A DNA stretch of 64,000 bases. Origin: Saccharopolyspora gloriosae (GTDB taxonomy: Bacteria; Actinomycetota; Actinomycetes; Mycobacteriales; Pseudonocardiaceae). Made by a program: the position numbers and the translations under genes. The stretch is from NCBI RefSeq assembly GCF_014203325.1, contig NZ_JACHIV010000001.1, forward strand, positions 5,085,501-5,149,500, given 5' to 3'. The notes beneath the pieces are model-generated. The model did not search any database and was not told the origin of the DNA. It saw only the letters and a program-made list of their open reading frames with translations. The number at the start of each line of letters is the position of its first letter. Within the stretch, counting starts at the first letter, position 1. Below are positions 1 to 64,000 of the stretch, in pieces.

Positions 1-1263
1 ACCGCTGACCGCGCCCTCCGCGCCGAACTCGGTCGTGATCAGCGGGACCAGGTCGTCACCGGGCCGCACCGGCGTGCCGTGGTGGATCTCGTAGCCGGTG
101 ACCGCCTCGCCGAGCGCGGTGCCGCTCGGGGTGCGCAGCGTCTTCTTCGGCTCGAACTCGATCTCCAGGTCGAGCAGCCCGAGGCCGTCGACGGCACCGC
201 CCCCGGACTCGACCTCGTCGGTGATCCGCCGGGACAGCATCTGGAAACCACCGCAGATCCCGAACACCGGCAGTCCCGCCCGCGCGTGCGCCAGCACCCC
301 GTCGGCGAGCCCGGTCCGGTGCAGCCACGCCAAGTCCTCGACGGTCGCCTTGGAACCGGGCAGCACCACCAGGTCCGCGTCGGTCAGCCGGGACGGTTCG
401 GTCACGAACCGCACGGCCACGCCCGGTTCCGCCGCCAGCGCCTCGATGTCGGTGGCGTTGGAGATGCGCGGCAGCTTCGGCACCGCGACCCGCAGCCACT
501 GGTCGCCCAGCGGCGGCGCCGGATTGCCCACCACGCCGTCGGCGACGTACGACAACGAGTCCTCGGCGTCGAGCCACAGCTCCTCCGACCAGGGCAGCAC
601 GCCCTGCACGGGACGGCCGGTCAACGCCCGCACCTGCTCCAGGCCCGGTTCCAGCAGCGCCGGATCACCGCGGAACTTGTTGATCACGAACCCGGACACC
701 AGCGCCTGATCGGCCGCGTCCAGCAGCGCCAACGTGCCGTAGAGCGCGGCGAACACGCCGCCCCGGTCGATGTCGCCGACCACCAGCACCGGCAGCCGCG
801 CGGCCTGAGCGAGGCCCATGTTCGCGATGTCGGTCGCCCGCAGGTTGATCTCCGCGGGCGACCCGGCGCCCTCGCAGATCACCTGGTCGTAGTCGCCCCG
901 CAATCCGTCCAAAGTGGACGACACGGTCTCCAGCAGAGCCGCTTTGCGCTCCCGGTAGGACAACGCGGTGACCTCACCGGCCACCTCGCCCAGCACCACG
1001 ACCTGCGAACTGCGGTCCCCGCCGGGCTTGAGCAGCACCGGGTTGAACCGCACCGACGGCTCCAGCCCGCACGCCGCCGCCTGCACCGCCTGCGCCCGGC
1101 CGATCTCGCCGCCGTCCGGGCACACCACGGAGTTGTTCGACATGTTCTGCGCCTTGAACGGCGCCACCCGCACGCCCGAGCGCGCCAGCCAGCGGCAGAT
1201 CCCGGCGACCAGGACGCTCTTGCCCGCGTCCGAGGTCGTCCCGGCGACCAGCAGCCCGCTCAC
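1..1263 (-). CDS. cobQ: Cobyric acid synthase CobQ (partial, C-terminus outside window)
   Basis: Amidates the side-chain carboxylates of adenosylcobyrinic a,c-diamide using glutamine and ATP, a cytoplasmic step of cobalamin synthesis. The visible 421 codons hold an N-terminal BioD-like P-loop (GTTSDAGKS, residues 8-16), an [10 protein letters not shown] motif, and a C-terminal class I glutamine amidotransferase domain with nucleophile Cys337 in GICGGFQML and a YEIHHG motif with His394/395. The family is about 490-510 residues, so roughly 70-90 residues lie beyond the left edge. The GTG start overlaps the TGA of map as GTGA, implying translational coupling. Identification is firm; whether other cob genes follow cannot be seen. 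Confidence 0.93.
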
Positions 1264-2117
1264 GGCTGGGTGAGGATCTCGTTGCCGTCCTCGGTGATCA
1301 GGATGGTGTGCTCGAACTGCGCGGTCCACGACTTGTCCCGCGTGGTCACCGTCCAGCCGTCGCTCCACATGTCGTACTCGTGGGTGCCCAAGGTGATCAT
1401 CGGCTCGATGGTGAACGTCATGCCCGGCTCCAGCACGGTCTGCACCGACGGCTCGTCGTAGTGCAGCACCACCAGCCCGGAGTGGAACGAGCGGCCGATG
1501 CCGTGCCCGGTGAAGTCCCGCACCACGCCGTAGCCGAAGCGCTTCGCGTAGGACTCGATGACCCGCCCGACCACGTTGAGCTGACGGCCCGGCTTCGCCG
1601 CCTTGATGCCGCGCATCGTCGCCTCGTGGGTGCGCTCCACCAGCAGCCGCACCTCCTCCGACGCCTCACCTGCGATGAAGGTGGCGTTGGTGTCGCCGTG
1701 CACGCCACCGATGAAGCCGGTGACGTCGACGTTGACGATGTCGCCGTCCTCGATCACCGTCGAGTCCGGGATGCCGTGGCAGATGACCTCGTTCAGCGAG
1801 GTGCAGCAGGACTTCGGGAAGTTCCGGTAGCCCAGCGTCGACGGGTACACGCCGTTGTCCACGAAGAACTGGTGCACGACCTCGTCGATGCGGTCGGTGG
1901 TGACACCGGGCTCGATGGTCTTGCCCGCGAGCTGCAGCGCCTGCGCCGCGAGCCTGCTCGCCACCCGCATCGCCTCGATGACCTCGGGCGGCTGCACGTC
2001 CGGGTCGGTGTTGCGGCGCGGAGCGGGCTTGTCGACGTATTCGGGCCGCTCGATCGTCACCGGCACCGGCCGGCGGGGCGTCTGGACTCCTGGCTGCAAC
2101 GGTGCGCGTACGGGCAT
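1260..2117 (-). CDS. map: Methionine aminopeptidase, type I
   Basis: Removes the initiator methionine from nascent proteins. The 285-residue product has the pita-bread fold metal ligands: two Asp in VNVDVTGF and GVHGDTN, His in [11 protein letters not shown], and Glu in FTIEPMI and QFEHTIL. An N-terminal extension of about 40 residues rich in Pro and Arg precedes the catalytic domain, as in the actinobacterial MapB form. The ATG at 2117 was chosen because further upstream extension would run into the vapC gene. Its stop overlaps the GTG of cobQ by 4 bp. Position matches M. tuberculosis mapB (Rv2861c) from memory. Confidence 0.95.
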
Positions 2118-2236
2118 GCCCTTCACTCTAGAACGTGGGATCCGGGCTCGACCGCTCCCCGTCCCGCCGCGCCGCCCCCGGGGCGACGAGCCACCCGCAC
2201 AGGCGACGAGCGGCGCGTTCCGGCTGGTCAGCTCGC

Positions 2237-2629
2237 TCAGGCGCCGGGCGAGGCGGTGGCGAGCCCTTCCTCTTCCGCCGCGGCCAGCAGCGCCTTGTCG
2301 TAGGAGACGTAGGCGTGCAACCCCTCGCGGATCTTGCACGCGGACGCGAGGTGGATCGCCTCCAGCGGGCTCACCTGCGACCGCAGGCCCGCCGCGGTGT
2401 CCAGCACGTCCTGCTTCACCGGCAACCGGTCCAGCTTCGACAGGATGATCGAGGCCAGGTCCTCGATGGCCGGGCCGAACTCGCGGAACGTGCGCAGCAC
2501 GTCGACCTGCGAGACGGCGCTGGTGATGCGGGGCTGCTCCAGCCGGGCCTGCACCCATTCGCTGAGCGCCTTGCTCTCCGGCTCTGGGGCGATCAGCTTC
2601 ACCAGCGCGGAGGAATCGAAGTAGATCAA
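2237..2629 (-). CDS. vapC: VapC-type PIN-domain ribonuclease toxin
   Basis: Likely Mg-dependent endoribonuclease toxin of a type II toxin-antitoxin pair. The 130-residue protein has the PIN acidic residues: Asp5 in [11 protein letters not shown], an acidic residue in SQVDVLRTF, Glu in [11 protein letters not shown], and Asp in YVSYDKALL. Length is typical for VapC. Its ATG overlaps the TGA of the upstream antitoxin gene by 4 bp, so the pair is cotranscribed and translationally coupled. The target RNA cannot be deduced from sequence. It sits between map and the penicillin-binding lipoprotein gene, where M. tuberculosis also carries a vapBC pair (from memory, vapBC23). Confidence 0.88.
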
Positions 2630-2931
2630 AGCCGCTCCTGTTCACGTCGGTCGTCGCCCGGCGGCGTCCTGCCCGGTCCCGGTTCGTCCCAGGCCCGCGC
2701 GTCGAACTCACCGGTCTCCGGGTCGCCCGGTTCCGGCAGGTCGCCGCCGTCGCCGGGGATGAGTTCCCCGGCGGCGATCAATTCGTCGTAGAGCGAATGC
2801 GCGCGTGAAGGCGGGTTGAGGACCGCGACCGTCCGGCCGCGGTCCGTCACCAGGATCGACTCACCGGTCGCCACCCGCTTGAGGTAGCGGCTGGCGTTCT
2901 GCCGCAGTTCCCGGACCCCGATCCGCTCCAT
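2626..2931 (-). CDS. vapB: Phd/YefM-type antitoxin (VapB)
   Basis: The 101-residue protein begins with a Phd/YefM-like DNA-binding fold: [17 protein letters not shown], then [15 protein letters not shown]. The C-terminal half is acidic and Pro/Gly-rich, likely disordered until bound to the toxin. It should neutralise the VapC PIN nuclease and repress the operon. A perfect 6-3-6 palindrome lies 7-21 bp upstream of its ATG, a plausible autoregulatory operator. It overlaps vapC by 4 bp (ATGA). Specific pairing with VapC is inferred from operon structure. Confidence 0.85.
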
Positions 2932-2937
2932 GAGCTA

Positions 2938-2952
2938 CAACGTAGCACGTTG
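2938..2952 (-). promoter_or_regulatory. Candidate VapBC operator palindrome
   Basis: CAACGT-AGC-ACGTTG is a perfect 6-3-6 inverted repeat just upstream of the vapB start and 3 bp from the end of the penicillin-binding protein gene. A second overlapping inverted repeat, GCTAC-AAC-GTAGC, lies at 2934-2946. Phd-family antitoxins bind such palindromes over their own promoters. Binding here is inferred from position and symmetry. Confidence 0.6.
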
Positions 2953-2955
2953 ACT

Positions 2956-4791
2956 TCACGGCGTGTTCGACAAGAAGCTCTCCGCTACCTGCACGGCCGG
3001 CTTCGACTCGCCCGAGTCCTCCAGCAGCACCGCGAAGGCCAGGTCACCGCGGTAACCGACGAACCAGCCGTGCGAATGGGTGCCGTCCCCGAACTGCGCG
3101 GTGCCCGTCTTGCCCGCGACCTCACCCGCGCTCGCGGCCCCGGTGGCCGTCCCGGACAGCACGACCTCCCGCATCATCGGGCGCAGCTGCTCCAGCGTCT
3201 TCGGCGACAGCGGAGCCACCTGCGCGTCGGCCTTCGTCTCCGCGCCCTCGATCAGCTTCGGCGTGGGCATCGACCCGTTCGCCACCGTCGCCGAGGCCAG
3301 CGCCATCCCGAACGGGCTGGCCAGCACGGTGCCTTGCCCGAACCCGTTCGCCGCGCGACCCGTCGTGTTCTCCGCGGGCGGAGCCTGACCGGTGATCGTC
3401 GTGATGCCCGGCACCTCGAAGTCGACGCCGATGCCGAGCTGCCGGGCCATGTCGGTCAGCGCCTGCGCGGGCAGGTCCACCGCGAGCTGCGCGAACGTCG
3501 TGTTGCAGGACTTCGCGAAGGCGGTGCGCAACGGCACCACGCCCAGGTCGAAGTCCTTGTCGTTGGGGATCGTGCGACCGTCGAACACCTTGCTCTTCGG
3601 GCACTCCACCGGCGCGTCGATGCTGACCTTGCCCGATTCCAGCCCCGCAGCCGCGGTCGCGATCTTGAAGGTGGAGCCGGGCGGGAACTGGCCGCTCAGC
3701 GCGGGTGAACCCTGCGCGTCGGCCGGGTCGTTCTGGGCCACCGCGAGCACACCGCCCGTGGAAGGCTGCAACGCGACGATCATCGCCGCCTGCGGCACCG
3801 GCGCCACCGCCTGCTCCGCGGCCCGCTGCACGCGGTCGCTGAGCGTGGTGCGCACCTGCTCCACCGGCCGCGACGGCTCCTCCTGCAGGACCTCGACGGG
3901 CGCACCGCTCGCGTCGGCGGTCGCGACGCTCCACCCGGAGTTCGCCGCGATCTGCTCGTCGACCTGCTCGGACACCCCGTCCAGCACCTGCGCGGCGTAC
4001 CCGCGCTCGGCGGTCACCAGCTTCGGCTGCGCCGGGAAGCGCACGCCCGGCAGGTCGTAGATCGCCGGACGCACCTGGTCGTAGTCGGCTTGGCGCAGCG
4101 AGACCACCACGTAGGGCTGGCCGGGCGGCGTGCGGCCGACACCGTCCAAGATCGTCTGCTGGGTGATCTCCGGGTCGACCGGCTTGAGGCCGTCCGCCAA
4201 CCGCCCCGCGACGCCCGGCAGGTCTCCGGCCTGCTGCGGGTCGAGGCTGACCGTGACGATCTGCTCCGACCGCATCAGCTCGGCACCATCGCGGTCCAGC
4301 ACCGGCTGGGGTTCCGGGCGCTGCTCGTTGAGCACCAGCCGCTGGTCCGGCCCCAGCTTCGGGTGCAGCACCGACGGCGCCCAGTGCACCTTCCAGCCGT
4401 CGTCGGACTCGGTGAGCTCGAACGCGCCCTGGTACCGCCAGGCGCGGCCATCGCCCAGATCCCAATCCGCGTCGAACGTGGCGCGGGCAGGGGCGCCGCC
4501 CTCGTCCTCGACGACGTTGGTCACGGTGAACCGCACCGCCTGCGGCGACAGGCCGTCGCGAGCTCCGTCGAGCGCCTGCCGGGCCTGCTGGGGAGCGTCG
4601 GTCCGGCCCGCGGCGCCCGCGCTGTCACCCGCGGCGAACGTGCTCAGGAACGAGGAGGCGACCTCCTGGGCGGAAGGACCGGACTCGAACACGCCGCAGC
4701 CCGAGACGGGGAGGGTCAGCGCCAGACCGGTTAACGCGGCGAGGGCCCGCGAACGCGAGCCCCGCTGGGGGAAGATCCGTGAGGAACGCAC
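2956..4791 (-). CDS. Penicillin-binding lipoprotein (class B transpeptidase)
   Basis: Peptidoglycan DD-transpeptidase predicted to be anchored to the outer face of the membrane. From the GTG at 4791 (611 aa) it has a signal peptide ending in a lipobox (LPVSGC, Cys32), an NTF2-like MecA-type N-terminal domain, a PBP dimerisation domain, and a transpeptidase domain with S373-T-F-K376 (SxxK), S428-C-N430 (SxN) and K561-T-G563. All catalytic motifs are intact. It resembles M. tuberculosis Rv2864c in domain order and neighbourhood. A TTG nine codons upstream (4818) is an alternative start. Neither start has a strong ribosome binding site. The vapBC pair lies immediately downstream on the same strand. 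Confidence 0.92.
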   Translation of the reverse strand: MRSSRIFPQRGSRSRALAALTGLALTLPVSGCGVFESGPSAQEVASSFLSTFAAGDSAGAAGRTDAPQQARQALDGARDGLSPQAVRFTVTNVVEDEGGAPARATFDADWDLGDGRAWRYQGAFELTESDDGWKVHWAPSVLHPKLGPDQRLVLNEQRPEPQPVLDRDGAELMRSEQIVTVSLDPQQAGDLPGVAGRLADGLKPVDPEITQQTILDGVGRTPPGQPYVVVSLRQADYDQVRPAIYDLPGVRFPAQPKLVTAERGYAAQVLDGVSEQVDEQIAANSGWSVATADASGAPVEVLQEEPSRPVEQVRTTLSDRVQRAAEQAVAPVPQAAMIVALQPSTGGVLAVAQNDPADAQGSPALSGQFPPGSTFKIATAAAGLESGKVSIDAPVECPKSKVFDGRTIPNDKDFDLGVVPLRTAFAKSCNTTFAQLAVDLPAQALTDMARQLGIGVDFEVPGITTITGQAPPAENTTGRAANGFGQGTVLASPFGMALASATVANGSMPTPKLIEGAETKADAQVAPLSPKTLEQLRPMMREVVLSGTATGAASAGEVAGKTGTAQFGDGTHSHGWFVGYRGDLAFAVLLEDSGESKPAVQVAESFLSNTP

Positions 4792-4885
4792 CCCGCGAAG
4801 TATGCCGAAGTCGACCAAGGCTTCCGAGCGCCCACCCGGTTGGTCCTGTGCCCGGGGCTTTCGGAGGTTCGTCCGACTCGGCGCC

Positions 4886-5752
4886 TCAGAACAGGACGGT
4901 GCTGAACGTGCCGGCCTGCTGGAAGCCGACCTTGCCGTAGGCGACCCTGGCCGCGATGTTGAAGCCGTTCACGTACAGGCTCGCGGCCCGCCCCAGACCG
5001 CGGACCAGGTGGTCGGCGACGGCGGCCGTGCCTGCCGTGCCCAACCCGGAGCTGCGCTTGTCCGGGTGCACCCAGACGCCCTGGATCTGCCCGACGGCCT
5101 GCGACATCGCGCCGATCTCCGCCTTGAACACGACCTCGCCGTGCTCGAAGCGGGCGAACGCCCGTCCCGCCGCGATCAGCTCCGCCACCCGAGCGCGGTA
5201 TCCGGCGGCACCGCCGTCGCGGGACGGGTCGACGCCGACCTCCTCGGTGAACATGGCGACCGCCGCGGGCAGGTAGCGGTCCAGCTCCTCCGGGCGGACC
5301 TGGCGGACCAGCGGGTCAGGGCGCACGGCGGGATCACCGGACAGGACCATCAGCGGCTGCTGCTCGCGCACTTCGCGCGCGGGACCCCACTGGGCGGCGA
5401 GCTCGTCCCACAGCGCCAGCACCTGCTCGGCCGGGCCGACCAGCGAGGAGCACACCCTGCGACGGCGCAACACCCGATCGGCGAACGCCCGCATCGCGTC
5501 CGGTCCCCCGGACAGCGGAATGAGGTTGACGCCGGAGAAGCAGAGCCCGTCGAGCCTGCTGCCGTAACCCCAGACCTCGCCGCCGAGCCTGCTCGGCCGA
5601 AGCCCGGCGGGTTCCACCCTGGACGCCACCATGCAGGCCGCGACCGGGTCCCTGGCCAGCGCCGCGCGGACCTGGACCGCGTCCCGATCCTCCAGCAGGC
5701 GGGCACCGACGAGCTTCAGCACGGGTAAAGACTGCCAGACCGAACGGCCCAC
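4886..5752 (-). CDS. GNAT-family N-acetyltransferase with DUF4081-like N-terminus
   Basis: Two-part protein: an N-terminal region of about 130 residues like DUF4081 (ARDPVAACMVASRVE, GLCFSGVNLIPL) and a C-terminal GNAT fold with the acetyl-CoA motif GVWVHPDKRSSGLG and the late strand YVNGFNIAARVAYGKVGF. The acceptor is unknown. It lies between the penicillin-binding lipoprotein and ispG, as does Rv2867c in M. tuberculosis from memory. The GTG at 5752 (288 aa) was preferred because AGGGG lies just upstream. A GTG at 5722 and one at 5788 are alternatives. Function beyond acyltransferase is not inferred. Confidence 0.85.
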   Translation of the reverse strand: MGRSVWQSLPVLKLVGARLLEDRDAVQVRAALARDPVAACMVASRVEPAGLRPSRLGGEVWGYGSRLDGLCFSGVNLIPLSGGPDAMRAFADRVLRRRRVCSSLVGPAEQVLALWDELAAQWGPAREVREQQPLMVLSGDPAVRPDPLVRQVRPEELDRYLPAAVAMFTEEVGVDPSRDGGAAGYRARVAELIAAGRAFARFEHGEVVFKAEIGAMSQAVGQIQGVWVHPDKRSSGLGTAGTAAVADHLVRGLGRAASLYVNGFNIAARVAYGKVGFQQAGTFSTVLF

Positions 5753-5857
5753 GGGCTCCCCTGCCCGACGTACCCGGCGCACACCCACCGGGTATCACCC
5801 GAACGGCGTAGCGACGGAGGTGGCGCCACGATCAGCCACGACCGCCGCGAACGCGGA

Positions 5858-5888
5858 CCGCCCGCCGGAACCGGGCTCCGGCGGGCGG
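5858..5888 (-). terminator. Terminator hairpin downstream of ispG
   Basis: A 12-bp perfect stem (CCGCCCGCCGGA at 5858-5869 pairing with 5877-5888) with a 7-nt loop starts 10 bp past the ispG stop codon on the minus strand. There is no long T-tract, which is common for actinobacterial terminators. Confidence 0.7.
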
Positions 5889-5897
5889 GATCGATGA

Positions 5898-7055
5898 TCA
5901 GCCGACGGTGACGACGGGGCTGCCGTCGCCCTGCTCCTCGGCGCCCTCCATGGACTCCGCGATGCGCATGGCCTCTTCGATCAGGGTTTCCACGATCTTG
6001 GCCTCGGGCACGGTCTTGATGACCTCGCCCTTGACGAAGATCTGCCCCTTGCCGTTGCCGGAGGCGACACCGAGGTCGGCCTCGCGGGCCTCGCCCGGGC
6101 CGTTCACGACGCAGCCCATGACTGCGACGCGCAGCGGCACCTCCATGCCCTCCAGACCGGCGGTGACCTCCTCGGCCAGCGTGTAGACGTCGACCTGGGC
6201 ACGACCGCAGGACGGGCAGGAGACGATCTCCAGCTTGCGGGGGCGCAGGTTCAGCGACTGCAGGATCTGGGTGCCGACCTTGATCTCCTCGACCGGCGGC
6301 GCCGACAGCGAGACGCGGATCGTGTCCCCGATGCCCTGGCGCAGCAGCGAGCCGAACGCCACCGCGGACTTGATCGTGCCCTGGAACGCGGGACCGGCCT
6401 CGGTCACGCCCAGGTGCAGCGGGTAGTCGCACTGCTCGGCGAGGATCTCGTAGGCCCGCACCATCACGACCGGGTCGTTGTGCTTGACCGAGATCTTGAT
6501 GTCGTGGAAGTCGTGCTCGGCGAACAGGCCCGCCTCCCACAGCGCCGACTCGGCCAGCGCCTCCGGCACCGCCTTGCCGTACTTCTTCATCAGCCTCGGG
6601 TCCAGCGAACCGGCGTTGACGCCGATCCGGATCGGCGTGCCGTGGTCCTTCGCGGCGTGCGCGATCTCCTTGACCTGGTCGTCGAACTTGCGGATGTTGC
6701 CGGGGTTGACCCGCACCGCCGCGCAGCCCGCCTCGATGGCGGCGAAGACGTACTTCGGCTGGAAGTGGATGTCGGCGATCACCGGGATCTTCGACTTCTG
6801 CGCGATCGCGGGCAGCGCGTCGGCGTCATCGGCGCTGGGACAGGCCACGCGCACGATGTCGCAGCCGGAGGCGGTGAGCTCCGCGATCTGCTGCAGCGTG
6901 CCGTTGATGTCGGCGGTGTTGGTGGTGGTCATGCTCTGCACGGAGATCGGGTGGTCGCTGCCCACTCCGACCGGACCGACCTGCAACTGCCGGGTCTTGC
7001 GCCGTTCGCCCAGTGTCGGGGCGGGTGCTGCGGGCATCCCCAGATCGACGGTCAT
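5898..7055 (-). CDS. ispG: 4-hydroxy-3-methylbut-2-enyl diphosphate synthase IspG (GcpE)
   Basis: Penultimate enzyme of the MEP isoprenoid pathway; reductively converts MEcPP to HMBPP with a [4Fe-4S] cluster. The 385-residue protein shows the TIM-barrel core ([42 protein letters not shown]) and the cluster cysteines in [10 protein letters not shown] and [16 protein letters not shown], plus a partner Glu. The ATG is preceded by GAGAGGAA at good spacing. It lies downstream of rip1 and dxr on the same strand, but a 354-bp gap with two inverted repeats suggests its own promoter. Length is normal for actinobacteria. Confidence 0.97.
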
Positions 7056-7183
7056 CGATTCCTCTCCACCTTTGCGCTGCGCGGATGCGCTGATGAGTGA
7101 CGGCGGGGCGAGGTGATTCCTACCGCACCCCCGCGGACGGGACGGCTCAGCGACGAGCGTGCCGACACCGCTCCGGGAAACCC

Positions 7184-7201
7184 CTCGGAGGGATCTCCGA
7201 G
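7184..7201. promoter_or_regulatory. Inverted repeat in the rip1-ispG spacer
   Basis: CTCGGAG-GGAT-CTCCGAG is a perfect 7-bp stem with a 4-nt loop in the 354-bp gap between rip1 and ispG. It could be a short rip1 terminator or part of the ispG leader. No T-tract follows on either strand. Confidence 0.35.
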
Positions 7202-7275
7202 CGTCCGGCGCGTGCCGTTCCGGGCCCCACGATACCGATAGCCACTCACCCGGTCAGGCAAGGTTCTCCCTCCAG

Positions 7276-7294
7276 TGATCACTGACCGTGATCA
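7276..7294. promoter_or_regulatory. Operator-like palindrome upstream of ispG
   Basis: TGATCAC-TGACC-GTGATCA is a perfect 7-5-7 inverted repeat about 220 bp upstream of the ispG start. Its symmetry and two-half-site spacing are typical of a dimeric repressor site. No regulator can be named. Confidence 0.4.
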
Positions 7295-7409
7295 TCGGTG
7301 GGCACCAGCGCGCCCCGCTCCTGTGTTCACCGACATTTCACGCTGAGGCCGGACCTCGCAACGACGAGCGGTGTTCGAACCCACCGGAACCGGCCACCGC
7401 CCGGCGCGA

Positions 7410-8693
7410 CTAGAGCAGCGTCACCGGGTTGACGACGTCGGCGACCAGCACCAGCAGCGAATACGCGATGAAGATCAACGTGACGCCGTACGCCAGCGGC
7501 ATCAGGCGAGCCGTGTCGAACGGACCCGGATCCGGCCTGCGCACCAGCTTCGCGATGCCCCGGCGCAAGGACTCCCACAGCGCACCGGCGATGTGCCCGC
7601 CGTCCAGCGGCAGGATCGGCAGCATGTTCATCACGAACAGCGAGAGGTTCACCGCCGCCAGCAGGTTCAGCATCGTGATCAGCCGCGCGCCCACGGACAC
7701 CTCGTCCATGGACAGCACCTCACCGCCGATGCGGCTGGCGCCCACGATGCCCACCGGCGAATCGTCGGACCGCTCCTGACCACCGATGGCCGAGATCAGG
7801 TCCGGCACCCGCTGCGGTAGCTCGACGATCTTCTGCGCCGTCAGGCTGACGAACCCGCCGATCGTGTGGGCCACCCCGGCGACGTCCTGGCGGACCAGCA
7901 CCGAGCTGGGCGAGAGCCCGAGGAACCCGACGACCTCGGTCTTGTCCGGCTCCTGCAGCGACGGGCGCTTGTCCTGGATCAGGTCGGCGTTCAGGGTCAG
8001 GCGCTCGTCGCCGCGCTCCACCACGACCGGCACCGCCCCGGACGACCCGCGGATGGCCAGCTGCAGGTCCGTCCACGAGGAGTACGGCTTGCCGTTGAAC
8101 TCGACGATCTTGTCGCCGGGCTGGAAACCAGCGGCGGCGGCGGGGGACTTCGGAGCACCGGCCGGGCAGTTCGCGGTGTCCTTCGCGTCCGCGGACACGA
8201 CGCACTCGCTGACCGACGCCACCGTCGTGGTCGGCTGCGGAGTGCCGTAGCCCATCAGGATCCCGGCGAAGATGAGCACCGCGAGGATCAGGTTCATGAA
8301 CGGCCCCGCAGCCATCACGATGATCCGCTTCCACGGTTTGCGCTGGTAGAACTGCCGATGCGCGTCCTCCGGCGTGACCTCTTCGGCCGCCGCCTCCCGC
8401 GCGTCCTCGATCATCACGCGCCACGGCGCCGAGGAGGCGGTGCGCCCGTACTCCTCGTCCCGCTTCGGCGGGAACATGCCGATCATCCGGATGAAGCCGC
8501 CGAACGGAATCAGCTTCACGCCGTACTCGGTCTCGCTGGTCTTGCGCGACCACACGGTGCGGCCGAAACCGACCATGTACTGGGTGACCTTGACCCCGAA
8601 CATCTTCGCGGTGAGCAGGTGACCGAGTTCATGCCAGGCGATGGACAGCAGCAGGCCCACGAAGAACAGGACGATGCCGACGATGACCAGCAT
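7410..8693 (-). CDS. rip1: Site-2 intramembrane zinc metalloprotease (Rip1/RseP family)
   Basis: Membrane-embedded protease for regulated intramembrane proteolysis; family members cleave anti-sigma factors and other single-pass substrates. The 427-residue product has HELGH at residues 21-25 in the first transmembrane helix, a central PDZ domain (GFQPGDKIVEFNGKPYSS), and the C-terminal LPLDGGH motif that supplies the third zinc ligand. The ATG at 8693 shares one base with the dxr stop (TGATG), so the two are cotranscribed. An upstream in-frame start would extend into dxr and is less likely. Homologous to M. tuberculosis Rv2869c. Confidence 0.93.
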   Translation of the reverse strand: MLVIVGIVLFFVGLLLSIAWHELGHLLTAKMFGVKVTQYMVGFGRTVWSRKTSETEYGVKLIPFGGFIRMIGMFPPKRDEEYGRTASSAPWRVMIEDAREAAAEEVTPEDAHRQFYQRKPWKRIIVMAAGPFMNLILAVLIFAGILMGYGTPQPTTTVASVSECVVSADAKDTANCPAGAPKSPAAAAGFQPGDKIVEFNGKPYSSWTDLQLAIRGSSGAVPVVVERGDERLTLNADLIQDKRPSLQEPDKTEVVGFLGLSPSSVLVRQDVAGVAHTIGGFVSLTAQKIVELPQRVPDLISAIGGQERSDDSPVGIVGASRIGGEVLSMDEVSVGARLITMLNLLAAVNLSLFVMNMLPILPLDGGHIAGALWESLRRGIAKLVRRPDPGPFDTARLMPLAYGVTLIFIAYSLLVLVADVVNPVTLL

Positions 8694-10009
8694 CACTGCC
8701 CCTTCCCGGCCGCCACGAGCTCGCGGGATTTCACTCGCGCCCACTCCTCTGCTGCGAAGACCTCATCGACGCTCTGCGGCTCACCGCGCCACTGGTCGGC
8801 CGCGGCGAGCGTTCGCTCCACAGTCTGCACGATGTCGGTGAAGCCGCTGTTGCCTTCGACGAAGGCGGCCAGCGCTTCCTCGTTCGCCGCGTTGAAGATC
8901 GCGGGCAGGCAGCCGCCGGTGGAACCGGCGTGACGGGCCAGCGACACCGCAGGGAACGCCTCGTCGTCGAGCGGTTCGAACGTCCACGAGGACGCCTCGG
9001 AGAACGACAGCGGCGGCGCGGCCTTCGCGATCCGGTGCGGCCAGTCCAGCCCCAGCGCGATCGGCAACCGCATGTTCGGCGGGCTGGCCTGCGCCAACGT
9101 GGAGCCGTCCACGAACGTGACCATCGAGTGCACGATCGACTGCGGGTGCACCACGACGTCGATGCGGTCGTAGTCCACGTCGAACAGCAACCGCGCCTCG
9201 ATCAGCTCCAGGCCCTTGTTCACCAGCGTGGCCGAGTTGATCGTGACGACCGTGCCCATCGCCCACGTCGGGTGTTTGAGCGCCTCCTGCAGCGTCACGC
9301 CCTCCAGCTCGTGGCGCTTGCGACCGCGGAACGGGCCACCGGAGGCGGTCAGCACCAACCGGTCCACCTCGTCGGCCTTGCCGCCCGCCAGGCACTGCGC
9401 CAGCGCGGAATGCTCGGAGTCCACCGGCACGATCTGGCCAGGCTTCGCCGCCCGCAGCACCAGCGAACCGCCCGCGACCAGCGATTCCTTGTTCGCCAGC
9501 GCCAGCGTCGCGCCCGACTCCAGCGCGGCCAGCGTCGGCTTGAGCCCGCGCGATCCGTCGACGGCGTTGAGCACCACGTCGGCGGGCGTGCGCTGCACCA
9601 GCTCCGTCGTCGCCTCCGGTCCCGCCAGCAGCTTCGGCAGCCGGAAGTCCCCGGTGGAGTAGCCGAGCCGCTGCGCCTCCGCGTACAGCGCGAGCTGCAC
9701 GTCCTCGGCCGCGGTGCCCTTGGCCACGGCCACCGCTTCGACTCCGAACTCCAAGGCCTGCGCGGCCAGCGCGGCCGGGTCGCTGCCGCCGGCGGCGAGG
9801 CCCGCGACGCGGAACCGGCCGGGGTTGTTCCGGATGACGTCCAGCGCCTGGGTCCCGATCGAACCGGTCGAACCGAGGATCAGCACGCTGCGCGGCGTCC
9901 CGCGTGCGGAGTCGTGCTCGGCGGCGGCACCTGCCGGGCCACCGGTTCCGGAGACGGGGGATTCGGGGCGCGCGCTCGAAGCGGGGGTCGCGGTGTCCAT
10001 CACCGCCAT
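8693..10009 (-). CDS. dxr: 1-deoxy-D-xylulose 5-phosphate reductoisomerase
   Basis: First committed enzyme of the MEP pathway, converting DXP to MEP with NADPH and a divalent metal. Motifs in order: NADPH-binding [25 protein letters not shown], metal and substrate residues in [26 protein letters not shown], and NKGLELIEA. At 438 residues it carries about 40 extra N-terminal residues rich in Ala, Ser, Gly and Pro. An in-frame ATG three codons in (10000) is an equally plausible start. It overlaps rip1 by one base. ispG lies downstream on the same strand, clustering two MEP enzymes. Confidence 0.96.
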
Positions 10010-10163
10010 TGTCCCCGAAGCAGGCGATCACCGGTCGCTCGCGGTGCGCGAAGACGAGATTGCCGTCACGATCGGGGGGTAAGCCCCGAGCACCGGACGC
10101 CTGGACCACCGGCCCGCACCGATGGCTCAGCGTTTCATCGACCAGGCAGGAAGGGGTAGCGCC

Positions 10164-10442
10164 ATGGGCATCATCGGATGGATCGTTCTCGGTCTCATCG
10201 TGGGCGCCATCGCCAAGTTGATCATGCCGGGCAAGGATCCGGGCGGGATTCTCGTCACCTTGCTGCTGGGTGTGGTCGGGGCTTTCGTCGGCGGCCTGAT
10301 CGGGAACTGGGTCTTCCACGTCGGATTGGGCAGTTTCTGGTCGTGGCGCACGTGGTTGCTGGCCATCGTCGGCGCGATCATCGTGCTGGGCATCTACCGG
10401 CTGATCGTCGGCAGGACCAGCAAGGCCGCCAAAGGGGGCTGA
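10164..10442 (+). CDS. GlsB/YeaQ/YmgE-family small membrane protein
   Basis: A 92-residue protein of three hydrophobic segments and glycine-rich turns: GIIGWIVLGLIVGAIAKLIMPG, then ILVTLLLGVVGAFVGGLIGN, then WLLAIVGAIIVLGIYRLI, ending in a Lys-rich tail. This is the transglycosylase-associated/stress-linked YeaQ family, whose biochemical role is unknown. The ATG follows a strong ribosome site (AGGAAGGGG). It is divergent from dxr and followed by a perfect 16-bp terminator, so it is probably monocistronic. Such genes are often stress-induced; no promoter could be assigned here. Confidence 0.85.
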   Translation: MGIIGWIVLGLIVGAIAKLIMPGKDPGGILVTLLLGVVGAFVGGLIGNWVFHVGLGSFWSWRTWLLAIVGAIIVLGIYRLIVGRTSKAAKGG

Positions 10443-10464
10443 CACGCCCCAGGTCCACTCCCAG

Positions 10465-10500
10465 GAAGCCGCGGAACGGGTCATCCCGTTCCGCGGCTTC
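10465..10500 (+). terminator. Terminator of the GlsB-family gene
   Basis: A perfect 16-bp stem (GAAGCCGCGGAACGGG at 10465-10480, complement at 10485-10500) with a TCAT loop begins 22 bp after the stop codon and is followed by GTTT. Confidence 0.85.
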
Positions 10501-10643
10501 GTTTCCGCGGCAGGCGTGCCCAGGTGGTCACCAGGCACCCGGTCGGCGGTCCCGCGTATGCGAAGATGGGCTACGCGTGGCTCGTGCCGCGCCTAGGAGC
10601 AGGTTCAACCGCCCCGGTGGCTGGTTGTGGCGCAGGAGGGTAC

Positions 10644-10916
10644 GTGGCGAGCACGGAGCTGGAGACCAAGCCCGGTCAGGCCATCGACCCGGCAGACGAG
10701 CCGTCGGTCGACTGGGGCTGGCACGGCGGGTTCCCCAAGGGCACCCAGATCGCTGGCTGGTTCACCGTGTTCGCGCTGCTGATCATGCTGGTGGGCAACC
10801 ACCACGGCATCCTCAGCGGCGGCGACACCTTCAAGACCGAGGACATCTGGCTCATCGGCCTCGCCGCGGCCGTCGCGATCGGACTGCTGGCGGACCTCCG
10901 CCGACGTCGACGCTGA
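10644..10916 (+). CDS. DUF2631 small membrane protein
   Basis: A 90-residue protein starting at a GTG preceded by GCAGGAGGG. It has a hydrophilic N-terminus with a DWGWHGG motif, two transmembrane helices (about residues 39-53 and 70-84) and an Arg-rich C-terminus, so both ends are probably cytoplasmic. The W-rich motif and layout match the actinobacterial DUF2631 family; the M. tuberculosis counterpart, from memory, is Rv2876 in the same dxr-rlmN interval. Function is unknown. Confidence 0.75.
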   Translation: MASTELETKPGQAIDPADEPSVDWGWHGGFPKGTQIAGWFTVFALLIMLVGNHHGILSGGDTFKTEDIWLIGLAAAVAIGLLADLRRRRR

Positions 10917-11059
10917 CGGACGCCCCCGTCGTCACCCGGGAACTTGCCACGGTTAGGACGAACGGGTGGCGCCCATCCTCCTCCCGGCCGAGCCGACCAC
11001 GACCCGACCTGCAGCGATGATCATTCATTGTTCGGAGGTCGCTCGATCGGGTTTGCCCC

Positions 11060-11065
11060 AGGAGG
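11060..11065 (+). promoter_or_regulatory. AGGAGG ribosome binding site at unusual spacing
   Basis: A perfect AGGAGG lies 15 nt before the GTG chosen for the Tn3-like gene at 11081. The spacing is long for efficient initiation, and no closer start codon exists in that frame, so the start is uncertain. Confidence 0.4.
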
Positions 11066-11080
11066 TCTACGTTTCGCTTC

Positions 11081-12160
11081 GTGGGCCATTCCCCGGAGCC
11101 GCAACTGCACCGGCGGGTCTTGGCGCGCCTGGGGGCGGCGACGGATGAACTCGCCGGGCTGCTCGGCGCTCGGGGCCGCGACCGGATACCGCACGAGTTC
11201 CTGGCCGCTCCCGCGCGGATCGACGCGCGAGCGCTGTGCCGGGAGCTGGACGGGATCAGCGCCGTCCGCGCGCTGCGGTTGCCCAGTTCCTTCCTCGACG
11301 AGCTGAGCGGAGCGCCCGCCCCCGAGCGGTTGCCCGCGCTGCTCCGGGAGATCGACCGGCTCGACCGGCTGCGGGAGCTGCGGCTCCCACCGGACGCCTT
11401 CGACGACGTACCGCTGGAGACCGTCGACTGCTGGCGGCACCGCGCGCTCGCCGAGTGGCCCGTCTCGCCAGGCGAACGGTTGTCGCTGCTGGCCGCGCTG
11501 TGCTGGTGCAGGCAGGCGGAACTCACCCACGAAGTCCTCGGCGTCCTGTTCGCGCTGGTGGACGAGTTGCACGCGCGCGTCGCCGAACGCCTGCGCCAGA
11601 CCGGCCGACCGGCGCGCATCGCGGGCCCGTCCGGCGGACTCGCGCAGTGGGAGTGGTGGCCGGTGCCCGACGAGGGCCTGGGAGCGCTGCTGCGCGGCGC
11701 GGACGAGCAGCACAGCCGCGCCCGAGCGGGCCGGGCCGCGCTGCACGTCGCCTACACCTCGGACTACCGGCAGCTGCTGTCGGCGATGCTGCAGGTGCTG
11801 GAGTTCCGCAGCGCCGCACCCGAGTCCTGGCCGTTGCTGGCCGCGCTGGGCGAACTGCTCGGCGAGACGACGCGCGCGTGGGGCACCGAGCGCTTCTACC
11901 CGCCGGAGGCGGACGTCCCGGTGCGCGGCGTGGTGCCCTCCGCCTGGCTGAGCGTGGTCGTCGACCGGCACGGGCGGGTGGACCGCTCGGCCTACGAGCT
12001 CTGCGTGCTGATCCGGCTGCGGGAGGCCGTCCGGGACGGCGAGGTCACCGTGCCGGGTTCCGCGGATCCCCGCGTCGGCGTCGGCGACGTCGGCGAGTGC
12101 ATCACCTGGCCGCCGGACGCCCCGGAACGGATCATCGCGTCCGGAGCCCCACCCGGCTGA
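11081..12160 (+). CDS. Tn3-family transposase-like fragment (no catalytic domain)
   Basis: The 359-residue reading frame resembles the middle of Tn3-family TnpA: LDRLRELRLPPDAF, then WRHRALAEWP, LSLLAALCWCRQAELTH, then YRQLLSAMLQVLEFRS, and VVDRHGRVDRSAYELCVL followed by LREAVRDGEVTVPGS. In full TnpA (about 950-1000 aa) that last motif precedes the DDE catalytic domain, which is absent here. The usual N-terminal DUF4158 region and a stretch of about 60 residues near position 170 also appear missing. No terminal inverted repeats or resolvase were seen. It is either a decayed transposon remnant or a co-opted gene; the frame is open and starts after AGGAGG. Assignment rests on remembered family motifs. 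Confidence 0.6.
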   Translation: MGHSPEPQLHRRVLARLGAATDELAGLLGARGRDRIPHEFLAAPARIDARALCRELDGISAVRALRLPSSFLDELSGAPAPERLPALLREIDRLDRLRELRLPPDAFDDVPLETVDCWRHRALAEWPVSPGERLSLLAALCWCRQAELTHEVLGVLFALVDELHARVAERLRQTGRPARIAGPSGGLAQWEWWPVPDEGLGALLRGADEQHSRARAGRAALHVAYTSDYRQLLSAMLQVLEFRSAAPESWPLLAALGELLGETTRAWGTERFYPPEADVPVRGVVPSAWLSVVVDRHGRVDRSAYELCVLIRLREAVRDGEVTVPGSADPRVGVGDVGECITWPPDAPERIIASGAPPG

Positions 12161-12472
12161 ATCCGCCGAGCTCCGGCGTCCCATCACGTGGTGTCTCCTT
12201 GCGCTCACTCGGCGTGCACCAATAGGAAGGCGTCGCGCAGTGGTCTTCGCGCCGCCGGCGGCGGACGCGCCGAGCGGTGACCACGCGGCCCGATCCGAAC
12301 GGACTTCGAAGAGTGCGCACATGACCTCTGCGGTGCTGACCGCGTTCTGGCCGACTCGGCGGGGCTCGCTGTTCGACCAGGCGTGTCGACGGGCCGCGCA
12401 CCCGGTGCGCGGCCGGCCCGCTCGGCGCGAGCACTCGGCGCTCGCGCCTCCCACGACGAGGAAGGCTGCACC
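12161..12472. other. Intergenic spacer, Tn3-like gene to carbonic anhydrase
   Basis: This 312-bp spacer holds no convincing gene. It contains a near-palindrome around CACGTG (about 12182-12193) and a ribosome site (GAGGAAGG) just before the carbonic anhydrase ATG at 12473. Short open frames here lack coding character. Confidence 0.5.
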
Positions 12473-12961
12473 ATGTCGGTCACCGATGAACTGCTCCGCA
12501 ACAACGACGCCTACGCCGCCGGATTCAGCGGTCCGCTGCCCCTGCCCCCGTCGAAGAAGATCGCGGTGGTGGCGTGCATGGACGCCCGTCTGGACGTCTA
12601 CCGCGCGCTCGGCCTCCACGAGGGCGAGGCGCACGTGATCCGCAACGCCGGTGGGGTGATCACGGCGGACGAGATCCGCTCGCTCGCGATCAGCCAACGC
12701 CTGCTGGGCACCGAGGAGATCGTCCTGATCCACCACACCGACTGCGGCATGCTCACGTTCACCGACGAGGAGTTCACCGCATCCCTCCAGCGCGACACCG
12801 GGATCGCACCCGAGTGGGCTCCGGAGTCGTTCACCGACGTCGACGCCGACGTGCGGAGTTCCCTGGAGCGGGTCCGCACCAGCCCCTTCATCCCGAAGAA
12901 GGACTCGGTGCGCGGCTTCGCCTTCGACGTCGCCACCGGGAAGCTCCGCGAGATCGGCTGA
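12473..12961 (+). CDS. Beta-carbonic anhydrase
   Basis: Reversible hydration of CO2 to bicarbonate. The 162-residue protein has zinc ligands Cys35, His88 and Cys91, and the Asp37-Arg39 dyad in CMDARLDV, followed by RNAGGV and IHHTDCGM. Size and ligand numbering match the short beta enzymes like M. tuberculosis Rv1284, which lacks the longer plant-type N-terminus. The ATG is well supported by GAGGAAGG. A strong hairpin follows about 46 bp downstream, suggesting a single-gene transcript. Provision of bicarbonate for carboxylases is the likely role. Confidence 0.92.
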   Translation: MSVTDELLRNNDAYAAGFSGPLPLPPSKKIAVVACMDARLDVYRALGLHEGEAHVIRNAGGVITADEIRSLAISQRLLGTEEIVLIHHTDCGMLTFTDEEFTASLQRDTGIAPEWAPESFTDVDADVRSSLERVRTSPFIPKKDSVRGFAFDVATGKLREIG

Positions 12962-13420
12962 TCTCCCTCGGCGCCGCGGCCCGGCGAGGTCGCGGCGCAC
13001 CGGGGGTCCGACCGGACAGTGCGGTGCGAGGGGAAGGGAGCACTGTCCGGTCGGCCGGGCCCGACACCGGTCGGGGGCATCGGCATCAGGCCGACGCGGT
13101 CCCGACGGTCGGTCAGGACCACGCTCACCAGCATGATCTCCGGCAGGTCCGTTTTTCCAGAGCCCCCACACGGTCGATGGACACCCCTTGCGCGGGACGC
13201 CGCGATGATCGTGCACCGATCGTCGCGGCACCCCGGCCGGAGCGTGCTCGTGGAACTTCGCGCTGGTCGACGCGGCCGCACGACCGGCCGCGGGTATGTG
13301 TCGCGGCAACCAGTCCACGCGGTGCGCCGAGGCGGCCGGACTCGAACGAGATCATCCGACTTGATGACGTCGTCCCGTCACCTGAGCGGCTGCTCCGGAA
13401 CCGTCCCGCCAGCGGGCCGC
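12962..13420. other. Intergenic spacer between convergent genes
   Basis: This 459-bp gap lies between the carbonic anhydrase gene (plus) and rlmN (minus). It contains the 15-bp hairpin at 13008-13054. The remainder shows no gene, repeat or RNA signature that I recognise. Confidence 0.5.
13008..13054 (+). terminator. Terminator hairpin after the carbonic anhydrase gene
   Basis: A perfect 15-bp inverted repeat (CCGACCGGACAGTGC at 13008-13022, complement at 13040-13054) with a purine-rich 17-nt loop. It lacks a T-tract, so it might act as an actinobacterial-type terminator or, less likely, an operator. Confidence 0.65.
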
Positions 13421-14530
13421 TCAGCCCTCGGCGGCGAGCTGGCCGCAGGCCGCGGCGATCTCCTGGCCGCGGGTGTCGCGGACCGTGCAGGGCACGCCCG
13501 CGTCGCGGACGCGCTGCACGAACTCCCGCTGCACCGGCTTCGGCGAGGCGTCCCACTTGCTGCCCGGCGTCGGGTTCAGCGGGATCAGGTTCACGTGGGC
13601 GAACTGGCCCAGGTGCTTGTGCAGCAGCTTGCCCAGCAGGTCCGCGCGCCACGGCTGGTCGTTGATGTCGCGGATCAGGGCGTACTCGATCGACACCCGG
13701 CGCCCGGTGTGGTCGGCGTAGCCGCGGGCCGCCTCCAGCACCTCGGCGACGTTCCAGCGGTTGTTCACCGGCACCAGCGTGTCCCGCAGCTCGTCGTCCG
13801 GGGTGTGCAGCGACACGGCCAGCGTCACGTGCAGCTGTTCCTCGGTCATCCGCTTGATCGCGGGCACCAGGCCCACCGTGGAGACCGTCACCGAGCGCTG
13901 CGACAGGCCGAGGCCCTCCGGCGCGGGGTCGCAGATCCGGCGCACCGCGGCGATGACCCGCTTGTAGTTCGCCAGCGGCTCGCCCATGCCCATGAACACG
14001 ACGTTCGACAGCCGCCCCGGGCCGCCCGGCACCTCGCCGTCGCGCATCATCGCCGCCGCCGTGCGCACCTGGTCCACGATCTCCGCCGTGGACAGGTTCC
14101 GCTGCAGGCCGCCCTGGCCGGTGGCGCAGAACGGGCAGGCCATGCCACAGCCCGCCTGGCTGGAGATGCAGACGGTGGCGCGCTCGGAGTAGCGCATCAG
14201 CACGCTCTCGATCAGCGTGCCGTCGTGCGCGCGCCACAGCGTCTTGCGCGTGGTGCCCTCGTCGGTGTCGAGCGTGCGGATCTGGCTCAGCAGCGTCGGC
14301 AGCAGGTCCGCGCCGAGCTTCTCCCGGCTCGCCGCGGGGATGTCGGTCATCGACTCGACGTCCGCGTTGAGCCTGCCGAAGTAGTGGTGCGCGAGCTGCT
14401 TCGCGCGGAACGGCTTCTCGCCCAGCCCGGCCACGGCGGCGCGGCGCTCCTCGGCCGACAGATCGGCGAGGTGACGAGGGGGCATGCCGCGCTTGGGCGC
14501 GTCGAAGACCAGCGGGAGTGAAGTCGACAT
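13421..14530 (-). CDS. rlmN: 23S rRNA (adenine2503-C2)/tRNA methyltransferase RlmN
   Basis: Radical-SAM enzyme that methylates C2 of A2503 in 23S rRNA and A37 in some tRNAs. The 369-residue protein has the cluster motif CGMACPFC (Cx3Cx2C), the SAM-binding [20 protein letters not shown], and near the C-terminus the reactive Cys in PCTVRDTRG. The ATG at 14530 opens the typical start, where [16 protein letters not shown] precedes the HhH-like domain. In M. tuberculosis rlmN (Rv2880c) sits next to cdsA; here about 5 kb separates them. Confidence 0.96.
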
Positions 14531-14622
14531 AGCGCCGACCAGTGTCCCACGAAGGCGTCGGCGGCTCGTCGGCCCGTCCGCGGACCGGCGGCCCTGGTCG
14601 CCGCTCACCCCATCGGTTAATG

Positions 14623-14638
14623 TTTCGGGGTGCCGAAA
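14623..14638 (+). promoter_or_regulatory. Palindrome over the start of the Mn-type ABC operon
   Basis: TTTCGG-GGTG-CCGAAA is a perfect 6-4-6 inverted repeat that contains the GTG start codon (14630-14632) of the substrate-binding protein gene. A DtxR/MntR-family regulator is encoded just downstream of the same operon, making this a candidate metalloregulator operator. That link is inferred from position. Confidence 0.5.
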
Positions 14639-15598
14639 AGCAGCTCTCCACGGCAGCGAAACTTTCGCTGCGGACAGCCGAGATCGCGGCGCGCGGTGAC
14701 CGTGCTCGCCGCGCTGGCCGCGACGGCGCCCCTGGTGGCGGCCTGCGACGTCGACCTGAGCCGTGCCGATGACGGCAAGCCCTCGGTCGTCACCACCTTC
14801 ACCGTGCTCGCCGACATGACCAGGGCCGTCGCCGGGGACGCGATCGAGGTCGAATCGATCACCAAGCCGGGCGCCGAGGTGCACGGCTACGAGCCCACCC
14901 CCAGCGACCTGCTCACCGCCGCGAAATCCGACCTGGTGCTGGACAACGGGCTCGGCCTGGAGAGCTGGTTCGCCCAGTTCGTGGCCCGCAGCGAAGCCCC
15001 GCACGTGACGCTCAGCGCCGGTGTCGAGCCGATCCCAGTCGAAGCCGGAGGCTACGAGGGCAAGGCCAATCCGCACGCGTGGATGTCGCCGCGCAACGCG
15101 AAGATCTACGTCGCGAACATCCGCGACGCGCTCACCCGGCTCGACCCCGCGCACGCCGAGGAGTTCCGCGTCAACGCCGAGAACTACAGGCGGCGGCTCG
15201 ACGAGATCGAAACCTACCTGCGCACCGAGATCGCCCGGATTCCCGAGCCGCAGCGGGCCCTGGTCAGCTGCGAAGGCGCGTTCTCCTACCTCGCCAGGGA
15301 CACCGGCCTGCGCGAGGCGTACCTGTGGCCGGTCAACAGCGACGAGGAAGGCACCCCGCAGCAGATCAAGAACACCACCCGGTTCGTCGAGGACCGGCGG
15401 GTGCCGGCCGTGTTCTGCGAATCCACCGTGAACGACAAGGCCCAGCGCCAGGTCGCCGAGGAGACGGGCGCGCGGCTGGGCGGCAAGCTCTACGTCGACT
15501 CCCTGTCCGAACCGGGCGGGCCGGTCCCCACCTACCTGGACCTGCTGCGCCACGACGCCGAAACCATCGTCGGCGGACTCTCCGGAGGTACCCGATGA
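14630..15598 (+). CDS. Metal ABC transporter substrate-binding lipoprotein (Mn/Zn type)
   Basis: Cluster A-I periplasmic-type binding protein predicted to be anchored by lipidation. The 322-residue precursor has an Arg-rich N-terminus, a hydrophobic core and lipobox LVAAC (Cys39). Likely ligands are His85 (EVHGYEP), His149 (NPHAWMSP), Glu215 (SCEGAFSY) and Asp290 (YVDSLSE). This His-His-Glu-Asp set matches Mn-binding PsaA-like proteins, and there is no His-rich loop typical of ZnuA. It begins a three-gene operon with ATG overlaps. The GTG start is chosen so that a basic n-region precedes the hydrophobic core. The metal is inferred as Mn, possibly Fe. Confidence 0.88.
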
Positions 15599-16317
15599 GC
15601 GTGCGGGCACGGCACGTCACCGTCTCCTACCGGGAGACGCTCGCCCTCGACGACGTGACCCTGGACATCGCGCCGGGACGGGTGTGCGGGCTGCTGGGCG
15701 TCAACGGGTCCGGCAAGTCCACGCTGTTCAAGGCGCTGATGGGGCTCGTGCGCCCGGACAGCGGCGAGATCCGGCTGCTCGGCCGCGACCCGAAGCGCGC
15801 CCGCGGCGACGGGCTCATCGCCTACGTGCCGCAGTCCGAGGCCGTCGACTGGACCTTCCCCGTCACCGTGGCCGACGTGGTGCTGATGGGCCGCTACGGC
15901 CGGATGGGACCGATGCGCCGCGCCCGGCCCGCCGACCGGGCCGCCGTCGCCGACGCGCTGGAACGGGTCGGGCTCACCGCGCTGGCCCGCAACCCGATCG
16001 GCGCGCTCTCCGGCGGCCAGCGCAAGCGGGCCTTCGTCGCCCGCGGCATCGCGCAGGAAGCCGAGCTGCTGCTGCTCGACGAACCGTTCGCCGGAGTGGA
16101 CAAGGGATCCGAGGCGATGATCAGCGAGCTGCTGCGCGGACTCCGGGACGAAGGCCGCACGATCATGATCTCCACCCACGACCTCGCGGGCGCCCCCGCG
16201 CTGTGCGACGAGGCGGTGCTGCTGCACCAGCGGGTCCTCGCGCACGGCCCTGTCGCCGACGTGCTCGCCCCGGAAACGCTCGCCCGCACCTTCGGCGTGG
16301 CGGAAGGAGCCCGATGA
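15595..16317 (+). CDS. Metal ABC transporter ATP-binding protein
   Basis: ATPase subunit (240 aa) that energises uptake with the lipoprotein and permease encoded on either side. Motifs: Walker [11 protein letters not shown]-loop [10 protein letters not shown], signature [10 protein letters not shown], Walker [11 protein letters not shown] and switch His in STHDLAG. The Q-loop sequence and size match the SitB/MntB group. The ATG overlaps the upstream stop (ATGA) and follows GGAGG. The downstream permease start is again an ATGA overlap, so all three are translationally coupled. Confidence 0.94.
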
Positions 16318-17192
16318 ACGACATCGCGATCTGGCTGCTGGAGCCGCTGCAATTCGGCTTCATGCGGCGCGCGCTGCTGGTCAGCGTCGTCGCGGCGCTG
16401 GTGTGCTCGGTGCTGTCGTGCTGGGTGACGCTGATCGGCTGGTCCCTGCTCGGCGACGCCGTGTCGCACGCCGTGCTGCCCGGGGTCGTGCTCGCCTACG
16501 TGTTCGCGCTGCCGTTCTCCGTCGGGGCTTTCCTGTTCGGCGGGCTCGCGGTGGCCATGATCGGCGCGGTGCGGGGCACCACGAAGCTCAAGGGCGACGC
16601 GGCGATCGGCGTCGTGTTCACCGGGCTGTTCGCGCTGGGCGTGGTGCTGGTCTCGCGCATCCCCAGCCAGGTCGATCTCAACCACATCCTGTTCGGCAAC
16701 GTCCTCGGCGTCACCGACGGGGACATCGCGCAGGTCCTGGTGATCAGCGCGATCACGCTGGCGGTGGCGATGATCAAGCGCCGGGACCTCACGCTCTACG
16801 CGTTCGACCCCACCCACGCGCACGCCATCGGGCTGCGACCGCGCCTGATCGGGGCGCTGCTGCTGACCATGCTCGCGCTGACCGTGGTCGTCGCGCTGCA
16901 GGCCGTCGGGGTCATCCTCGTGACCGCGATGCTGATCACTCCGGGGGCGACCGCGTTCCTGCTCACCCGGCGCTTCCCGCAGATGCTGGCGGTGGCCGCG
17001 GCGCTGTCGGTCGGCAGCGGCCTCGCGGGCACCTACCTGAGCTTCCACCTGGACACCTCGACCGGCGGGATGATCGTGCTCTGCCAGGCCGCGCTGTTCC
17101 TGCTCACCTACCTGTTCGCGCCCGGCCAGGGCCTGCTGCGCGAGGTGCTGCGCCGACGCGCGCGGCGGGCGGAGGCGGCTTCGGCCGGATAG
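16314..17192 (+). CDS. Metal ABC transporter permease
   Basis: Integral membrane subunit (292 aa, ABC-3/FecCD-like family) with about eight to nine hydrophobic helices. Recognisable segments are GWSLLGDAVSHAVLPGVVLAY, split here by the helix boundary at the SHAVLPG motif, and GVILVTAMLITPGATAFLL. The SHAVLPG and LITPGA motifs are typical of Mn/Zn permeases. It completes the transporter begun by the lipoprotein and ATPase. A metalloregulator gene begins 43 bp later on the same strand. Confidence 0.93.
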   Translation: MNDIAIWLLEPLQFGFMRRALLVSVVAALVCSVLSCWVTLIGWSLLGDAVSHAVLPGVVLAYVFALPFSVGAFLFGGLAVAMIGAVRGTTKLKGDAAIGVVFTGLFALGVVLVSRIPSQVDLNHILFGNVLGVTDGDIAQVLVISAITLAVAMIKRRDLTLYAFDPTHAHAIGLRPRLIGALLLTMLALTVVVALQAVGVILVTAMLITPGATAFLLTRRFPQMLAVAAALSVGSGLAGTYLSFHLDTSTGGMIVLCQAALFLLTYLFAPGQGLLREVLRRRARRAEAASAG

Positions 17193-17235
17193 TCCACCCA
17201 CTCGTGGCACCACCCGGTCTCCTATCGTGGATGGC

Positions 17236-17916
17236 ATGACAAGCATGGCCGAACGCCCGTCGGCGTCCGTGGAGGACTACGTCCGGGCGATCTACGGGCT
17301 CAGCGAGCGCGGGGTGGCCGTGACCAACGCGACGCTGACGCAGCGGCTGGGGCTGAGCCCCTCGTCGGTGTCCGGGATGATCACCAAACTGGCGCAGCTG
17401 GGACTGGTCACCCACGTTCGGTACCGAAGCGTCGAACTCACCGCGGACGGCCGCCGGTTGGCCTACGACGTGCTCCGCAGGCACCGGCTGCTCGAACTGT
17501 TCCTGGTGGAGGTGCTCGACTACACCTGGGACGAAGTGCATCCGGAGGCAGACGCGCTGGAGCACGCCGTCTCCGACGAACTGATCGAGCACATCGCCGC
17601 CAAGCTCGGCAATCCCACTCACGATCCGCACGGCGACCCCATCCCCACCGCGGACGGCATCGTCGAGAAACCGACCACCCGGCTGCTGGACCAGGTCGAA
17701 CCCGGCACCATCGGCACCATCGCGCGGGTCTGGGACACCGATTCGGAGCTGCTGCGCTACCTCACCGATCACGGGATGACGCTGGGCGCGCGGATCGAGG
17801 TCGTGGAGCGCAAACCGTTCGGCGGACCGCTGGTCGTGCGCATCGGAGAACCCGCGCAGGCCGAGACGCACTTCCTCGGCACCGAGATCGCGGGCACGCT
17901 CTCGATCCGGACCTGA
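17236..17916 (+). CDS. mntR: DtxR/MntR-family metalloregulator
   Basis: Metal-dependent repressor (226 aa). It has an N-terminal winged helix (VEDYVRAIYGLSERG, LSPSSVSGMITKLAQLGLV), a dimerisation/metal-binding domain (HPEADALEHAVSDELIEHIA; THDPHGDPIPT) and a C-terminal SH3-like FeoA domain (IVEVVERKPFGG-like segment). Placement directly behind the Mn-type transporter suggests it controls that operon. Start choice is uncertain: ATG at 17236, ATG at 17245 and GTG at 17227 are all in frame without a clear ribosome site. Whether it senses Mn or Fe cannot be settled from sequence. Confidence 0.88.
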   Translation: MTSMAERPSASVEDYVRAIYGLSERGVAVTNATLTQRLGLSPSSVSGMITKLAQLGLVTHVRYRSVELTADGRRLAYDVLRRHRLLELFLVEVLDYTWDEVHPEADALEHAVSDELIEHIAAKLGNPTHDPHGDPIPTADGIVEKPTTRLLDQVEPGTIGTIARVWDTDSELLRYLTDHGMTLGARIEVVERKPFGGPLVVRIGEPAQAETHFLGTEIAGTLSIRT

Positions 17917-17921
17917 CCGCC

Positions 17922-18404
17922 TCAACAAGCGCGGCGCCTGCCCCCGTCCCACTCCCGATCGTCGGCCCCCTCCTCGCCGGGGTGATCGGCGGGCTCGCTC
18001 GGCGGGGCCTCCTTCTCGGCCGCCTCGGCACCGTAGAGCTCGTCGTTGAGCAGGCGTCCGTGCAGCTCATCGGTGCGGTGCGCGCCGAGCACCGCGAGCA
18101 GCAGGTCGAACCGGTGATCCGTGAGCACTATGGCGACGTAGGCGAACCCGGCCAGGCCACCGAGCACCAGCGCGGACACCCACCGCGTGGGCACGTCCGC
18201 CTGCACCAGCAGGATGACCGCGAGCGCCAGCGCCAGCACGGAGGTGAACGCGATTCCCCTGGCGAGCATCACCTGACGCCACAGCGACCGGAACGTCGGG
18301 TGCTGCCGGGACAGCTCCCGGACCAGCCGGGCTCGTTCGCGTCGATCCATCCGGGCGACCTGGCTCAGGCCCGCGGTCACCGGTCTCCCCGCGTGAATGG
18401 CCAT
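17922..18404 (-). CDS. Small two-helix membrane protein of unknown function
   Basis: A 160-residue protein with a basic N-terminal region (MDRRERARLVRELSRQHP), two adjacent transmembrane helices (about residues 48-67 and 74-93) and an acidic, Glu/Asp-rich cytoplasmic tail ending RRRAC. No family is recognised. The ATG at 18404 is supported by AGGAG seven bases upstream. It is convergent with the mntR-like gene, their stops only 5 bp apart. Its upstream region is a 525-bp spacer of lower GC. Confidence 0.7.
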   Translation of the reverse strand: MAIHAGRPVTAGLSQVARMDRRERARLVRELSRQHPTFRSLWRQVMLARGIAFTSVLALALAVILLVQADVPTRWVSALVLGGLAGFAYVAIVLTDHRFDLLLAVLGAHRTDELHGRLLNDELYGAEAAEKEAPPSEPADHPGEEGADDREWDGGRRRAC

Positions 18405-18929
18405 CTGGTCGCTCCTGTTGCGCGTCTTCTCGGGCGGGATCGGGCCGCCTCTGCCCGCGGCCGTCCGGGAACGGCCGACCGGGCGCGATCATGGATCTGC
18501 TGACCGGTTTCGGTGGTCACCTCGATGTGCCGTGGTCGGCGCTGGAGGCCGTTGTCGGCCACGGGGCACCGTCGCGGGTCTCTGCGCGGACCTGCGGGCG
18601 GCGCAGCCGCCGCGTCGTTGCAGCGGGCGCACACCCCGTCGCCACCACAAGTCGATCACGCCGGACGCCCCGGAACAAGGCGTCATTCGGGGGCGTTCGC
18701 ATCGCGACAAAAGCACCGAAGGGTAACGGTACTCGATAATGCCGCTCGGCTTAATAGTCTGGCCGGTTGTTATTCCCAGCCGATCGAGACCCACGGCTAC
18801 TTTACGTGGCAGTAACCGCACTCGGATACAGCAATCCCTTGTCCGAGCGGGTGTTTTCCCGAGCAATGAACTACCGGCCGGTACGGCACCGGAAAGCGCG
18901 ACCCGAATCCGGAAAGGAGAATTCGAAAT
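18405..18929. other. Lower-GC intergenic spacer
   Basis: This 525-bp gap has no supported gene. From about 18700 to 18930 it is clearly richer in A and T than its surroundings, with tracts such as GATAATG, CTTAATAGTC and GGAGAATTCGAAATTC. It could hold promoters for the minus-strand gene at 18404 or be the scar of an insertion. Short open frames across it lack coding features. Confidence 0.5.
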
Positions 18930-19661
18930 TCACGAACCGCGAAGCAGGCCCAGCGGACGGGTGCGAATTCGCACGCGATAGCCGACTTCCAGCGCGCATC
19001 CGGATACCTCGCGCAGCGCGCGGCGCGCGACCTTCGGCGAGAACTCGATCCCCAGCACCTCGGCCAGCTCCGCGCGATCGTCGAACCGCCACACCGTTCG
19101 CACCTGCTCGCTGTCGAAGCCGTGCAGCTGGAAGAACCGCTCCACCGCGGGCGGGTCGAACCGGGGCGCGTCCGCCCGCATCCACTTCCCGTACGGCTCG
19201 CACGAGCCGTCCAGATCGATGATCGCCAGCGTGCCGCCCGGCCGCAGCACCCGCTCGGCCTCGGCCAATCCCGGCTGGCACCCCGGCCCGAAGAAGTACG
19301 CCGTCCGCGCGTGCACGAGGTCGACGCTCGCGTCGGCCAGCGGGAGCCGCTGCGCGGGAGCCCGGCGGACGTCCACCCCGGCGAGCCCGGCGACCCGCCG
19401 CCGCGCCCGCTCCACCAGCGGCGCGTGCGGCTCGATTCCGATCACCGACCGCGCGGACTCCGCGAAGACCTCCAAGTGGAAGCCGTCGCCGCACCCGACG
19501 TCGACCACGTCCCGGCCCGCCCAGTCGCACCGGGCGCGCAGCGCGCCCCACAGCGCGCCGGTCGAGTCCTGCGCGCGGTTCTCCCGCTCGTAGACCTCCG
19601 GCCAGTGCCAGATGTTCGGGCTCGGCGTGATCCGGGGCTCCGGCTCGGAGCCGATCACCAC
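18930..19661 (-). CDS. Class I SAM-dependent methyltransferase
   Basis: A 243-residue Rossmann-fold methyltransferase. Motif I is VVDVGCGDGFHLEVF, the acidic end of strand 2 is IGIEPHAP, the motif IV region is SVDLVHARTAYFFGP and motif VI is RVLRPGGTLAIIDLDG. The substrate is unknown; the compact size suggests a small molecule. The gene starts at a GTG 10 bp behind the cdsA stop, so it probably shares the cdsA transcript. It is part of the segment absent from the equivalent rlmN-cdsA junction in M. tuberculosis (from memory). Confidence 0.82.
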   Translation of the reverse strand: MVIGSEPEPRITPSPNIWHWPEVYERENRAQDSTGALWGALRARCDWAGRDVVDVGCGDGFHLEVFAESARSVIGIEPHAPLVERARRRVAGLAGVDVRRAPAQRLPLADASVDLVHARTAYFFGPGCQPGLAEAERVLRPGGTLAIIDLDGSCEPYGKWMRADAPRFDPPAVERFFQLHGFDSEQVRTVWRFDDRAELAEVLGIEFSPKVARRALREVSGCALEVGYRVRIRTRPLGLLRGS

Positions 19662-19671
19662 GGCGACCAGA

Positions 19672-20517
19672 TCATTGCGGTAGCAACCAGAAAAGCATCA
19701 TCCACGCCACCACCGCGGACGGCAGCAGCGAATCCATCCGATCCATCAGACCGCCGTGCCCCGGAAGCATGTTGCCCATGTCCTTGATGCCCAGGTCCCG
19801 CTTGATGACCGACTCCATCAAGTCGCCCAGCGTCGCGCTGCACACCAGGGCGGCGCCGAACAGCGCGCCCTGCCACCACTGGCCCTCCAGCAGCAGCGTC
19901 ACCGACAGCGCACCCGCGACGGTGCCCGTCAGCATCGACCCGCCGAAGCCCTCCCAGGACTTCTTCGGGCTGATCGACGGCGCCATCGGATGCTTGCCCA
20001 GCAGCACGCCGAACGCGTAGCCGCCCGTGTCCGAGGCGACGACGCCGATCATGAAGCACAGCGCGCGGAACGCGCCGTCCTCCGGCACCGCCAGCATCGC
20101 GGCGAACGACGCGAACATCGGCACGTAGGCGGCGGTGAACACCGAGGCCGTCACGTCGCGCAGATAACCGTCCACGCCCAGCCGGAAACGCCAGGCCAGG
20201 CAGCCCAGCGTGGTGATCGTGAAGGCCACCAGCAGCCCGCGCAGCCCGAACGGCCACGACAACCAGATCATCAGCTGGCCGCCCACGAGCACCGGCAGCA
20301 GGCTGACCCGGATGTCGGCGCCGCGGCGCAGCGCCCCGGCCAGTTCCACCGTGGAGACCGCGGCCGCCACCGCCACGATGCCGATGAACAGGTGCCGCAG
20401 CATCAGCAACGACAAGATGATCGCGGCGCCGAGCACGACGCCCACGGCGATCGCCGCTCGCAGGTCACGACCTGCGCGAGAAGGGCGCGACGGCGGGTCC
20501 GGTACGGAAGCGGACAT
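19672..20517 (-). CDS. cdsA: Phosphatidate cytidylyltransferase
   Basis: Makes CDP-diacylglycerol from phosphatidate and CTP at the membrane, the branch point for phosphatidylinositol and cardiolipin. The 281-residue protein has about seven to eight transmembrane helices and the CDS signature near its C-terminus, SATLGDLMESVIKRDLGIKD followed by PGHGGLMDRMDS. ISPKKSWEGFGGS is also conserved. The ATG at 20517 follows AAGGTGAG; a GTG at 20550 is an alternative. Order rpsB-tsf-pyrH-frr-cdsA is widely conserved in bacteria. Confidence 0.95.
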   Translation of the reverse strand: MSASVPDPPSRPSRAGRDLRAAIAVGVVLGAAIILSLLMLRHLFIGIVAVAAAVSTVELAGALRRGADIRVSLLPVLVGGQLMIWLSWPFGLRGLLVAFTITTLGCLAWRFRLGVDGYLRDVTASVFTAAYVPMFASFAAMLAVPEDGAFRALCFMIGVVASDTGGYAFGVLLGKHPMAPSISPKKSWEGFGGSMLTGTVAGALSVTLLLEGQWWQGALFGAALVCSATLGDLMESVIKRDLGIKDMGNMLPGHGGLMDRMDSLLPSAVVAWMMLFWLLPQ

Positions 20518-20699
20518 CCCGGACTCACCTTCGCGCTGGCTGGTCGTCACCGAAGATCGCCCGGTACCAGCACTTCCGGAGCCCGGACCTCGTGCGGCCG
20601 GACCTGGGGACGACACGAGCGGGAACGACCAGGCGCCCACTCGGGCGCCGCCGGCGAAAGCGGCCCGGCAGCCGCGAACCACAGTTGCAAGACAGCCTC

Positions 20700-21257
20700 T
20701 CAAACTTCGAGGAGCTCTGCTTCCTTGTGCTTGACGAGATCGTCGATCTGGGCCGTGAAGCGGTGCGTCAAGGTCTCCAGCTCCTTCTCGCCCCGCTTGC
20801 CCTCGTCCTCGCCCGCTTCCCCGTCCTTGACGACGCGGTCGATCTCTTCCTTGACCTTGCGCCGGATTCCGCGCACCGAGATCTTGCCCTCCTCGCCCTT
20901 GTGCTTGGCGAGCTTGACCATCTCCTTGCGGCGTTCCTCGGTCATCTGGGGAACGGCGATGCGGATCAGCTGCCCGTCGTTGGACGGGTTGAAGCCCAGG
21001 TCGGAGTCCCGGATCGCCTTCTCCATCGCGGCGAGCTGGCTCGCGTCGTAAGGCTTGACCACGACCAACCGGGCCTCCGGCACGCTGATGCTGGCCAGCT
21101 GGTTCAGCGGCGTCGGCGAGCCGTAGTAGTCGACGACGACGTTGGCGAACATCCCCGGATTGGCACGGCCGGTGCGAACCGTGGCCAGGTCGTCCTTGGC
21201 CACCTGCACCGCCTTCTCCATCTTCTCCTCGCCCTCGAGGAGAGTCTCGTCGATCAC
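20700..21257 (-). CDS. frr: Ribosome recycling factor
   Basis: Releases post-termination ribosomes together with EF-G. The 185-residue product has the family's two-domain, three-helix-bundle layout: it opens with [17 protein letters not shown], then [11 protein letters not shown], then [18 protein letters not shown], and ends ITEERR-like helical segments through KEAELLEV. The GTG start follows AAGGAG at five bases. It lies 91 bp downstream of pyrH on the same strand and upstream of cdsA. Length is standard. Confidence 0.97.
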
Positions 21258-21348
21258 GGTTGCTCCTTAGGTGTGCCGGCCGATGTGTACAGCGCGCCGC
21301 GCGACGCGGCGGCGTCGGTAGCGGAACCCGATCAGGATCTCAGCACGG

Positions 21349-22098
21349 TCAGGCGGGCCCTGCGGCCGGGGTGCTGACCAGGGTTCCGATCTTCTCACCG
21401 CGCACGGCGCGAGCGATGTTGCCCTCCTCCAGGAGGTTGAACACCAGGATGGGCATCTGGTTGTCCATGCACAGGCTGAACGCGGTCGCGTCGGCGACCT
21501 TGAGCCCTCGCTCCAGCACCTCCCGGTGGCTGACCGCGTCGAAGCGCTCCGCCGTCGGGTCCGTCTTCGGGTCCGCGGTGTAGACCCCGTCCACGCCCTT
21601 GGCCATCAGCACGACCTCGCAACCGATCTCCAGCGCGCGCTGCGCGGCCGCGGTGTCGGTGGAGAAGTACGGCATGCCGGTCCCCGCACCGAAGATGACC
21701 ACGCGGCCCTTCTCCATGTGCCGGATCGCGCGGCGCGGGATGTAGGGCTCGGCGACCTGGCCCATTTCGATCGCCGTCATCACCCTGGTGTCGATGTCGT
21801 GCTCGCGTTCCAGGAAGTCCTGCAGCGCCAGGCAGTTCATCACCGTGCCCAGCATGCTCATGTAGTCGCCGCGAGCGCGTTCCATGCCGCGCTGCTGCAG
21901 CTCGGCGCCGCGGAAGAAGTTGCCGCCGCCGATGACCACGGCGACCTCGACGCCGCCCGCCACGACCTCGGCGATCTGCCTGGCCACCGTGCCGACCACG
22001 TTCGGGTCGACGCCGACCGCACCGCCGCCGAACATCTCACCGCCCAGTTTGAGCAGCACACGCCCATAGCCGTCTTCCGACAGACCGTCGTCGGTCAC
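21349..22098 (-). CDS. pyrH: UMP kinase
   Basis: Phosphorylates UMP to UDP with ATP; a hexameric amino-acid-kinase-fold enzyme usually activated by GTP and inhibited by UTP. The 249-residue protein shows [23 protein letters not shown], the substrate region [33 protein letters not shown] and [15 protein letters not shown]. The GTG start follows GGGAGG. The spacer upstream carries two hairpins behind tsf, so pyrH may be transcribed by readthrough or from its own promoter. Confidence 0.97.
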
Positions 22099-22167
22099 TG
22101 GGTTCCTCCCGAGAGGCTGATTGTTGCGCGGTGATCGAAGTGCACCGTCAGCGGTGCGCTGCGCGAA

Positions 22168-22200
22168 CGCCCCGCCCTCCCAGGGGGCGGAGGCGGGGCG
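22168..22200. other. G/C-rich hairpin in the tsf-pyrH spacer
   Basis: CGCCCCGCC at 22168-22176 pairs with GGCGGGGCG at 22192-22200, with an inner CTCC/GGAG extension. It lies in the pyrH leader, 70 bp upstream of the GTG, and may fold in the transcript. No regulatory class is recognised. Confidence 0.4.
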
Positions 22201-22260
22201 TGAGGTCGCGAACCCCGCCGCCGGGCACGCTCAGGGCGAGCCGGCGGCGGCGACGCGAAA

Positions 22261-22290
22261 CCGGTGCGGCGGTCACGACCGCCGCACCGG
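22261..22290 (-). terminator. Terminator hairpin after tsf
   Basis: A perfect 14-bp inverted repeat (CCGGTGCGGCGGTC at 22261-22274, complement at 22277-22290) begins 6 bp past the tsf stop codon on the minus strand. The stem is G/C-rich with a minimal loop and no T-tract. Confidence 0.7.
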
Positions 22291-22296
22291 GCGAGA

Positions 22297-23112
22297 TCAG
22301 GCCTGGCCGACCTCGAACCGCGCGAAGCGGGTCACGGTCACGCCGGCCTCGTCGAGCAGGGCCTTGACGGTCTTCTTGTTGTCCTGCACCGACGGCTGGT
22401 CGAGCAGCACGTTCTCCTTGAAGAAACCGTTGAGCCGACCCTCGATGATCTTCGGCAGGGCCTGCTCCGGCTTGTTCTCGGCGCGCGCGGTCTCCTCGGC
22501 GATGCGGCGCTCGTTCGCCACCACGTCCTCCGGGACCTCGTCGCGGGCCAGGTAGGTGGCCTTCAGGGCCGCCACCTGCATCGCGGCGTTGCGGGCAGCG
22601 TCCTCGGAGGGACCGGTGTACTCGACGAGGACACCGACCGCCGGCGGCAGGTCCGCGGCGCGGCGGTGCAGGTAGGTCGTCACCTGGCCGTCGAAGACGG
22701 CCACGCGGCGCAGCTCCAGCTTCTCGCCGATCTTGACGGCGAGCTCCTGCACGGCCTCACCGATCGTCTTGTCGCCCAGCGGGGCGGCCTTGACGGTCTC
22801 GAGGTCGGAGGAGTTCGCGGCCTTGGCGGCCTTGACGACCTGGTCCGCCAGGGAGATGAACTCGTCGTTCTTGGCGACGAAGTCGGTCTCGCTGTTGAGC
22901 TCGATCATCGCGCCGTCCTCGGCGGCGACCAGGCCCTCGGCGGCGGAACGCTCGGCGCGCTTGCCGATGTCCTTGGCACCCTTGATGCGCAAGACCTCCA
23001 CGGCCTTGTCGAAGTCCCCGTCGGTCTCGGTGAGGGCCTTCTTGCAGTCCATCATGCCGGCGCCGGTCAGGTCACGGAGACGCTTGACGTCGGCCGCAGT
23101 GTAGTTAGCCAT
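22297..23112 (-). CDS. tsf: Elongation factor Ts
   Basis: Nucleotide exchange factor for EF-Tu. The 271-residue protein begins with the UBA-like N-terminal domain ([24 protein letters not shown]), then the [12 protein letters not shown] motif that contacts EF-Tu, and a core dimerisation domain. The ATG is preceded by AAGGACGG. It lies 217 bp downstream of rpsB with a strong hairpin between them, a common arrangement that lowers tsf transcription relative to rpsB. Another hairpin follows its stop. Confidence 0.97.
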
Positions 23113-23285
23113 CGTGCGGGTCCGTCCTTTTTCGGAATGTGTGCACAGCGGAAGTTTCAGCGGCGATTTCCGGCGGAACCAGGCCCGTCGGAATCCGCTC
23201 GCGACGCGAAAGAGGCGGCGGCCGCATCAGCGATGCCCGCCGCCACTGGCCTCGGCCACCAGTGTGGCCGGTCGGCGCGAAGATC

Positions 23286-23322
23286 GTGCTGGTCACCCGC
23301 TCGGACGGCGGGTGACCAGCAC
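23286..23322 (-). terminator. rpsB-tsf intercistronic hairpin
   Basis: A perfect 15-bp inverted repeat (GTGCTGGTCACCCGC at 23286-23300, complement at 23308-23322) with a 7-nt loop starts 7 bp after the rpsB stop on the minus strand. It probably acts as a partial terminator or mRNA stabiliser between rpsB and tsf. Confidence 0.75.
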
Positions 23323-23329
23323 GACTGAA

Positions 23330-24166
23330 TCAGGACTGAGCGGGCTGCTCGTCGGCCGCCGGGGCCGCAGCGCCTTCACCGGAACCGGTGGCCAGCAGCT
23401 GCTGCTCCCACTCGGGCAGCGGCTCCTCGCCGGTCGGCTGCGGCTTCTCCTCGCCCTCGACGGCGCCGTTGCCACGGCCGCTGCGGGACATGAGGCCCGC
23501 GGCGACACCGTCGGCGACCACGCGGGTCAGCAGCGCGGCGGAGCGGATCGCGTCGTCGTTGCCCGGGATCGGGTAGTCGACCTCGTCCGGGTCGCAGTTG
23601 GTGTCCAGGATCGCCACGACCGGGATGCCCAGCTTGCGAGCCTCGCCGACGGCGATGTGCTCCTTCTTGGTGTCCACGATCCAGACGGCGCTCGGGATCT
23701 TGGACATGTCGCGAATACCGCCGAGGGTCTTCTCGAGCTTGTCCTTCTCGCGGGTCAGCATCAAGATTTCCTTCTTGGTGCGACCCTCGAAGCCACCGGT
23801 CTGCTCCATGGTCTCCAGCTCCTTGAGCCGCTGGAGACGACGGTGCACGGTCTGGAAGTTCGTGAGCATGCCGCCCAGCCAGCGCTGGTTCACGTAGGGC
23901 ATGCCGACGCGCAGCGACTGCTCCGCGATGGCTTCCTGAGCCTGCTTCTTGGTACCGACGAACAGGATCGTCCCGCCGTGCGCGACCGTCTGCTTGACGA
24001 AGTCGTAAGCCGCATCGATGTAGGACAGCGCCTGCTGCAGGTCGATGATGTAAATGCCGTTGCGCTCGGTGAAGATGTAGCGCTTCATCTTCGGGTTCCA
24101 GCGCCGGGTCTGGTGCCCGAAGTGCACGCCGCTGTCGAGCAGCTGCTTCATGGTGACGACGGCCAT
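23330..24166 (-). CDS. rpsB: 30S ribosomal protein S2
   Basis: Small-subunit protein S2 (278 aa). It has the conserved start [26 protein letters not shown], here interrupted only for brevity at GVHFGH and RRWNPKM, plus [42 protein letters not shown] and [15 protein letters not shown]. An acidic, Ala/Pro-rich tail of about 45 residues extends the C-terminus, as is common in actinobacteria. The ATG at 24166 follows an AAGG. Upstream is a long non-coding leader shared with a divergent M23-like gene. Confidence 0.97.
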
Positions 24167-24669
24167 GGCCTTGTTCGCACCTCTTGTGTCGGGCGCACCG
24201 CCGAGCGGTGCGCGGTTCGGTTCTCGCGGCGAGCCGGGTGGCCCGCTGCCCTGGTGTCCGCGCCCGGTGCCCCCACCCTGGCCCTGCGGGCCGGGACCTC
24301 GAAGGCACCGCTCGTTCCGCCGGAGCTCCGAACCGCCCTGCTCCCGAACGCCGAACCGATCACCGATCGGACCGGGTGATCTCGCGCCTCCGGGCGGCCG
24401 TGCCGAGCCGGGCGGGCCGAAGCCGTTCAGCGCGGGACGGGGCCGCCAGGAGCGGAACCACAGGTGCGGGAGTGGAGTTGTTCGGTTTCCCGACGGCGAC
24501 GCGCGGACACGCGAAGTCGGATCGTGCGCACACGAAACCGCGTTAATAGTGTACTCGACGGGCAAAGCCGCCCAGGGCGAGGTCGCGAGTTGTCCACAGG
24601 CGGCCGATTCATCCACAGATTTCCGGATTGCCCCTGTCCGGCCCGCGCCGAGCGGGTCACGGTGGAAGC
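24167..24669. promoter_or_regulatory. Divergent rpsB / M23-gene control region
   Basis: This 503-bp gap separates rpsB (minus) from the M23-like gene (plus). The leftmost 370 bp would be the rpsB leader. An AT-rich stretch at 24541-24553 reads TATTAA on the minus strand and is a plausible -10 region. The paired DnaA-box-like element at 24587-24624 lies beside it. No S2-binding RNA structure was confidently recognised. Confidence 0.45.
24587..24624 (+). repeat. Dispersed 38-bp element with two DnaA-box-like motifs, copy A
   Basis: Contains TTGTCCACA at 24590-24598, an exact match to the actinomycete DnaA box, and TCATCCACA at 24609-24617, 19 bp apart start to start. The whole 38 bp matches the minus strand at 30819-30856 at 35 of 38 positions. 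Confidence 0.75.
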
Positions 24670-25281
24670 ATGCTCCCGCTCCCCCGGATCTTCCCCGTCC
24701 GCGCCGGTCACCGGCGCTCCGGCCACGTCCGGCCCGCCCTGCTCGCCCGGCTGCTGCCGGTGCTGCTGATCGTCGCGCCCGCGGTTCTTCCCGGCACCGC
24801 CGCGACCGCGCCGGGCGCTGAGCCCGGTGCCGAGGCTCCTCCCCCGCCGCGGAACGGATGGCACCACCCGCTGCCCGGTTCCGCGGTGTCACGCCCGTTC
24901 GCGCCGCCCACCAGCGCCTACGGCCCCGGCCATCGCGGCGTGGACCTGTCCGGGGTGCCCGGTGCCACCGTGGCGGCGGCTGATGCGGGCGTCGTCGGCT
25001 ACGCCGGGCAGCTCGCCGGTCGCCCGGTGGTGTCGATCGAGCACGCGGGCGGCCTGCGCACCACTTACGAGCCGGTTCGCCCGACCGTCGAGGCCGGTCG
25101 GCGAGTGGCCGCGGGCCAGCCGATCGGCGTCCTCGAAGCGGGACATCCCGGCTGCGCGGCACCGGCGTGCCTGCACTGGGGCGCCCGCCGCGACGCGGAC
25201 TACCTCGATCCGCTCGCCCTGCTCGGTGCCGTCGAGGTGCGGCTGCTGCCCTGGGACGCTGCTGCGCCGGTCGGATCGTGA
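24670..25281 (+). CDS. Secreted M23-like (LytM) protein with altered zinc site
   Basis: A 203-residue exported protein: signal peptide about residues 20-45, a short Pro-rich linker, then a LytM/peptidase M23 domain ([38 protein letters not shown]). Ligands His88 and Asp92 are present, but the usual second motif HxH reads C167-L-H169, so one residue of the catalytic pair is replaced. It may bind or remodel peptidoglycan without full hydrolytic activity. Position next to rpsB matches Rv2891 in M. tuberculosis from memory. The ATG at 24670 gives a good signal peptide. Confidence 0.85.
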
Positions 25282-25311
25282 GCCCCGCGCCGCACGGGCT
25301 CTAGGCCGCGA

Positions 25312-26403
25312 TCACGACTGGGGTTCGGTGAGCTTGCTGCGCAGGCGCAGGACCGCGCGCGTGTGCAACTGGCAGACGCGGGACTCGGTGACCCCCAGCA
25401 CCTTGCCGATCTCGGCCAAGGTGAGGTTCTCGAAGTAGTAGAGCGTCACCACGACCCGGTCGCGATCGCTGAGCCGCTCCACCGCCTCCGCCAGCTGCCT
25501 GCGGCTGTCCCGGTCCACCAGGGCCGCCACCGGATCCTCCGCCCGGTCGTCGGGCAGCGTCTCGGCGAGCGACGCGGTGCCCCGGCCGACGCTGATCAAG
25601 TCGTCGAGGGCGACGACGCTGGTCATCTGCAGCTGGGCGAACAGGTCGTGCAGCTCGTCGGCGGACACGTCGAGCTCGTCGGCGAGTTCCACGTCGGTGG
25701 CGTGGCGCTGGAGCTTCGCTTCCAACCGCTCCAGCGCGCGTTCGAGGTCCCTGGCCCGGCTGCGCACCGAACGCGGTACCCAGTCCTGCGCGCGCAGGTC
25801 GTCCAAGATCGCGCCCCGGATCCGCTGCATGGCGTAGGTCTCGAACTTCAGGCCGCGTTCGGGCTCGAACTTCTCGATCGCGTCGACCAGCCCGAAGATG
25901 CCGGACTGCACCAGGTCGGAGACCTCGACGTGCGAGGGCAGCCCGGTGCCGACCCGGCCGGCCACGTACTTCACCAGCGGCGCGTAGTGCAGCACCAGCC
26001 TGTCCCGCAGGCCTTGATCGCGATGTTCACCGAAGGCGTGCCAGAGCGCCACGATGCCCGCTTCGACGTCGTCGGCGCTGCGCTGATCGTCGGCGACGAG
26101 GTACGACAACCGCCCCGGTGTCGAGGGCTTCGCCGCGTCAGCACCCTGGTCGACCCCGGATCGGGTGGCCGTGTCCGACTGCGCCGCGGCCCTCTGGGGG
26201 GTGGCCGCGCCGCCGGTGTGCCGGCTGCCGTTGACCTGCGCGCCGTTGGTGCCGGAGCCCGTGTCGTGGCCGTTCTGGCTGCGCTGCGCGGTCGGCTCGC
26301 CGGGGAGACTCGTCCTCGACGACGTCGATCTCGATGTCGCTTCCGTGGCCACGGTGCGGGCACCGCCCCCGGCGTCGTCAGGAACGGGGGTGGGTTCGGT
26401 CAT
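25312..26403 (-). CDS. whiG: WhiG/FliA-family RNA polymerase sigma factor
   Basis: Alternative sigma factor that in Streptomyces commits aerial hyphae to sporulation. Region 2 reads [37 protein letters not shown] and [19 protein letters not shown]; region 3 follows; region 4 contains [19 protein letters not shown] and [16 protein letters not shown]. At 363 residues it is about 80 longer than Streptomyces WhiG because of a Ser/Thr/Gly/Gln-rich N-terminal tail of about 95 residues. The ATG lies inside the last codons of xerC (26-bp overlap), so the two are coupled. Its location near rpsB is also as in Streptomyces. Confidence 0.92.
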
Positions 26404-27346
26404 GAATCGCCTTCAGCCGGTCGACGGTCACGTGGGTGTAAAGCTGGGTCGTTGCGAGCGTAGCGTGACCAAGCAACTCCTGAACGCTACGGAGGTCTGC
26501 TCCTCCTTCGAGCAGATGGGTCGCAGCCGAATGCCTCAGCCCGTGCGGCCCGAGATCGGCCGCGCCGGGCACGGCCTGCACGGCGTCGTGCACCACCCGG
26601 CGTGCCATGCGCTGGTCCAACCGCCCGCCGCGTGCACCGAGGAAGACCGCGGGGCCGGAACGGTCGGTGCCGAGTTCGGGCCGTCCCGCCGAGAGCCAGC
26701 GTTCCAGTGCCGCATCGGCGGGTACGCCGAACGGCACGGCGCGCTCCCGCTCGCCCTTACCGAGTACGCGGAGCAGGCGCCGTTCATGATCGATGTCGTC
26801 GAGGTCGAGCCCGCACAGCTCGGCCACCCGGATCCCGGTCGCGTACAGCAGCTCCAGCAGCGCGTGATCGCGCAGGGCGACCGGGTCGCCTTGCGCGGCC
26901 CCGGCCGCGGACGCGGTCATCGCCGAGTCCGCCTGGTCTGCGCGCAGCACCGACGGCAGCACCCGGTGCTTGGACGGGGCCGTGAGCCTGGGTCCGGGGT
27001 CCGCGGCGAGCAGTCCGGTGCGGTGCGCCCACGCGGTGAAGGTCCGCACCGACGCGGCCCGGCGCGCCAGCGTCGCCCTGCTGATGCCCTGGGCGTGCTG
27101 GCCCGCCAGCCACGACCGCAGCGCGGGCAGCGTCACCTGGTCCAGGCCCGGTCCGGAGTTCGCCACGTCGGCGAGCAGCGAGACCACGTCGCCGAGGTAG
27201 GCGCGCACGGTGTGCCGGGACAGGCCGCGCTCGGCGGCGAGGTGGCGCTGGAACCGATCCACCGCGGAACCCAGCTCGTCGGGAAGCGATGCGCGCGCCG
27301 CGCGCAGGTCCGTTCTCGCCGCGGCGCCGGACCGTCTGCGTTCCAT
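26378..27346 (-). CDS. xerC: Tyrosine recombinase XerC
   Basis: Site-specific recombinase for resolving chromosome dimers at dif with XerD. The 322-residue protein has a SAM-like N-terminal DNA-binding domain ([22 protein letters not shown]-type segment) and catalytic residues Arg in TGIRVAEL, Lys in [19 protein letters not shown], His in GHATLATTQ and nucleophile Tyr303 in [14 protein letters not shown]. The ATG at 27346 is preferred over a longer in-frame extension. The 3' end overlaps whiG by 26 bp. Position between dprA and the rpsB cluster matches Rv2894c. Confidence 0.93.
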
Positions 27347-27439
27347 GGTGCAAACGCTCGCCCTTGGACGTGGTCCGGTCAAGGGGGCCACGCCGTGAAC
27401 ACGCTCCCACCCGAGGCGCCGATGTCGATCACCGCGGGT

Positions 27440-28576
27440 TCATCCGGCGCACACCGCCCAACCGCCCTCCTTCCGCTCGACCAGGCCGGCCAGCTCCATC
27501 TCCGGCAGCAACGCCCGCACGGCGCGCAGGGACAAACCTGATTCCTGCGCGAGCCGGTCGGCGTCCGCACCTTTGCAAGCACTGACCGCATCGTGCAGTT
27601 GCCGCGCACGCGGCTCCAGCGCGTCGGTGCGGCGAGCGGCCGGTACCGGATCCACGAGGGGCGCGGCCCCGAGCGGGTTGATCATTTCGAGCACCTGGGG
27701 CGTCGATGTCACCAGCACCGCCTTCCCGGAGCGCACCATGTCGTGGCAGCCCACCGAACTGGCCGAGGTCACCGGCCCCGGCACCGCCATCAGCGGCAAC
27801 CCCAGCGCGTCGGTGGTGTTCGCGGTGTTGCCCGCGCCGCTTCGCGCCCCGGCCTCCACCACCACGGTGCCCTGGCCGCACGCAGCGATCAGCCTGTTGC
27901 GCACCAGGAACCGATGTCGTCGGGGCGTCGTGCCCGGCGGGTACTCCGTGGCCACCGCTCCTTGTTGCGCGAGGGCGCGCAACAACCGGCCGTGTCCTGC
28001 CGGGTAGTCGATGTCGATGCCGCAGGCCAGGAACGCCACCGTGGTGCCGCCCGCGGCCAGCGCGCCCCGATGGGCCGCGCCGTCGATGCCGTAGGCCGCG
28101 CCCGAGACCACCGCGCACCCGGCCGAGGCCAGACCGTGCCCCAGCTCGGCGGCGAGGTGCTCGCCGTACCCCGTCGCCGCGCGAGCCCCGACCACCGCCA
28201 CCGACGCGGCCAGCGCCTCGTTGAGATCCGCCCGGCCGCGCACCCACAGGGCGAGCGGGGCTGCCATGCCCGGCACCCCGACCTCGGCGGCCCCGGCCAG
28301 CAGTCCGAAGCGCTCCGCGGGCCAGCCCGGATCTTCCGGGATCAGCAGCCGCGCACCGATCCGCCGCGTGGCCGCCAGGAGATCCGCGCCCGAGACGTGC
28401 CGCCGCCGGGACTCGACCTCGTCGGCCACCGCACCGGGAGCCGAACCGCCGCGCACCAGCGCTGCCGTGCGGACGGGCCCGTGTTCGGCGACGCAGGCGG
28501 CCAACGCGGGCGCCGGGGGCTCGGCCACCGCCGCCAGGTAGGCACGAGCGAGCCGGACCTGCTCGTCCCCGCTCAT
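27440..28576 (-). CDS. dprA: DNA processing protein DprA
   Basis: Single-stranded DNA-binding RecA loader, best known from natural transformation. The 378-residue protein has an N-terminal SAM-like domain, the Rossmann-type core (VGARAATGYG, VSGAAYGIDGAAHRGAL, ACGIDIDYPAGH, RFLVRNRLIAACG, VVEAGARSGAGNTA) and a C-terminal winged-helix DML1-like domain. Widespread in actinobacteria that are not known to be competent. The ATG at 28576 begins SGDEQVRLARAYL. It lies 93 bp upstream of xerC and 217 bp downstream of comM. Confidence 0.94.
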   Translation of the reverse strand: MSGDEQVRLARAYLAAVAEPPAPALAACVAEHGPVRTAALVRGGSAPGAVADEVESRRRHVSGADLLAATRRIGARLLIPEDPGWPAERFGLLAGAAEVGVPGMAAPLALWVRGRADLNEALAASVAVVGARAATGYGEHLAAELGHGLASAGCAVVSGAAYGIDGAAHRGALAAGGTTVAFLACGIDIDYPAGHGRLLRALAQQGAVATEYPPGTTPRRHRFLVRNRLIAACGQGTVVVEAGARSGAGNTANTTDALGLPLMAVPGPVTSASSVGCHDMVRSGKAVLVTSTPQVLEMINPLGAAPLVDPVPAARRTDALEPRARQLHDAVSACKGADADRLAQESGLSLRAVRALLPEMELAGLVERKEGGWAVCAG

Positions 28577-28793
28577 CGCACACCCCCGTCGCCGCGACCG
28601 GTCCCGACCGGACGTGCCTGCGCACCGACAGCCGCTCCAGGTCTCGCGCCGGGGCGCCGAATCGCGAGCTCGAACCAGGAACGCCCCGGACTCGGGCCGG
28701 AACACCGACGGTCGGCGTCGTGCGATGAGAACCGACACGATGCCGCCACGGTCAGCATCACCCGCATCGCTTGCATCGCCCCGGACGCCGCGG

Positions 28794-30311
28794 TCATGCG
28801 AGCCTCCGTTCCCGGAACGCGAGCGCGGCGGCCACGTGATCCGCCTCCGGACGCTCGCTGCCGTCCAGATCGGCCAGCGTCCACGCCACCCGCAAGCAGC
28901 GATCGGCTCCTCGCGCGGTCAACGCCCCCACGTCGAGCCCGCGGTCCAGCAGCGCCGTCACCGCCTCCGGCAGCGCGAACTCGCGGCGGAGCACCGGGCC
29001 CGGCACCTCGCCGTTGGTCTGCCAGCCCCGCGAAGCCCACCGCCGCACCGCCATCTCCCGCGCCCGCGACACCCGCTTGCGCACCACGTCCGTCGACTCC
29101 GTCCGCCCGCCTGCCCGCATGGTGGCCGCGGTGACCGGGCGCATGTCCACGCGCAGATCAACGCGGTCCAGCAGCGGACCGGACAGCTTGCCGAAGTAGC
29201 GGCGCCGCGCCTGCGGAGCGCAGTGGCAATCGGCGTCCCTGGCCGGCGCGCACGGGCAAGGGTTGGTGGCCAGCACCAGCTGGAACCGCGCCGGGTAGCG
29301 CAACGTCCCGTCCCGCCGCGAGAGCCGGACCTCCCCTTCCTCCAGCGCGGTGCGCAGTGCTTCGAGGCGTTGCGGACCGAACTCGCACGCCTCGTCCAGG
29401 AACAGCGTGCCGCGGTGCGCGCGGCTGACCGCTCCCGGACGCGCCAGCCCCGATCCGCCACCGATCAGCCCGGTAACCGAGGTGGAGTGGTGCGGAGCCA
29501 CGAACGGCGGATCCGCCACCAGCGGCGCGTCCGCGCTGAGCTCACCGGCCACCGAATGGATCGCGGTGACCTCCAACGCTTCCTGCCGCGACAGCTCCGG
29601 CAGCAGCCCGCTGAGCCGTCGCGCGAGCATCGTCTTGCCGGTGCCCGGCGGGCCGGCCAGCAGCAGGTGGTGACCGCCCGCCGCGGCGACCTCCAGCGCC
29701 CAGCGCGCCTCCGGCTGGCCCAGCACGTCCGCCAGGTCCTCCGGCGACTCGGTGCGCCGGGACACGACCTCGCCTGGACCGTCCACGAGCTCGCCCTGCT
29801 CGCGCAGCCAGTCGACTACCTCGCTCAACCGCTCCGCGCCGAGCACGTCGAGACCGTCGACCAGCCGGGCTTCGGCCAGCCCTTCCACGGGCACGATCGC
29901 CCGCCGGATCCCTTCGCGCCGCGCCGCCAGCAGCCCCGGCAGCAACCCGCGCACGGGCCGGATCCGGCCGTCGAGCGCCAGCTCCCCCAGCAGCACCGTG
30001 CTTTCCAGCCGGTGCGCGGGCACTTGTTCGGCCCCGGCCAGCACCGCGCAGGCCAACGCCAGGTCGTAGGAGGTGCCCGCCTTCGGCAGCGCGGCGGGTG
30101 ACAGCGCCAGCGTCACGCAGCTCTTCGGCCAGTCCTCCTGGCAGTTCTGCACCGCCGCGCGCACCCGGTTCTTCGACTCCTGCAGGGCCGTGTCCGGCAA
30201 CCCCAGCAGCTGCACGTTCGGCAGGCCGCCCTTGCGCACGTCCGCCTCGATCTCCACCAGCACGCCGTCCACGCCGAACAGCGCGACCGCCCACGTCCGC
30301 CGCAGCGCCAT
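28794..30311 (-). CDS. ComM/YifB-family Mg-chelatase-like AAA+ ATPase
   Basis: AAA+ helicase-like protein (505 aa); the ComM group promotes branch migration during transformation-associated recombination. It has an N-terminal Lon-protease-like domain (SLVEIEADVRKGGLPNVQLLG-type segment), Walker A GPPGTGKTMLARRL, Walker B TLFLDEACEF, a CPC-type cysteine set (TNPCPCAPARDADCHC), and a C-terminal Mg-chelatase domain. It starts immediately after the yraN stop (TGA then ATG), so the two are coupled. Between this gene and dprA lies 217 bp with nothing recognisable. Confidence 0.93.
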   Translation of the reverse strand: MALRRTWAVALFGVDGVLVEIEADVRKGGLPNVQLLGLPDTALQESKNRVRAAVQNCQEDWPKSCVTLALSPAALPKAGTSYDLALACAVLAGAEQVPAHRLESTVLLGELALDGRIRPVRGLLPGLLAARREGIRRAIVPVEGLAEARLVDGLDVLGAERLSEVVDWLREQGELVDGPGEVVSRRTESPEDLADVLGQPEARWALEVAAAGGHHLLLAGPPGTGKTMLARRLSGLLPELSRQEALEVTAIHSVAGELSADAPLVADPPFVAPHHSTSVTGLIGGGSGLARPGAVSRAHRGTLFLDEACEFGPQRLEALRTALEEGEVRLSRRDGTLRYPARFQLVLATNPCPCAPARDADCHCAPQARRRYFGKLSGPLLDRVDLRVDMRPVTAATMRAGGRTESTDVVRKRVSRAREMAVRRWASRGWQTNGEVPGPVLRREFALPEAVTALLDRGLDVGALTARGADRCLRVAWTLADLDGSERPEADHVAAALAFRERRLA

Positions 30312-30725
30312 TCAGAACACCCCCGGCAGGTGGTCGAGGGTGATCGGCCCCTTCGGGGGCCACAGGACGGAGATGACGTCGAACCGGACCTGGCAGCCGG
30401 TCAGCCGCCGCTCCGCGAGCCACGCTCTGGCGAGCTCCCGCAGGCGGCGGACCTTGTTCGGCCCGACGGCGTCGAGCGGCGCTCCGTAGTCGATCCCGGA
30501 GCGCGTCTTGACCTCGCAGAACACCGCGCGGTAGCCGTCGGTGCCGATGATGTCGAGTTCGCCGTGCGCGGTCCGCCAGTTCCGGGCGAGCACCGAGATG
30601 CCCAGCTTCTCCAAGTGCTCGGCCGCCAACCGCTCACCGGCTCGGCCGAGCGCGTGCGTACCTTGCCCGTGCACGTCCGAGAGAGCACCGCGCAGCGGTC
30701 GGTAGTCGAGGGTGGGAACCGCCAT
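30312..30725 (-). CDS. YraN/UPF0102 family nuclease-fold protein
   Basis: A 137-residue protein with the restriction-endonuclease-like core: [16 protein letters not shown], then [14 protein letters not shown] and [10 protein letters not shown], giving the E...D...ExK pattern of this fold. Family function is undefined though linked to DNA metabolism by its constant pairing with comM and rnhB. The ATG at 30725 follows GGAGG. It abuts comM without a gap. Equivalent to Rv2898c in M. tuberculosis from memory. Confidence 0.88.
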
Positions 30726-30818
30726 GATCGCCTCCAAGGCCGGAAACCGGCCCGGAGCGGATCTCCGGGCCCGACTTCCAAAGTGCCCTGGCCGGTCAGC
30801 GCCCACCAGACCCAATTG

Positions 30819-30856
30819 GGAAATCTGTGGATGGATCGACCACCTGTGGACAACTC
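30819..30856 (-). repeat. Dispersed 38-bp element with two DnaA-box-like motifs, copy B
   Basis: On the minus strand this reads the same as the plus-strand element at 24587-24624 except at 3 of 38 positions. Box-like 9-mers lie at 30845-30853 (TTGTCCACA) and 30826-30834 (CCATCCACA), again 19 bp apart. It sits in the 242-bp gap upstream of yraN. Confidence 0.75.
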
Positions 30857-30967
30857 CATCGAAAACGATCTATGAATGCCGATGCGAAGAACGGGCGGCC
30901 GCCCGCAGGCGACCACCCGTTCCACCACATCAGCGCCGAGCGCCCCTCCGCCCGGTGACGCGACCGG

Positions 30968-31294
30968 TCAGCTCCCGCCGAACGGCCCGTTCTCGGGCAA
31001 CCGGAGTTCCGGTTTGTCCAGCTCCTCGACGTTCACATCCTTGAACGTGATCACCCGGACCTTCTTGACGAACCGCGCCGGCCGGTACATGTCCCACACC
31101 CACGCATCCGACATGGACACCTCGAAGTAGACCTCCGAGTCGGAGTTGCGCACCTGCACGTCCACCGCGTTGGCCAGGTAGAAACGCCGCTCGGTCTCCA
31201 CGACGTAGGTGAACTGCCCGACGATGTCGCGGTACTCCTTGTAGAGCTGAAGCTCCATCTCGGTCTCGTACTTTTCGAGATCCTCGGCGCTCAT
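30968..31294 (-). CDS. DUF2469 family protein
   Basis: A 108-residue, acidic, highly conserved actinobacterial protein beginning SAEDLEKYETEMELQLYKEY and containing ETERRFYLANAVDV, EVYFEVSMSDAWVWDMYR and RFVKKVRVITFKDVNVEEL. Function is unknown. It always travels with rnhB, here 33 bp downstream of it on the same strand, as Rv2901c does in M. tuberculosis. Length is standard. Confidence 0.9.
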   Translation of the reverse strand: MSAEDLEKYETEMELQLYKEYRDIVGQFTYVVETERRFYLANAVDVQVRNSDSEVYFEVSMSDAWVWDMYRPARFVKKVRVITFKDVNVEELDKPELRLPENGPFGGS

Positions 31295-31327
31295 CGCAGT
31301 GCGAGCCCTTCCCCGTCGCCGTTCGTT

Positions 31328-32095
31328 CTACGTTCGCCCATTGTCCACCACTTCCCCCTCAGAAGCATCGAACAGACCGGGTTTGCTGGTGACGGTGCGT
31401 GGCGACCGCATCCCGTGCAGCCGGGCCGCCGCGACCACGTTCGAGTAGGACCACCGGTGCTGCCCGCTCGGACCGTGCTCGCGCATGCGCGCGGTGTGGT
31501 GGACCGTGCAATACCCCTTGTGCCCGGCGAAGCCGTACCTCGGTAACCGCTCGTCCAGCTCGCACATGATGCGGTCGCGGGTGACCTTCGCCAGCACTGA
31601 CGCGGCGGCCACGCAGGCGGCGACCAGGTCACCCTTGAGCACCGCCACGCTCGGCGCGGCCAAGCCCTGCACCCGGAACCCGTCGGTGAGCACGTAGCCC
31701 GGATGCACCGGCAGCCGCGCGACCGCGCGCCGCATGCCTTCCAGGTTGGCGACGTGGATGCCGAGCGCGTCGACCTCGTCGGCCTCGATCACCACCGTCG
31801 ACCAGGCCACGGCCCGCCGCACGATCACGTCGTAGAGCCGTTCCCGCTCCGCCTCGCTGAGCACCTTGGAGTCGGTGAGCCCCTCGAACCGCCGCGCGTC
31901 TCCGGGGCGCAGCACGCAGGACGCCACCACGAGCGGCCCGGCGCACGCCCCGCGGCCCGCCTCGTCCACGCCGGCGACCGGGCCGAGTCCGCTGCGGTCC
32001 AGGGCGCTCTGCAGCGCCCAGTTGCCGCTGCTGCGGCGGATCACCGGCCGCGGCGGGCGCCAGCCCGTCTCGGCGACCGCGGACCGCGCCCCCAC
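31328..32095 (-). CDS. rnhB: Ribonuclease HII
   Basis: Removes ribonucleotides from RNA-DNA hybrids, including single misinserted ribonucleotides. The 255-residue protein has Asp44-Glu45 in [28 protein letters not shown], an Asp in VLTDGFRV, and AKVTRDRIM with [14 protein letters not shown]. It starts at a GTG two bases beyond the lepB stop, so it is coupled to lepB. An N-terminal tail of about 35 residues precedes the catalytic core. Confidence 0.94.
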
Positions 32096-32097
32096 CG

Positions 32098-33012
32098 TCA
32101 GTGCCGCTCCTGGCGGTGCTGCCGGATGACGGCGGAGAACCTGCGGCCCATCCACAGCACCGGGAACGCGGCGGCGAAGCCGACGCCCGCGGGCAGGCCC
32201 GCCTGCCAGGCGGGCGCGCCGAGCGCATCGGCCTGCGGGTTGGTCTCGGAGATGCTCTGCCAGCGCTGCGGCGGCAGCACGATCACCTGCGCCTTGCCGA
32301 TCACGTTGTCCACCGGCACCGCACCGTTGACGCCGCCGCCGCCCTGGAAGCGGGAGTCGGAGGAGTCGTTGCGGTTGTCGCCCTGCACCCAGAGGTATCC
32401 CGGCGGCACGGTGACGGGCGCGAAGTCCGGCTGCGTGTCGGGGCGGCCCGGCTCCCAGTAGATGTAGGGCTCGTTGAGCGGTTTGCCGTCGACGATCATC
32501 CGGTTCTGGTCGTCGCAGCACTCGACGGTCTGCCCGCCGGTGGCCATGACCCGCTTCACGAAGTCCTTCTCGTCCGGCGAGCCGAAGCCGACCAGCGACA
32601 TCGCGCCCTGCAGGAAGCCCACGACCGGGTTCGACGGCTCGGCGACCTGGAAGTCGTTCTGCCCCCACGTCTCGGGCCCGCGGAACACGACGACGTCGCC
32701 CGGTTCGGGATCGGTGAACCGGTAGGAGATCTTGTCGACCAGCACCCGGTCGTTCTGGCAGCCGTCGCAGCCGTGCAGCGTCTGCTCCATCGACTGCGAG
32801 GGGATCACGTAGACCCGCGCCAGGAAGGCTTGGATCACGATCGTGAGCACCAGCGCGGTGACGATCAGGATCGGCAGCTCACGCCAGAACGATCCCTTCC
32901 GTTCGCGCGAACGGCGGCCCCGCGAGCGGCCACCGTCCCCTTCGGGGTGCTCGGCAGCCGCGCCTTCGCGGGGCTCTTCTTCTGGTCCGTTAGAGCGCAT
33001 GACGTCGGCCAC
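32098..33012 (-). CDS. lepB: Type I signal peptidase
   Basis: Cleaves signal peptides from exported proteins at the outer face of the membrane. The 304-residue protein has a hydrophilic, charged cytoplasmic N-terminus, a transmembrane helix (about residues 46-64), catalytic Ser74 in PSQSMEQTL and general base Lys153 in [20 protein letters not shown] is box D. A second hydrophobic segment near the C-terminus (about 270-285) precedes a basic tail. An extended loop with Cys residues near 81-84 and the CCDDQ segment is noted. Followed directly by rnhB. Confidence 0.95.
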
Positions 33013-33218
33013 GCAGCCAGGCTACTGGAACCGCGATGCCCCCCGGCGGACTGCCCCGGCCGGAGGCCGCGGGGACGCATTCCGCCGGTGACGTGCGGGT
33101 TCCCGGCGCGGGGTCGATCAACGCGGGTTCCGGGAGATCCGGGGACGGGCGCGATGTGCCGCGCCCCACCGAACTCGTTCACCTGATCGTGGATCACCGG
33201 AACGATCGGGCGCGCATG

Positions 33219-33256
33219 AAAAAGGACGACCCGGGCGCGAAGCACCCGGGTCGTCC
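33219..33256 (-). terminator. Rho-independent terminator after rplS
   Basis: A perfect 12-bp stem (GGACGACCCGGG at 33224-33235, complement at 33245-33256) with a 9-nt loop, followed on the minus strand by TTTTTC at 33218-33223. It starts about 31 bp past the rplS stop. This is the clearest classical terminator in the window. Confidence 0.93.
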
Positions 33257-33287
33257 GAAGTCACCCGCCACCGGCGGGCGGCACGCA

Positions 33288-33647
33288 TCAGGAAGCGTTG
33301 ATCGGCTCCCGCTTCTCCTTGATCTTGGCGGCCTTGCCGCGCAGCTCCCGCAGGTAGTACAGCTTCGCCCGGCGGACCTGGCCGCGAGTGGCGACCTCGA
33401 TCTTGGCGATGTTCGGGGTGTGCACCGGGAAGGTGCGCTCCACGCCGACACCGAAGGAGATCTTGCGGACGGTGAAGGTCTCCCGGACGCCTGCGCCCTG
33501 GCGACGGATCACGACGCCCTGGAAGACCTGGTTCCGCTCGCGCGAACCCTCGATGACGCGGACATAGACCTTCAGCGTGTCGCCAGGCCGGAAGGCCGGA
33601 ATGTCGGAACGCAGCGACTGGGCGTCCAGAGCGTCCAGGGTGTTCAT
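33288..33647 (-). CDS. rplS: 50S ribosomal protein L19
   Basis: Large-subunit protein at the subunit interface (119 aa). Conserved stretches are [50 protein letters not shown] and [18 protein letters not shown]. The ATG at 33647 fits the family start. It is followed by a classical T-tract terminator and has a 223-bp upstream spacer behind trmD, consistent with its own promoter. Confidence 0.97.
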
Positions 33648-33870
33648 CGGTGGTCCGTCCTCATCCGTGTCGTAGGCACCCGTGCACTCGCGGATCGTGG
33701 CCGGGTCTGAACCGCGGCCGCCGTCTGACACGGGGTTTGGCTTGCGATGTGCGCGCCGGTACAGAATCCGGCTTCAGCAACCCGTCAAGTGTGCCAGACG
33801 CGCAGGCAGGCGCCGGAACCGGCCCCGGAAAGCGGCGCGGTACGAGCCCTCGCGCGCCCCCCGGTGGGGG

Positions 33871-34665
33871 TCAGTCCTGCCCCTGCTGCGGAGTTCCTCC
33901 AGGAACATCCGCTTCATCATCCGCGCGCAGTGTATCCAGCCGCGCGCGGTCCTTGGCGTTGAGGTCCTGCGCGGGCAGCCGGTCCAGCAGGTCCGGCCGC
34001 CGGTGGTAGGTCCGCTCCAGGGCTTGGTCGCGCCGCCAGCGCGCGATGGCGGCGTGGTTGCCGGAGCGCAGCACGTCCGGCACCGGCCGGTCGCGCCACA
34101 CCTCGGGCCGGGTGTAGCTGGGCCCTTCGAGCAGGCCGTCGGAGAACGAGTCCTGCTCGGCGGAGGCGGGGTTGCCGAGCACGCCGGGCAGCAGCCGGGC
34201 GACGGCTTCGACCATGGTCAGCGCGGCGACCTCACCGCCGACCAAGACGTAGTCGCCGATCGAGACCTCTTCGACAGGCATCCGCTCGGCCGCCTCGTCG
34301 ACGACCCGCTGATCGATGCCCTCGTAGCGACCGCAGGCGAACACCAGCCACGGCTCGGCGGACCAGCGCACCGCGGTCCGCTGGGTGAAGGGGCGCCCCG
34401 CCGGAGTGGGCACGATCAACCGGGGCGGAGCCTCCGGCGACGCGCACACCTCGTCCAAGGCCTCGCCCCACACGTCGGGTTTCATCACCATGCCCGGACC
34501 GCCGCCGTAGGGGCTGTCGTCCACCGCGCGGTGCACGTCGTGGGTCCAGTCGCGCAGGTCGTGCACCCCGACGGAGATCTTCTCCCGCTCGATCGCCTTG
34601 CCCAGCAGCGCGGCGCGCAGCGGAGCCAGGTACTCGGGGAAGATCGTGACGACGTCGATGCGCAA
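33871..34665 (-). CDS. trmD: tRNA (guanine37-N1)-methyltransferase TrmD
   Basis: Makes m1G37 in tRNAs, preventing frameshifts. The 264-residue protein has a deep-trefoil-knot SAM site: [40 protein letters not shown] and [17 protein letters not shown]. The start is an unusual TTG at 34665, chosen because the protein then begins with the family-standard [12 protein letters not shown] and because AAGGAA lies seven bases upstream. An ATG closer to that site is in another frame. It follows rimM by 102 bp. Confidence 0.95.
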
Positions 34666-34767
34666 CGGGGTGTTCCTTCAAGAAGAGGTCCCGGCGACGT
34701 GGCCGGGCGGCGTTCTGAGCTCAGGCGAGCGCCGACGCGGCGGGTTCCGCCGCGGGTCCGGGCGTGA

Positions 34768-35298
34768 TCAGTCGTCGCCGAGCAGGCCCTCGGGCGGGTC
34801 CACCACGACGCGTCCGGCGGCCAGGTCGACCTCCGGCACGATCTCCGACACGAACGGGATGAGCCGTTCCACGTCGTCCGGGGTGCGCACCGACAGCAGC
34901 TCGCCGCCGGGCGTGTGCAGGATCTCGCGCACCACGCCGACCTCGTCGCCGGTCGGCAGCACCACTCGCAGGCCTTCGAGCTGGTGGTCGTGGTACTCGT
35001 CCGGATCGCCGGTTGCTTCGAGCGCATCCGCGCGGACCATCAGCGTGGCGCCGCGCAGGTGCTCGGCGGCGTCCATGTCGTCCACCGACTCGAAGCGCAC
35101 CAGCAGCCGCCCGGCGTGTGGCCGGGCGGCTGTCACGGTGAGCGTGTCCGGCCCGGCTTCGCCGCGCCGCTGGACGCCGAGCACCGCGCCCGGCGCGAAC
35201 CGCAGCTCAGGGCTGTCCGTGCGCACGTCGACGACGACTTCGCCGCGCACGCCGTGCGTCTTGGCCACCCTGCCCACGGCCAGCATCGGACCGGTCAT
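34768..35298 (-). CDS. rimM: 16S rRNA processing protein RimM
   Basis: Assembly factor for the 30S head that binds S19. The 176-residue protein has an N-terminal RimM domain ([29 protein letters not shown]) and a C-terminal PRC-barrel ([46 protein letters not shown]). The ATG at 35298 gives the family start. It lies 7 bp behind khpA in the rpsP-khpA-rimM-trmD order found across bacteria. Confidence 0.96.
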
Positions 35299-35305
35299 GC
35301 CGTCC

Positions 35306-35545
35306 TCATCGATCGGTGTCGACCACGTCGACCCGGATGCCACGACCGCCGATCCCGGAGATCACCGTGCGCAGCGAGGTCGCCGTGCGACCACCGCGGC
35401 CGATGACCTTGCCCAGGTCGTCCGGGTTCACGTGGACTTCCAGGGTGCGGCCGCGCCGGGTGGTGAGGAGTTGGACGCGGACATCGTCGGGGTTGTCGAC
35501 GATGCCGCGCACCAGGTGTTCAAGCGCGTCCGCGAGGACCGTCAC
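35306..35545 (-). CDS. khpA: KH-domain RNA-binding protein KhpA
   Basis: A 79-residue single KH domain with the GxxG loop in [11 protein letters not shown] and a flanking IDPDD-like segment ([11 protein letters not shown]). KhpA binds RNA and in other Gram-positives pairs with KhpB in cell-size control. The GTG start overlaps the rpsP stop as GTGA. Equivalent to Rv2908c. Nothing unusual is seen. Confidence 0.93.
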
Positions 35546-35991
35546 GCCTGGCCGTCCTCGGACTTCTGCTCTTCGGCGGCGGCCGCGTCGGCGTCGGCCT
35601 TCTTGCCGCCCTTCTTCTTCGGCGTGGTCGCGTCGGCGACGGTGTCCTCGCCGGCGGCGGCCAGAGCTGCGGCGAACAGCTCCTGCTTGCTCGGCTTGGG
35701 CTCCGCGACCTTCAGCGTGCCCTCGGCGCCCGGCAGGCCCTTGTGCTTCTGCCAGTCGCCGGTGACCTCCAGGATCGCCTGCACCGGCTCGGTCGGCAGC
35801 GCGCCGACACCCAGCCAGTACTGCGCCCGCTCGGAGTCGACCAGGATGCGGCTGGGGTTCTCCATGGGGTGGTACTGACCGATCGTCTCGATCGCCCGGC
35901 CGTTACGGCGGGTACGCGAGTCGGCGACGATGATGCGGTAGTGCGGCTCCCGGATCTTACCGATCCGCGCCAGCTTGATCTTCACAGCCAC
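35542..35991 (-). CDS. rpsP: 30S ribosomal protein S16
   Basis: Small-subunit assembly protein (149 aa). The first 80 residues carry the S16 fold ([54 protein letters not shown]). The remaining about 65 residues form an Ala/Lys/Glu-rich low-complexity tail ([18 protein letters not shown]), longer than in most bacteria but common in actinobacteria. It opens the rpsP-khpA-rimM-trmD operon, with a 212-bp upstream spacer. Confidence 0.96.
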
Positions 35992-36203
35992 GGGTGCTGG
36001 TGCTCCTCAGACTCTCGTTCGTGCTCGGGTGAGCAAACCAAGCCGTGTGGGGACATACGGAGTGGAAGGCTCATACGTCGATGGCCGCGGACGGTGAGAG
36101 GGACCGACTCGCAGCGAACAGGCGTTTATTCTGCCAGATGCCCGGCTCGGCCTCGCAGGAGGTACCCGCCGCGGGCTGCTCCGGCCGAACGGCCCCGGCG
36201 CGC

Positions 36204-37061
36204 TCAGGTCGGCGTCACCACGCCGAGCGAGATCAGCAGCAGTCCCAGCGCGGGCAGGAAGTTGTTCACCTGGTGCGCGACGACGCTGGCGGTGAGCCTG
36301 CCGGTGCGCATCCGGGCGACGCCGATCGGGATCGCGATGATCAGCAGCAGCCAGGTCCGCTCGGGTTCCAGGTGCCCGATCGCGAACACCGCGGTGCTGA
36401 GCACGAACGCGCTGATCCGGCTCCAGCGCAGCCGTTCCATCGCGCCCCACAGCAGGCCGCGGTAGAGGATCTCCTCGCACACCGGGGCGATCAGCCACAC
36501 GTGCAGGAAGATCAGCACCGCGAGCAGCGGCGGCAGCCGCACCCCGTCGAGCAGGGTGCTCACCGTGGAGGTGGCGTTCTCCGGCCCCACCCAGCGGATC
36601 CAGATCATCGAGGCGACGGTCGTGCTGAGCAGGCCGATCGCGCCGATGCCGAAGCCCGTCGTGACGTCCGACCACCGCCAGTGCAACCCGAAGTCGAGCC
36701 GCGGCCCGTTGCCGCGCACCACGGTGATCACCACGGCCACCGCGGCGGACAGCAGCGTCGGCACCATCAGCATCAGCGGGAGCGCCACCGTGAACCAGGA
36801 GCTCTCCCCCGGATCTCCGAACAGGGCCGCCAGCGTGACGGACGCGAGGATGAACACGGCTTCCGCGAGGAAGAACGCGCCGAACCCCCACCGGTGGTCG
36901 GATTCCGCGGGTGGCGGCTGCACCTGGGTTGCGATGGCGGTTCCTCCCGCGATCTCCCCGACGGCGGGAACGCCTTCGGTGGGCTCGGGCTGCGGTACCT
37001 GCACGGGCGCCTCCGTCTCGGGCGGGCGGCGTGGCCCGGACGCGCGCGTCCCGTTCTCCAC
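36204..37061 (-). CDS. CPBP-family (Abi/CAAX-protease-like) membrane metalloprotease
   Basis: A 285-residue membrane protein: a Pro/Glu-rich cytoplasmic N-terminus of about 55 residues, then about eight hydrophobic helices. CPBP motifs are present: CEEILYRGLLW (EExxxR), VFAIGHLEP (FxxxH type) and SVVAHQVNN. Prokaryotic members include bacteriocin self-immunity and prenyl-protein protease-like proteins; the substrate here is unknown. The GTG at 37061 starts the frame. It lies between rpsP and an amidohydrolase gene. Confidence 0.85.
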   Translation of the reverse strand: MENGTRASGPRRPPETEAPVQVPQPEPTEGVPAVGEIAGGTAIATQVQPPPAESDHRWGFGAFFLAEAVFILASVTLAALFGDPGESSWFTVALPLMLMVPTLLSAAVAVVITVVRGNGPRLDFGLHWRWSDVTTGFGIGAIGLLSTTVASMIWIRWVGPENATSTVSTLLDGVRLPPLLAVLIFLHVWLIAPVCEEILYRGLLWGAMERLRWSRISAFVLSTAVFAIGHLEPERTWLLLIIAIPIGVARMRTGRLTASVVAHQVNNFLPALGLLLISLGVVTPT

Positions 37062-37171
37062 CGCTCGGCCGTGGTCTGCTGTCCAGCACGCCGATTTCCC
37101 GGCGGAATCGTCAGATTACCTTCGGCTTTCGCCGCCCCACATCCGAATTCGGACGCGGAAGCCCCCGTCGT

Positions 37172-38248
37172 TCAGGTGACGACGGCGCCCTTCAGGACGA
37201 TGCGCCGGGGATGGCGCAACGCGGCGAGTTCCTTGCGCGGATCGGAGTCGTAGCAGACGAGGTCCGCCGCTTCTCCGTCCCGCAGGCAGGAATGCCCGAG
37301 CCAGTCGCGGGCCGCCCAGGACGCGGCGCCCAGCGCCTGTTCGGTCGACATCCCGACGCGGTGCAGCGCGAGGATCTCGTCGACGAGCACGCCGTGCTCG
37401 ATGCCGCCGCCGGCGTCGGTTCCGGCGTAGACCGGGACGCCCGCTTCGATCGCCTTGCCGACGGTCGCGTCGCCGCGTTCGTAGAGCGCGGTCATGTGGC
37501 TCGCGTAATCCGGGTACTTCGTCGCCGCGGCGGCGAATCCGGGAAAGTTCTCGATGTTCACCAGCGTCGGCACCAGCGCGGTGCCGTGGCGGGACATCAT
37601 CTCGACGGTGTCGTCGGTGAGGCCGGTGCCGTGCTCGATGCAGTCGATGCCCGCCGCGAGCAGACCGGGCAGCGCGTCCTCCCCGAACACGTGCGCCGTG
37701 ACGCGCGCCCCGTGCGCGTGGGCGGTGGCGATGGCCTCGACCAGGATCTCGTCGCTCCACAGCGGGGCGAGGTCGCCGGTGGACCGGTCGATCCAGTCCC
37801 CGACGAGCTTCACCCAGCCGTCGCCGTCGGCGGCCTGTTCGGCCACCGCGGCGGGCAGCTGCGATTCGTGTTCGAGCTGGTCGGCGAGGTACGGGATGTA
37901 GCGCTTCGGCTTCGCCAGGTGCCTGCCCGCGCGGATGATGCGCGGCAGGTCGTCGCGCTGCTGCAGCGGCTTGGTGTCGATCGGCGCCCCGCAGTCGCGC
38001 AGCAGCAGCGTGCCCGCGTCCCGGTCGGTCTCCGCCTGCCGCGCCGCCACGTCGAGGTCCACCGGCCCGTCCGGGCCGATGCCGACGTGGCAGTGCGCGT
38101 CGACGAGTCCGGGCACGACGTAGCCGCCGTCGAACACGGTGGTCGCGCCGGGCAGCGGCGTGCGGCTGATCCGGCCGTCGGCGATCCACAGCTCACCGGG
38201 TTCGCCGTCGGGCAGCAGGACACCGCGCACGTGCAGCGGCGCGGTCAT
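37172..38248 (-). CDS. Amidohydrolase-family metal-dependent hydrolase
   Basis: A 358-residue TIM-barrel hydrolase of the imidazolonepropionase-like group. Metal ligands: His52 and His54 in DAHCHVG, a Lys in GWVKLVGDW, His in ARVTAHVFGE and CIEHGTGL, and Asp in YAGTDAGGGIEHG. An N-terminal and C-terminal beta-sandwich part (ELWIADGRI; ADLVCYDSDP) frames the barrel. The substrate is unknown. The ATG overlaps the ffh stop (ATGA), the same neighbour as Rv2915c-Rv2916c in M. tuberculosis, so linkage to ffh is old. Confidence 0.87.
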   Translation of the reverse strand: MTAPLHVRGVLLPDGEPGELWIADGRISRTPLPGATTVFDGGYVVPGLVDAHCHVGIGPDGPVDLDVAARQAETDRDAGTLLLRDCGAPIDTKPLQQRDDLPRIIRAGRHLAKPKRYIPYLADQLEHESQLPAAVAEQAADGDGWVKLVGDWIDRSTGDLAPLWSDEILVEAIATAHAHGARVTAHVFGEDALPGLLAAGIDCIEHGTGLTDDTVEMMSRHGTALVPTLVNIENFPGFAAAATKYPDYASHMTALYERGDATVGKAIEAGVPVYAGTDAGGGIEHGVLVDEILALHRVGMSTEQALGAASWAARDWLGHSCLRDGEAADLVCYDSDPRKELAALRHPRRIVLKGAVVT

Positions 38249-39816
38249 TTCTTCTTCTTGCCGCCGAAGTTCAGCTTGGACGGGTCGAAGCCCGGCGGGA
38301 GTTCGTTGAGCCCGCCTTCGAGCTGGGACATGTCCTGACCGGCACCGGGCATGCCGCCGGGCATGCCACCGGGGAATCCGCCGGGCGGCATGCCGGGGAA
38401 ACCGCCGGGCATGCCGCGCATGCCCTTGGGCTGCGTCGGGCCCTTGACCTTCTTGCGGTTCTTGCCCTTGCCCTTCTTGACCTTCTTGGTGCCGCCCCCG
38501 CCGCCGAAGCCGCCGAACTGGCCCGCCATCTGCTGCATCATCTTGCGGGCCTCGAAGAACCGGTTCACGAGGTCGTTGATGTCGCTGACGTTGACACCGG
38601 AGCCCTTGGCGATGCGCTGCCGCCGAGAACCGTTGATGATCTTCGGGTCGTCCCGCTCGGCGGGCGTCATGCCGCGGATGATGGCCTGCAGCCGGTCCAG
38701 GTGCTTCTCGTCGAAGTTGGCCAGCTGGTCCTTCATCTGGTTCGCGCCCGGCAGCATGCCCAGCAGGTTCTGCAGCGGACCCATCCGGCGGACCGCCTGC
38801 ATCTGCTCCAGGAAGTCCTCCAGCGTGAGCTGCCCGGAACCGAGCTTCTGCGCGGCCTGCTCGGCCTGGTCGGCGTCGAACGCCTGCTCGGCCTGCTCGA
38901 TGAGGGTGAGCATGTCGCCCATGCCCAGGATCCGGCTCGCCATCCGGTCCGGGTGGAAGACGTCGAAGTCCTCCAGCTTCTCCCCGTTGGAGGCGAACAT
39001 GATCGGCTGACCGGTCACGTGCCGCACCGACAGGGCCGCGCCACCGCGGGCGTCGCCGTCGAGCTTGGTGAGCACCACGCCGGAGAAGCCGACGCCGTCG
39101 CGGAAGGCCTCCGCGGTCGAGACCGCGTCCTGACCGATCATCGCGTCGACGACGAACATGATCTCGTCGGGGCTGACGGCGTCCCGGATGTCCGCGGCCT
39201 GGCGCATCATCTCCTCGTCCACGCCGAGGCGGCCCGCGGTGTCGACGATGACCACGTCGTGCTGGGCGCGCTTGGCCTCGTCGAGGCTGCGCCGCGCGAC
39301 GTCCACCGGGTCCCCGGTGCCGTTGCCCGGTTCCGGCGCGAACACCGGCACGCCCGCGCGCTCGCCGACGACCTGCAGCTGCGTCACGGCGTTCGGGCGC
39401 TGCAGGTCGCAGGCCACCAGCATCGGGGTGTGCCCCTGGCCGGAGAGCCACTTGGCGAGCTTGCCGGACAGCGTCGTCTTGCCGGAGCCCTGGAGGCCGG
39501 CGAGCAGGATCACCGTGGGCGGGTTCTTGGCGTGCTCCAGCCGGCGGGTCTCGCCGCCGAGGATGCCGACGAGCTCCTCGTTGACGATCTTGATGACCTG
39601 CTGCGCCGGGTTGAGCGCGCCGGAGACCTCGGCACCCTTCGCGCGATCCTTGACACCCGCGATGAACGCGCGCACCACCGGCAGCGCCACGTCGGCTTCC
39701 AGCAGTGCGATGCGGATCTCGCGCGCGGTGGCATCGATGTCGGCGTCCGAGAGCCGGCCCTTGCCGCGCAGGTTCTGCAGAACCGAGGTGAGCCGGTCGC
39801 TAAGGGTGTCGAACAC
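38245..39816 (-). CDS. ffh: Signal recognition particle protein Ffh
   Basis: SRP54 GTPase that binds 4.5S RNA and signal sequences on ribosomes and docks with FtsY. The 523-residue protein has an N domain, a G domain (GLQGSGKTTLSGKLAKWL, VACDLQRPNAVTQL, VDTAGRLGVDEEMM, LTKLDGDARGGAALSV) and a methionine-rich M domain ending in a G/M/P-rich tail (repeats of GGMPG) and KKKK. It overlaps the amidohydrolase by 4 bp. Its receptor ftsY lies about 8 kb away at 47.7 kb. Confidence 0.97.
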   Translation of the reverse strand: MFDTLSDRLTSVLQNLRGKGRLSDADIDATAREIRIALLEADVALPVVRAFIAGVKDRAKGAEVSGALNPAQQVIKIVNEELVGILGGETRRLEHAKNPPTVILLAGLQGSGKTTLSGKLAKWLSGQGHTPMLVACDLQRPNAVTQLQVVGERAGVPVFAPEPGNGTGDPVDVARRSLDEAKRAQHDVVIVDTAGRLGVDEEMMRQAADIRDAVSPDEIMFVVDAMIGQDAVSTAEAFRDGVGFSGVVLTKLDGDARGGAALSVRHVTGQPIMFASNGEKLEDFDVFHPDRMASRILGMGDMLTLIEQAEQAFDADQAEQAAQKLGSGQLTLEDFLEQMQAVRRMGPLQNLLGMLPGANQMKDQLANFDEKHLDRLQAIIRGMTPAERDDPKIINGSRRQRIAKGSGVNVSDINDLVNRFFEARKMMQQMAGQFGGFGGGGGTKKVKKGKGKNRKKVKGPTQPKGMRGMPGGFPGMPPGGFPGGMPGGMPGAGQDMSQLEGGLNELPPGFDPSKLNFGGKKKK

Positions 39817-39945
39817 GGGTTCTCGCCGCTCCTGAGTCGAATGATGTACCTGAGTACCTGGTCGAGGGTAACCGTCGCCGGAAGCGCCTGGGGCGACCGC
39901 CGGGCAGGTGCCCGCGTCCGAGCGGCGAACGCGGTGCGAAAGAGC

Positions 39946-39981
39946 GGGCGGCGCGGCCTCCCCGAGGAGACCGCGCCGCCC
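39946..39981 (-). terminator. Terminator hairpin after the DEAD-box helicase
   Basis: GGGCGGCGCGG at 39946-39956 pairs perfectly with 39971-39981; the 14-nt loop contains a smaller CTCC/GGAG stem. It begins 6 bp past the helicase stop codon on the minus strand. Confidence 0.7.
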
Positions 39982-39987
39982 TCGTCA

Positions 39988-41889
<1,902 letters not shown>

Positions 41890-42211
41890 GGGTGTAGCGG
41901 ATCTCCTCGTTAGTGGTCGTCAGGGCTGAACCGGGATGCGTCACGGCCCTGCACCGACGTCCACTGCACGCGGCGATCGCAACAGTCAGGTCCGAACACA
42001 GCTCCGCGCCGTCGCCGTCTCTCAGGGCAGACGCGCGGTGCTGCTCGCGCATGTACAAGCCGCGCACACCTGGCACGCACACACACTGTTGCCAGTCACT
42101 CGCAGCTCGCTGTCTCAGCCAGACGCGGTGGAATTTTCCCCCGCGTCGTCGTCCAAGGGTAGCGATCACCTGTTCGCCACGGCGAACCCACCCGTGGCAT
42201 CGGGACGAATC
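41890..42211. promoter_or_regulatory. Helicase upstream leader region
   Basis: This 322-bp gap precedes the helicase gene and follows the P-loop protein gene on the same strand. It contains GTTCGCC/GGCGAAC at 42172-42187 and a purine/pyrimidine tract GGAATTTTCCCCCGCG near 42129. DEAD-box genes often carry long regulatory leaders. No specific RNA element could be assigned. Confidence 0.4.
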
Positions 42212-42796
42212 TCACCTGCGGCCGGTCACCCGCAGGCCTGCGGCCAGGTCGTTCCGGGTGAACAGGCGCACGTCCTGCCAGCCGCGCGGCGCCCGCCCGG
42301 ACAGCAGCGCGCGATGCACCCGGTACGCGCGGTGCACGTGCAGCTGGAACGAGCGGCTGCGGATGAGCCTGCCGCGGGCGTGCTGCCCGGCGAGCGCCTC
42401 CTCCGGACCGACGTGCAGCCACACCAGGACCCGACGCCTGCCGCTGATCAGCGCGAACAGCACCATCATCAGGCGGGTCGTGGCGCGGGTGGACGGCTCG
42501 TGGGCGATCACCCTGCCGTCGGCGCGCAGGCAGAACCAGGCGATGCGGGTGCGGTGCAAGGCGTGCACCAGGGGCCGGTACCAGCGGTACGGGACCGCGG
42601 CGGGCAGCAGCTCCTTGAGCCGGGCGCGGACCTGCTCGGAGTCGAGCACGACGGTTCCCGGCGGGGCGATCAGCTTGTGCAGCAGGGTGCTCTTGCCCGC
42701 GCCGGGAAGCCCGGCCAGGACCACCAGGGTGCGGCGCGGGGTGCGCAAAGTGGGAATTGGCCCGCCGGACGCGGCGGACTCGTCCGAAATGTCCAC
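42212..42796 (-). CDS. P-loop kinase/ATPase-like protein (AAA_33 type)
   Basis: A 194-residue single-domain NTPase with Walker A GLPGAGKSTLL (residues 29-39), VVLDSEQVRARL as a Walker-B-like Asp, and a C-terminal Arg-rich region (HARGRLIRSRSF). The fold resembles zeta-toxin-like and polynucleotide-kinase-like proteins of the AAA_33 group. The substrate is unknown. The GTG at 42796 starts it. It is separated from glnB by a hairpin and a C-rich tract. Confidence 0.75.
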   Translation of the reverse strand: MDISDESAASGGPIPTLRTPRRTLVVLAGLPGAGKSTLLHKLIAPPGTVVLDSEQVRARLKELLPAAVPYRWYRPLVHALHRTRIAWFCLRADGRVIAHEPSTRATTRLMMVLFALISGRRRVLVWLHVGPEEALAGQHARGRLIRSRSFQLHVHRAYRVHRALLSGRAPRGWQDVRLFTRNDLAAGLRVTGRR

Positions 42797-42858
42797 GACG
42801 TGGCCAGGTTACGCGAAGCGGATCTTGGCCCGGGCGCGCGGGTGATCGCCGGAGAACA

Positions 42859-42900
42859 GATCTGGGGTGGCCCGCCCCCTCGTACGAGCCACCCCAGATC
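42859..42900. other. 13-bp perfect inverted repeat upstream of the P-loop gene
   Basis: GATCTGGGGTGGC at 42859-42871 pairs with 42888-42900 around a 16-nt loop. It is 62 bp upstream of the P-loop gene start. It may be a terminator, leader structure or operator. Confidence 0.45.
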
Positions 42901-42927
42901 CCCCAGCCCCCTCTATCCCCATCCCCC
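42900..42927 (-). other. Predicted G-quadruplex motif
   Basis: On the minus strand four G-runs of 5, 4, 5 and 5 are separated by loops of 2, 5 and 2 nt (plus-strand C-runs at 42900-42904, 42907-42911, 42917-42920 and 42923-42927). This satisfies the usual G4 pattern. It would lie in any transcript reading toward the P-loop gene. Confidence 0.6.
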
Positions 42928-43243
42928 TTGGAACTCCGGCGCCCCCGGCCCCCACCGGCTCCCCCGGAGTTCCTCCCTTTTCCCTCTTCCCCCAACGTCC
43001 CGGACCCGTGCTCTCCGGGCCCACTCCCCCAGGCTTCAGGCCCCGGGTCCCCTTCTCCCGGATTCCCCTGGCCCGCGCCGAAATGCGGTTACCCCGGATC
43101 CCTCCCCGTGCGGCGGGCGGGCCTCGCGGCCCGGGATCTTCGTTCACCTCGGCACGGGCTGAAGTCTGCCGCGATCGACGGCTCGGCAAGACCGTGAACC
43201 CCCGTGAGTGCGGCTGAGTAGAGATACGCATCCGGGCCCGGAC

Positions 43244-43291
43244 ACGACGAAGCCGGGCGCGGACCTGGTGGCCCGCGCCCGGCTTCGTCGT
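43244..43291 (-). terminator. Terminator of the amt-glnB operon
   Basis: A perfect 19-bp stem (43244-43262 with 43273-43291) and a 10-nt loop starts 10 bp past the glnB stop on the minus strand. The stem is the longest perfect inverted repeat in the window. There is no T-tract. Confidence 0.8.
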
Positions 43292-43301
43292 CGGCGTCGC
43301 G

Positions 43302-44974
<1,673 letters not shown>

Positions 44975-45106
44975 GTTGCCTCCCCGTGCGAACCGTGTTG
45001 GCCGCATCCTGGGAAATGCCTGTTTCAGGCGATCCGTTCGTTCGTTTCGCCGTCGTGAACTGTTCGGGTCTGCGTGTTACGGCGGGGTTCTGCGGTCACC
45101 GGGGTG

Positions 45107-46300
45107 TTACGAGCCCACCACCGACGGCACCGTGCGCGCCCGGCCCGCACCGGCGCCCGCCGCGGCTTCCGCGGCGCAGCACACCACCAGCAGGGCCAGC
45201 GGAATCGCCCAGCCGCCGGTGGCGCCGTGCAGCAGCCCGATGGCCAGCGGTCCGAGCGCGGCGATGAGGTATCCGGCGCCCTGCGCCATCCCCGACAGCG
45301 CCGCGGTGGTCTCGCTGTCCGGCGCGCGCAACCCGAACAAGGTCAGCGCGAGCCCGAACGACGCGCCCTGCGCCAAGCCCAGCAGCACCGTCGCCGCCCA
45401 GATCCCGGCCGCGCCCGGCGCGTGCAGCACCCCGGCGAACCCGGCCGCGGTCAGCACCGCGACGCTCACCGCGACCCACCGCTGATCCCGGAACCGCCGG
45501 CACAGCAGCGGCACCGTCAGCGAGCCGACGGCCTGCACCGCGGCCTGCACGCCGAGCACCAGGCCCGCGCTCTCCGGCGACAGGCCGCGGCTCTGCGCCA
45601 TCGTGGGCAGCCACCCGAACACGACGTAGGCCATCAGCGACTGCAAGCCCATGAACACGGTGACCTGCCAGGCCAGCGGATCGCGCCACAGCTTCCCCGG
45701 GCTGATCGCGCGCTGGGTGGTCGTCGTCCCGCGCAGCGCGAACGCGGTCAGCAGCAGCGCCAGCAGCACCGGAACCGCCAGCAGCCCCAGCGGCCAGCGC
45801 CACTCCGAGCCCAGCGCCCGGCCGAGCGGAACGACGGCGCTCGCCGCGGTGGCGCCGCCGAGCGTCAGGCACATCGTGTAGAGCGCGGTCACGCCCGGCA
45901 CGCGGCTCGGGAAGTCCCGCTTGATCAGTCCGGGCAGCGCCACGTTGGCCACCGCGATGCCCGCGCCGACGACGATGGTGCCGCCCAGCAACGCCTGCAC
46001 CGATCCGCCCGCGCGCAGCAGGTTGCCGATCAGCAGCACCACGAGGCAGCCCACCAGCACCCGCTCGTCGCCGAAGCGCTGCCGCAGCCGCGGCGCCACG
46101 AAGGCGAACACTCCCAGGCACACCACCGGGAGCGTGGTCAGCACCCCGCCGAATGCGGTGGACAGCCCCAGGTCCGCCAAGATCCGGTCCAGCACCGGCG
46201 CCACGGCCGTCACCGGCGGCCGCAGCGCCAACGCCACCAGAACGACCAGCACCAACGTGCCGACCGCGAACCGCTCCGCCCGCTCGCCCGTCATAGCCAC
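45107..46300 (-). CDS. CynX/NimT-family MFS transporter
   Basis: A 397-residue carrier with about 12 transmembrane helices. The start ALRPPVTAVAPVLDRI and loop RFGDERVLV match the CynX/NimT (cyanate/2-nitroimidazole transporter) branch of the major facilitator superfamily. The N-terminal half holds NVALPGLIKRDFP and the C-terminal half GLAQGASFGLALTLFGLR. The substrate is unknown. An in-frame ATG at 46294 is an alternative start. It lies between amt and the M15 peptidase gene. Confidence 0.83.
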   Translation of the reverse strand: MAMTGERAERFAVGTLVLVVLVALALRPPVTAVAPVLDRILADLGLSTAFGGVLTTLPVVCLGVFAFVAPRLRQRFGDERVLVGCLVVLLIGNLLRAGGSVQALLGGTIVVGAGIAVANVALPGLIKRDFPSRVPGVTALYTMCLTLGGATAASAVVPLGRALGSEWRWPLGLLAVPVLLALLLTAFALRGTTTTQRAISPGKLWRDPLAWQVTVFMGLQSLMAYVVFGWLPTMAQSRGLSPESAGLVLGVQAAVQAVGSLTVPLLCRRFRDQRWVAVSVAVLTAAGFAGVLHAPGAAGIWAATVLLGLAQGASFGLALTLFGLRAPDSETTAALSGMAQGAGYLIAALGPLAIGLLHGATGGWAIPLALLVVCCAAEAAAGAGAGRARTVPSVVGS

Positions 46301-46476
46301 GCCGGACAGTGGACCACATACATGGGATGATCAGACGGCCCGGTGAGCCACCGGACCCGGCCCGTGCCGGAATCCCTCCCGGATGAGCATTCGTCCCGGA
46401 TCGTTGATCGAATCCAGGGGCCTGGCGACGCGAACCGGCCCGAGCCCGTGCCCCTTCGATCGACTCGTCCGACGGG

Positions 46477-46522
46477 TTCCGGAAGATCGGCCGGATCAGG
46501 TGGCGATCCGGCCGATCCGGAA
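46477..46522 (-). terminator. Terminator hairpin after the M15 peptidase gene
   Basis: GATCGGCCGGATC at 46485-46497 pairs perfectly with 46505-46517; flanking TTCCGG and CCGGAA extend the stem with a small bulge. It begins just past the gene's stop codon at 46524 on the minus strand. Confidence 0.75.
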
Positions 46523-46523
46523 C

Positions 46524-47279
46524 TCACACGCTCCAGTACCAGGAGCTCGCGCCGTAGTCGTACTCGGCGCGGCTGTCGACGTGGGTGAACGTGTCGTAGC
46601 GGATGATGCCGGAGAAACCGGAGGTCTGGGCGTACCCGATGGTGTCGCCGACGCCCTGCCCGCTGATCACGACGTCCGCGGCGATGCCGTAGGTGTGCTG
46701 GCTGTTGGGGACGCCGCCGACGCTCTCGTTGTGCGCGAGGCTGCGGAACCCGGAGTTGACGGTGATCGCGGCGTCACCGGCCTTGGTGCGAACCGCTTCG
46801 AGCTTGTACATCAAGCGCCGCACGTTCTCCTGGACCGTGCTCGCGTCGACGTTGCCGCTGCCGAATCCGGCACCGTCCTTCGATTCGAACTCGGCGAAGT
46901 CGAAGTGGGCGGTGGAGCCGTCGGAGTCCTCCAGCGCGTTCAACGCGTCCTGCGTCGGCGTGTCCACGACACCGCTCGCCGACAGCCCGTAGGCGCTCTG
47001 GAAGCGGGACACCGCCGCCTTCGTACCCGGACCGAACTGCCCGTCCACGGCCACGTTCGTCTTCGACGCCTCGTCGGCCGCCCAGCCCGCCACCCGGATC
47101 TGGAGCTCCTGGACGTCGTCGCCGCTGTCGCCCTCCTGCAGCTGCCGGGTCCACGAGTAGGCCGCCGCCTCGGGCGCGGCCACCGCCGACACCCCGGCCA
47201 CCACCAGGAGTGCGACCGCCACCGCAGCGCACAGCCGCACCGGTGCCGCCAGCACCGATCTGATCCGCTCTCCGCCCAT
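46524..47279 (-). CDS. Secreted peptidoglycan-binding M15 D,D-carboxypeptidase-like protein
   Basis: A 251-residue secreted cell-wall enzyme. Signal peptide about residues 10-40 (ending AAPEAAAYS), then a PG_binding_1 domain (QEGDSGDDVQELQIRV, VDGQFGPGTKAAVSRFQSAYGL), and a peptidase M15_3 domain with GFRSLAHNES. Zinc residues are His195 and Asp202 in SQHTYGIAADVV and His233 in FTHVDSR. It most likely trims the D-Ala or cross-bridge of peptidoglycan. The ATG is at 47279. Its upstream region carries the hairpin repeat copy 1. Confidence 0.9.
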   Translation of the reverse strand: MGGERIRSVLAAPVRLCAAVAVALLVVAGVSAVAAPEAAAYSWTRQLQEGDSGDDVQELQIRVAGWAADEASKTNVAVDGQFGPGTKAAVSRFQSAYGLSASGVVDTPTQDALNALEDSDGSTAHFDFAEFESKDGAGFGSGNVDASTVQENVRRLMYKLEAVRTKAGDAAITVNSGFRSLAHNESVGGVPNSQHTYGIAADVVISGQGVGDTIGYAQTSGFSGIIRYDTFTHVDSRAEYDYGASSWYWSV

Positions 47280-47475
47280 TGATCCGCCCCTTCAGCACGT
47301 GCCGCGGAACCGGTCCGCGGCCTCGTCAGAACGGCCAGATCATGTCCGGAACCAACCGGACGGAACAGACATGTCGCAAATTGCTCACCACCCGTTCGCC
47401 GAACGGCACTACGAGCGAAAGGCACACGGGACCCGCGCAGCGGAATGCGAGCAGCACCCCCTGATCACCGTCTTG

Positions 47476-47494
47476 TCAGCGGCGAAGCCGCTGA
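47476..47494. repeat. 8-bp GAA-loop hairpin
   Basis: TCAGCGGC and GCCGCTGA flank a GAA loop in a perfect 8-bp stem, 31 bp before the large repeat. Similar GAA-loop hairpins precede the second copy near 63150-63240. Confidence 0.55.
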
Positions 47495-47524
47495 GCAGTG
47501 ACCACCAAAGCAAGAAGACCACCG

Positions 47525-47623
47525 GCGGGTTCTCAGCTGCTTCCTCGCGAGGACAGCTTTTTCCCTCGTGGCGGAGCCACTTGGGAAAAAGATCCCGCAG
47601 CGAGGAAGCAGCTGAGGTTCCGC
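47525..47623. repeat. 99-bp dispersed hairpin repeat, copy 1
   Basis: A long hairpin: outer stem CTCAGCTGCTTCCTCGC (47532-47548) pairs perfectly over 17 bp with 47600-47616. The inner stem CTTTTTCCC (47557-47565) pairs with GGGAAAAAG (47583-47591), and GTGG with CCAC at the tip. Copy 2 at 63257-63355 has the same length and 93 of 99 identical bases. The repeat ends 27 bp beyond the ftsY stop. Confidence 0.88.
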
Positions 47624-47650
47624 TAAGCGACCACCTACGAAGGCCGAAAC

Positions 47651-49144
47651 TCACCCAAGCAACGCATCAACGAAGGCGGCGGGTTCGAAGGGGGCCAGGT
47701 GGTCCGGCCCCTCGCCGAGGCCGACGAGCTTCACCGGCACGCCCAGCTCGCGCTGCACCTGGAAGACGATGCCGCCCTTCGCGGTGCCGTCGAGCTTCGT
47801 CAGCACGATGCCGGTCACGTCCACCACTTCGGAGAACACCCGCGCCTGCACCATGCCGTTCTGGCCGGTGGTGGCGTCGAGCACCAGCAGCACCTCGTCG
47901 ACCTGGGCGCGCTTCTCCACGACGCGCTTGACCTTGCCGAGCTCGTCCATCAGCCCGGACTTGGTGTGCAACCGGCCGGCGGTGTCCACCAGCACGGCGT
48001 CCACGCCGGCGTCGGTGGCGCGGGAGACCGATTCGAACGCGACGCTCGCCGGGTCCTGGCCTTCGTTGCCGCGCACCACTTCGGCACCGACCCGCTCACC
48101 CCAGGTGGCGAGCTGTTCGACGGCGGCGGCGCGGAACGTGTCGGCCGCGCCGAGCAGCACCTTGTGGCCGTCGGCGACGAGCACCCGCGCCAGCTTGCCG
48201 GTGGTGGTGGTCTTGCCGGTGCCGTTGACGCCGACGACCAGCAGCACCGCGGGCTTGCCGCCGTCGGCGGGGTCGCCGTGCGGCAGCGCGCGCACGGAAC
48301 GCGGTGCTTCGGTGCTCAACGCGTCGATGAGCACTTCGCGCAGCAGCGCCCGCGCGTCCTCCGGGGTGCGCACGCCGCGCGAGGCGATCTCGGTGCGCAG
48401 CCGCTCGACGATCTCCGTGGTGGTGGCCGAGCCCAGGTCGGCCATCAGCAGGGTGTCCTCGACCTCTTCCCAGGAGTCCTCGTCCAGGTCGCCCGCGCCC
48501 AGCAGGCCCAGCAGGCCCTGGCCGAACGTGGAGCGGGAGCGGGAGAGCCTGCCGCGCAGCCGTTCCAGCCTGCCCGCGGTCGGCTCGATCTCCTCGATCT
48601 CGGTGGCCGGCTCGGCCGTCGCGGGTTCCGGTTCCGGAGGGGCCGTGGTGCGGTCCTGCTCGGGCACCTCGGCGGGCGGGGCGGTGGTGTCCTCGACCTG
48701 GTCCACCGCCGTCGCGGCGTCGGTCCCGGTCGTGCGGTCCTCGGCGGGCTCGGCCGTGGTCGCCGGGTCCTCGGTGGTCGCGGGCTGCTCGCGGGGAGTG
48801 CCGGTCTCCGCCTCGACCTCGGCTTCGGTGGGCAGCGGCACGTCGACGATGCCGCGCTTGGCGCTGTCCCTCGGTTCGGCGGCGTCGTCACCGACTCCGG
48901 GCTGCCCTTCGGTCTCCGGTCGTTGCTCGACCGGGTGTTCCGGCGGCGCCGTCGCGGTCGCGCCGCTGGAGAAGCTGAAGCCACCGCCCGCCTGGTAGCC
49001 GCCGCCCTGCACCGCCGGGCGCTCGGCCTCCTGCTCGCGCAGGCTGATGCGGCGCCTCCGGGCGAGCACGATGCCGGTGACCACGGCCAGCACCAGCACC
49101 ACGGCGACGACAACGGCGATCAGAATCAGGTTCGAGGTGGACAC
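47651..49144 (-). CDS. ftsY: SRP receptor FtsY
   Basis: Membrane receptor GTPase for SRP. The 497-residue protein has a transmembrane helix at its start (about 5-26), an acidic Glu/Thr/Pro-rich linker of about 160 residues, then N and G domains: VVGVNGTGKTTTTGKLARVL, GAADTFRAAAVEQLATW, VLVDTAGRLHTKSGLM and LTKLDGTAKGGIVFQ. The GTG at 49144 was chosen; an ATG three codons earlier (49153) is possible. Next to smc in M. tuberculosis, but here separated by a 5-kb insertion. Confidence 0.95.
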   Translation of the reverse strand: MSTSNLILIAVVVAVVLVLAVVTGIVLARRRRISLREQEAERPAVQGGGYQAGGGFSFSSGATATAPPEHPVEQRPETEGQPGVGDDAAEPRDSAKRGIVDVPLPTEAEVEAETGTPREQPATTEDPATTAEPAEDRTTGTDAATAVDQVEDTTAPPAEVPEQDRTTAPPEPEPATAEPATEIEEIEPTAGRLERLRGRLSRSRSTFGQGLLGLLGAGDLDEDSWEEVEDTLLMADLGSATTTEIVERLRTEIASRGVRTPEDARALLREVLIDALSTEAPRSVRALPHGDPADGGKPAVLLVVGVNGTGKTTTTGKLARVLVADGHKVLLGAADTFRAAAVEQLATWGERVGAEVVRGNEGQDPASVAFESVSRATDAGVDAVLVDTAGRLHTKSGLMDELGKVKRVVEKRAQVDEVLLVLDATTGQNGMVQARVFSEVVDVTGIVLTKLDGTAKGGIVFQVQRELGVPVKLVGLGEGPDHLAPFEPAAFVDALLG

Positions 49145-49261
49145 GCACCCCATCCTCGCACCCGCTCGGAGCAGCGGCGGAGCAACCCCAAGGTGGGCGA
49201 TTCACCAACAATGGCAGAAACGCGCTTGCATCCCCCAGCCCGGTGCAATACACCACTGTGC

Positions 49262-50455
49262 ATGTCCTCTTGGCGGGTTCTCGGCCTGATCTCGGGCACG
49301 TCGATGGACGGCATCGACATCGCCGTCGCCGAGCTGAGCACGTCCGGCGACGGCACGGCGCGGCTGCGGCCGTGCGGCTCCACCGAGGTCGCCTACCCCG
49401 CCGAGCTGCGGCGGCGGCTGCTGGCCGCGCTGCCCCCGGCGCACCTCGACGCGCGGGAGTTCTGCGTGCTCGACACCGAGGTCGGCCGCGCCTTCGCCGA
49501 CGCGGCCCGCCACGGCATCGCCGAGTTCGGCGACGTCGACCTGATCGCCTCGCTCGGGCAGACGCTCTACCACTGGGTCGAGGACGGGCGGGCGCGCGGC
49601 ACCACGCAGCTCGGCCAGCCCGCGTGGATCGCGGAAGCGACCGGCCTCCCCGTCATCGCGGACCTGCGCGCTCGCGACGTCGCCGCGGGCGGGCACGGCG
49701 CACCGCTGGCCGGGGTGCTCGACGCGCTGTGGCTCGCCGACCGGCCGGGGCCGTCGATCGCGCTGAACATCGGCGGCATCGCCAACATCACCGTCGTCGG
49801 CGGACCCGAACCGCTCGCCTACGACACCGGGCCGGGCAACGCGCTGCTGGACGCCGCGGCAACCCGGGTGACGGACGGCGCGACCGCCAGCGACGTCGGC
49901 GGCCTGATCGCCGCCGACGGCCGGGTGCACCGGCGGCTGCTGGAGCGGCTGCTGGCCGACGACTACTACCGAGCGGAGCCGCCGAAGTCGACCGGCAAGG
50001 AGCACTTCGGCGCCGACTACCTGGACTCGGCGGTGCGCGAGGTGGACATCAGCGGGCCGGACCTGCTGGCGACGCTGACGGAGCTCACCGCCACCACCAT
50101 CGCCGACGCCTGCCACCGCCACGGCCCCCGCGAGGTCATCGCCTCCGGCGGCGGCGTCCACAACCCGACGCTGATGGCGGCGCTGCGCGATCGGTTGCGG
50201 GACGTCGCGCTCCACGTCAGCGACGACCTCGGCCTGCCCGCGGCGGGCAAGGAGGGCTACCTGACCGCGCTGCTGGGCTGGTTGACCTGGAACGGGCTGC
50301 CCGGCAACGTCCCCGGAACCACCGGCGCCGACGGCCCCCGGCTGCTCGGCGCGATCACCCCCGGAGCCCGGCCGCTGCGGCTGCCGGAACCGGCGAGCGA
50401 ACCCGTGCACCGCCTGCGCATCACCCACACCACGACTCCCCTGGAGGCCGAATGA
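49262..50455 (+). CDS. anmK: Anhydro-N-acetylmuramic acid kinase
   Basis: Phosphorylates and hydrolyses 1,6-anhydroMurNAc to MurNAc-6-P in peptidoglycan recycling. The 397-residue ASKHA-fold protein has LGLISGTSMDGID, ASLGQTLYHW, LNIGGIANITVVGG, YDTGPGNALLDAAA and VIASGGGVHNPTLM. The ATG at 49262 lies in a short divergent gap with ftsY. The downstream symporter gene overlaps it as ATGA, suggesting joint uptake and salvage of muropeptide sugars. Family assignment is strong. Confidence 0.93.
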   Translation: MSSWRVLGLISGTSMDGIDIAVAELSTSGDGTARLRPCGSTEVAYPAELRRRLLAALPPAHLDAREFCVLDTEVGRAFADAARHGIAEFGDVDLIASLGQTLYHWVEDGRARGTTQLGQPAWIAEATGLPVIADLRARDVAAGGHGAPLAGVLDALWLADRPGPSIALNIGGIANITVVGGPEPLAYDTGPGNALLDAAATRVTDGATASDVGGLIAADGRVHRRLLERLLADDYYRAEPPKSTGKEHFGADYLDSAVREVDISGPDLLATLTELTATTIADACHRHGPREVIASGGGVHNPTLMAALRDRLRDVALHVSDDLGLPAAGKEGYLTALLGWLTWNGLPGNVPGTTGADGPRLLGAITPGARPLRLPEPASEPVHRLRITHTTTPLEAE

Positions 50456-51963
50456 GGTCCATCGATCTCATCGTGATCGGGCTGTACCTGGTCGCGATGC
50501 CGCTGCTGGGCCTGCTGCTCAGCGGGCGGCAGCGCAGCTCGCAGGAGTACTTCGTCGGCAGCCGCACCCTGCCGTGGTGGGCGGTGTGCTTCTCGGTGGT
50601 CGCCACCGAGACCTCCACGCTGACCGTGATCAGCGTGCCGACGGTGGCCTACCTCGGCACGTTCACCTACCTGCAGCTGGCCATCGGCTACCTCATCGGC
50701 CGCGTCATCGTCGCGTTCGTGCTGCTGCCCAAGTACTACGCCGGGAACCTGGTGAGCGCCTACGAGTTCCTCGGGCAGCGCTTCGGGTCCGGGCTGCAGG
50801 GCACCGCCTCGGTCACCTTCCTGATCACCCGGTTGCTCGCGGACGGCCTGCGGCTGTTCGCCACCGCGATCCCGGTGAAGGTGATGCTGGAGGTGTTCGG
50901 GGTCAGCGTCTCGTACTGGCAGATCGTGCTGGCGCTGTCGGTGCTGACCGTGATCTACACCTACTTGGGCGGGATCAAGGCCGTCGTGTGGGTCGATGCG
51001 ATCCAGATGTTCGTCTACGTGGCCGGGGCGATCCTGGCGGCGGTCGTGCTCAACGGGCGGCTGTCCGGCGACTGGTTCTCCACCGCGTTGCAGGAGGGCA
51101 AGTTCCAGGTCCTCGACTTCGGGTCCTCGATCGTCACCGAGCAGTACGCGTTCTTCACCGCCGTCATCGGTGGCGCGGTGTTCGCGATGGCCTCGCACGG
51201 CGCCGACCAACTGATGGTGCAGCGGCTGCTGTCCTGCCGGAACCTGCGCGACAGCCAGCTCGCGCTGATCGCCAGCGGCGTCGTGGTGGCGTTGCAGTTC
51301 GGGCTGTTCCTGTTCATCGGCACCCAGCTGTGGTCGTTCTACAAGGGCGCGGACCCCTCGGCGCTGGGCATGGGCAGCGATGACGAGCTGTTCCCCCGGT
51401 TCATCGTGAACGAGCTGCCGGTGGGCGTGTCCGGCCTGCTGATCGCGGGCATCCTGGCGGCGGCGATGAGCACCTTGTCGTCCTCGTTGAACTCGCTGTC
51501 CACCTCCACGGTCAGCGACCTGTACCGGCGCATCGGCCGGCGCGACGTGGACGACGCGAGCGTGCTGCGGCTCGGCAAGGTCTGGACGCTGATCTGGGCG
51601 CTGGTGTTCGTGGTGTTCGCGTCGCTGTTCAGCAGCACCGACAACCCGGTGGTGGAGATCGGGTTGAGCATCGCCAGCTACACCTACGGCGCGCTGCTCG
51701 GCGCGTTCCTGCTGGGGCTGCTGGTGAAGCGGGCGCGGCAGACCGACGCGATCATCGCGTTCGTCTCGACGCTGGTGGTGGTGCTCGTGCTGGCGTTCGG
51801 GGTGACGTTCCCGGACGGCGAGGGCGGCGAGGCGTCGCTGGCGTTCCCGTGGTTCACGCCGGTCGGCGTGCTCGTCACGCTGCTCGTCGGCGGCCTGCTG
51901 TCGTTGCGCCACCCGGCGCCGCCGGCGGCGGAGAAGACCGCGGCGACCGCCGAGTCCGCTTGA
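50452..51963 (+). CDS. Sodium:solute symporter (SSS family)
   Basis: A 503-residue Na+-coupled transporter with about 13 transmembrane helices. It has EYFVGSRTLPWW, the helix 1-2 segment SVVATETSTLTVISVPTVAY, YTYLGGIKAVVWVDAIQ and AAAMSTLSSSLNSLST, the last being the SSS sodium-site helix. Translational coupling with anmK suggests the substrate is an amino sugar such as anhydroMurNAc or a related recycling product; this is inferred. A 14-bp hairpin terminates the pair. Confidence 0.9.
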   Translation: MRSIDLIVIGLYLVAMPLLGLLLSGRQRSSQEYFVGSRTLPWWAVCFSVVATETSTLTVISVPTVAYLGTFTYLQLAIGYLIGRVIVAFVLLPKYYAGNLVSAYEFLGQRFGSGLQGTASVTFLITRLLADGLRLFATAIPVKVMLEVFGVSVSYWQIVLALSVLTVIYTYLGGIKAVVWVDAIQMFVYVAGAILAAVVLNGRLSGDWFSTALQEGKFQVLDFGSSIVTEQYAFFTAVIGGAVFAMASHGADQLMVQRLLSCRNLRDSQLALIASGVVVALQFGLFLFIGTQLWSFYKGADPSALGMGSDDELFPRFIVNELPVGVSGLLIAGILAAAMSTLSSSLNSLSTSTVSDLYRRIGRRDVDDASVLRLGKVWTLIWALVFVVFASLFSSTDNPVVEIGLSIASYTYGALLGAFLLGLLVKRARQTDAIIAFVSTLVVVLVLAFGVTFPDGEGGEASLAFPWFTPVGVLVTLLVGGLLSLRHPAPPAAEKTAATAESA

Positions 51964-51968
51964 CCGGT

Positions 51969-52015
51969 GCGGCTCGCGGACCCCGCCCTGCCTGGGCGAA
52001 CGGTCCGCGAGCCGC
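51969..52015 (+). terminator. Terminator of the anmK-symporter operon
   Basis: A perfect 14-bp inverted repeat (GCGGCTCGCGGACC at 51969-51982, complement at 52002-52015) with a 19-nt loop starts 5 bp after the symporter stop and is followed by TCCTT. Confidence 0.8.
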
Positions 52016-52075
52016 TCCTTGATCACGTGTGGCTGTTATTAGCCGCTGCCGCACCGCGATGTGATCATCGAGCGG

Positions 52076-52966
52076 TCAGGAGAGCATCATCGGCAGCGAG
52101 AAGATCAGCAGGCAGAGCACGAACCACGCGATCATGAGGCCCACGACCAGCCGGACGTTCGGCGTCGACTGCGGAACCGGGCCGATCGCGCCGGCGCCGA
52201 AGGCCACCATCGGAGGCTTGTAGTACGCCTCGATCTGCTGGCCCGCGTTCACCGGGATCACCGCGGTGGCCGAACCGAACTTCCACAGGTAGTTGACGTG
52301 CACCTCGATCTGGTGCTGCCCCGGCGGCAGGTCGATCACCGTGCGGCCCCAGACCGCGGGCGGGCCCGGCTGGCCGTTGATCGTCACGCCCGGCTTGAAC
52401 AACGCCAGCATGAACGCGAGCGGCGTGTACGACGAGTCCAGCACCACCCGTCCCATCCCGGCGGGCGGCGGGCCGAGCGGCTGCGGCATGCCGGGAGCCT
52501 GCTGCGGCGGCCCGGGAGGCGGGTACCCCTGCGGCATCGGCTGGCCGGGCTGCGGATAGGGCTGCTGCGGCATCGGTCCGGAGCCGGGGTATGGCTGCTG
52601 AGCCATCGGACCGGAACCGGGGTAAGGCTGCTGCGGCATCGGACCAGAGCCCGGGTAGGGCTGTTGCGGCATGGGCCCGGAACCCGGGTACGGCTGAGCC
52701 ATCGGGCCCGGGTACGGCGATCCCGCGTACGGCTGCGGCATCGGGCCGGAACCAGGGTGGGGCTGCTGGGCCGCGGGTTCCGGGGCCGGGTAGCTCGGCT
52801 GCGGCAGGCCCGATCCCTGGTAGGGCTGCGGCGGCGGACCGGAGTACGGCTGCGGGAACGGCCCGGAGGCGGGATTCTGCTGCGCCCCGGACCAGTCGGG
52901 AGGCGGCACCGGTTGCCCGGCCTGGGGGTGCGGCTGACCCGGTTGCGGGCCGTACGGCTGAGACAA
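52076..52966 (-). CDS. Proline/glutamine-rich membrane protein with tandem repeats
   Basis: A 296-residue protein of unrecognised family. The N-terminal half is Pro/Gln/Gly/Tyr-rich (QPYGPQPGQPHPQ), with an 11-residue unit YPGSGPMPQQP repeated about four times. Then comes a globular region (VVLDSSYTPLAFMLALFKPG, PPGQHQIEVHVNYLW, YKPPMVAFGAGAIGP) and a C-terminal transmembrane helix. The start is TTG at 52966, chosen because AGGAGG lies six bases upstream. Upstream is a control region with palindromes and DnaA-box-like motifs. Confidence 0.7.
   Translation of the reverse strand: MSQPYGPQPGQPHPQAGQPVPPPDWSGAQQNPASGPFPQPYSGPPPQPYQGSGLPQPSYPAPEPAAQQPHPGSGPMPQPYAGSPYPGPMAQPYPGSGPMPQQPYPGSGPMPQQPYPGSGPMAQQPYPGSGPMPQQPYPQPGQPMPQGYPPPGPPQQAPGMPQPLGPPPAGMGRVVLDSSYTPLAFMLALFKPGVTINGQPGPPAVWGRTVIDLPPGQHQIEVHVNYLWKFGSATAVIPVNAGQQIEAYYKPPMVAFGAGAIGPVPQSTPNVRLVVGLMIAWFVLCLLIFSLPMMLS
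52560..52691 (-). repeat. 33-bp coding tandem repeat, about four units
   Basis: Units begin at 52560, 52593, 52626 and 52659, each 33 bp long; a truncated fifth follows to about 52715. Each encodes the 11-residue Pro/Gln repeat of the membrane protein. Unit sequences differ by a few bases. Confidence 0.75.
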
Positions 52967-53070
52967 GGTGGCCTCCTGGGGGGCACGAAGAACGCGACGC
53001 ACACCGTAATGCCCGCGTCCGTTCCGCCTAGTCCCGCCCCGAGAGCAACCGCCCCGTCGCCCGATACGGC

Positions 53071-53098
53071 TGTGGACAACCCCTCCCGCTGTGGACAA
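53071..53098 (-). repeat. Pair of DnaA-box-like 9-mers
   Basis: Two exact TTGTCCACA motifs on the minus strand at 53071-53079 and 53090-53098, 19 bp apart start to start, the same distance as in the elements near 24.6 and 30.8 kb. The flanking CGCGAGTTGTCCACAG also matches the element near 24.6 kb. Confidence 0.7.
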
Positions 53099-53104
53099 CT
53101 CGCG

Positions 53105-53122
53105 CAATGTCGCGAGAAATTG
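53105..53122. promoter_or_regulatory. Palindromic operator candidate, copy 1
   Basis: CAATGTC-GCGA-GAAATTG, near-perfect inverted repeat with one mismatch from the second copy, 139 bp upstream of the proline-rich gene start. It overlaps another inverted repeat, CTCGCG-CAATGT-CGCGAG, at 53099-53116. Confidence 0.55.
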
Positions 53123-53222
53123 ACGTCCCGCGCCGCGCCGATATGCCGCACCGGCACCGAAAAACCTCGATGACCAGCGATTCCTCTTCCCAACCCTCGC
53201 CACTTCATGATCATGGTCGGTT

Positions 53223-53240
53223 CAATTTCGCGAGAAATTG
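53223..53240. promoter_or_regulatory. Palindromic operator candidate, copy 2
   Basis: CAATTTC-GCGA-GAAATTG, a perfect 7-4-7 inverted repeat 118 bp from copy 1 (17 of 18 bases shared). Two copies of one palindrome in a promoter region suggest a repressor or activator site. No regulator is assigned. Confidence 0.6.
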
Positions 53241-53301
53241 CGGGGCGTCATCCGGGTGAGCGGTGCGGGGGCGTTCGCGGCTCCGTGCAGGTGAGCTCCG
53301 A

Positions 53302-53320
53302 CGGCCCGGGGTGCGGGCCG
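53302..53320 (-). terminator. Candidate terminator after the dioxygenase-like gene
   Basis: CGGCCCG at 53302-53308 pairs with CGGGCCG at 53314-53320 around a 5-nt loop, 22 bp past the gene's stop codon on the minus strand. Short stem, no T-tract. Confidence 0.45.
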
Positions 53321-53342
53321 CCGGGTCACCGGGTGCACGGGA

Positions 53343-54185
53343 TCAGGTGCCGTCGCGGTCGGAGTCGGCGGAGAGCACGATCGAGGCGAGGTGCCCGTCG
53401 CCGTCGGGGACGACCTTGAGCAGCATGGCCTCCTCGAAGATCGAGTCGCCGTCGTTGAACGTGTCCCGCCCGGTGTGCGCGGCGTAGGGCTGCTGGGAGA
53501 ACACCGCCGAGTTGAGCTTCTCGTCGAACATGAGCTGGCTGGTCAGCACCCGCTCGTTGCTGACGTGGACCATCACGTGGACGTGCACGGTGCGGCCCCG
53601 GTACCAGCCGGGCCAGATGGTGGTGAACTCGACGACGCCCTCGGCGTTGCTGACCTGGGCTCCGCGCAGGTAGCGCTCGTCGTCGGTGGGCACCAGGTCC
53701 TGATCGCCCCCGCCGGGAGGCCGGTCACCACCGCCGGGCGGCGGTCCGGGCGGGGTGCCGCCGCCACCGGAGGACTGGTCCTCGGCGCCGGAGTAGAGCC
53801 CGGCCGCATCGCAGTGCCAGATCTCCACGACGGCTCCGGGCAGCGCCGCGCACGTCTCGCTGTCCTGCACCTTCAGCGCGAGCCGCAGCCGCACGCCCTG
53901 CCGGTCCTCGCGGATGTCGCTGCGGATCTTGTCGGCGTCGAAGTAGTACGGGCCCTGGGTGGTGTCGGGGGTGAGGGTGCAGGTGTTGGTGCCGGCGAAC
54001 AGGTCCGCGGCCTCGGTGGCGGTCTGCGGCGTGACCGATGCGCTCTCCCCGGTGGAGGTGGTGACGGTCGTGCTGCCGCCCGCCTGCGATCCGCACGCGG
54101 CGAGCAACGTGCCCAACCCGATGGAACCGACCCCGGCGAACACGGAGCGCCTGCTCACCCGCTGACCTTCGTGGTGGTCTGACAT
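53343..54185 (-). CDS. Secreted intradiol dioxygenase-like lipoprotein
   Basis: A 280-residue exported protein: twin-arginine-like SRRSVF at residues 11-16, then lipobox LLAAC (Cys31). The fold follows intradiol ring-cleavage dioxygenases: CTLTPDTTQGPYYFD, then VEIWHCDAAGLYSG. Likely Fe(III) ligands Tyr131, Tyr195, His201 and His203 are all present in GLYSG and WYRGRTVHVHV. A Gly/Pro-rich insertion of about 30 residues lies between the first two ligands. It may act on aromatic compounds at the cell surface; the substrate is unknown. Confidence 0.85.
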   Translation of the reverse strand: MSDHHEGQRVSRRSVFAGVGSIGLGTLLAACGSQAGGSTTVTTSTGESASVTPQTATEAADLFAGTNTCTLTPDTTQGPYYFDADKIRSDIREDRQGVRLRLALKVQDSETCAALPGAVVEIWHCDAAGLYSGAEDQSSGGGGTPPGPPPGGGDRPPGGGDQDLVPTDDERYLRGAQVSNAEGVVEFTTIWPGWYRGRTVHVHVMVHVSNERVLTSQLMFDEKLNSAVFSQQPYAAHTGRDTFNDGDSIFEEAMLLKVVPDGDGHLASIVLSADSDRDGT

Positions 54186-54291
54186 GCCGCCCTCTCTCGC
54201 AGTCTCGTACTGGGAACGGGACCGAAGTTAGAGCCGGAACGTGCGAGGAACCTGAACGCCCGCTGCGAGATCCGCGTGCGCGGGCCGCCGA

Positions 54292-57200
54292 TCAGCCGGT
54301 GGCCGGACCGTCCGGCGCGTCGCCGTCCCCGGCCGGAGCGCCGTCCCCGACCCGAGCGTCGCCCTCGACCGGAGCGCCGTCCCCGACCGGAGCGTCGGCC
54401 GCGACCGCGGCGCCGGGAACCGGTTCCTCCTGGGCCGACGTCGCCGCCGCGTCCACCGGAACCTCGCCGTCGGCGACCGCTTCCGGCGCGGGGCCTTCCC
54501 CGGAGGCCTTGCCCTTCGACCCGCGCAGCCGCTGCGAGATGACCGTGGTGATGCCGTCGCCGCGCATGCTCACGCCGTAGAGCGCGTCGGCGATCTCCAT
54601 CGTCGGCTTCTGGTGCGTGATGATCAGCAGCTGCGAGGTGCTGCGCAGCTGGTCGAGCAGGATGATCAGCCGCCGCAGGTTGGTGTCGTCGAGCGCGGCC
54701 TCCACCTCGTCGAGCACGTAGAACGGCGACGGCCGCGCCCGGAAGATCGACACCAGCATGGCGACGGCGGTCAGCGACTTCTCCCCGCCGGACAGCAGCG
54801 ACAGGCGCTTGACCTTCTTGCCCGGCGGACGCGCCTCCACTTCGATGCCGGTGGTGAGCATGTCGTCCGGGTCGGTGAGCACCAGGCGGCCGTCACCGCC
54901 GGGGAACAGCACCGAGAAGACCTTCTCGAATTCGGCGGCCACGTCGTGGAAAGCGGACTGGAAGACCTCCAGGATCTTCTCGTCGACCTCCTTCACGACG
55001 TCCAGCAGGTCGCGGCGGGTGGACTTGATGTCCTCCAGCTGCGTGGACAGGAACCGGTAGCGCTCCTCCAGCGCCGCGTACTCCTCCAGCGCCAGCGGGT
55101 TGACCTTCCCCAGCAGCGACAGGTCCTTCTCGGCGCGCTTGGCGCGGCGTTCCTGGGTGCCGCGGTCGTAGGGCACCGAGGGCGGCATGGTGACTTCCTC
55201 GCCGCGTTCCTTCGCCGCCTCGTACTCGGCGACTTCGGCGGGGCTCGGCGGCACGGGCACCGTCGGGCCGTACTCCTCGGCGAGGTCGTCGAGGCCGATC
55301 CCGAAATCTTCGATGATCTTCGATTCGAGCTGTTCGATGCGCAGCCGCTGCTCGGCGCGCACCACTTCGTCCCGGTGCACCGCGTCGGTGAGCTTCTCCA
55401 GCTCGCCGCTGAGTTCCCGCACCCGCGCGCGCACCGCGCCGAGCGCCTGCTCGTGCTCGCTCTGCAGCGCCTGCGCGGTGTCGCGCTCCTCGGTGGCCGC
55501 GCGCAGCGAGGCGGCGATCCGCTCCAGGGCGGTCTCGGCGCCGTCGATCACGGCCTTCGCGACGCGGGCGCCGCGTTCCCTGGCCTGGCGGGCCGCTTCC
55601 GCGCGGGCGCGGGCCTCGCGCTCCTGGCGGGCGGCGCGGCGCAGCTGGTCGGCGCGGCCCTGCACCGCTCGGGCGCGTTCCTCGGCGGTGCGCTGGCCGA
55701 GGCGGGCGTCCATCTCCTCCTGGCGCAGCGTGCCGAGTTCGCCGCCGAGCCGGTCGCGCAGCTCGGTGTCCGGTTCGGCCTGCTCCTCCTGCTCGTTCTT
55801 GACGGCGGCCAGCCGCTCCTCCAGTTCCGCCAGCGAGGACAGCGCCTGCTCGCGGGACTGCTCGACCTTCGCGCGCTGCTGGCGCACCCGCTCCACCTCG
55901 GCGGTCGCCGACTGGGCTGCTTTACGCAGGCTGGAGACGCGTTCGGAGCTGCGGGCCGCGGCGACCTTGGCCTCGTTGATCTGCTCCTGCACGACGCGTA
56001 CCTCGTCGCGGCGGGCCTGTTCCTCGGCGCGGGCGCCTTCGAGCGCGGCGGAGTGCTGCTCCAGGCGGCGTCCGGCGGCGGCGTGCTCCTGCTCGGCTTC
56101 GGCGACCGCGGCCTGCACCTCGATGACGCTCTGGCCGTCGTCGGAGCCACCGGTCGCCCAGTGCCCGCCGAGCACGTCGCCGTCGCGCGTCACGGCCCGC
56201 ACCTCGGGGTGCGCGCGCACGACCGCGCGGGCGGCGGGGAGGTCGTCGACGACCGCCATCCGGTCCAGCGCCGTGGTCACCGCGGCGCGCAGCCCGTCCG
56301 GTGCGCGCACCAGGTCGGCCGCCCAGCGCGCCCCGTCCGGCAGCGTCGGCCAGCTCGACCGGTCGGCTTGCGCGGTGCCGCCGACCAGCACCCCGGCTTT
56401 GCCCGCCGCGTCGGTCTTGAGCAGTTCGAGCGCGCTGACCGCGTCGTCGACTCCGGTGACCGCCACCGCGTCGGCGACGGCACCGAGCGCGGCGGCCAGC
56501 GCGGCCTCCGCCCCGGCGTCCACGGTCAGCAGCGCGGCGACCGATCCGAGCAGGCCCGGCACCTTGTCGCCCGCGGCCAGCAGCGCACCGGCGCCGTCCT
56601 TGCGGTTGAGGCCCATCGACAGCGCTTCGACGCGAGCCTGCCAGGACGCGATCTCGCGTTCCGCGGTCCGCTCGGCCTTGACCAGTTCCTCGACGCGGGA
56701 GCGGGCGGCGTCCCTGGCCGCGGCTGCGTTGGCCTGGCGGTCGTGCAGCCCGGCGTCGTCGGATTCCTGCCCGCCGCTTTCGGCTTCGGCGTCGGCGAAC
56801 GCGGATTCGGCGACCTCGGCGCGCTCCTGCGATTCGGCCAGCGACGTCGACAGCCGTTCCAGCTCGTCGGAGGTGGCGCCCGCCTTGCTGCGCATCGACT
56901 CGACCTGGCCGGACAGCCGCGCGACGCCCTCGCGCCGGTCGGCGATGGCGCGGACCGCGGCCATGTGCTCGCGTTCGGCCTCCTTGAGCTGCGATTCCAG
57001 CTCGGAACGCCGCCGCACCACGTCGCCGAGGGTCTCGCGGGCGCGCTCGACCTCTTCGCGCAGCTCGATCTCCTGCTCGGCGGCCTCTTCCGCTTCGGCG
57101 TCGAGCTGGTCGGGGTCGCGCCCGCTGCGCTGCTCGGTGTTCTGCGCGGTGAGGTGCTTGTGCCGTTCGGCGGCGAGCCGCAGCGTGCCGTGCAGCCGCT

Positions 57201-58092
57201 CTTCCAGCGCGGACAGGCGGTACCAGGTGTCCTGCGCGCGGTTGAGGCGCGGCGCGTCGGCGGCGACCTTCTCCTCCAGCCCCTTCTCCTCGGACTGGGC
57301 GAACTGCAGGCCGCGTTCGACCTCGGCGCGCTTGGTCTTGGCCTCTTCCTGGTCGGCCTGGTCGCGGGCCAGTTCGGCGCGGGAGGACAGCAGGTCGTCG
57401 GCGATCAGCCGCAGCCGCGCGTCCCGCAGGTCGGCCTGCACGGTCTGCGCCTTGCGCGCGATCTCGGCCTGCTTGCCGAGCGGTTTGAGCTGGCGGCGCA
57501 GCTCGCCGGTGAGGTCGGTCAACCGCGTCAGGTTGGCCTGCATCGCGTCGAGCTTGCGCAGCGCCTTTTCCTTGCGCTTGCGGTGCTTGAGCACGCCCGC
57601 GGCCTCTTCGACGAGCCTGCGGTGCTCGTCGGGCTTGGCCTGCAGGATCGACGCGAGCTGGCCCTGGCCGACGATGACGTGCATCTCGCGGCCGATGCCG
57701 GAGTCCGACAGCAGTTCCTGCACGTCCATCAGGCGGCAGCCGTTGCCGTTGATCTCGTACTCGCTGGCGCCGTCGCGGTACATCCGGCGGGTGATCGAGA
57801 CTTCGGTGTACTCGATGGGCAGCGCGCCGTCGGCGTTGTCGATGGTGAGCGTGACCTCGGCGCGGCCCAGCGGGGCGCGGCCGGAGGTGCCGGCGAAGAT
57901 GACGTCCTCCATCTTGCCGCCGCGCAGGTCCTTGGCCCCCTGCTCGCCCATCACCCAGCGCAGCGCGTCGAGCACGTTGGACTTGCCGGAGCCGTTGGGC
58001 CCGACCACGCAGGTGATGCCGGGTTCGAAGCGCAGCGTGGTGGCCGAGGCGAAGGATTTGAACCCTTTGAGCGTCAGGCTCTTCAAGTGCAC
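54292..58092 (-). CDS. smc: Chromosome segregation/condensin protein SMC
   Basis: Condensin ATPase (1266 aa). Walker A GPNGSGKS at residues 31-38, a long coiled coil broken by a hinge near residues 500-670, signature LSLLSGGEKSLTAVAML and Walker B YVLDEVEAALDD near 1100-1130. A C-terminal tail of about 80 residues after QRLRGSKGK is Ala/Asp/Gly/Pro-rich with imperfect DGAPVGDGA repeats and is not part of the core. The ATG at 58092 starts it. acyP lies just upstream, as in M. tuberculosis. Confidence 0.97.
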   Translation of the reverse strand: MHLKSLTLKGFKSFASATTLRFEPGITCVVGPNGSGKSNVLDALRWVMGEQGAKDLRGGKMEDVIFAGTSGRAPLGRAEVTLTIDNADGALPIEYTEVSITRRMYRDGASEYEINGNGCRLMDVQELLSDSGIGREMHVIVGQGQLASILQAKPDEHRRLVEEAAGVLKHRKRKEKALRKLDAMQANLTRLTDLTGELRRQLKPLGKQAEIARKAQTVQADLRDARLRLIADDLLSSRAELARDQADQEEAKTKRAEVERGLQFAQSEEKGLEEKVAADAPRLNRAQDTWYRLSALEERLHGTLRLAAERHKHLTAQNTEQRSGRDPDQLDAEAEEAAEQEIELREEVERARETLGDVVRRRSELESQLKEAEREHMAAVRAIADRREGVARLSGQVESMRSKAGATSDELERLSTSLAESQERAEVAESAFADAEAESGGQESDDAGLHDRQANAAAARDAARSRVEELVKAERTAEREIASWQARVEALSMGLNRKDGAGALLAAGDKVPGLLGSVAALLTVDAGAEAALAAALGAVADAVAVTGVDDAVSALELLKTDAAGKAGVLVGGTAQADRSSWPTLPDGARWAADLVRAPDGLRAAVTTALDRMAVVDDLPAARAVVRAHPEVRAVTRDGDVLGGHWATGGSDDGQSVIEVQAAVAEAEQEHAAAGRRLEQHSAALEGARAEEQARRDEVRVVQEQINEAKVAAARSSERVSSLRKAAQSATAEVERVRQQRAKVEQSREQALSSLAELEERLAAVKNEQEEQAEPDTELRDRLGGELGTLRQEEMDARLGQRTAEERARAVQGRADQLRRAARQEREARARAEAARQARERGARVAKAVIDGAETALERIAASLRAATEERDTAQALQSEHEQALGAVRARVRELSGELEKLTDAVHRDEVVRAEQRLRIEQLESKIIEDFGIGLDDLAEEYGPTVPVPPSPAEVAEYEAAKERGEEVTMPPSVPYDRGTQERRAKRAEKDLSLLGKVNPLALEEYAALEERYRFLSTQLEDIKSTRRDLLDVVKEVDEKILEVFQSAFHDVAAEFEKVFSVLFPGGDGRLVLTDPDDMLTTGIEVEARPPGKKVKRLSLLSGGEKSLTAVAMLVSIFRARPSPFYVLDEVEAALDDTNLRRLIILLDQLRSTSQLLIITHQKPTMEIADALYGVSMRGDGITTVISQRLRGSKGKASGEGPAPEAVADGEVPVDAAATSAQEEPVPGAAVAADAPVGDGAPVEGDARVGDGAPAGDGDAPDGPATG

Positions 58093-58206
58093 GGCTGCGA
58101 TCGACCTTTCCGCGAGTGCTGCCTGCGTGCGGCGTTCGGCAGAGCGTACCCGCCGCGATGTTCACCACCTCGCAGAACCGCGCCGGGACCGTTCCCGCGA
58201 GCCCGT

Positions 58207-58533
58207 TCAGCGTTCGACGAATCCCGTGCGGTCGCCCTTGGGGGCCGACCACTGCTCGGCGACGTGATCGACCTGGCCGGGGGTGTCGGTGGAGCGCAGC
58301 GCGGCGAGGAGCCGTTCGCAGGCGGCGCGCGGGCCCTCGGCGACGACCTCGACGCGGCGGGCGGGCAGGTTCGTGGCGCTGCCGACCAGGCCGAGCTCCA
58401 AGGCGCGCGCTCGGGTCCACCAGCGGAACCCGACGCCCTGCACGTGCCCGTGCACCCAGGCGGTCAAGCGGGCCTGCTCGGTGTTCGCGGAGTCGGCCGG
58501 GCCGGTGTCGTCGGTGTCGCTCACACCTCGCAT
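58207..58533 (-). CDS. acyP: Acylphosphatase
   Basis: Hydrolyses acyl phosphates. The 108-residue protein has the family signature GHVQGVGFRWW with catalytic Arg37, and Asn55 in GSATNLPARRVEVVAEG. An extra N-terminal tail of about 20 residues (SDTDDTGPADSANTEQ) precedes the core, so a downstream start at V4 is possible. It is 114 bp upstream of smc on the same strand, the same pairing as Rv2922A-Rv2922c. Confidence 0.93.
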   Translation of the reverse strand: MRGVSDTDDTGPADSANTEQARLTAWVHGHVQGVGFRWWTRARALELGLVGSATNLPARRVEVVAEGPRAACERLLAALRSTDTPGQVDHVAEQWSAPKGDRTGFVER

Positions 58534-58823
58534 GATGCCCGCCCGCGGGACCGCGTTCGCGGCGCACCCCGCACGCTCCGCGACCGCACATCACTCGAAG
58601 GTGTCTGAACCGGAGGCTTTCCCCGGGAATCACCAGCGCACGCAGTGGATCACCGCGGTGGAGCGCGGCACCCGGGCCGAACGGGCCTTGCCAGAGCGGC
58701 TACCGTGTCGCGAGATCCACGCGCTACGTCCGGAACGTCGACTTCGGTCCGAAACGGACGCCGCCGGTATCAGCGGAACAGGTTCGCCGGCCCGTTCCGT
58801 CGGGACTGAACGAGTGGGACACG

Positions 58824-59513
58824 ATGGACCCTTTAGCACCTGAACCTGCTGCGGAGTCCGGGGATTCGCCCGGACGGCCGCGCCGCTTGGCCCTGTGGGC
58901 GACCACCGGGGTGGTCGTGGCGACGGGATTCGCCGCGTCGGCGGCGGTCATCGTCGGTGACCAGCAGCGCCACGACTCGGCCGAGGAGTACCCCGCGGTC
59001 GCGCCGAGCGCGACCACGCTGATGACGACGACGGGCTACCCGGGGGTGCCGCGGCCGGTCGGACCGCCGCAGCTGCTGCCGCCGCCCCCGCCGCCGGGCA
59101 CGACCTCACCGGTGGACATCACCTCGACCGAACCGGACGAGACCAGCGATTCCGTCGTGCTCCCGCCGCCGGGCGACGATTCGTCGGCGCCGGCACCGCC
59201 GCGGCCGACCGGGCCGCCGGACACCGGGACTCCGGCCCCGCCGCCGCCTCCTCCGCCGCCCCCGCCGACGACGCAGCCGCCGACGAGCCCGCCGACCACG
59301 AGCCCGCCGCCCACCACTCCGCCGGACACGACGTCCCCGCCTCCGACGGAGACGACGTCGGGCGGTTCCGGTTCGCCGTCCGCCTCGCGCACGGACGAGT
59401 CGGCGCCGCCGCAGCGCTCCAGCGCGGAGTCCACCACCGCGCCGCCGACGTCGGCACCCTCCTCGGAGGCGTCCGAGCCGACCGCGCCGCCGGGTTCGTC
59501 CGGAACGCGCTGA
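58824..59513 (+). CDS. Membrane-anchored Pro/Thr/Ser-rich surface protein
   Basis: A 229-residue protein: a short acidic N-terminus, one transmembrane helix (about residues 22-44), then a long extracellular Pro/Thr/Ser-rich stalk with runs such as PPPPPPPPPPTTQPPTSP. No domain is recognised. Such stalks occur in actinobacterial wall-spanning proteins. It is divergent from acyP and 217 bp ahead of the next gene. Confidence 0.65.
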   Translation: MDPLAPEPAAESGDSPGRPRRLALWATTGVVVATGFAASAAVIVGDQQRHDSAEEYPAVAPSATTLMTTTGYPGVPRPVGPPQLLPPPPPPGTTSPVDITSTEPDETSDSVVLPPPGDDSSAPAPPRPTGPPDTGTPAPPPPPPPPPPTTQPPTSPPTTSPPPTTPPDTTSPPPTETTSGGSGSPSASRTDESAPPQRSSAESTTAPPTSAPSSEASEPTAPPGSSGTR

Positions 59514-59730
59514 TCGCCGCGGTCCGCACCCGTTCGGACCGCGGCGATGCACCGATCGCCCGACACCGGTGATCAAATGGTGCATTCCCGCGTCCGGCTG
59601 CGGAAGTGACCCGCGGCGCCGTGCTAAATACAAGTCTCATGTCCCCGAGCACGCCGTACCCGAGGAGCCAGTTCCGCCGCCCGCCGAGTCCGGCGGTGCG
59701 CACGCACGACCTGACCTTGAGGCATCAGCG

Positions 59731-60636
59731 ATGAGCGAATCAGAGGTGAGCCCCGCGGCCGGTGGCAAGCGGGGCCGCAAGCAGTCGCGGCCCGACCCGG
59801 CCGACGGCCCGGTCGCCGCGTTCGCCTATCGGCTGTGCGAGCTCAAGGAGTCCGCGGGCGATCCGTCCTACGACCGGATGCGCGGCGACTTCGGCGCCGC
59901 CGCCTCGAAGTCGGCGCTGTCCTCGGCGGCGCGCGGCCAGGACCTGCCGTCGTGGGAGACGTCCTGGGAGTTCGTGCGGAGCCTGGCGGTCGGAGTCCTC
60001 GCCCAGGACTCCGAGACGGTCCGCCGGGAGTGGCTGCGGCGGTGGGAGCACGCCCGCGCGGCGGCCGAGCAGCCACCCGTCCCGGAGGAGACCCCGGCAC
60101 AACCCGAGGCGACGGTTCCCCCGGTGCGACCGGACGAGGAGCCCGATCCGGACTCCGGATCGGCAGGCGCGCGCCGCCGCGGCTGGATCTTGGCGGGCAC
60201 GGGGCTCGCGGTCGTGCTGGTGGCGGTCGCGTTGAGCGCGTACCTGCTGTCCGGCCCGGAGCGGCCGATTCCCAGCGACGCGTCGCTGATGGTGCGCGAG
60301 ACGATCGAGGACGGCACCCCGATCGCCGCGGGAACGAGCTTCGTGAAGTCCTGGGAGATGATGAACGTGGGCCGCGTCCCGTGGACCGGCCGCTACCTGG
60401 AGCAGACCGGTGAGCGGATCGGCGACGCCGAGTGCACCGCGCCGGAACGCGTGTGGATTCGCGACACTCCGCCGGGAGAACGGGTCTGGATCACCGTTCC
60501 GGTGCTGGCGGGCGACAAGACCGGACAATGCAAGCTCCCGTGGAAGATGGTGGACGAGAACGGTGATCTGTTCTTCCCGGATCAGGCGTTGCGGCCCGTT
60601 TTCTTCGACATCACGGTGACTCCGGCGGAGAACTGA
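59731..60636 (+). CDS. Membrane protein joining HTH-like domain to an NBR1/FW-type domain
   Basis: A 301-residue protein with three parts: a cytoplasmic N-terminus resembling actinobacterial XRE-like helix-turn-helix domains (FAYRLCELKESAGDPSYDRM, GQDLPSWETSWEFV), a transmembrane helix at about 151-173, and an extracellular Ig-like domain of the NBR1/FW (four-tryptophan) type (AAGTSFVKSWEMMNVGRVPW, then RVWITVPV, then LPWKMVDENGDLFFP). The HTH is degenerate at the expected DNA-recognition helix. This fusion could relay a wall-side signal, by analogy with membrane-bound HTH regulators; that is inferred. The ATG at 59731 starts it. Confidence 0.72.
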   Translation: MSESEVSPAAGGKRGRKQSRPDPADGPVAAFAYRLCELKESAGDPSYDRMRGDFGAAASKSALSSAARGQDLPSWETSWEFVRSLAVGVLAQDSETVRREWLRRWEHARAAAEQPPVPEETPAQPEATVPPVRPDEEPDPDSGSAGARRRGWILAGTGLAVVLVAVALSAYLLSGPERPIPSDASLMVRETIEDGTPIAAGTSFVKSWEMMNVGRVPWTGRYLEQTGERIGDAECTAPERVWIRDTPPGERVWITVPVLAGDKTGQCKLPWKMVDENGDLFFPDQALRPVFFDITVTPAEN

Positions 60637-60976
60637 GCGCACCGTTCGGAGGGGGCGCCTTCGTCCACCCGTCGCGAACGAAGGCACCCGCCACCTCTTC
60701 CCCAGGGGTTGATCTCCACGCCGACCCCCCAGATCGGCGCGTGGACTTCCCCTTTTTCCTGCGGTTCGAGTGATCGCCGCAGACATGCCAGGCGGACCTG
60801 ACCCCCAGTGCGGCGATCGCTCCGGCACCCGATGAGCGGTCCCCCAGTGAACCGCCGCCGCTGCCGTGACGACTACGTTTCCAGGACTCGCCCGGCCCGC
60901 CAAGCGATCATTGGCCGGTCCCGCCGATTTCAATGTCCACGCAGGTCAACGAATTGACCAGGAGTCAAAACAGCCC
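60637..60976. other. Intergenic spacer before the kinase gene
   Basis: A 340-bp gap between convergent genes. It holds the terminator at 60653-60689 and pyrimidine-rich stretches such as TTCCCCTTTTTCC near 60747. No ORF or RNA gene is supported. Confidence 0.5.
60653..60689 (+). terminator. Terminator after the FW-domain gene
   Basis: GGGCGCCTTCGT at 60653-60664 pairs with 60678-60689 (11 of 12 positions) around a 13-nt loop, 17 bp after the stop codon. Confidence 0.65.
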
Positions 60977-61597
60977 TCAAGCCGGGTCGCCGCGCACCAG
61001 CAGGTCGGCGTGCGCGCGGGTGGGTGCGACGACCTCCGCGTTGCGCTCGTCGCTGCGCAGCACCCACCGCCGCGCCTCGTCCCTCGATCGGCCGTACCGC
61101 TCGTGGCGCGCGATGAGCCGGGAGAGGCGTTCGTCGTCGTCGGGTGCGAGGAACCACGATTCGTCGAGTAATTCCCGGACCTGGTTCCACGGCGGCACGT
61201 CGAGCAGCAGATAATTGCCTTCGGTGATCACCAGCGGTGTCGCCGGATCGATCGCGATGGAGCCGGAATAGGATTCTTCGACTTCGCGGTGGAATTCGGG
61301 CGCGTACACCGTCTCCGAGTCCTGCTCCCGGATTCGCCGCAGCAGCGCCACGTATCCGGCGGCGTCGAAGGTGTCCGGCGCCCCTTTCCGGTCCCGGCGG
61401 CCGAGCCGCCGCAATTCGGCTTCGGCGAGGTGGAATCCGTCCATCGGCACCAGCACGGCGGCCGAGCCCAGTTCGGCGAGCAGCGCGTCGGCGACGGTGC
61501 CCTTGCCCGCTCCGGGGGCTCCGGTGATGCCGAGGATGCGCCGCGTTCCGCCCTCGGCGAGGGCGCGGGCGCGGCGGACGAGTTCGTCGATGCTCAC
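60977..61597 (-). CDS. Nucleoside/sugar kinase-like P-loop protein
   Basis: A 206-residue P-loop kinase like the uridine-kinase-related group of sugar and nucleoside kinases. Walker A GITGAPGAGKGT at residues 23-34, substrate region VPMDGFHLAEAELRRLGRRDRKGAPDTF, here cited as the DGFHL and KGAPDTF motifs, YAPEFHREVEE, and a LID-like RHERYGRSRDEARRW. The GTG start overlaps the transporter stop by 4 bp (GTGA), so it probably phosphorylates the sugar or nucleoside that transporter brings in. Confidence 0.82.
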   Translation of the reverse strand: MSIDELVRRARALAEGGTRRILGITGAPGAGKGTVADALLAELGSAAVLVPMDGFHLAEAELRRLGRRDRKGAPDTFDAAGYVALLRRIREQDSETVYAPEFHREVEESYSGSIAIDPATPLVITEGNYLLLDVPPWNQVRELLDESWFLAPDDDERLSRLIARHERYGRSRDEARRWVLRSDERNAEVVAPTRAHADLLVRGDPA

Positions 61598-62958
61598 GCG
61601 TTCTTCCCCCCGCGCAGGGACGTTTCGATGTCCTCCAGGCTGCGGCCCTTGGTCTCCGGCAGCTTCCGGTACAGATAGCTGAGGCCGATGATCCCGAGCA
61701 CGCCGTAGATCCAGAACAGCCCGGTCGCGGTGAACGCGTTGATCAGGGTGAGCACCGAGATGGAGATGGCGAAGTCCAAGCCCCAGTGCGTGACGGTGCC
61801 GACGCTGGATGCCTTGCCGCGCACCGCCGTCGGGAACACCTCGCTGTTGATCAGCCAGATGGCGAGGCCGAGGCTCGCCGCGAACGCCGCCTCGTAGAGC
61901 ATCAGCCCCACCGTGAGCAGCGTCCCGAGCCCCTGCACGCTGGGCAGCAGGTACAGCGCGCCGAGCCCGAACAGCACGACGATGACGACGCTGGTGCCGC
62001 CGATGAGCAGCGGTCGCCTGCCGACCCGGTCGATGAGCAGCAGGGCGATCGCGGTGAACACCATGTTCGTGGCGCCGATGCCCACCGAGGACAGGATCGC
62101 CGCTGAGTCGCCGAGCCCGGCCTGCTTGAGGATGGTGGGCGCGTAGTAGATGACGGCGTTGACGCCGACGAGCTGGTTGGTGGCGGCGACGGCGACGCCG
62201 AGCAGCACGGCCGGGCGCAGCCGGGGCCGGAACAGGTCGCGGTAGGAGAACGCGTTCTCCTCGCGCATCGCCTCGCTGATCTCGACGAGTTCCGCTTCGG
62301 CCTCGTCCGGGGTGCGGGTGCGCAGCAGCGCGGCGCGGGCCTGTTCGGTGCGACCGCGCGAGAGCAGCCACCGGGGGCTCTCGCTGAGGCCGAACAGCCC
62401 GGCGAGCATCAGCAGCGACGGCACGGCGGCGAGCCCCAGCATCCACCGCCAGCCCCCGCTCTCGGCGAAGGCGTAGCCGACCAGGTAGGACACGAAGATC
62501 CCGATGGTGATCATGAGCTGGTTCATGGACACCAGCCGGCCGCGCAGCGCGGGCGGCGCGATCTCGGCGATGTAGGTCGGCACGACCAGCGAGCTCGCCC
62601 CGATGGCGACGCCGAGCACGACGCGCGCCACGATCAGCACGGCCACGTTCATCGCCAGTGCCGAGAGCAGCGCGCCGACGGTGAACACCACCGACACCAG
62701 CAGCAGGGTCCGCTTGCGCCCGAGCCCGTCCACGACCCGTCCGCCGCCGACGGCACCGGCGATGGCGCCGAGCAGCAGCGAGGCCACCACGACCTGCTGC
62801 ATCCCGTCGTCGAGCCCGAAGGCGGGCGCGATGTAGAGCAGCGCGGCGGAGATGACTCCGGTGTCGTAGCCGAACAGCAGCCCGCCGAGCGCGGCGATGG
62901 TGGAGGCGCCGAGGACGGCGCCGCGTCCTCGCCCCGGGGTGGGTGGTGCGGAACTCAT
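61594..62958 (-). CDS. MFS sugar porter
   Basis: A 454-residue proton or sugar facilitator of the sugar-porter family (about 12 helices). Signatures: GGLLFGYDTGVISAALLYI, RVVDGLGRKRTLL, ESPRWLLSRGR, QLVGVNAVIYYAPTIL, and LPETKGRSLEDIE. The ATG at 62958 is the family start. It is translationally coupled to a downstream kinase gene. Sugar specificity cannot be read from sequence; pentose or hexose uptake is plausible. Confidence 0.9.
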   Translation of the reverse strand: MSSAPPTPGRGRGAVLGASTIAALGGLLFGYDTGVISAALLYIAPAFGLDDGMQQVVVASLLLGAIAGAVGGGRVVDGLGRKRTLLLVSVVFTVGALLSALAMNVAVLIVARVVLGVAIGASSLVVPTYIAEIAPPALRGRLVSMNQLMITIGIFVSYLVGYAFAESGGWRWMLGLAAVPSLLMLAGLFGLSESPRWLLSRGRTEQARAALLRTRTPDEAEAELVEISEAMREENAFSYRDLFRPRLRPAVLLGVAVAATNQLVGVNAVIYYAPTILKQAGLGDSAAILSSVGIGATNMVFTAIALLLIDRVGRRPLLIGGTSVVIVVLFGLGALYLLPSVQGLGTLLTVGLMLYEAAFAASLGLAIWLINSEVFPTAVRGKASSVGTVTHWGLDFAISISVLTLINAFTATGLFWIYGVLGIIGLSYLYRKLPETKGRSLEDIETSLRGGKNA

Positions 62959-63379
62959 GGGCTGGGGGTCCTCCTCGACGTTTCCCGCGTGCGCGACGGC
63001 GTTCGGCCGACGAGACGCTAGAGGACTGCCGACGCCGTGACCAGCATTGCCACGGAATCGATGCACAGCAACCGATTGCCCGCCCGAAACGCCCGACTGA
63101 TCACCAAAGCCACGGCGAGCAAACCCGCCCGGTGGCCGAAACCCGCGCCTTCGCGGCGAAGCCGTGCCTTGGGCTGCGAAGCAAAGCCTGCATTGCGGCC
63201 GAAGGCCGTGCCTGTATGTGCGAAGCACATAGCCCACGTCACAAAGGTGACAACCCGCGGGTTCTCAGTGGCTTCCTCGCGAGGACGGCTTTTTCCCTCG
63301 TGGCGGAGCCACTTGGGAAAAAGATCCCGCAGCGAGGAAGACACTGAGGTTCCGCCACCCGACCACCAAAGCAAAGAGA
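62959..63379. other. Spacer with GAA-loop hairpins and repeat copy 2
   Basis: This 421-bp gap holds a string of small hairpins with GAA-type loops (for example CTTCGC-GGC-GAAG near 63150 and TATGTGC-GAA-GCACATA near 63215) and the 99-bp hairpin repeat at 63257-63355. It also carries GACCACCAAAGCAA at 63361-63374, a motif that also flanks copy 1 (47500-47513). Minus-strand frames across it are considered spurious. Confidence 0.6.
63257..63355. repeat. 99-bp dispersed hairpin repeat, copy 2
   Basis: Same layout as copy 1: outer stem CTCAGTGGCTTCCTCGC (63264-63280) with 63332-63348, and inner CTTTTTCCC (63289-63297) with GGGAAAAAG (63315-63323). Relative to copy 1, two outer pairs change with compensation (C-G to T-A, T-A to G-C) and one pair becomes G-A. 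It ends 24 bp from the stop of the EspG-like gene. Confidence 0.88.
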
Positions 63380-64000
63380 TCAGTCATCGACGGTATCGTC
63401 GACGAGTTCCCGCACGTAGTCGACGAGGCGGCGGTTGTCGCAGGGGGCGACGGTGCTCCACTGCCTGCCGTCGCCGCTGGCGCGCACGGAGTGCAGGTAG
63501 CGCCCGTCCGGGGTGTCGTGGAAGCCGACGACGCGGTCGGAGCGCAGCGGTTTCGCCGAGCGGGTCGGGGTGTGCTCGACGCCGAACTGCCCGCGCATGC
63601 CCATGCCTTCGGCCATCCGGGACAGCATCTCGGCGTCGTCGGGTTCCACGCCGAGTCCGCGGAGTTCGTCGGCGAACGCGCGCATGTCCTGCCCGGCGCG
63701 CGCGCCGGCGTCCATCAGCACGTCGTGCGGCACGCTCACCGGCCGCCCGCCGCCCGCCGGTCCGTCGCCCGCGACGGAGACGACGGCTTCGGGCAGCGAA
63801 CCGCCCCGCACCGGCGCGAGTTCGACGATGTCACCGTCCACGATGGTCACGAGCCCGGCGTTGCCGTTGGCGGATGCGAGCGCCCGGATGGAGCGGTCCG
63901 GCGCCCAGATCCGCAGGTCGACGGCGAGCTGCGGCCGGTCCAGCAGCACCAGCAGGTCGGCGAAGTCCTCGTCGAGCCGGTCCTTGCCGGGTTCGGCGAG
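63380..64000 (-). CDS. EspG-like ESX secretion-associated protein (5' end outside window)
   Basis: The visible 206 residues show an EspG-type pattern: LVLLDRPQLAVDLRIWAPDR, VTIVDGDIVELAPVRGGSLPEAVV, a helical middle region and RYLHSVRASGDGRQWSTVAPCDNRRLVDYV near the C-terminus. EspG proteins are cytosolic chaperones of type VII (ESX) PE/PPE-like substrates. The match is at family level from remembered motifs. The start lies beyond 64000. Copy 2 of the hairpin repeat is just downstream. Confidence 0.7.
   Translation of the reverse strand, partial: LAEPGKDRLDEDFADLLVLLDRPQLAVDLRIWAPDRSIRALASANGNAGLVTIVDGDIVELAPVRGGSLPEAVVSVAGDGPAGGGRPVSVPHDVLMDAGARAGQDMRAFADELRGLGVEPDDAEMLSRMAEGMGMRGQFGVEHTPTRSAKPLRSDRVVGFHDTPDGRYLHSVRASGDGRQWSTVAPCDNRRLVDYVRELVDDTVDD

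Follow-up and report, generated by a model that had tools for sequence, protein, structure and literature searches.

Palindromic repeats are common in bacteria. ERIC and NEMIS are palindromic intergenic elements of about 100-150 bp, the ends of IS200/IS605 elements carry strand-specific hairpins that act as recognition sites, and d(GCGAAGC) is an unusually stable DNA mini-hairpin. Compensatory changes are called common in REPINs, for which deep sequencing of growing cultures has been used to look for excision or insertion (PMC3116915); G·T pairs are noted in REP families (PMC3733652), and a conserved stem bulge is required for activity in E. coli REPs (PMC8266576). BOX elements are modular and Correia elements are bounded by 26-bp inverted repeats (PMC3049150). 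Here, we analyzed a 99-nt hairpin that occurs twice in a 64,000-nt stretch of the Saccharopolyspora gloriosae genome (the window), and found that it probably belongs to a new family of dispersed, non-coding, strand-specific structured elements that are mobile or recently mobile and work like REPINs. The parts of the two copies are listed below.

47470..47524, + strand: type-A leader of copy 1, a C/A-rich linker preceded by the small hairpin CAGCGGCGAAGCCGCTG (47477-47493); approximate on the left
47525..47623, + strand: copy 1, 99-nt hairpin composed of frame, variable stem and inner hairpin (R1 119.9 bits)
47537..47544, + strand: variable 8-nt left arm of copy 1, CTGCTTCC, with its partner at 47604-47611
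47604..47611, + strand: variable 8-nt right arm of copy 1
47624..47650, + strand: tail of copy 1, reaching the stop codon (47651-47653) of a minus-strand SRP54-type GTPase gene (47651-49153)
63150..63256, + strand: type-B leader of copy 2, a run of small GCGAAGC-type hairpins ending in ..TATGTGCGAAGCACATAGCCCACGTC; left limit approximate
63257..63355, + strand: copy 2, 99-nt hairpin (R1 113.5 bits)
63269..63276, + strand: variable left arm of copy 2, TGGCTTCC
63336..63343, + strand: variable right arm of copy 2, with one G·A mismatch against the left arm
63356..63379, + strand: tail of copy 2, reaching the stop codon (63380-63382) of a minus-strand EspG-family gene (63380 to past the window end)

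Both copies were 99 nt long and lay where the earlier note had placed them, with differences at 6 of the 99 positions (element positions 13, 14, 31, 85, 86 and 87). As that note claimed, two base pairs were altered on both sides (13/87, from C-G to T-A, and 14/86, from T-A to G-C); the change C85A in copy 2, on which it was silent, disrupts pair 15/85 and leaves a G·A mismatch. The predicted fold energies were -70.4 kcal/mol for copy 1 and -63.2 kcal/mol for copy 2 (z -8.4 and -7.6, respectively), and none of 200 shuffles matched the fold stability of either hairpin. A search with the 33-nt core revealed only these two copies within the window, and none of 100 shuffled windows contained a match to the core at up to 3 mismatches. 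The distance from the facing stop codon to the hairpin was 27 bp for copy 1, next to the SRP54-type GTPase gene (minus strand), which we take to be FtsY by name, and 24 bp for copy 2, next to the EspG-family gene.

Analysis of the host genome (6.83 Mb, one contig; hereafter G000) revealed 270 places with the 33-nt core at no more than 3 mismatches, and none with a reversed-pattern control. The earlier note would have abandoned its reading if no further copies existed or if their pairing was lost; we found hundreds more, with pairing kept in most of those examined. The same core was present in four of the six genus genomes, G000 and the other five (G001-G005), at 270, 149, 81 and 23 places, and the remaining two genomes contained copies with a different inner hairpin. 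Its absence, in a shorter core pattern, from all 291 genomes of other genera suggested a genus-restricted family, an idea that was dropped because the frame pattern GGTTCTCAG-N8-TCGCGAGGA (no more than 1 mismatch) occurs in 15 other genera. Of the 297 family genomes sampled, 68 had this frame, and these represented 16 of 46 genera; there was no control match among the matches listed, and the frame reached up to 134 places per genome outside the genus; in genera with one to three frame matches these may be due to chance or represent remnants. The exact frame was found in none of the 391 genomes of other families of the class in a class-wide sample, and no match to the repeat was observed in the plasmids and phages searched. 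The Rfam covariance models gave no match either, at the gathering score on the window or at E values up to 1 on three loci (L003, L004 and L089). Among the matches listed in open-licence papers on repeats of Pseudonocardiaceae, Saccharopolyspora or Amycolatopsis, REP/RAYT systems, double hairpins and structured RNAs, none dealt with this family; this covers open-licence papers only, and its absence in print is thus unproven.

With regard to distribution along the chromosomes, about 115 kb of G000 (C1 3530001-3645944) was free of copies by the tile detector and lay beside dense regions, which could be an island or a cluster. Four copies were crowded into about 2.3 kb of G003 (C1 4816119-4818421), where G000 has none and G005 perhaps one. 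Two copies stood back to back in opposite orientation within 350 bp in G004 (C1 4180266-4180597, L071).

The general architecture of the element could be deduced from alignments. In 61 copies from the host genome, nearly all columns were fixed except element positions 13-20 and 80-87, part of this constancy being due to how the copies were picked, namely by similarity to copy 1 (30 loci) or by an exact 33-nt core (30 loci); in the exact-core subset the 8-bp stem was no criterion. Among 187 distinct genus copies, 94 had a type-A leader with CAGCGGCGAAGCCGCTG, 88 had a type-B leader, the last part of which is a TATGTGCGAAGCACATA-type hairpin that by eye also shows paired variation, and 5 had neither. 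The hairpin foot carries a conserved notch of G·U, U·U and U·G, and is followed by a C/A-rich tail (consensus CACCCGACCACC..); the GC content of the element is about 0.6. Copies from other genera followed the same order: small hairpin, linker ending in CACCGCC, frame, inner hairpin, frame and a tail CACCCGCACCGCCACGCAAA... Short forms of about 100-145 bp were also observed in G000 (C1 1753590-1753735, 1797295-1797425, 5006700-5006825, 5207805-5207910 and 1680465-1680600), in which the leader and the right foot of the hairpin seem to be fused and inverted ends are kept; they are probably either deletion derivatives or the parent family. A minimal copy in G005 (C9 50901; L117 2898-2943) is a 46-bp palindrome from which the entire inner hairpin is missing.

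The earlier note had read the paired changes as a sign that the folded form is maintained. Among 44 distinct rows from the 61 host copies, 99.2% of cells were paired, and double-change cells numbered 123 compared with 34.6 after shuffling. The 187 genus copies and 45 cross-genus copies were taken without any stem filter (the latter from 50 frames, 5 of which were dropped because they had no right frame or contained N). Perfect 8-bp stems were present in 150 of the 187 genus copies (6.6% when arms were shuffled) and comprised 33 different sequences, the other 37 copies having at least one mismatch. An alignment of 55 rows (the 45 copies from eight other genera plus 10 genus copies) had 97.6% of cells paired and 192 double-change cells versus 55.4 in shuffles, a value that none of 500 shuffles reached. 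Sixteen of the 45 cross-genus stems were perfect and 29 had one to four non-Watson-Crick positions; 35 of these 46 non-Watson-Crick cells were G·T. Pairing was kept in most copies examined, with double changes far above shuffled levels, which agrees with a maintained folded form.

The wobble pairs also indicate which strand folds. Since a G·T on one strand is an A·C on the other, the two should be equally frequent if neither strand mattered. In the 8-bp stem of the 45 cross-genus copies, read on the strand given, we counted 35 G·T versus 4 A·C (p 3e-7), or 19 versus 3 after repeated cases of the same genus, position and pair type had been merged. The host genus showed a modest excess (25 versus 11, p 0.03; counted by hand from the 187-copy table), and the + strand was predicted to be more stable in 39 of the 45 cross-genus copies. 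This asymmetry supports a single-strand fold of the + strand, as RNA or DNA, and the combination of covariation beyond controls with strand-specific wobble pairs is what a structured RNA or single-strand DNA element should display. Thus, of the two forms suggested in the earlier note, folded RNA or a DNA cruciform, folding of one strand gains support, whereas a symmetric cruciform as the selected form becomes less likely, because G·T and A·C are so unequal.

Comparison of orthologous copies showed how the stems change. Of 22 orthologous pairs, we compared the 12 in which both hairpins were 99 nt: among 119 differing bases, 100 belonged to paired double changes, 8 were one-sided and 11 were at unpaired positions. 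One pair was in opposite orientation and three had unlike leaders, so up to four of the 12 may reflect independent insertions into a single site instead of changes in place. At locus 1794920, three genomes had leader and tail in common and three different 8-bp stems, each fully paired; one genome's inner stem was altered in two pairs, and one had a C·A mismatch at pair 9/91. G001 and G002, which differ by about 1%, had one locus with a paired change in the inner hairpin, and the new variant occurred once among 19 pattern matches. In addition, identical 99-mers were found behind both type-A and type-B leaders (L001, L002 and L003), one copy had chimeric arms (G003 1170768), and the same stems recurred within single genomes. 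Identical 99-mers behind different leaders and chimeric arms imply exchange between copies; it seems that exchange and in-place paired change both occur. Two loci of G001/G002 (L089 and L100) shared the left flank and had different right flanks, with the breakpoint at the copy, which perhaps reflects recombination between copies; it could also be an assembly effect, as L089 lies at a contig end.

The position of the element relative to genes was examined in tiles covering 840 kb of G000 and 400 kb each of G003 and G005, in which 91 copies were accepted with no more than 2 substitutions in either frame half and up to 4 mismatches in the 8-bp stem; genes were called by a simple codon-score finder that was trained on G000 and applied to all genomes. 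None of the 91 copies overlapped a gene call, and 87 adjoined at least one gene end. Only 4 lay between divergent genes, compared with 154 of 621 gaps of at least 150 bp (p 1e-6). In 68 copies the right end faced a stop codon, at a median distance of 38 bp and in 58 cases at no more than 50 bp; the left-side distances were broad. A similar trend was observed in other genera, where the right end faced a stop codon in 29 of the 39 usable copies (of 45), and at no more than 50 bp in 25 of the 29. The suggestion of a structured 3' end in the earlier note therefore holds for position at gene ends; it is weakened by the finding that the best-folding strand mostly runs antisense to the gene that ends beside it.

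To compare presence and absence between relatives, we used G005, which is the sister of G000 judging from sequence identity, with flanks about 86-98% identical. Of 24 G000 copies mapped in G005 tiles, 8 had a hairpin there and 16 did not according to a first detector, which missed copies with more than 2 substitutions in a frame half and dropped copies without certain motifs. In 9 of these 16 sites, no more than 50 bp remained between the flanks, and at least three sites taken as empty hold remnants (1667373, 1761348 and 3707030). Among 24 loci mapped in G000, G003 and G005 with the same detector, 15 were occupied in a single genome (7 in G000, 5 in G003 and 3 in G005); two genomes shared 5 of the others, and 4 were common to all three. 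A permissive recheck found that 6 of the 15 have a counterpart in another genome, be it a remnant, a short form or an overlooked copy, leaving 9 of 24 one-genome loci (5 in G000, 3 in G003 and 1 in G005). At 3645945, 1773088, G005 227682 and G003 4833475 the case was clean, both relatives having little sequence left there. At locus 3720549, the G003 copy lies somewhere within a 1.6-kb gap and may occupy another site. Window copy 1 was absent from G005, and its G003 counterpart was a type-B copy with another stem in the same orientation. The presence/absence pattern and the intergenic sites are consistent with the non-autonomous mobile element considered in the earlier note, although membership among MITEs in the strict sense fails, as described below.

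A candidate mover was also sought. The eight largest clusters among 779 neighbour proteins of 261 elements, beyond which lay 41 smaller clusters of three or more members, were ordinary families, with no recurrent transposase. PF01797 (RAYT) had no hit in G000, G003, G004 or G005, one in G001 and two in G002, and its absence from the host genome led us to reject a REP moved by RAYT. Locus 3720549 had suggested a MITE with inverted ends; as a general rule this was refuted, since inverted ends of at least 9 bp were at control level in type A (4 of 94; control 4.5%), type B (1 of 88; 1.4%) and cross-genus copies (2 of 45; 1.4%). Isolated TIR-like ends did occur in the G000 tiles (6 TIR1-like and 8 TIR2-like). 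In G003, inspection by eye revealed an IS3-like transposase pair beside or within a type-B leader array (C1 near 4828962-4830722; L217-L227), so the repeats may also be targets of insertion sequences, and two further transposase-like reading frames beside a copy (C1 near 1232072-1234504); the frames near 4828962 and 1232072 look like later insertions.

According to these observations, the + strand folds into the small leader hairpin, the C/A-rich linker and the long hairpin. In the latter, the foot and internal faces are held fixed in sequence, and the 8-bp stem stretch and the inner hairpin are free but paired. From this we propose a way in which the element may work. The fixed parts could form a recognition site on the folded strand for a host or element-borne protein, or for an RNA partner, and the free stem might be a mere spacer. 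Either new copies would be directed to sites just past stop codons, or those elsewhere would be lost. Stem turnover may involve mutation and correction of one arm against the other, in addition to exchange between copies, and it would be for this reason that changes come in pairs. This proposal is strongest in three points, namely a frame found across the family, the asymmetry between the strands and the fixed distance from stop codons; among its weakest is the small number of clean one-genome loci.

Several other explanations deserve attention. It is possible, though less probable, that the repeat is a functional 3'-end element, that is, a terminator or insulator selected at gene ends, which in particular blocks antisense transcription from the far side before it reaches the gene and whose copies owe their spread to their usefulness; Rho could be served by the C/A-rich stretches that flank the hairpin. 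The narrow distance from the facing stop codon, in the host genus as in other genera, the scarcity between divergent genes, and the same placement and orientation at orthologous loci despite different leader types or stems (e.g., 5133028 versus G003 1313746) argue for such a role. However, the tail consensus has no run of T directly after the hairpin foot on the + strand, as an intrinsic terminator would (in type B the minus strand does have a T run, at about 11 nt from the foot), and the hairpin-less G005 sites with gaps of no more than 50 bp suggest that the element is dispensable at such loci. An absence of selection on the fold, with old DNA homogenised by gene conversion and a template switch that copies one arm onto the other to give paired changes, appears unlikely. 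It would account for the identical 99-mers behind both leader types, the chimeric arms, the recurrence of stems within a genome and the double change at about 1% divergence that was seen once among 19 matches, but the wobble asymmetry and a frame common to 16 genera need selection. The rapid turnover of stems may nonetheless be due to template switching or conversion, which as such is part of the preferred reading, a strand-specific structured element.

As for how such an element could move, a strict REPIN/REP family mobilised on single-strand DNA by a distant RAYT or another HUH transposase is quite unlikely. High-copy intergenic hairpins with a conserved stem notch, compensatory changes and G·T pairs are all described for REPs (PMC3116915, PMC3733652 and PMC8266576), but four of the six genus genomes lack PF01797, no GTAG or CGTC was found at the stem foot when the alignments were inspected, and orientation showed no clear bias with replication (57 versus 43, p 0.19, for 100 of the 270 places, among the matches listed). 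It is just as doubtful that the repeat is a MITE moved by a resident insertion sequence via terminal inverted repeats. Some type-A copies have inverted ends (e.g., CCGCCTGTCTTTGATCT / AGATCAAAGACAGGCGG at 3720549) and short forms with such ends exist; however, these ends are at control level overall, and no target duplication was seen in occupied/empty pairs, whose intergenic flanks have diverged. Finally, there is only a slim chance of an RNA-borne, SINE-like element, whose + strand would be transcribed and folded and whose C/A-rich 3' tail would lead it, via a reverse transcriptase acting in trans, to DNA just past the stop codon of a gene in the opposite orientation. Such a route would explain why one strand folds, why the spacing is fixed at the 3' side alone, why the stem is free yet paired, and why neither general terminal repeats nor target duplications are seen.

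A single repeat family here shows at once its host range (16 genera, with up to hundreds of copies per genome), its folding strand, its fixed distance from stop codons, and a stem already altered pair by pair between genomes a few percent apart. Whether hairpins stay paired through selection or through arm-to-arm correction can be tested directly with such a family, and so can the means by which short elements lacking general terminal repeats are moved. The family is also relevant to genome assembly and terminator design in these hosts.

Compared with known systems, the repeat resembles ERIC and Correia (NEMIS) elements in being palindromic, intergenic and about 100-150 bp long, a comparison made by description and, for Correia, from PMC3049150; Correia elements have 26-bp inverted repeats at their ends, whereas the present element has no general inverted ends. 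BOX, RUP and SPRITE of pneumococcus are likewise small, intergenic, enriched between convergent genes and predicted to fold, according to the same report (PMC3049150), which assigns terminal inverted repeats and target duplications to BOX and RUP; the present element is without such general ends and is GC-rich. With IS200/IS605 it shares strand-specific hairpins, but the host genome has no PF01797 transposase. It differs from REPs and REPINs in the lack of a GTAG/CGTC tag and of a PF01797 gene in the host genome, in a much longer composite fold with a leader hairpin and C/A-rich single-strand parts, and in its spread within one actinobacterial family, so the REP-like character named in the earlier note applies to behaviour and not to strict membership. 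On the other hand, it has the high copy number, the intergenic location, the hairpin whose ends are conserved and whose middle varies but stays paired, the compensatory changes and the G·T pairs that are attributed to REPs and REPINs, and thus REPINs appear to be the nearest known kind in behaviour.
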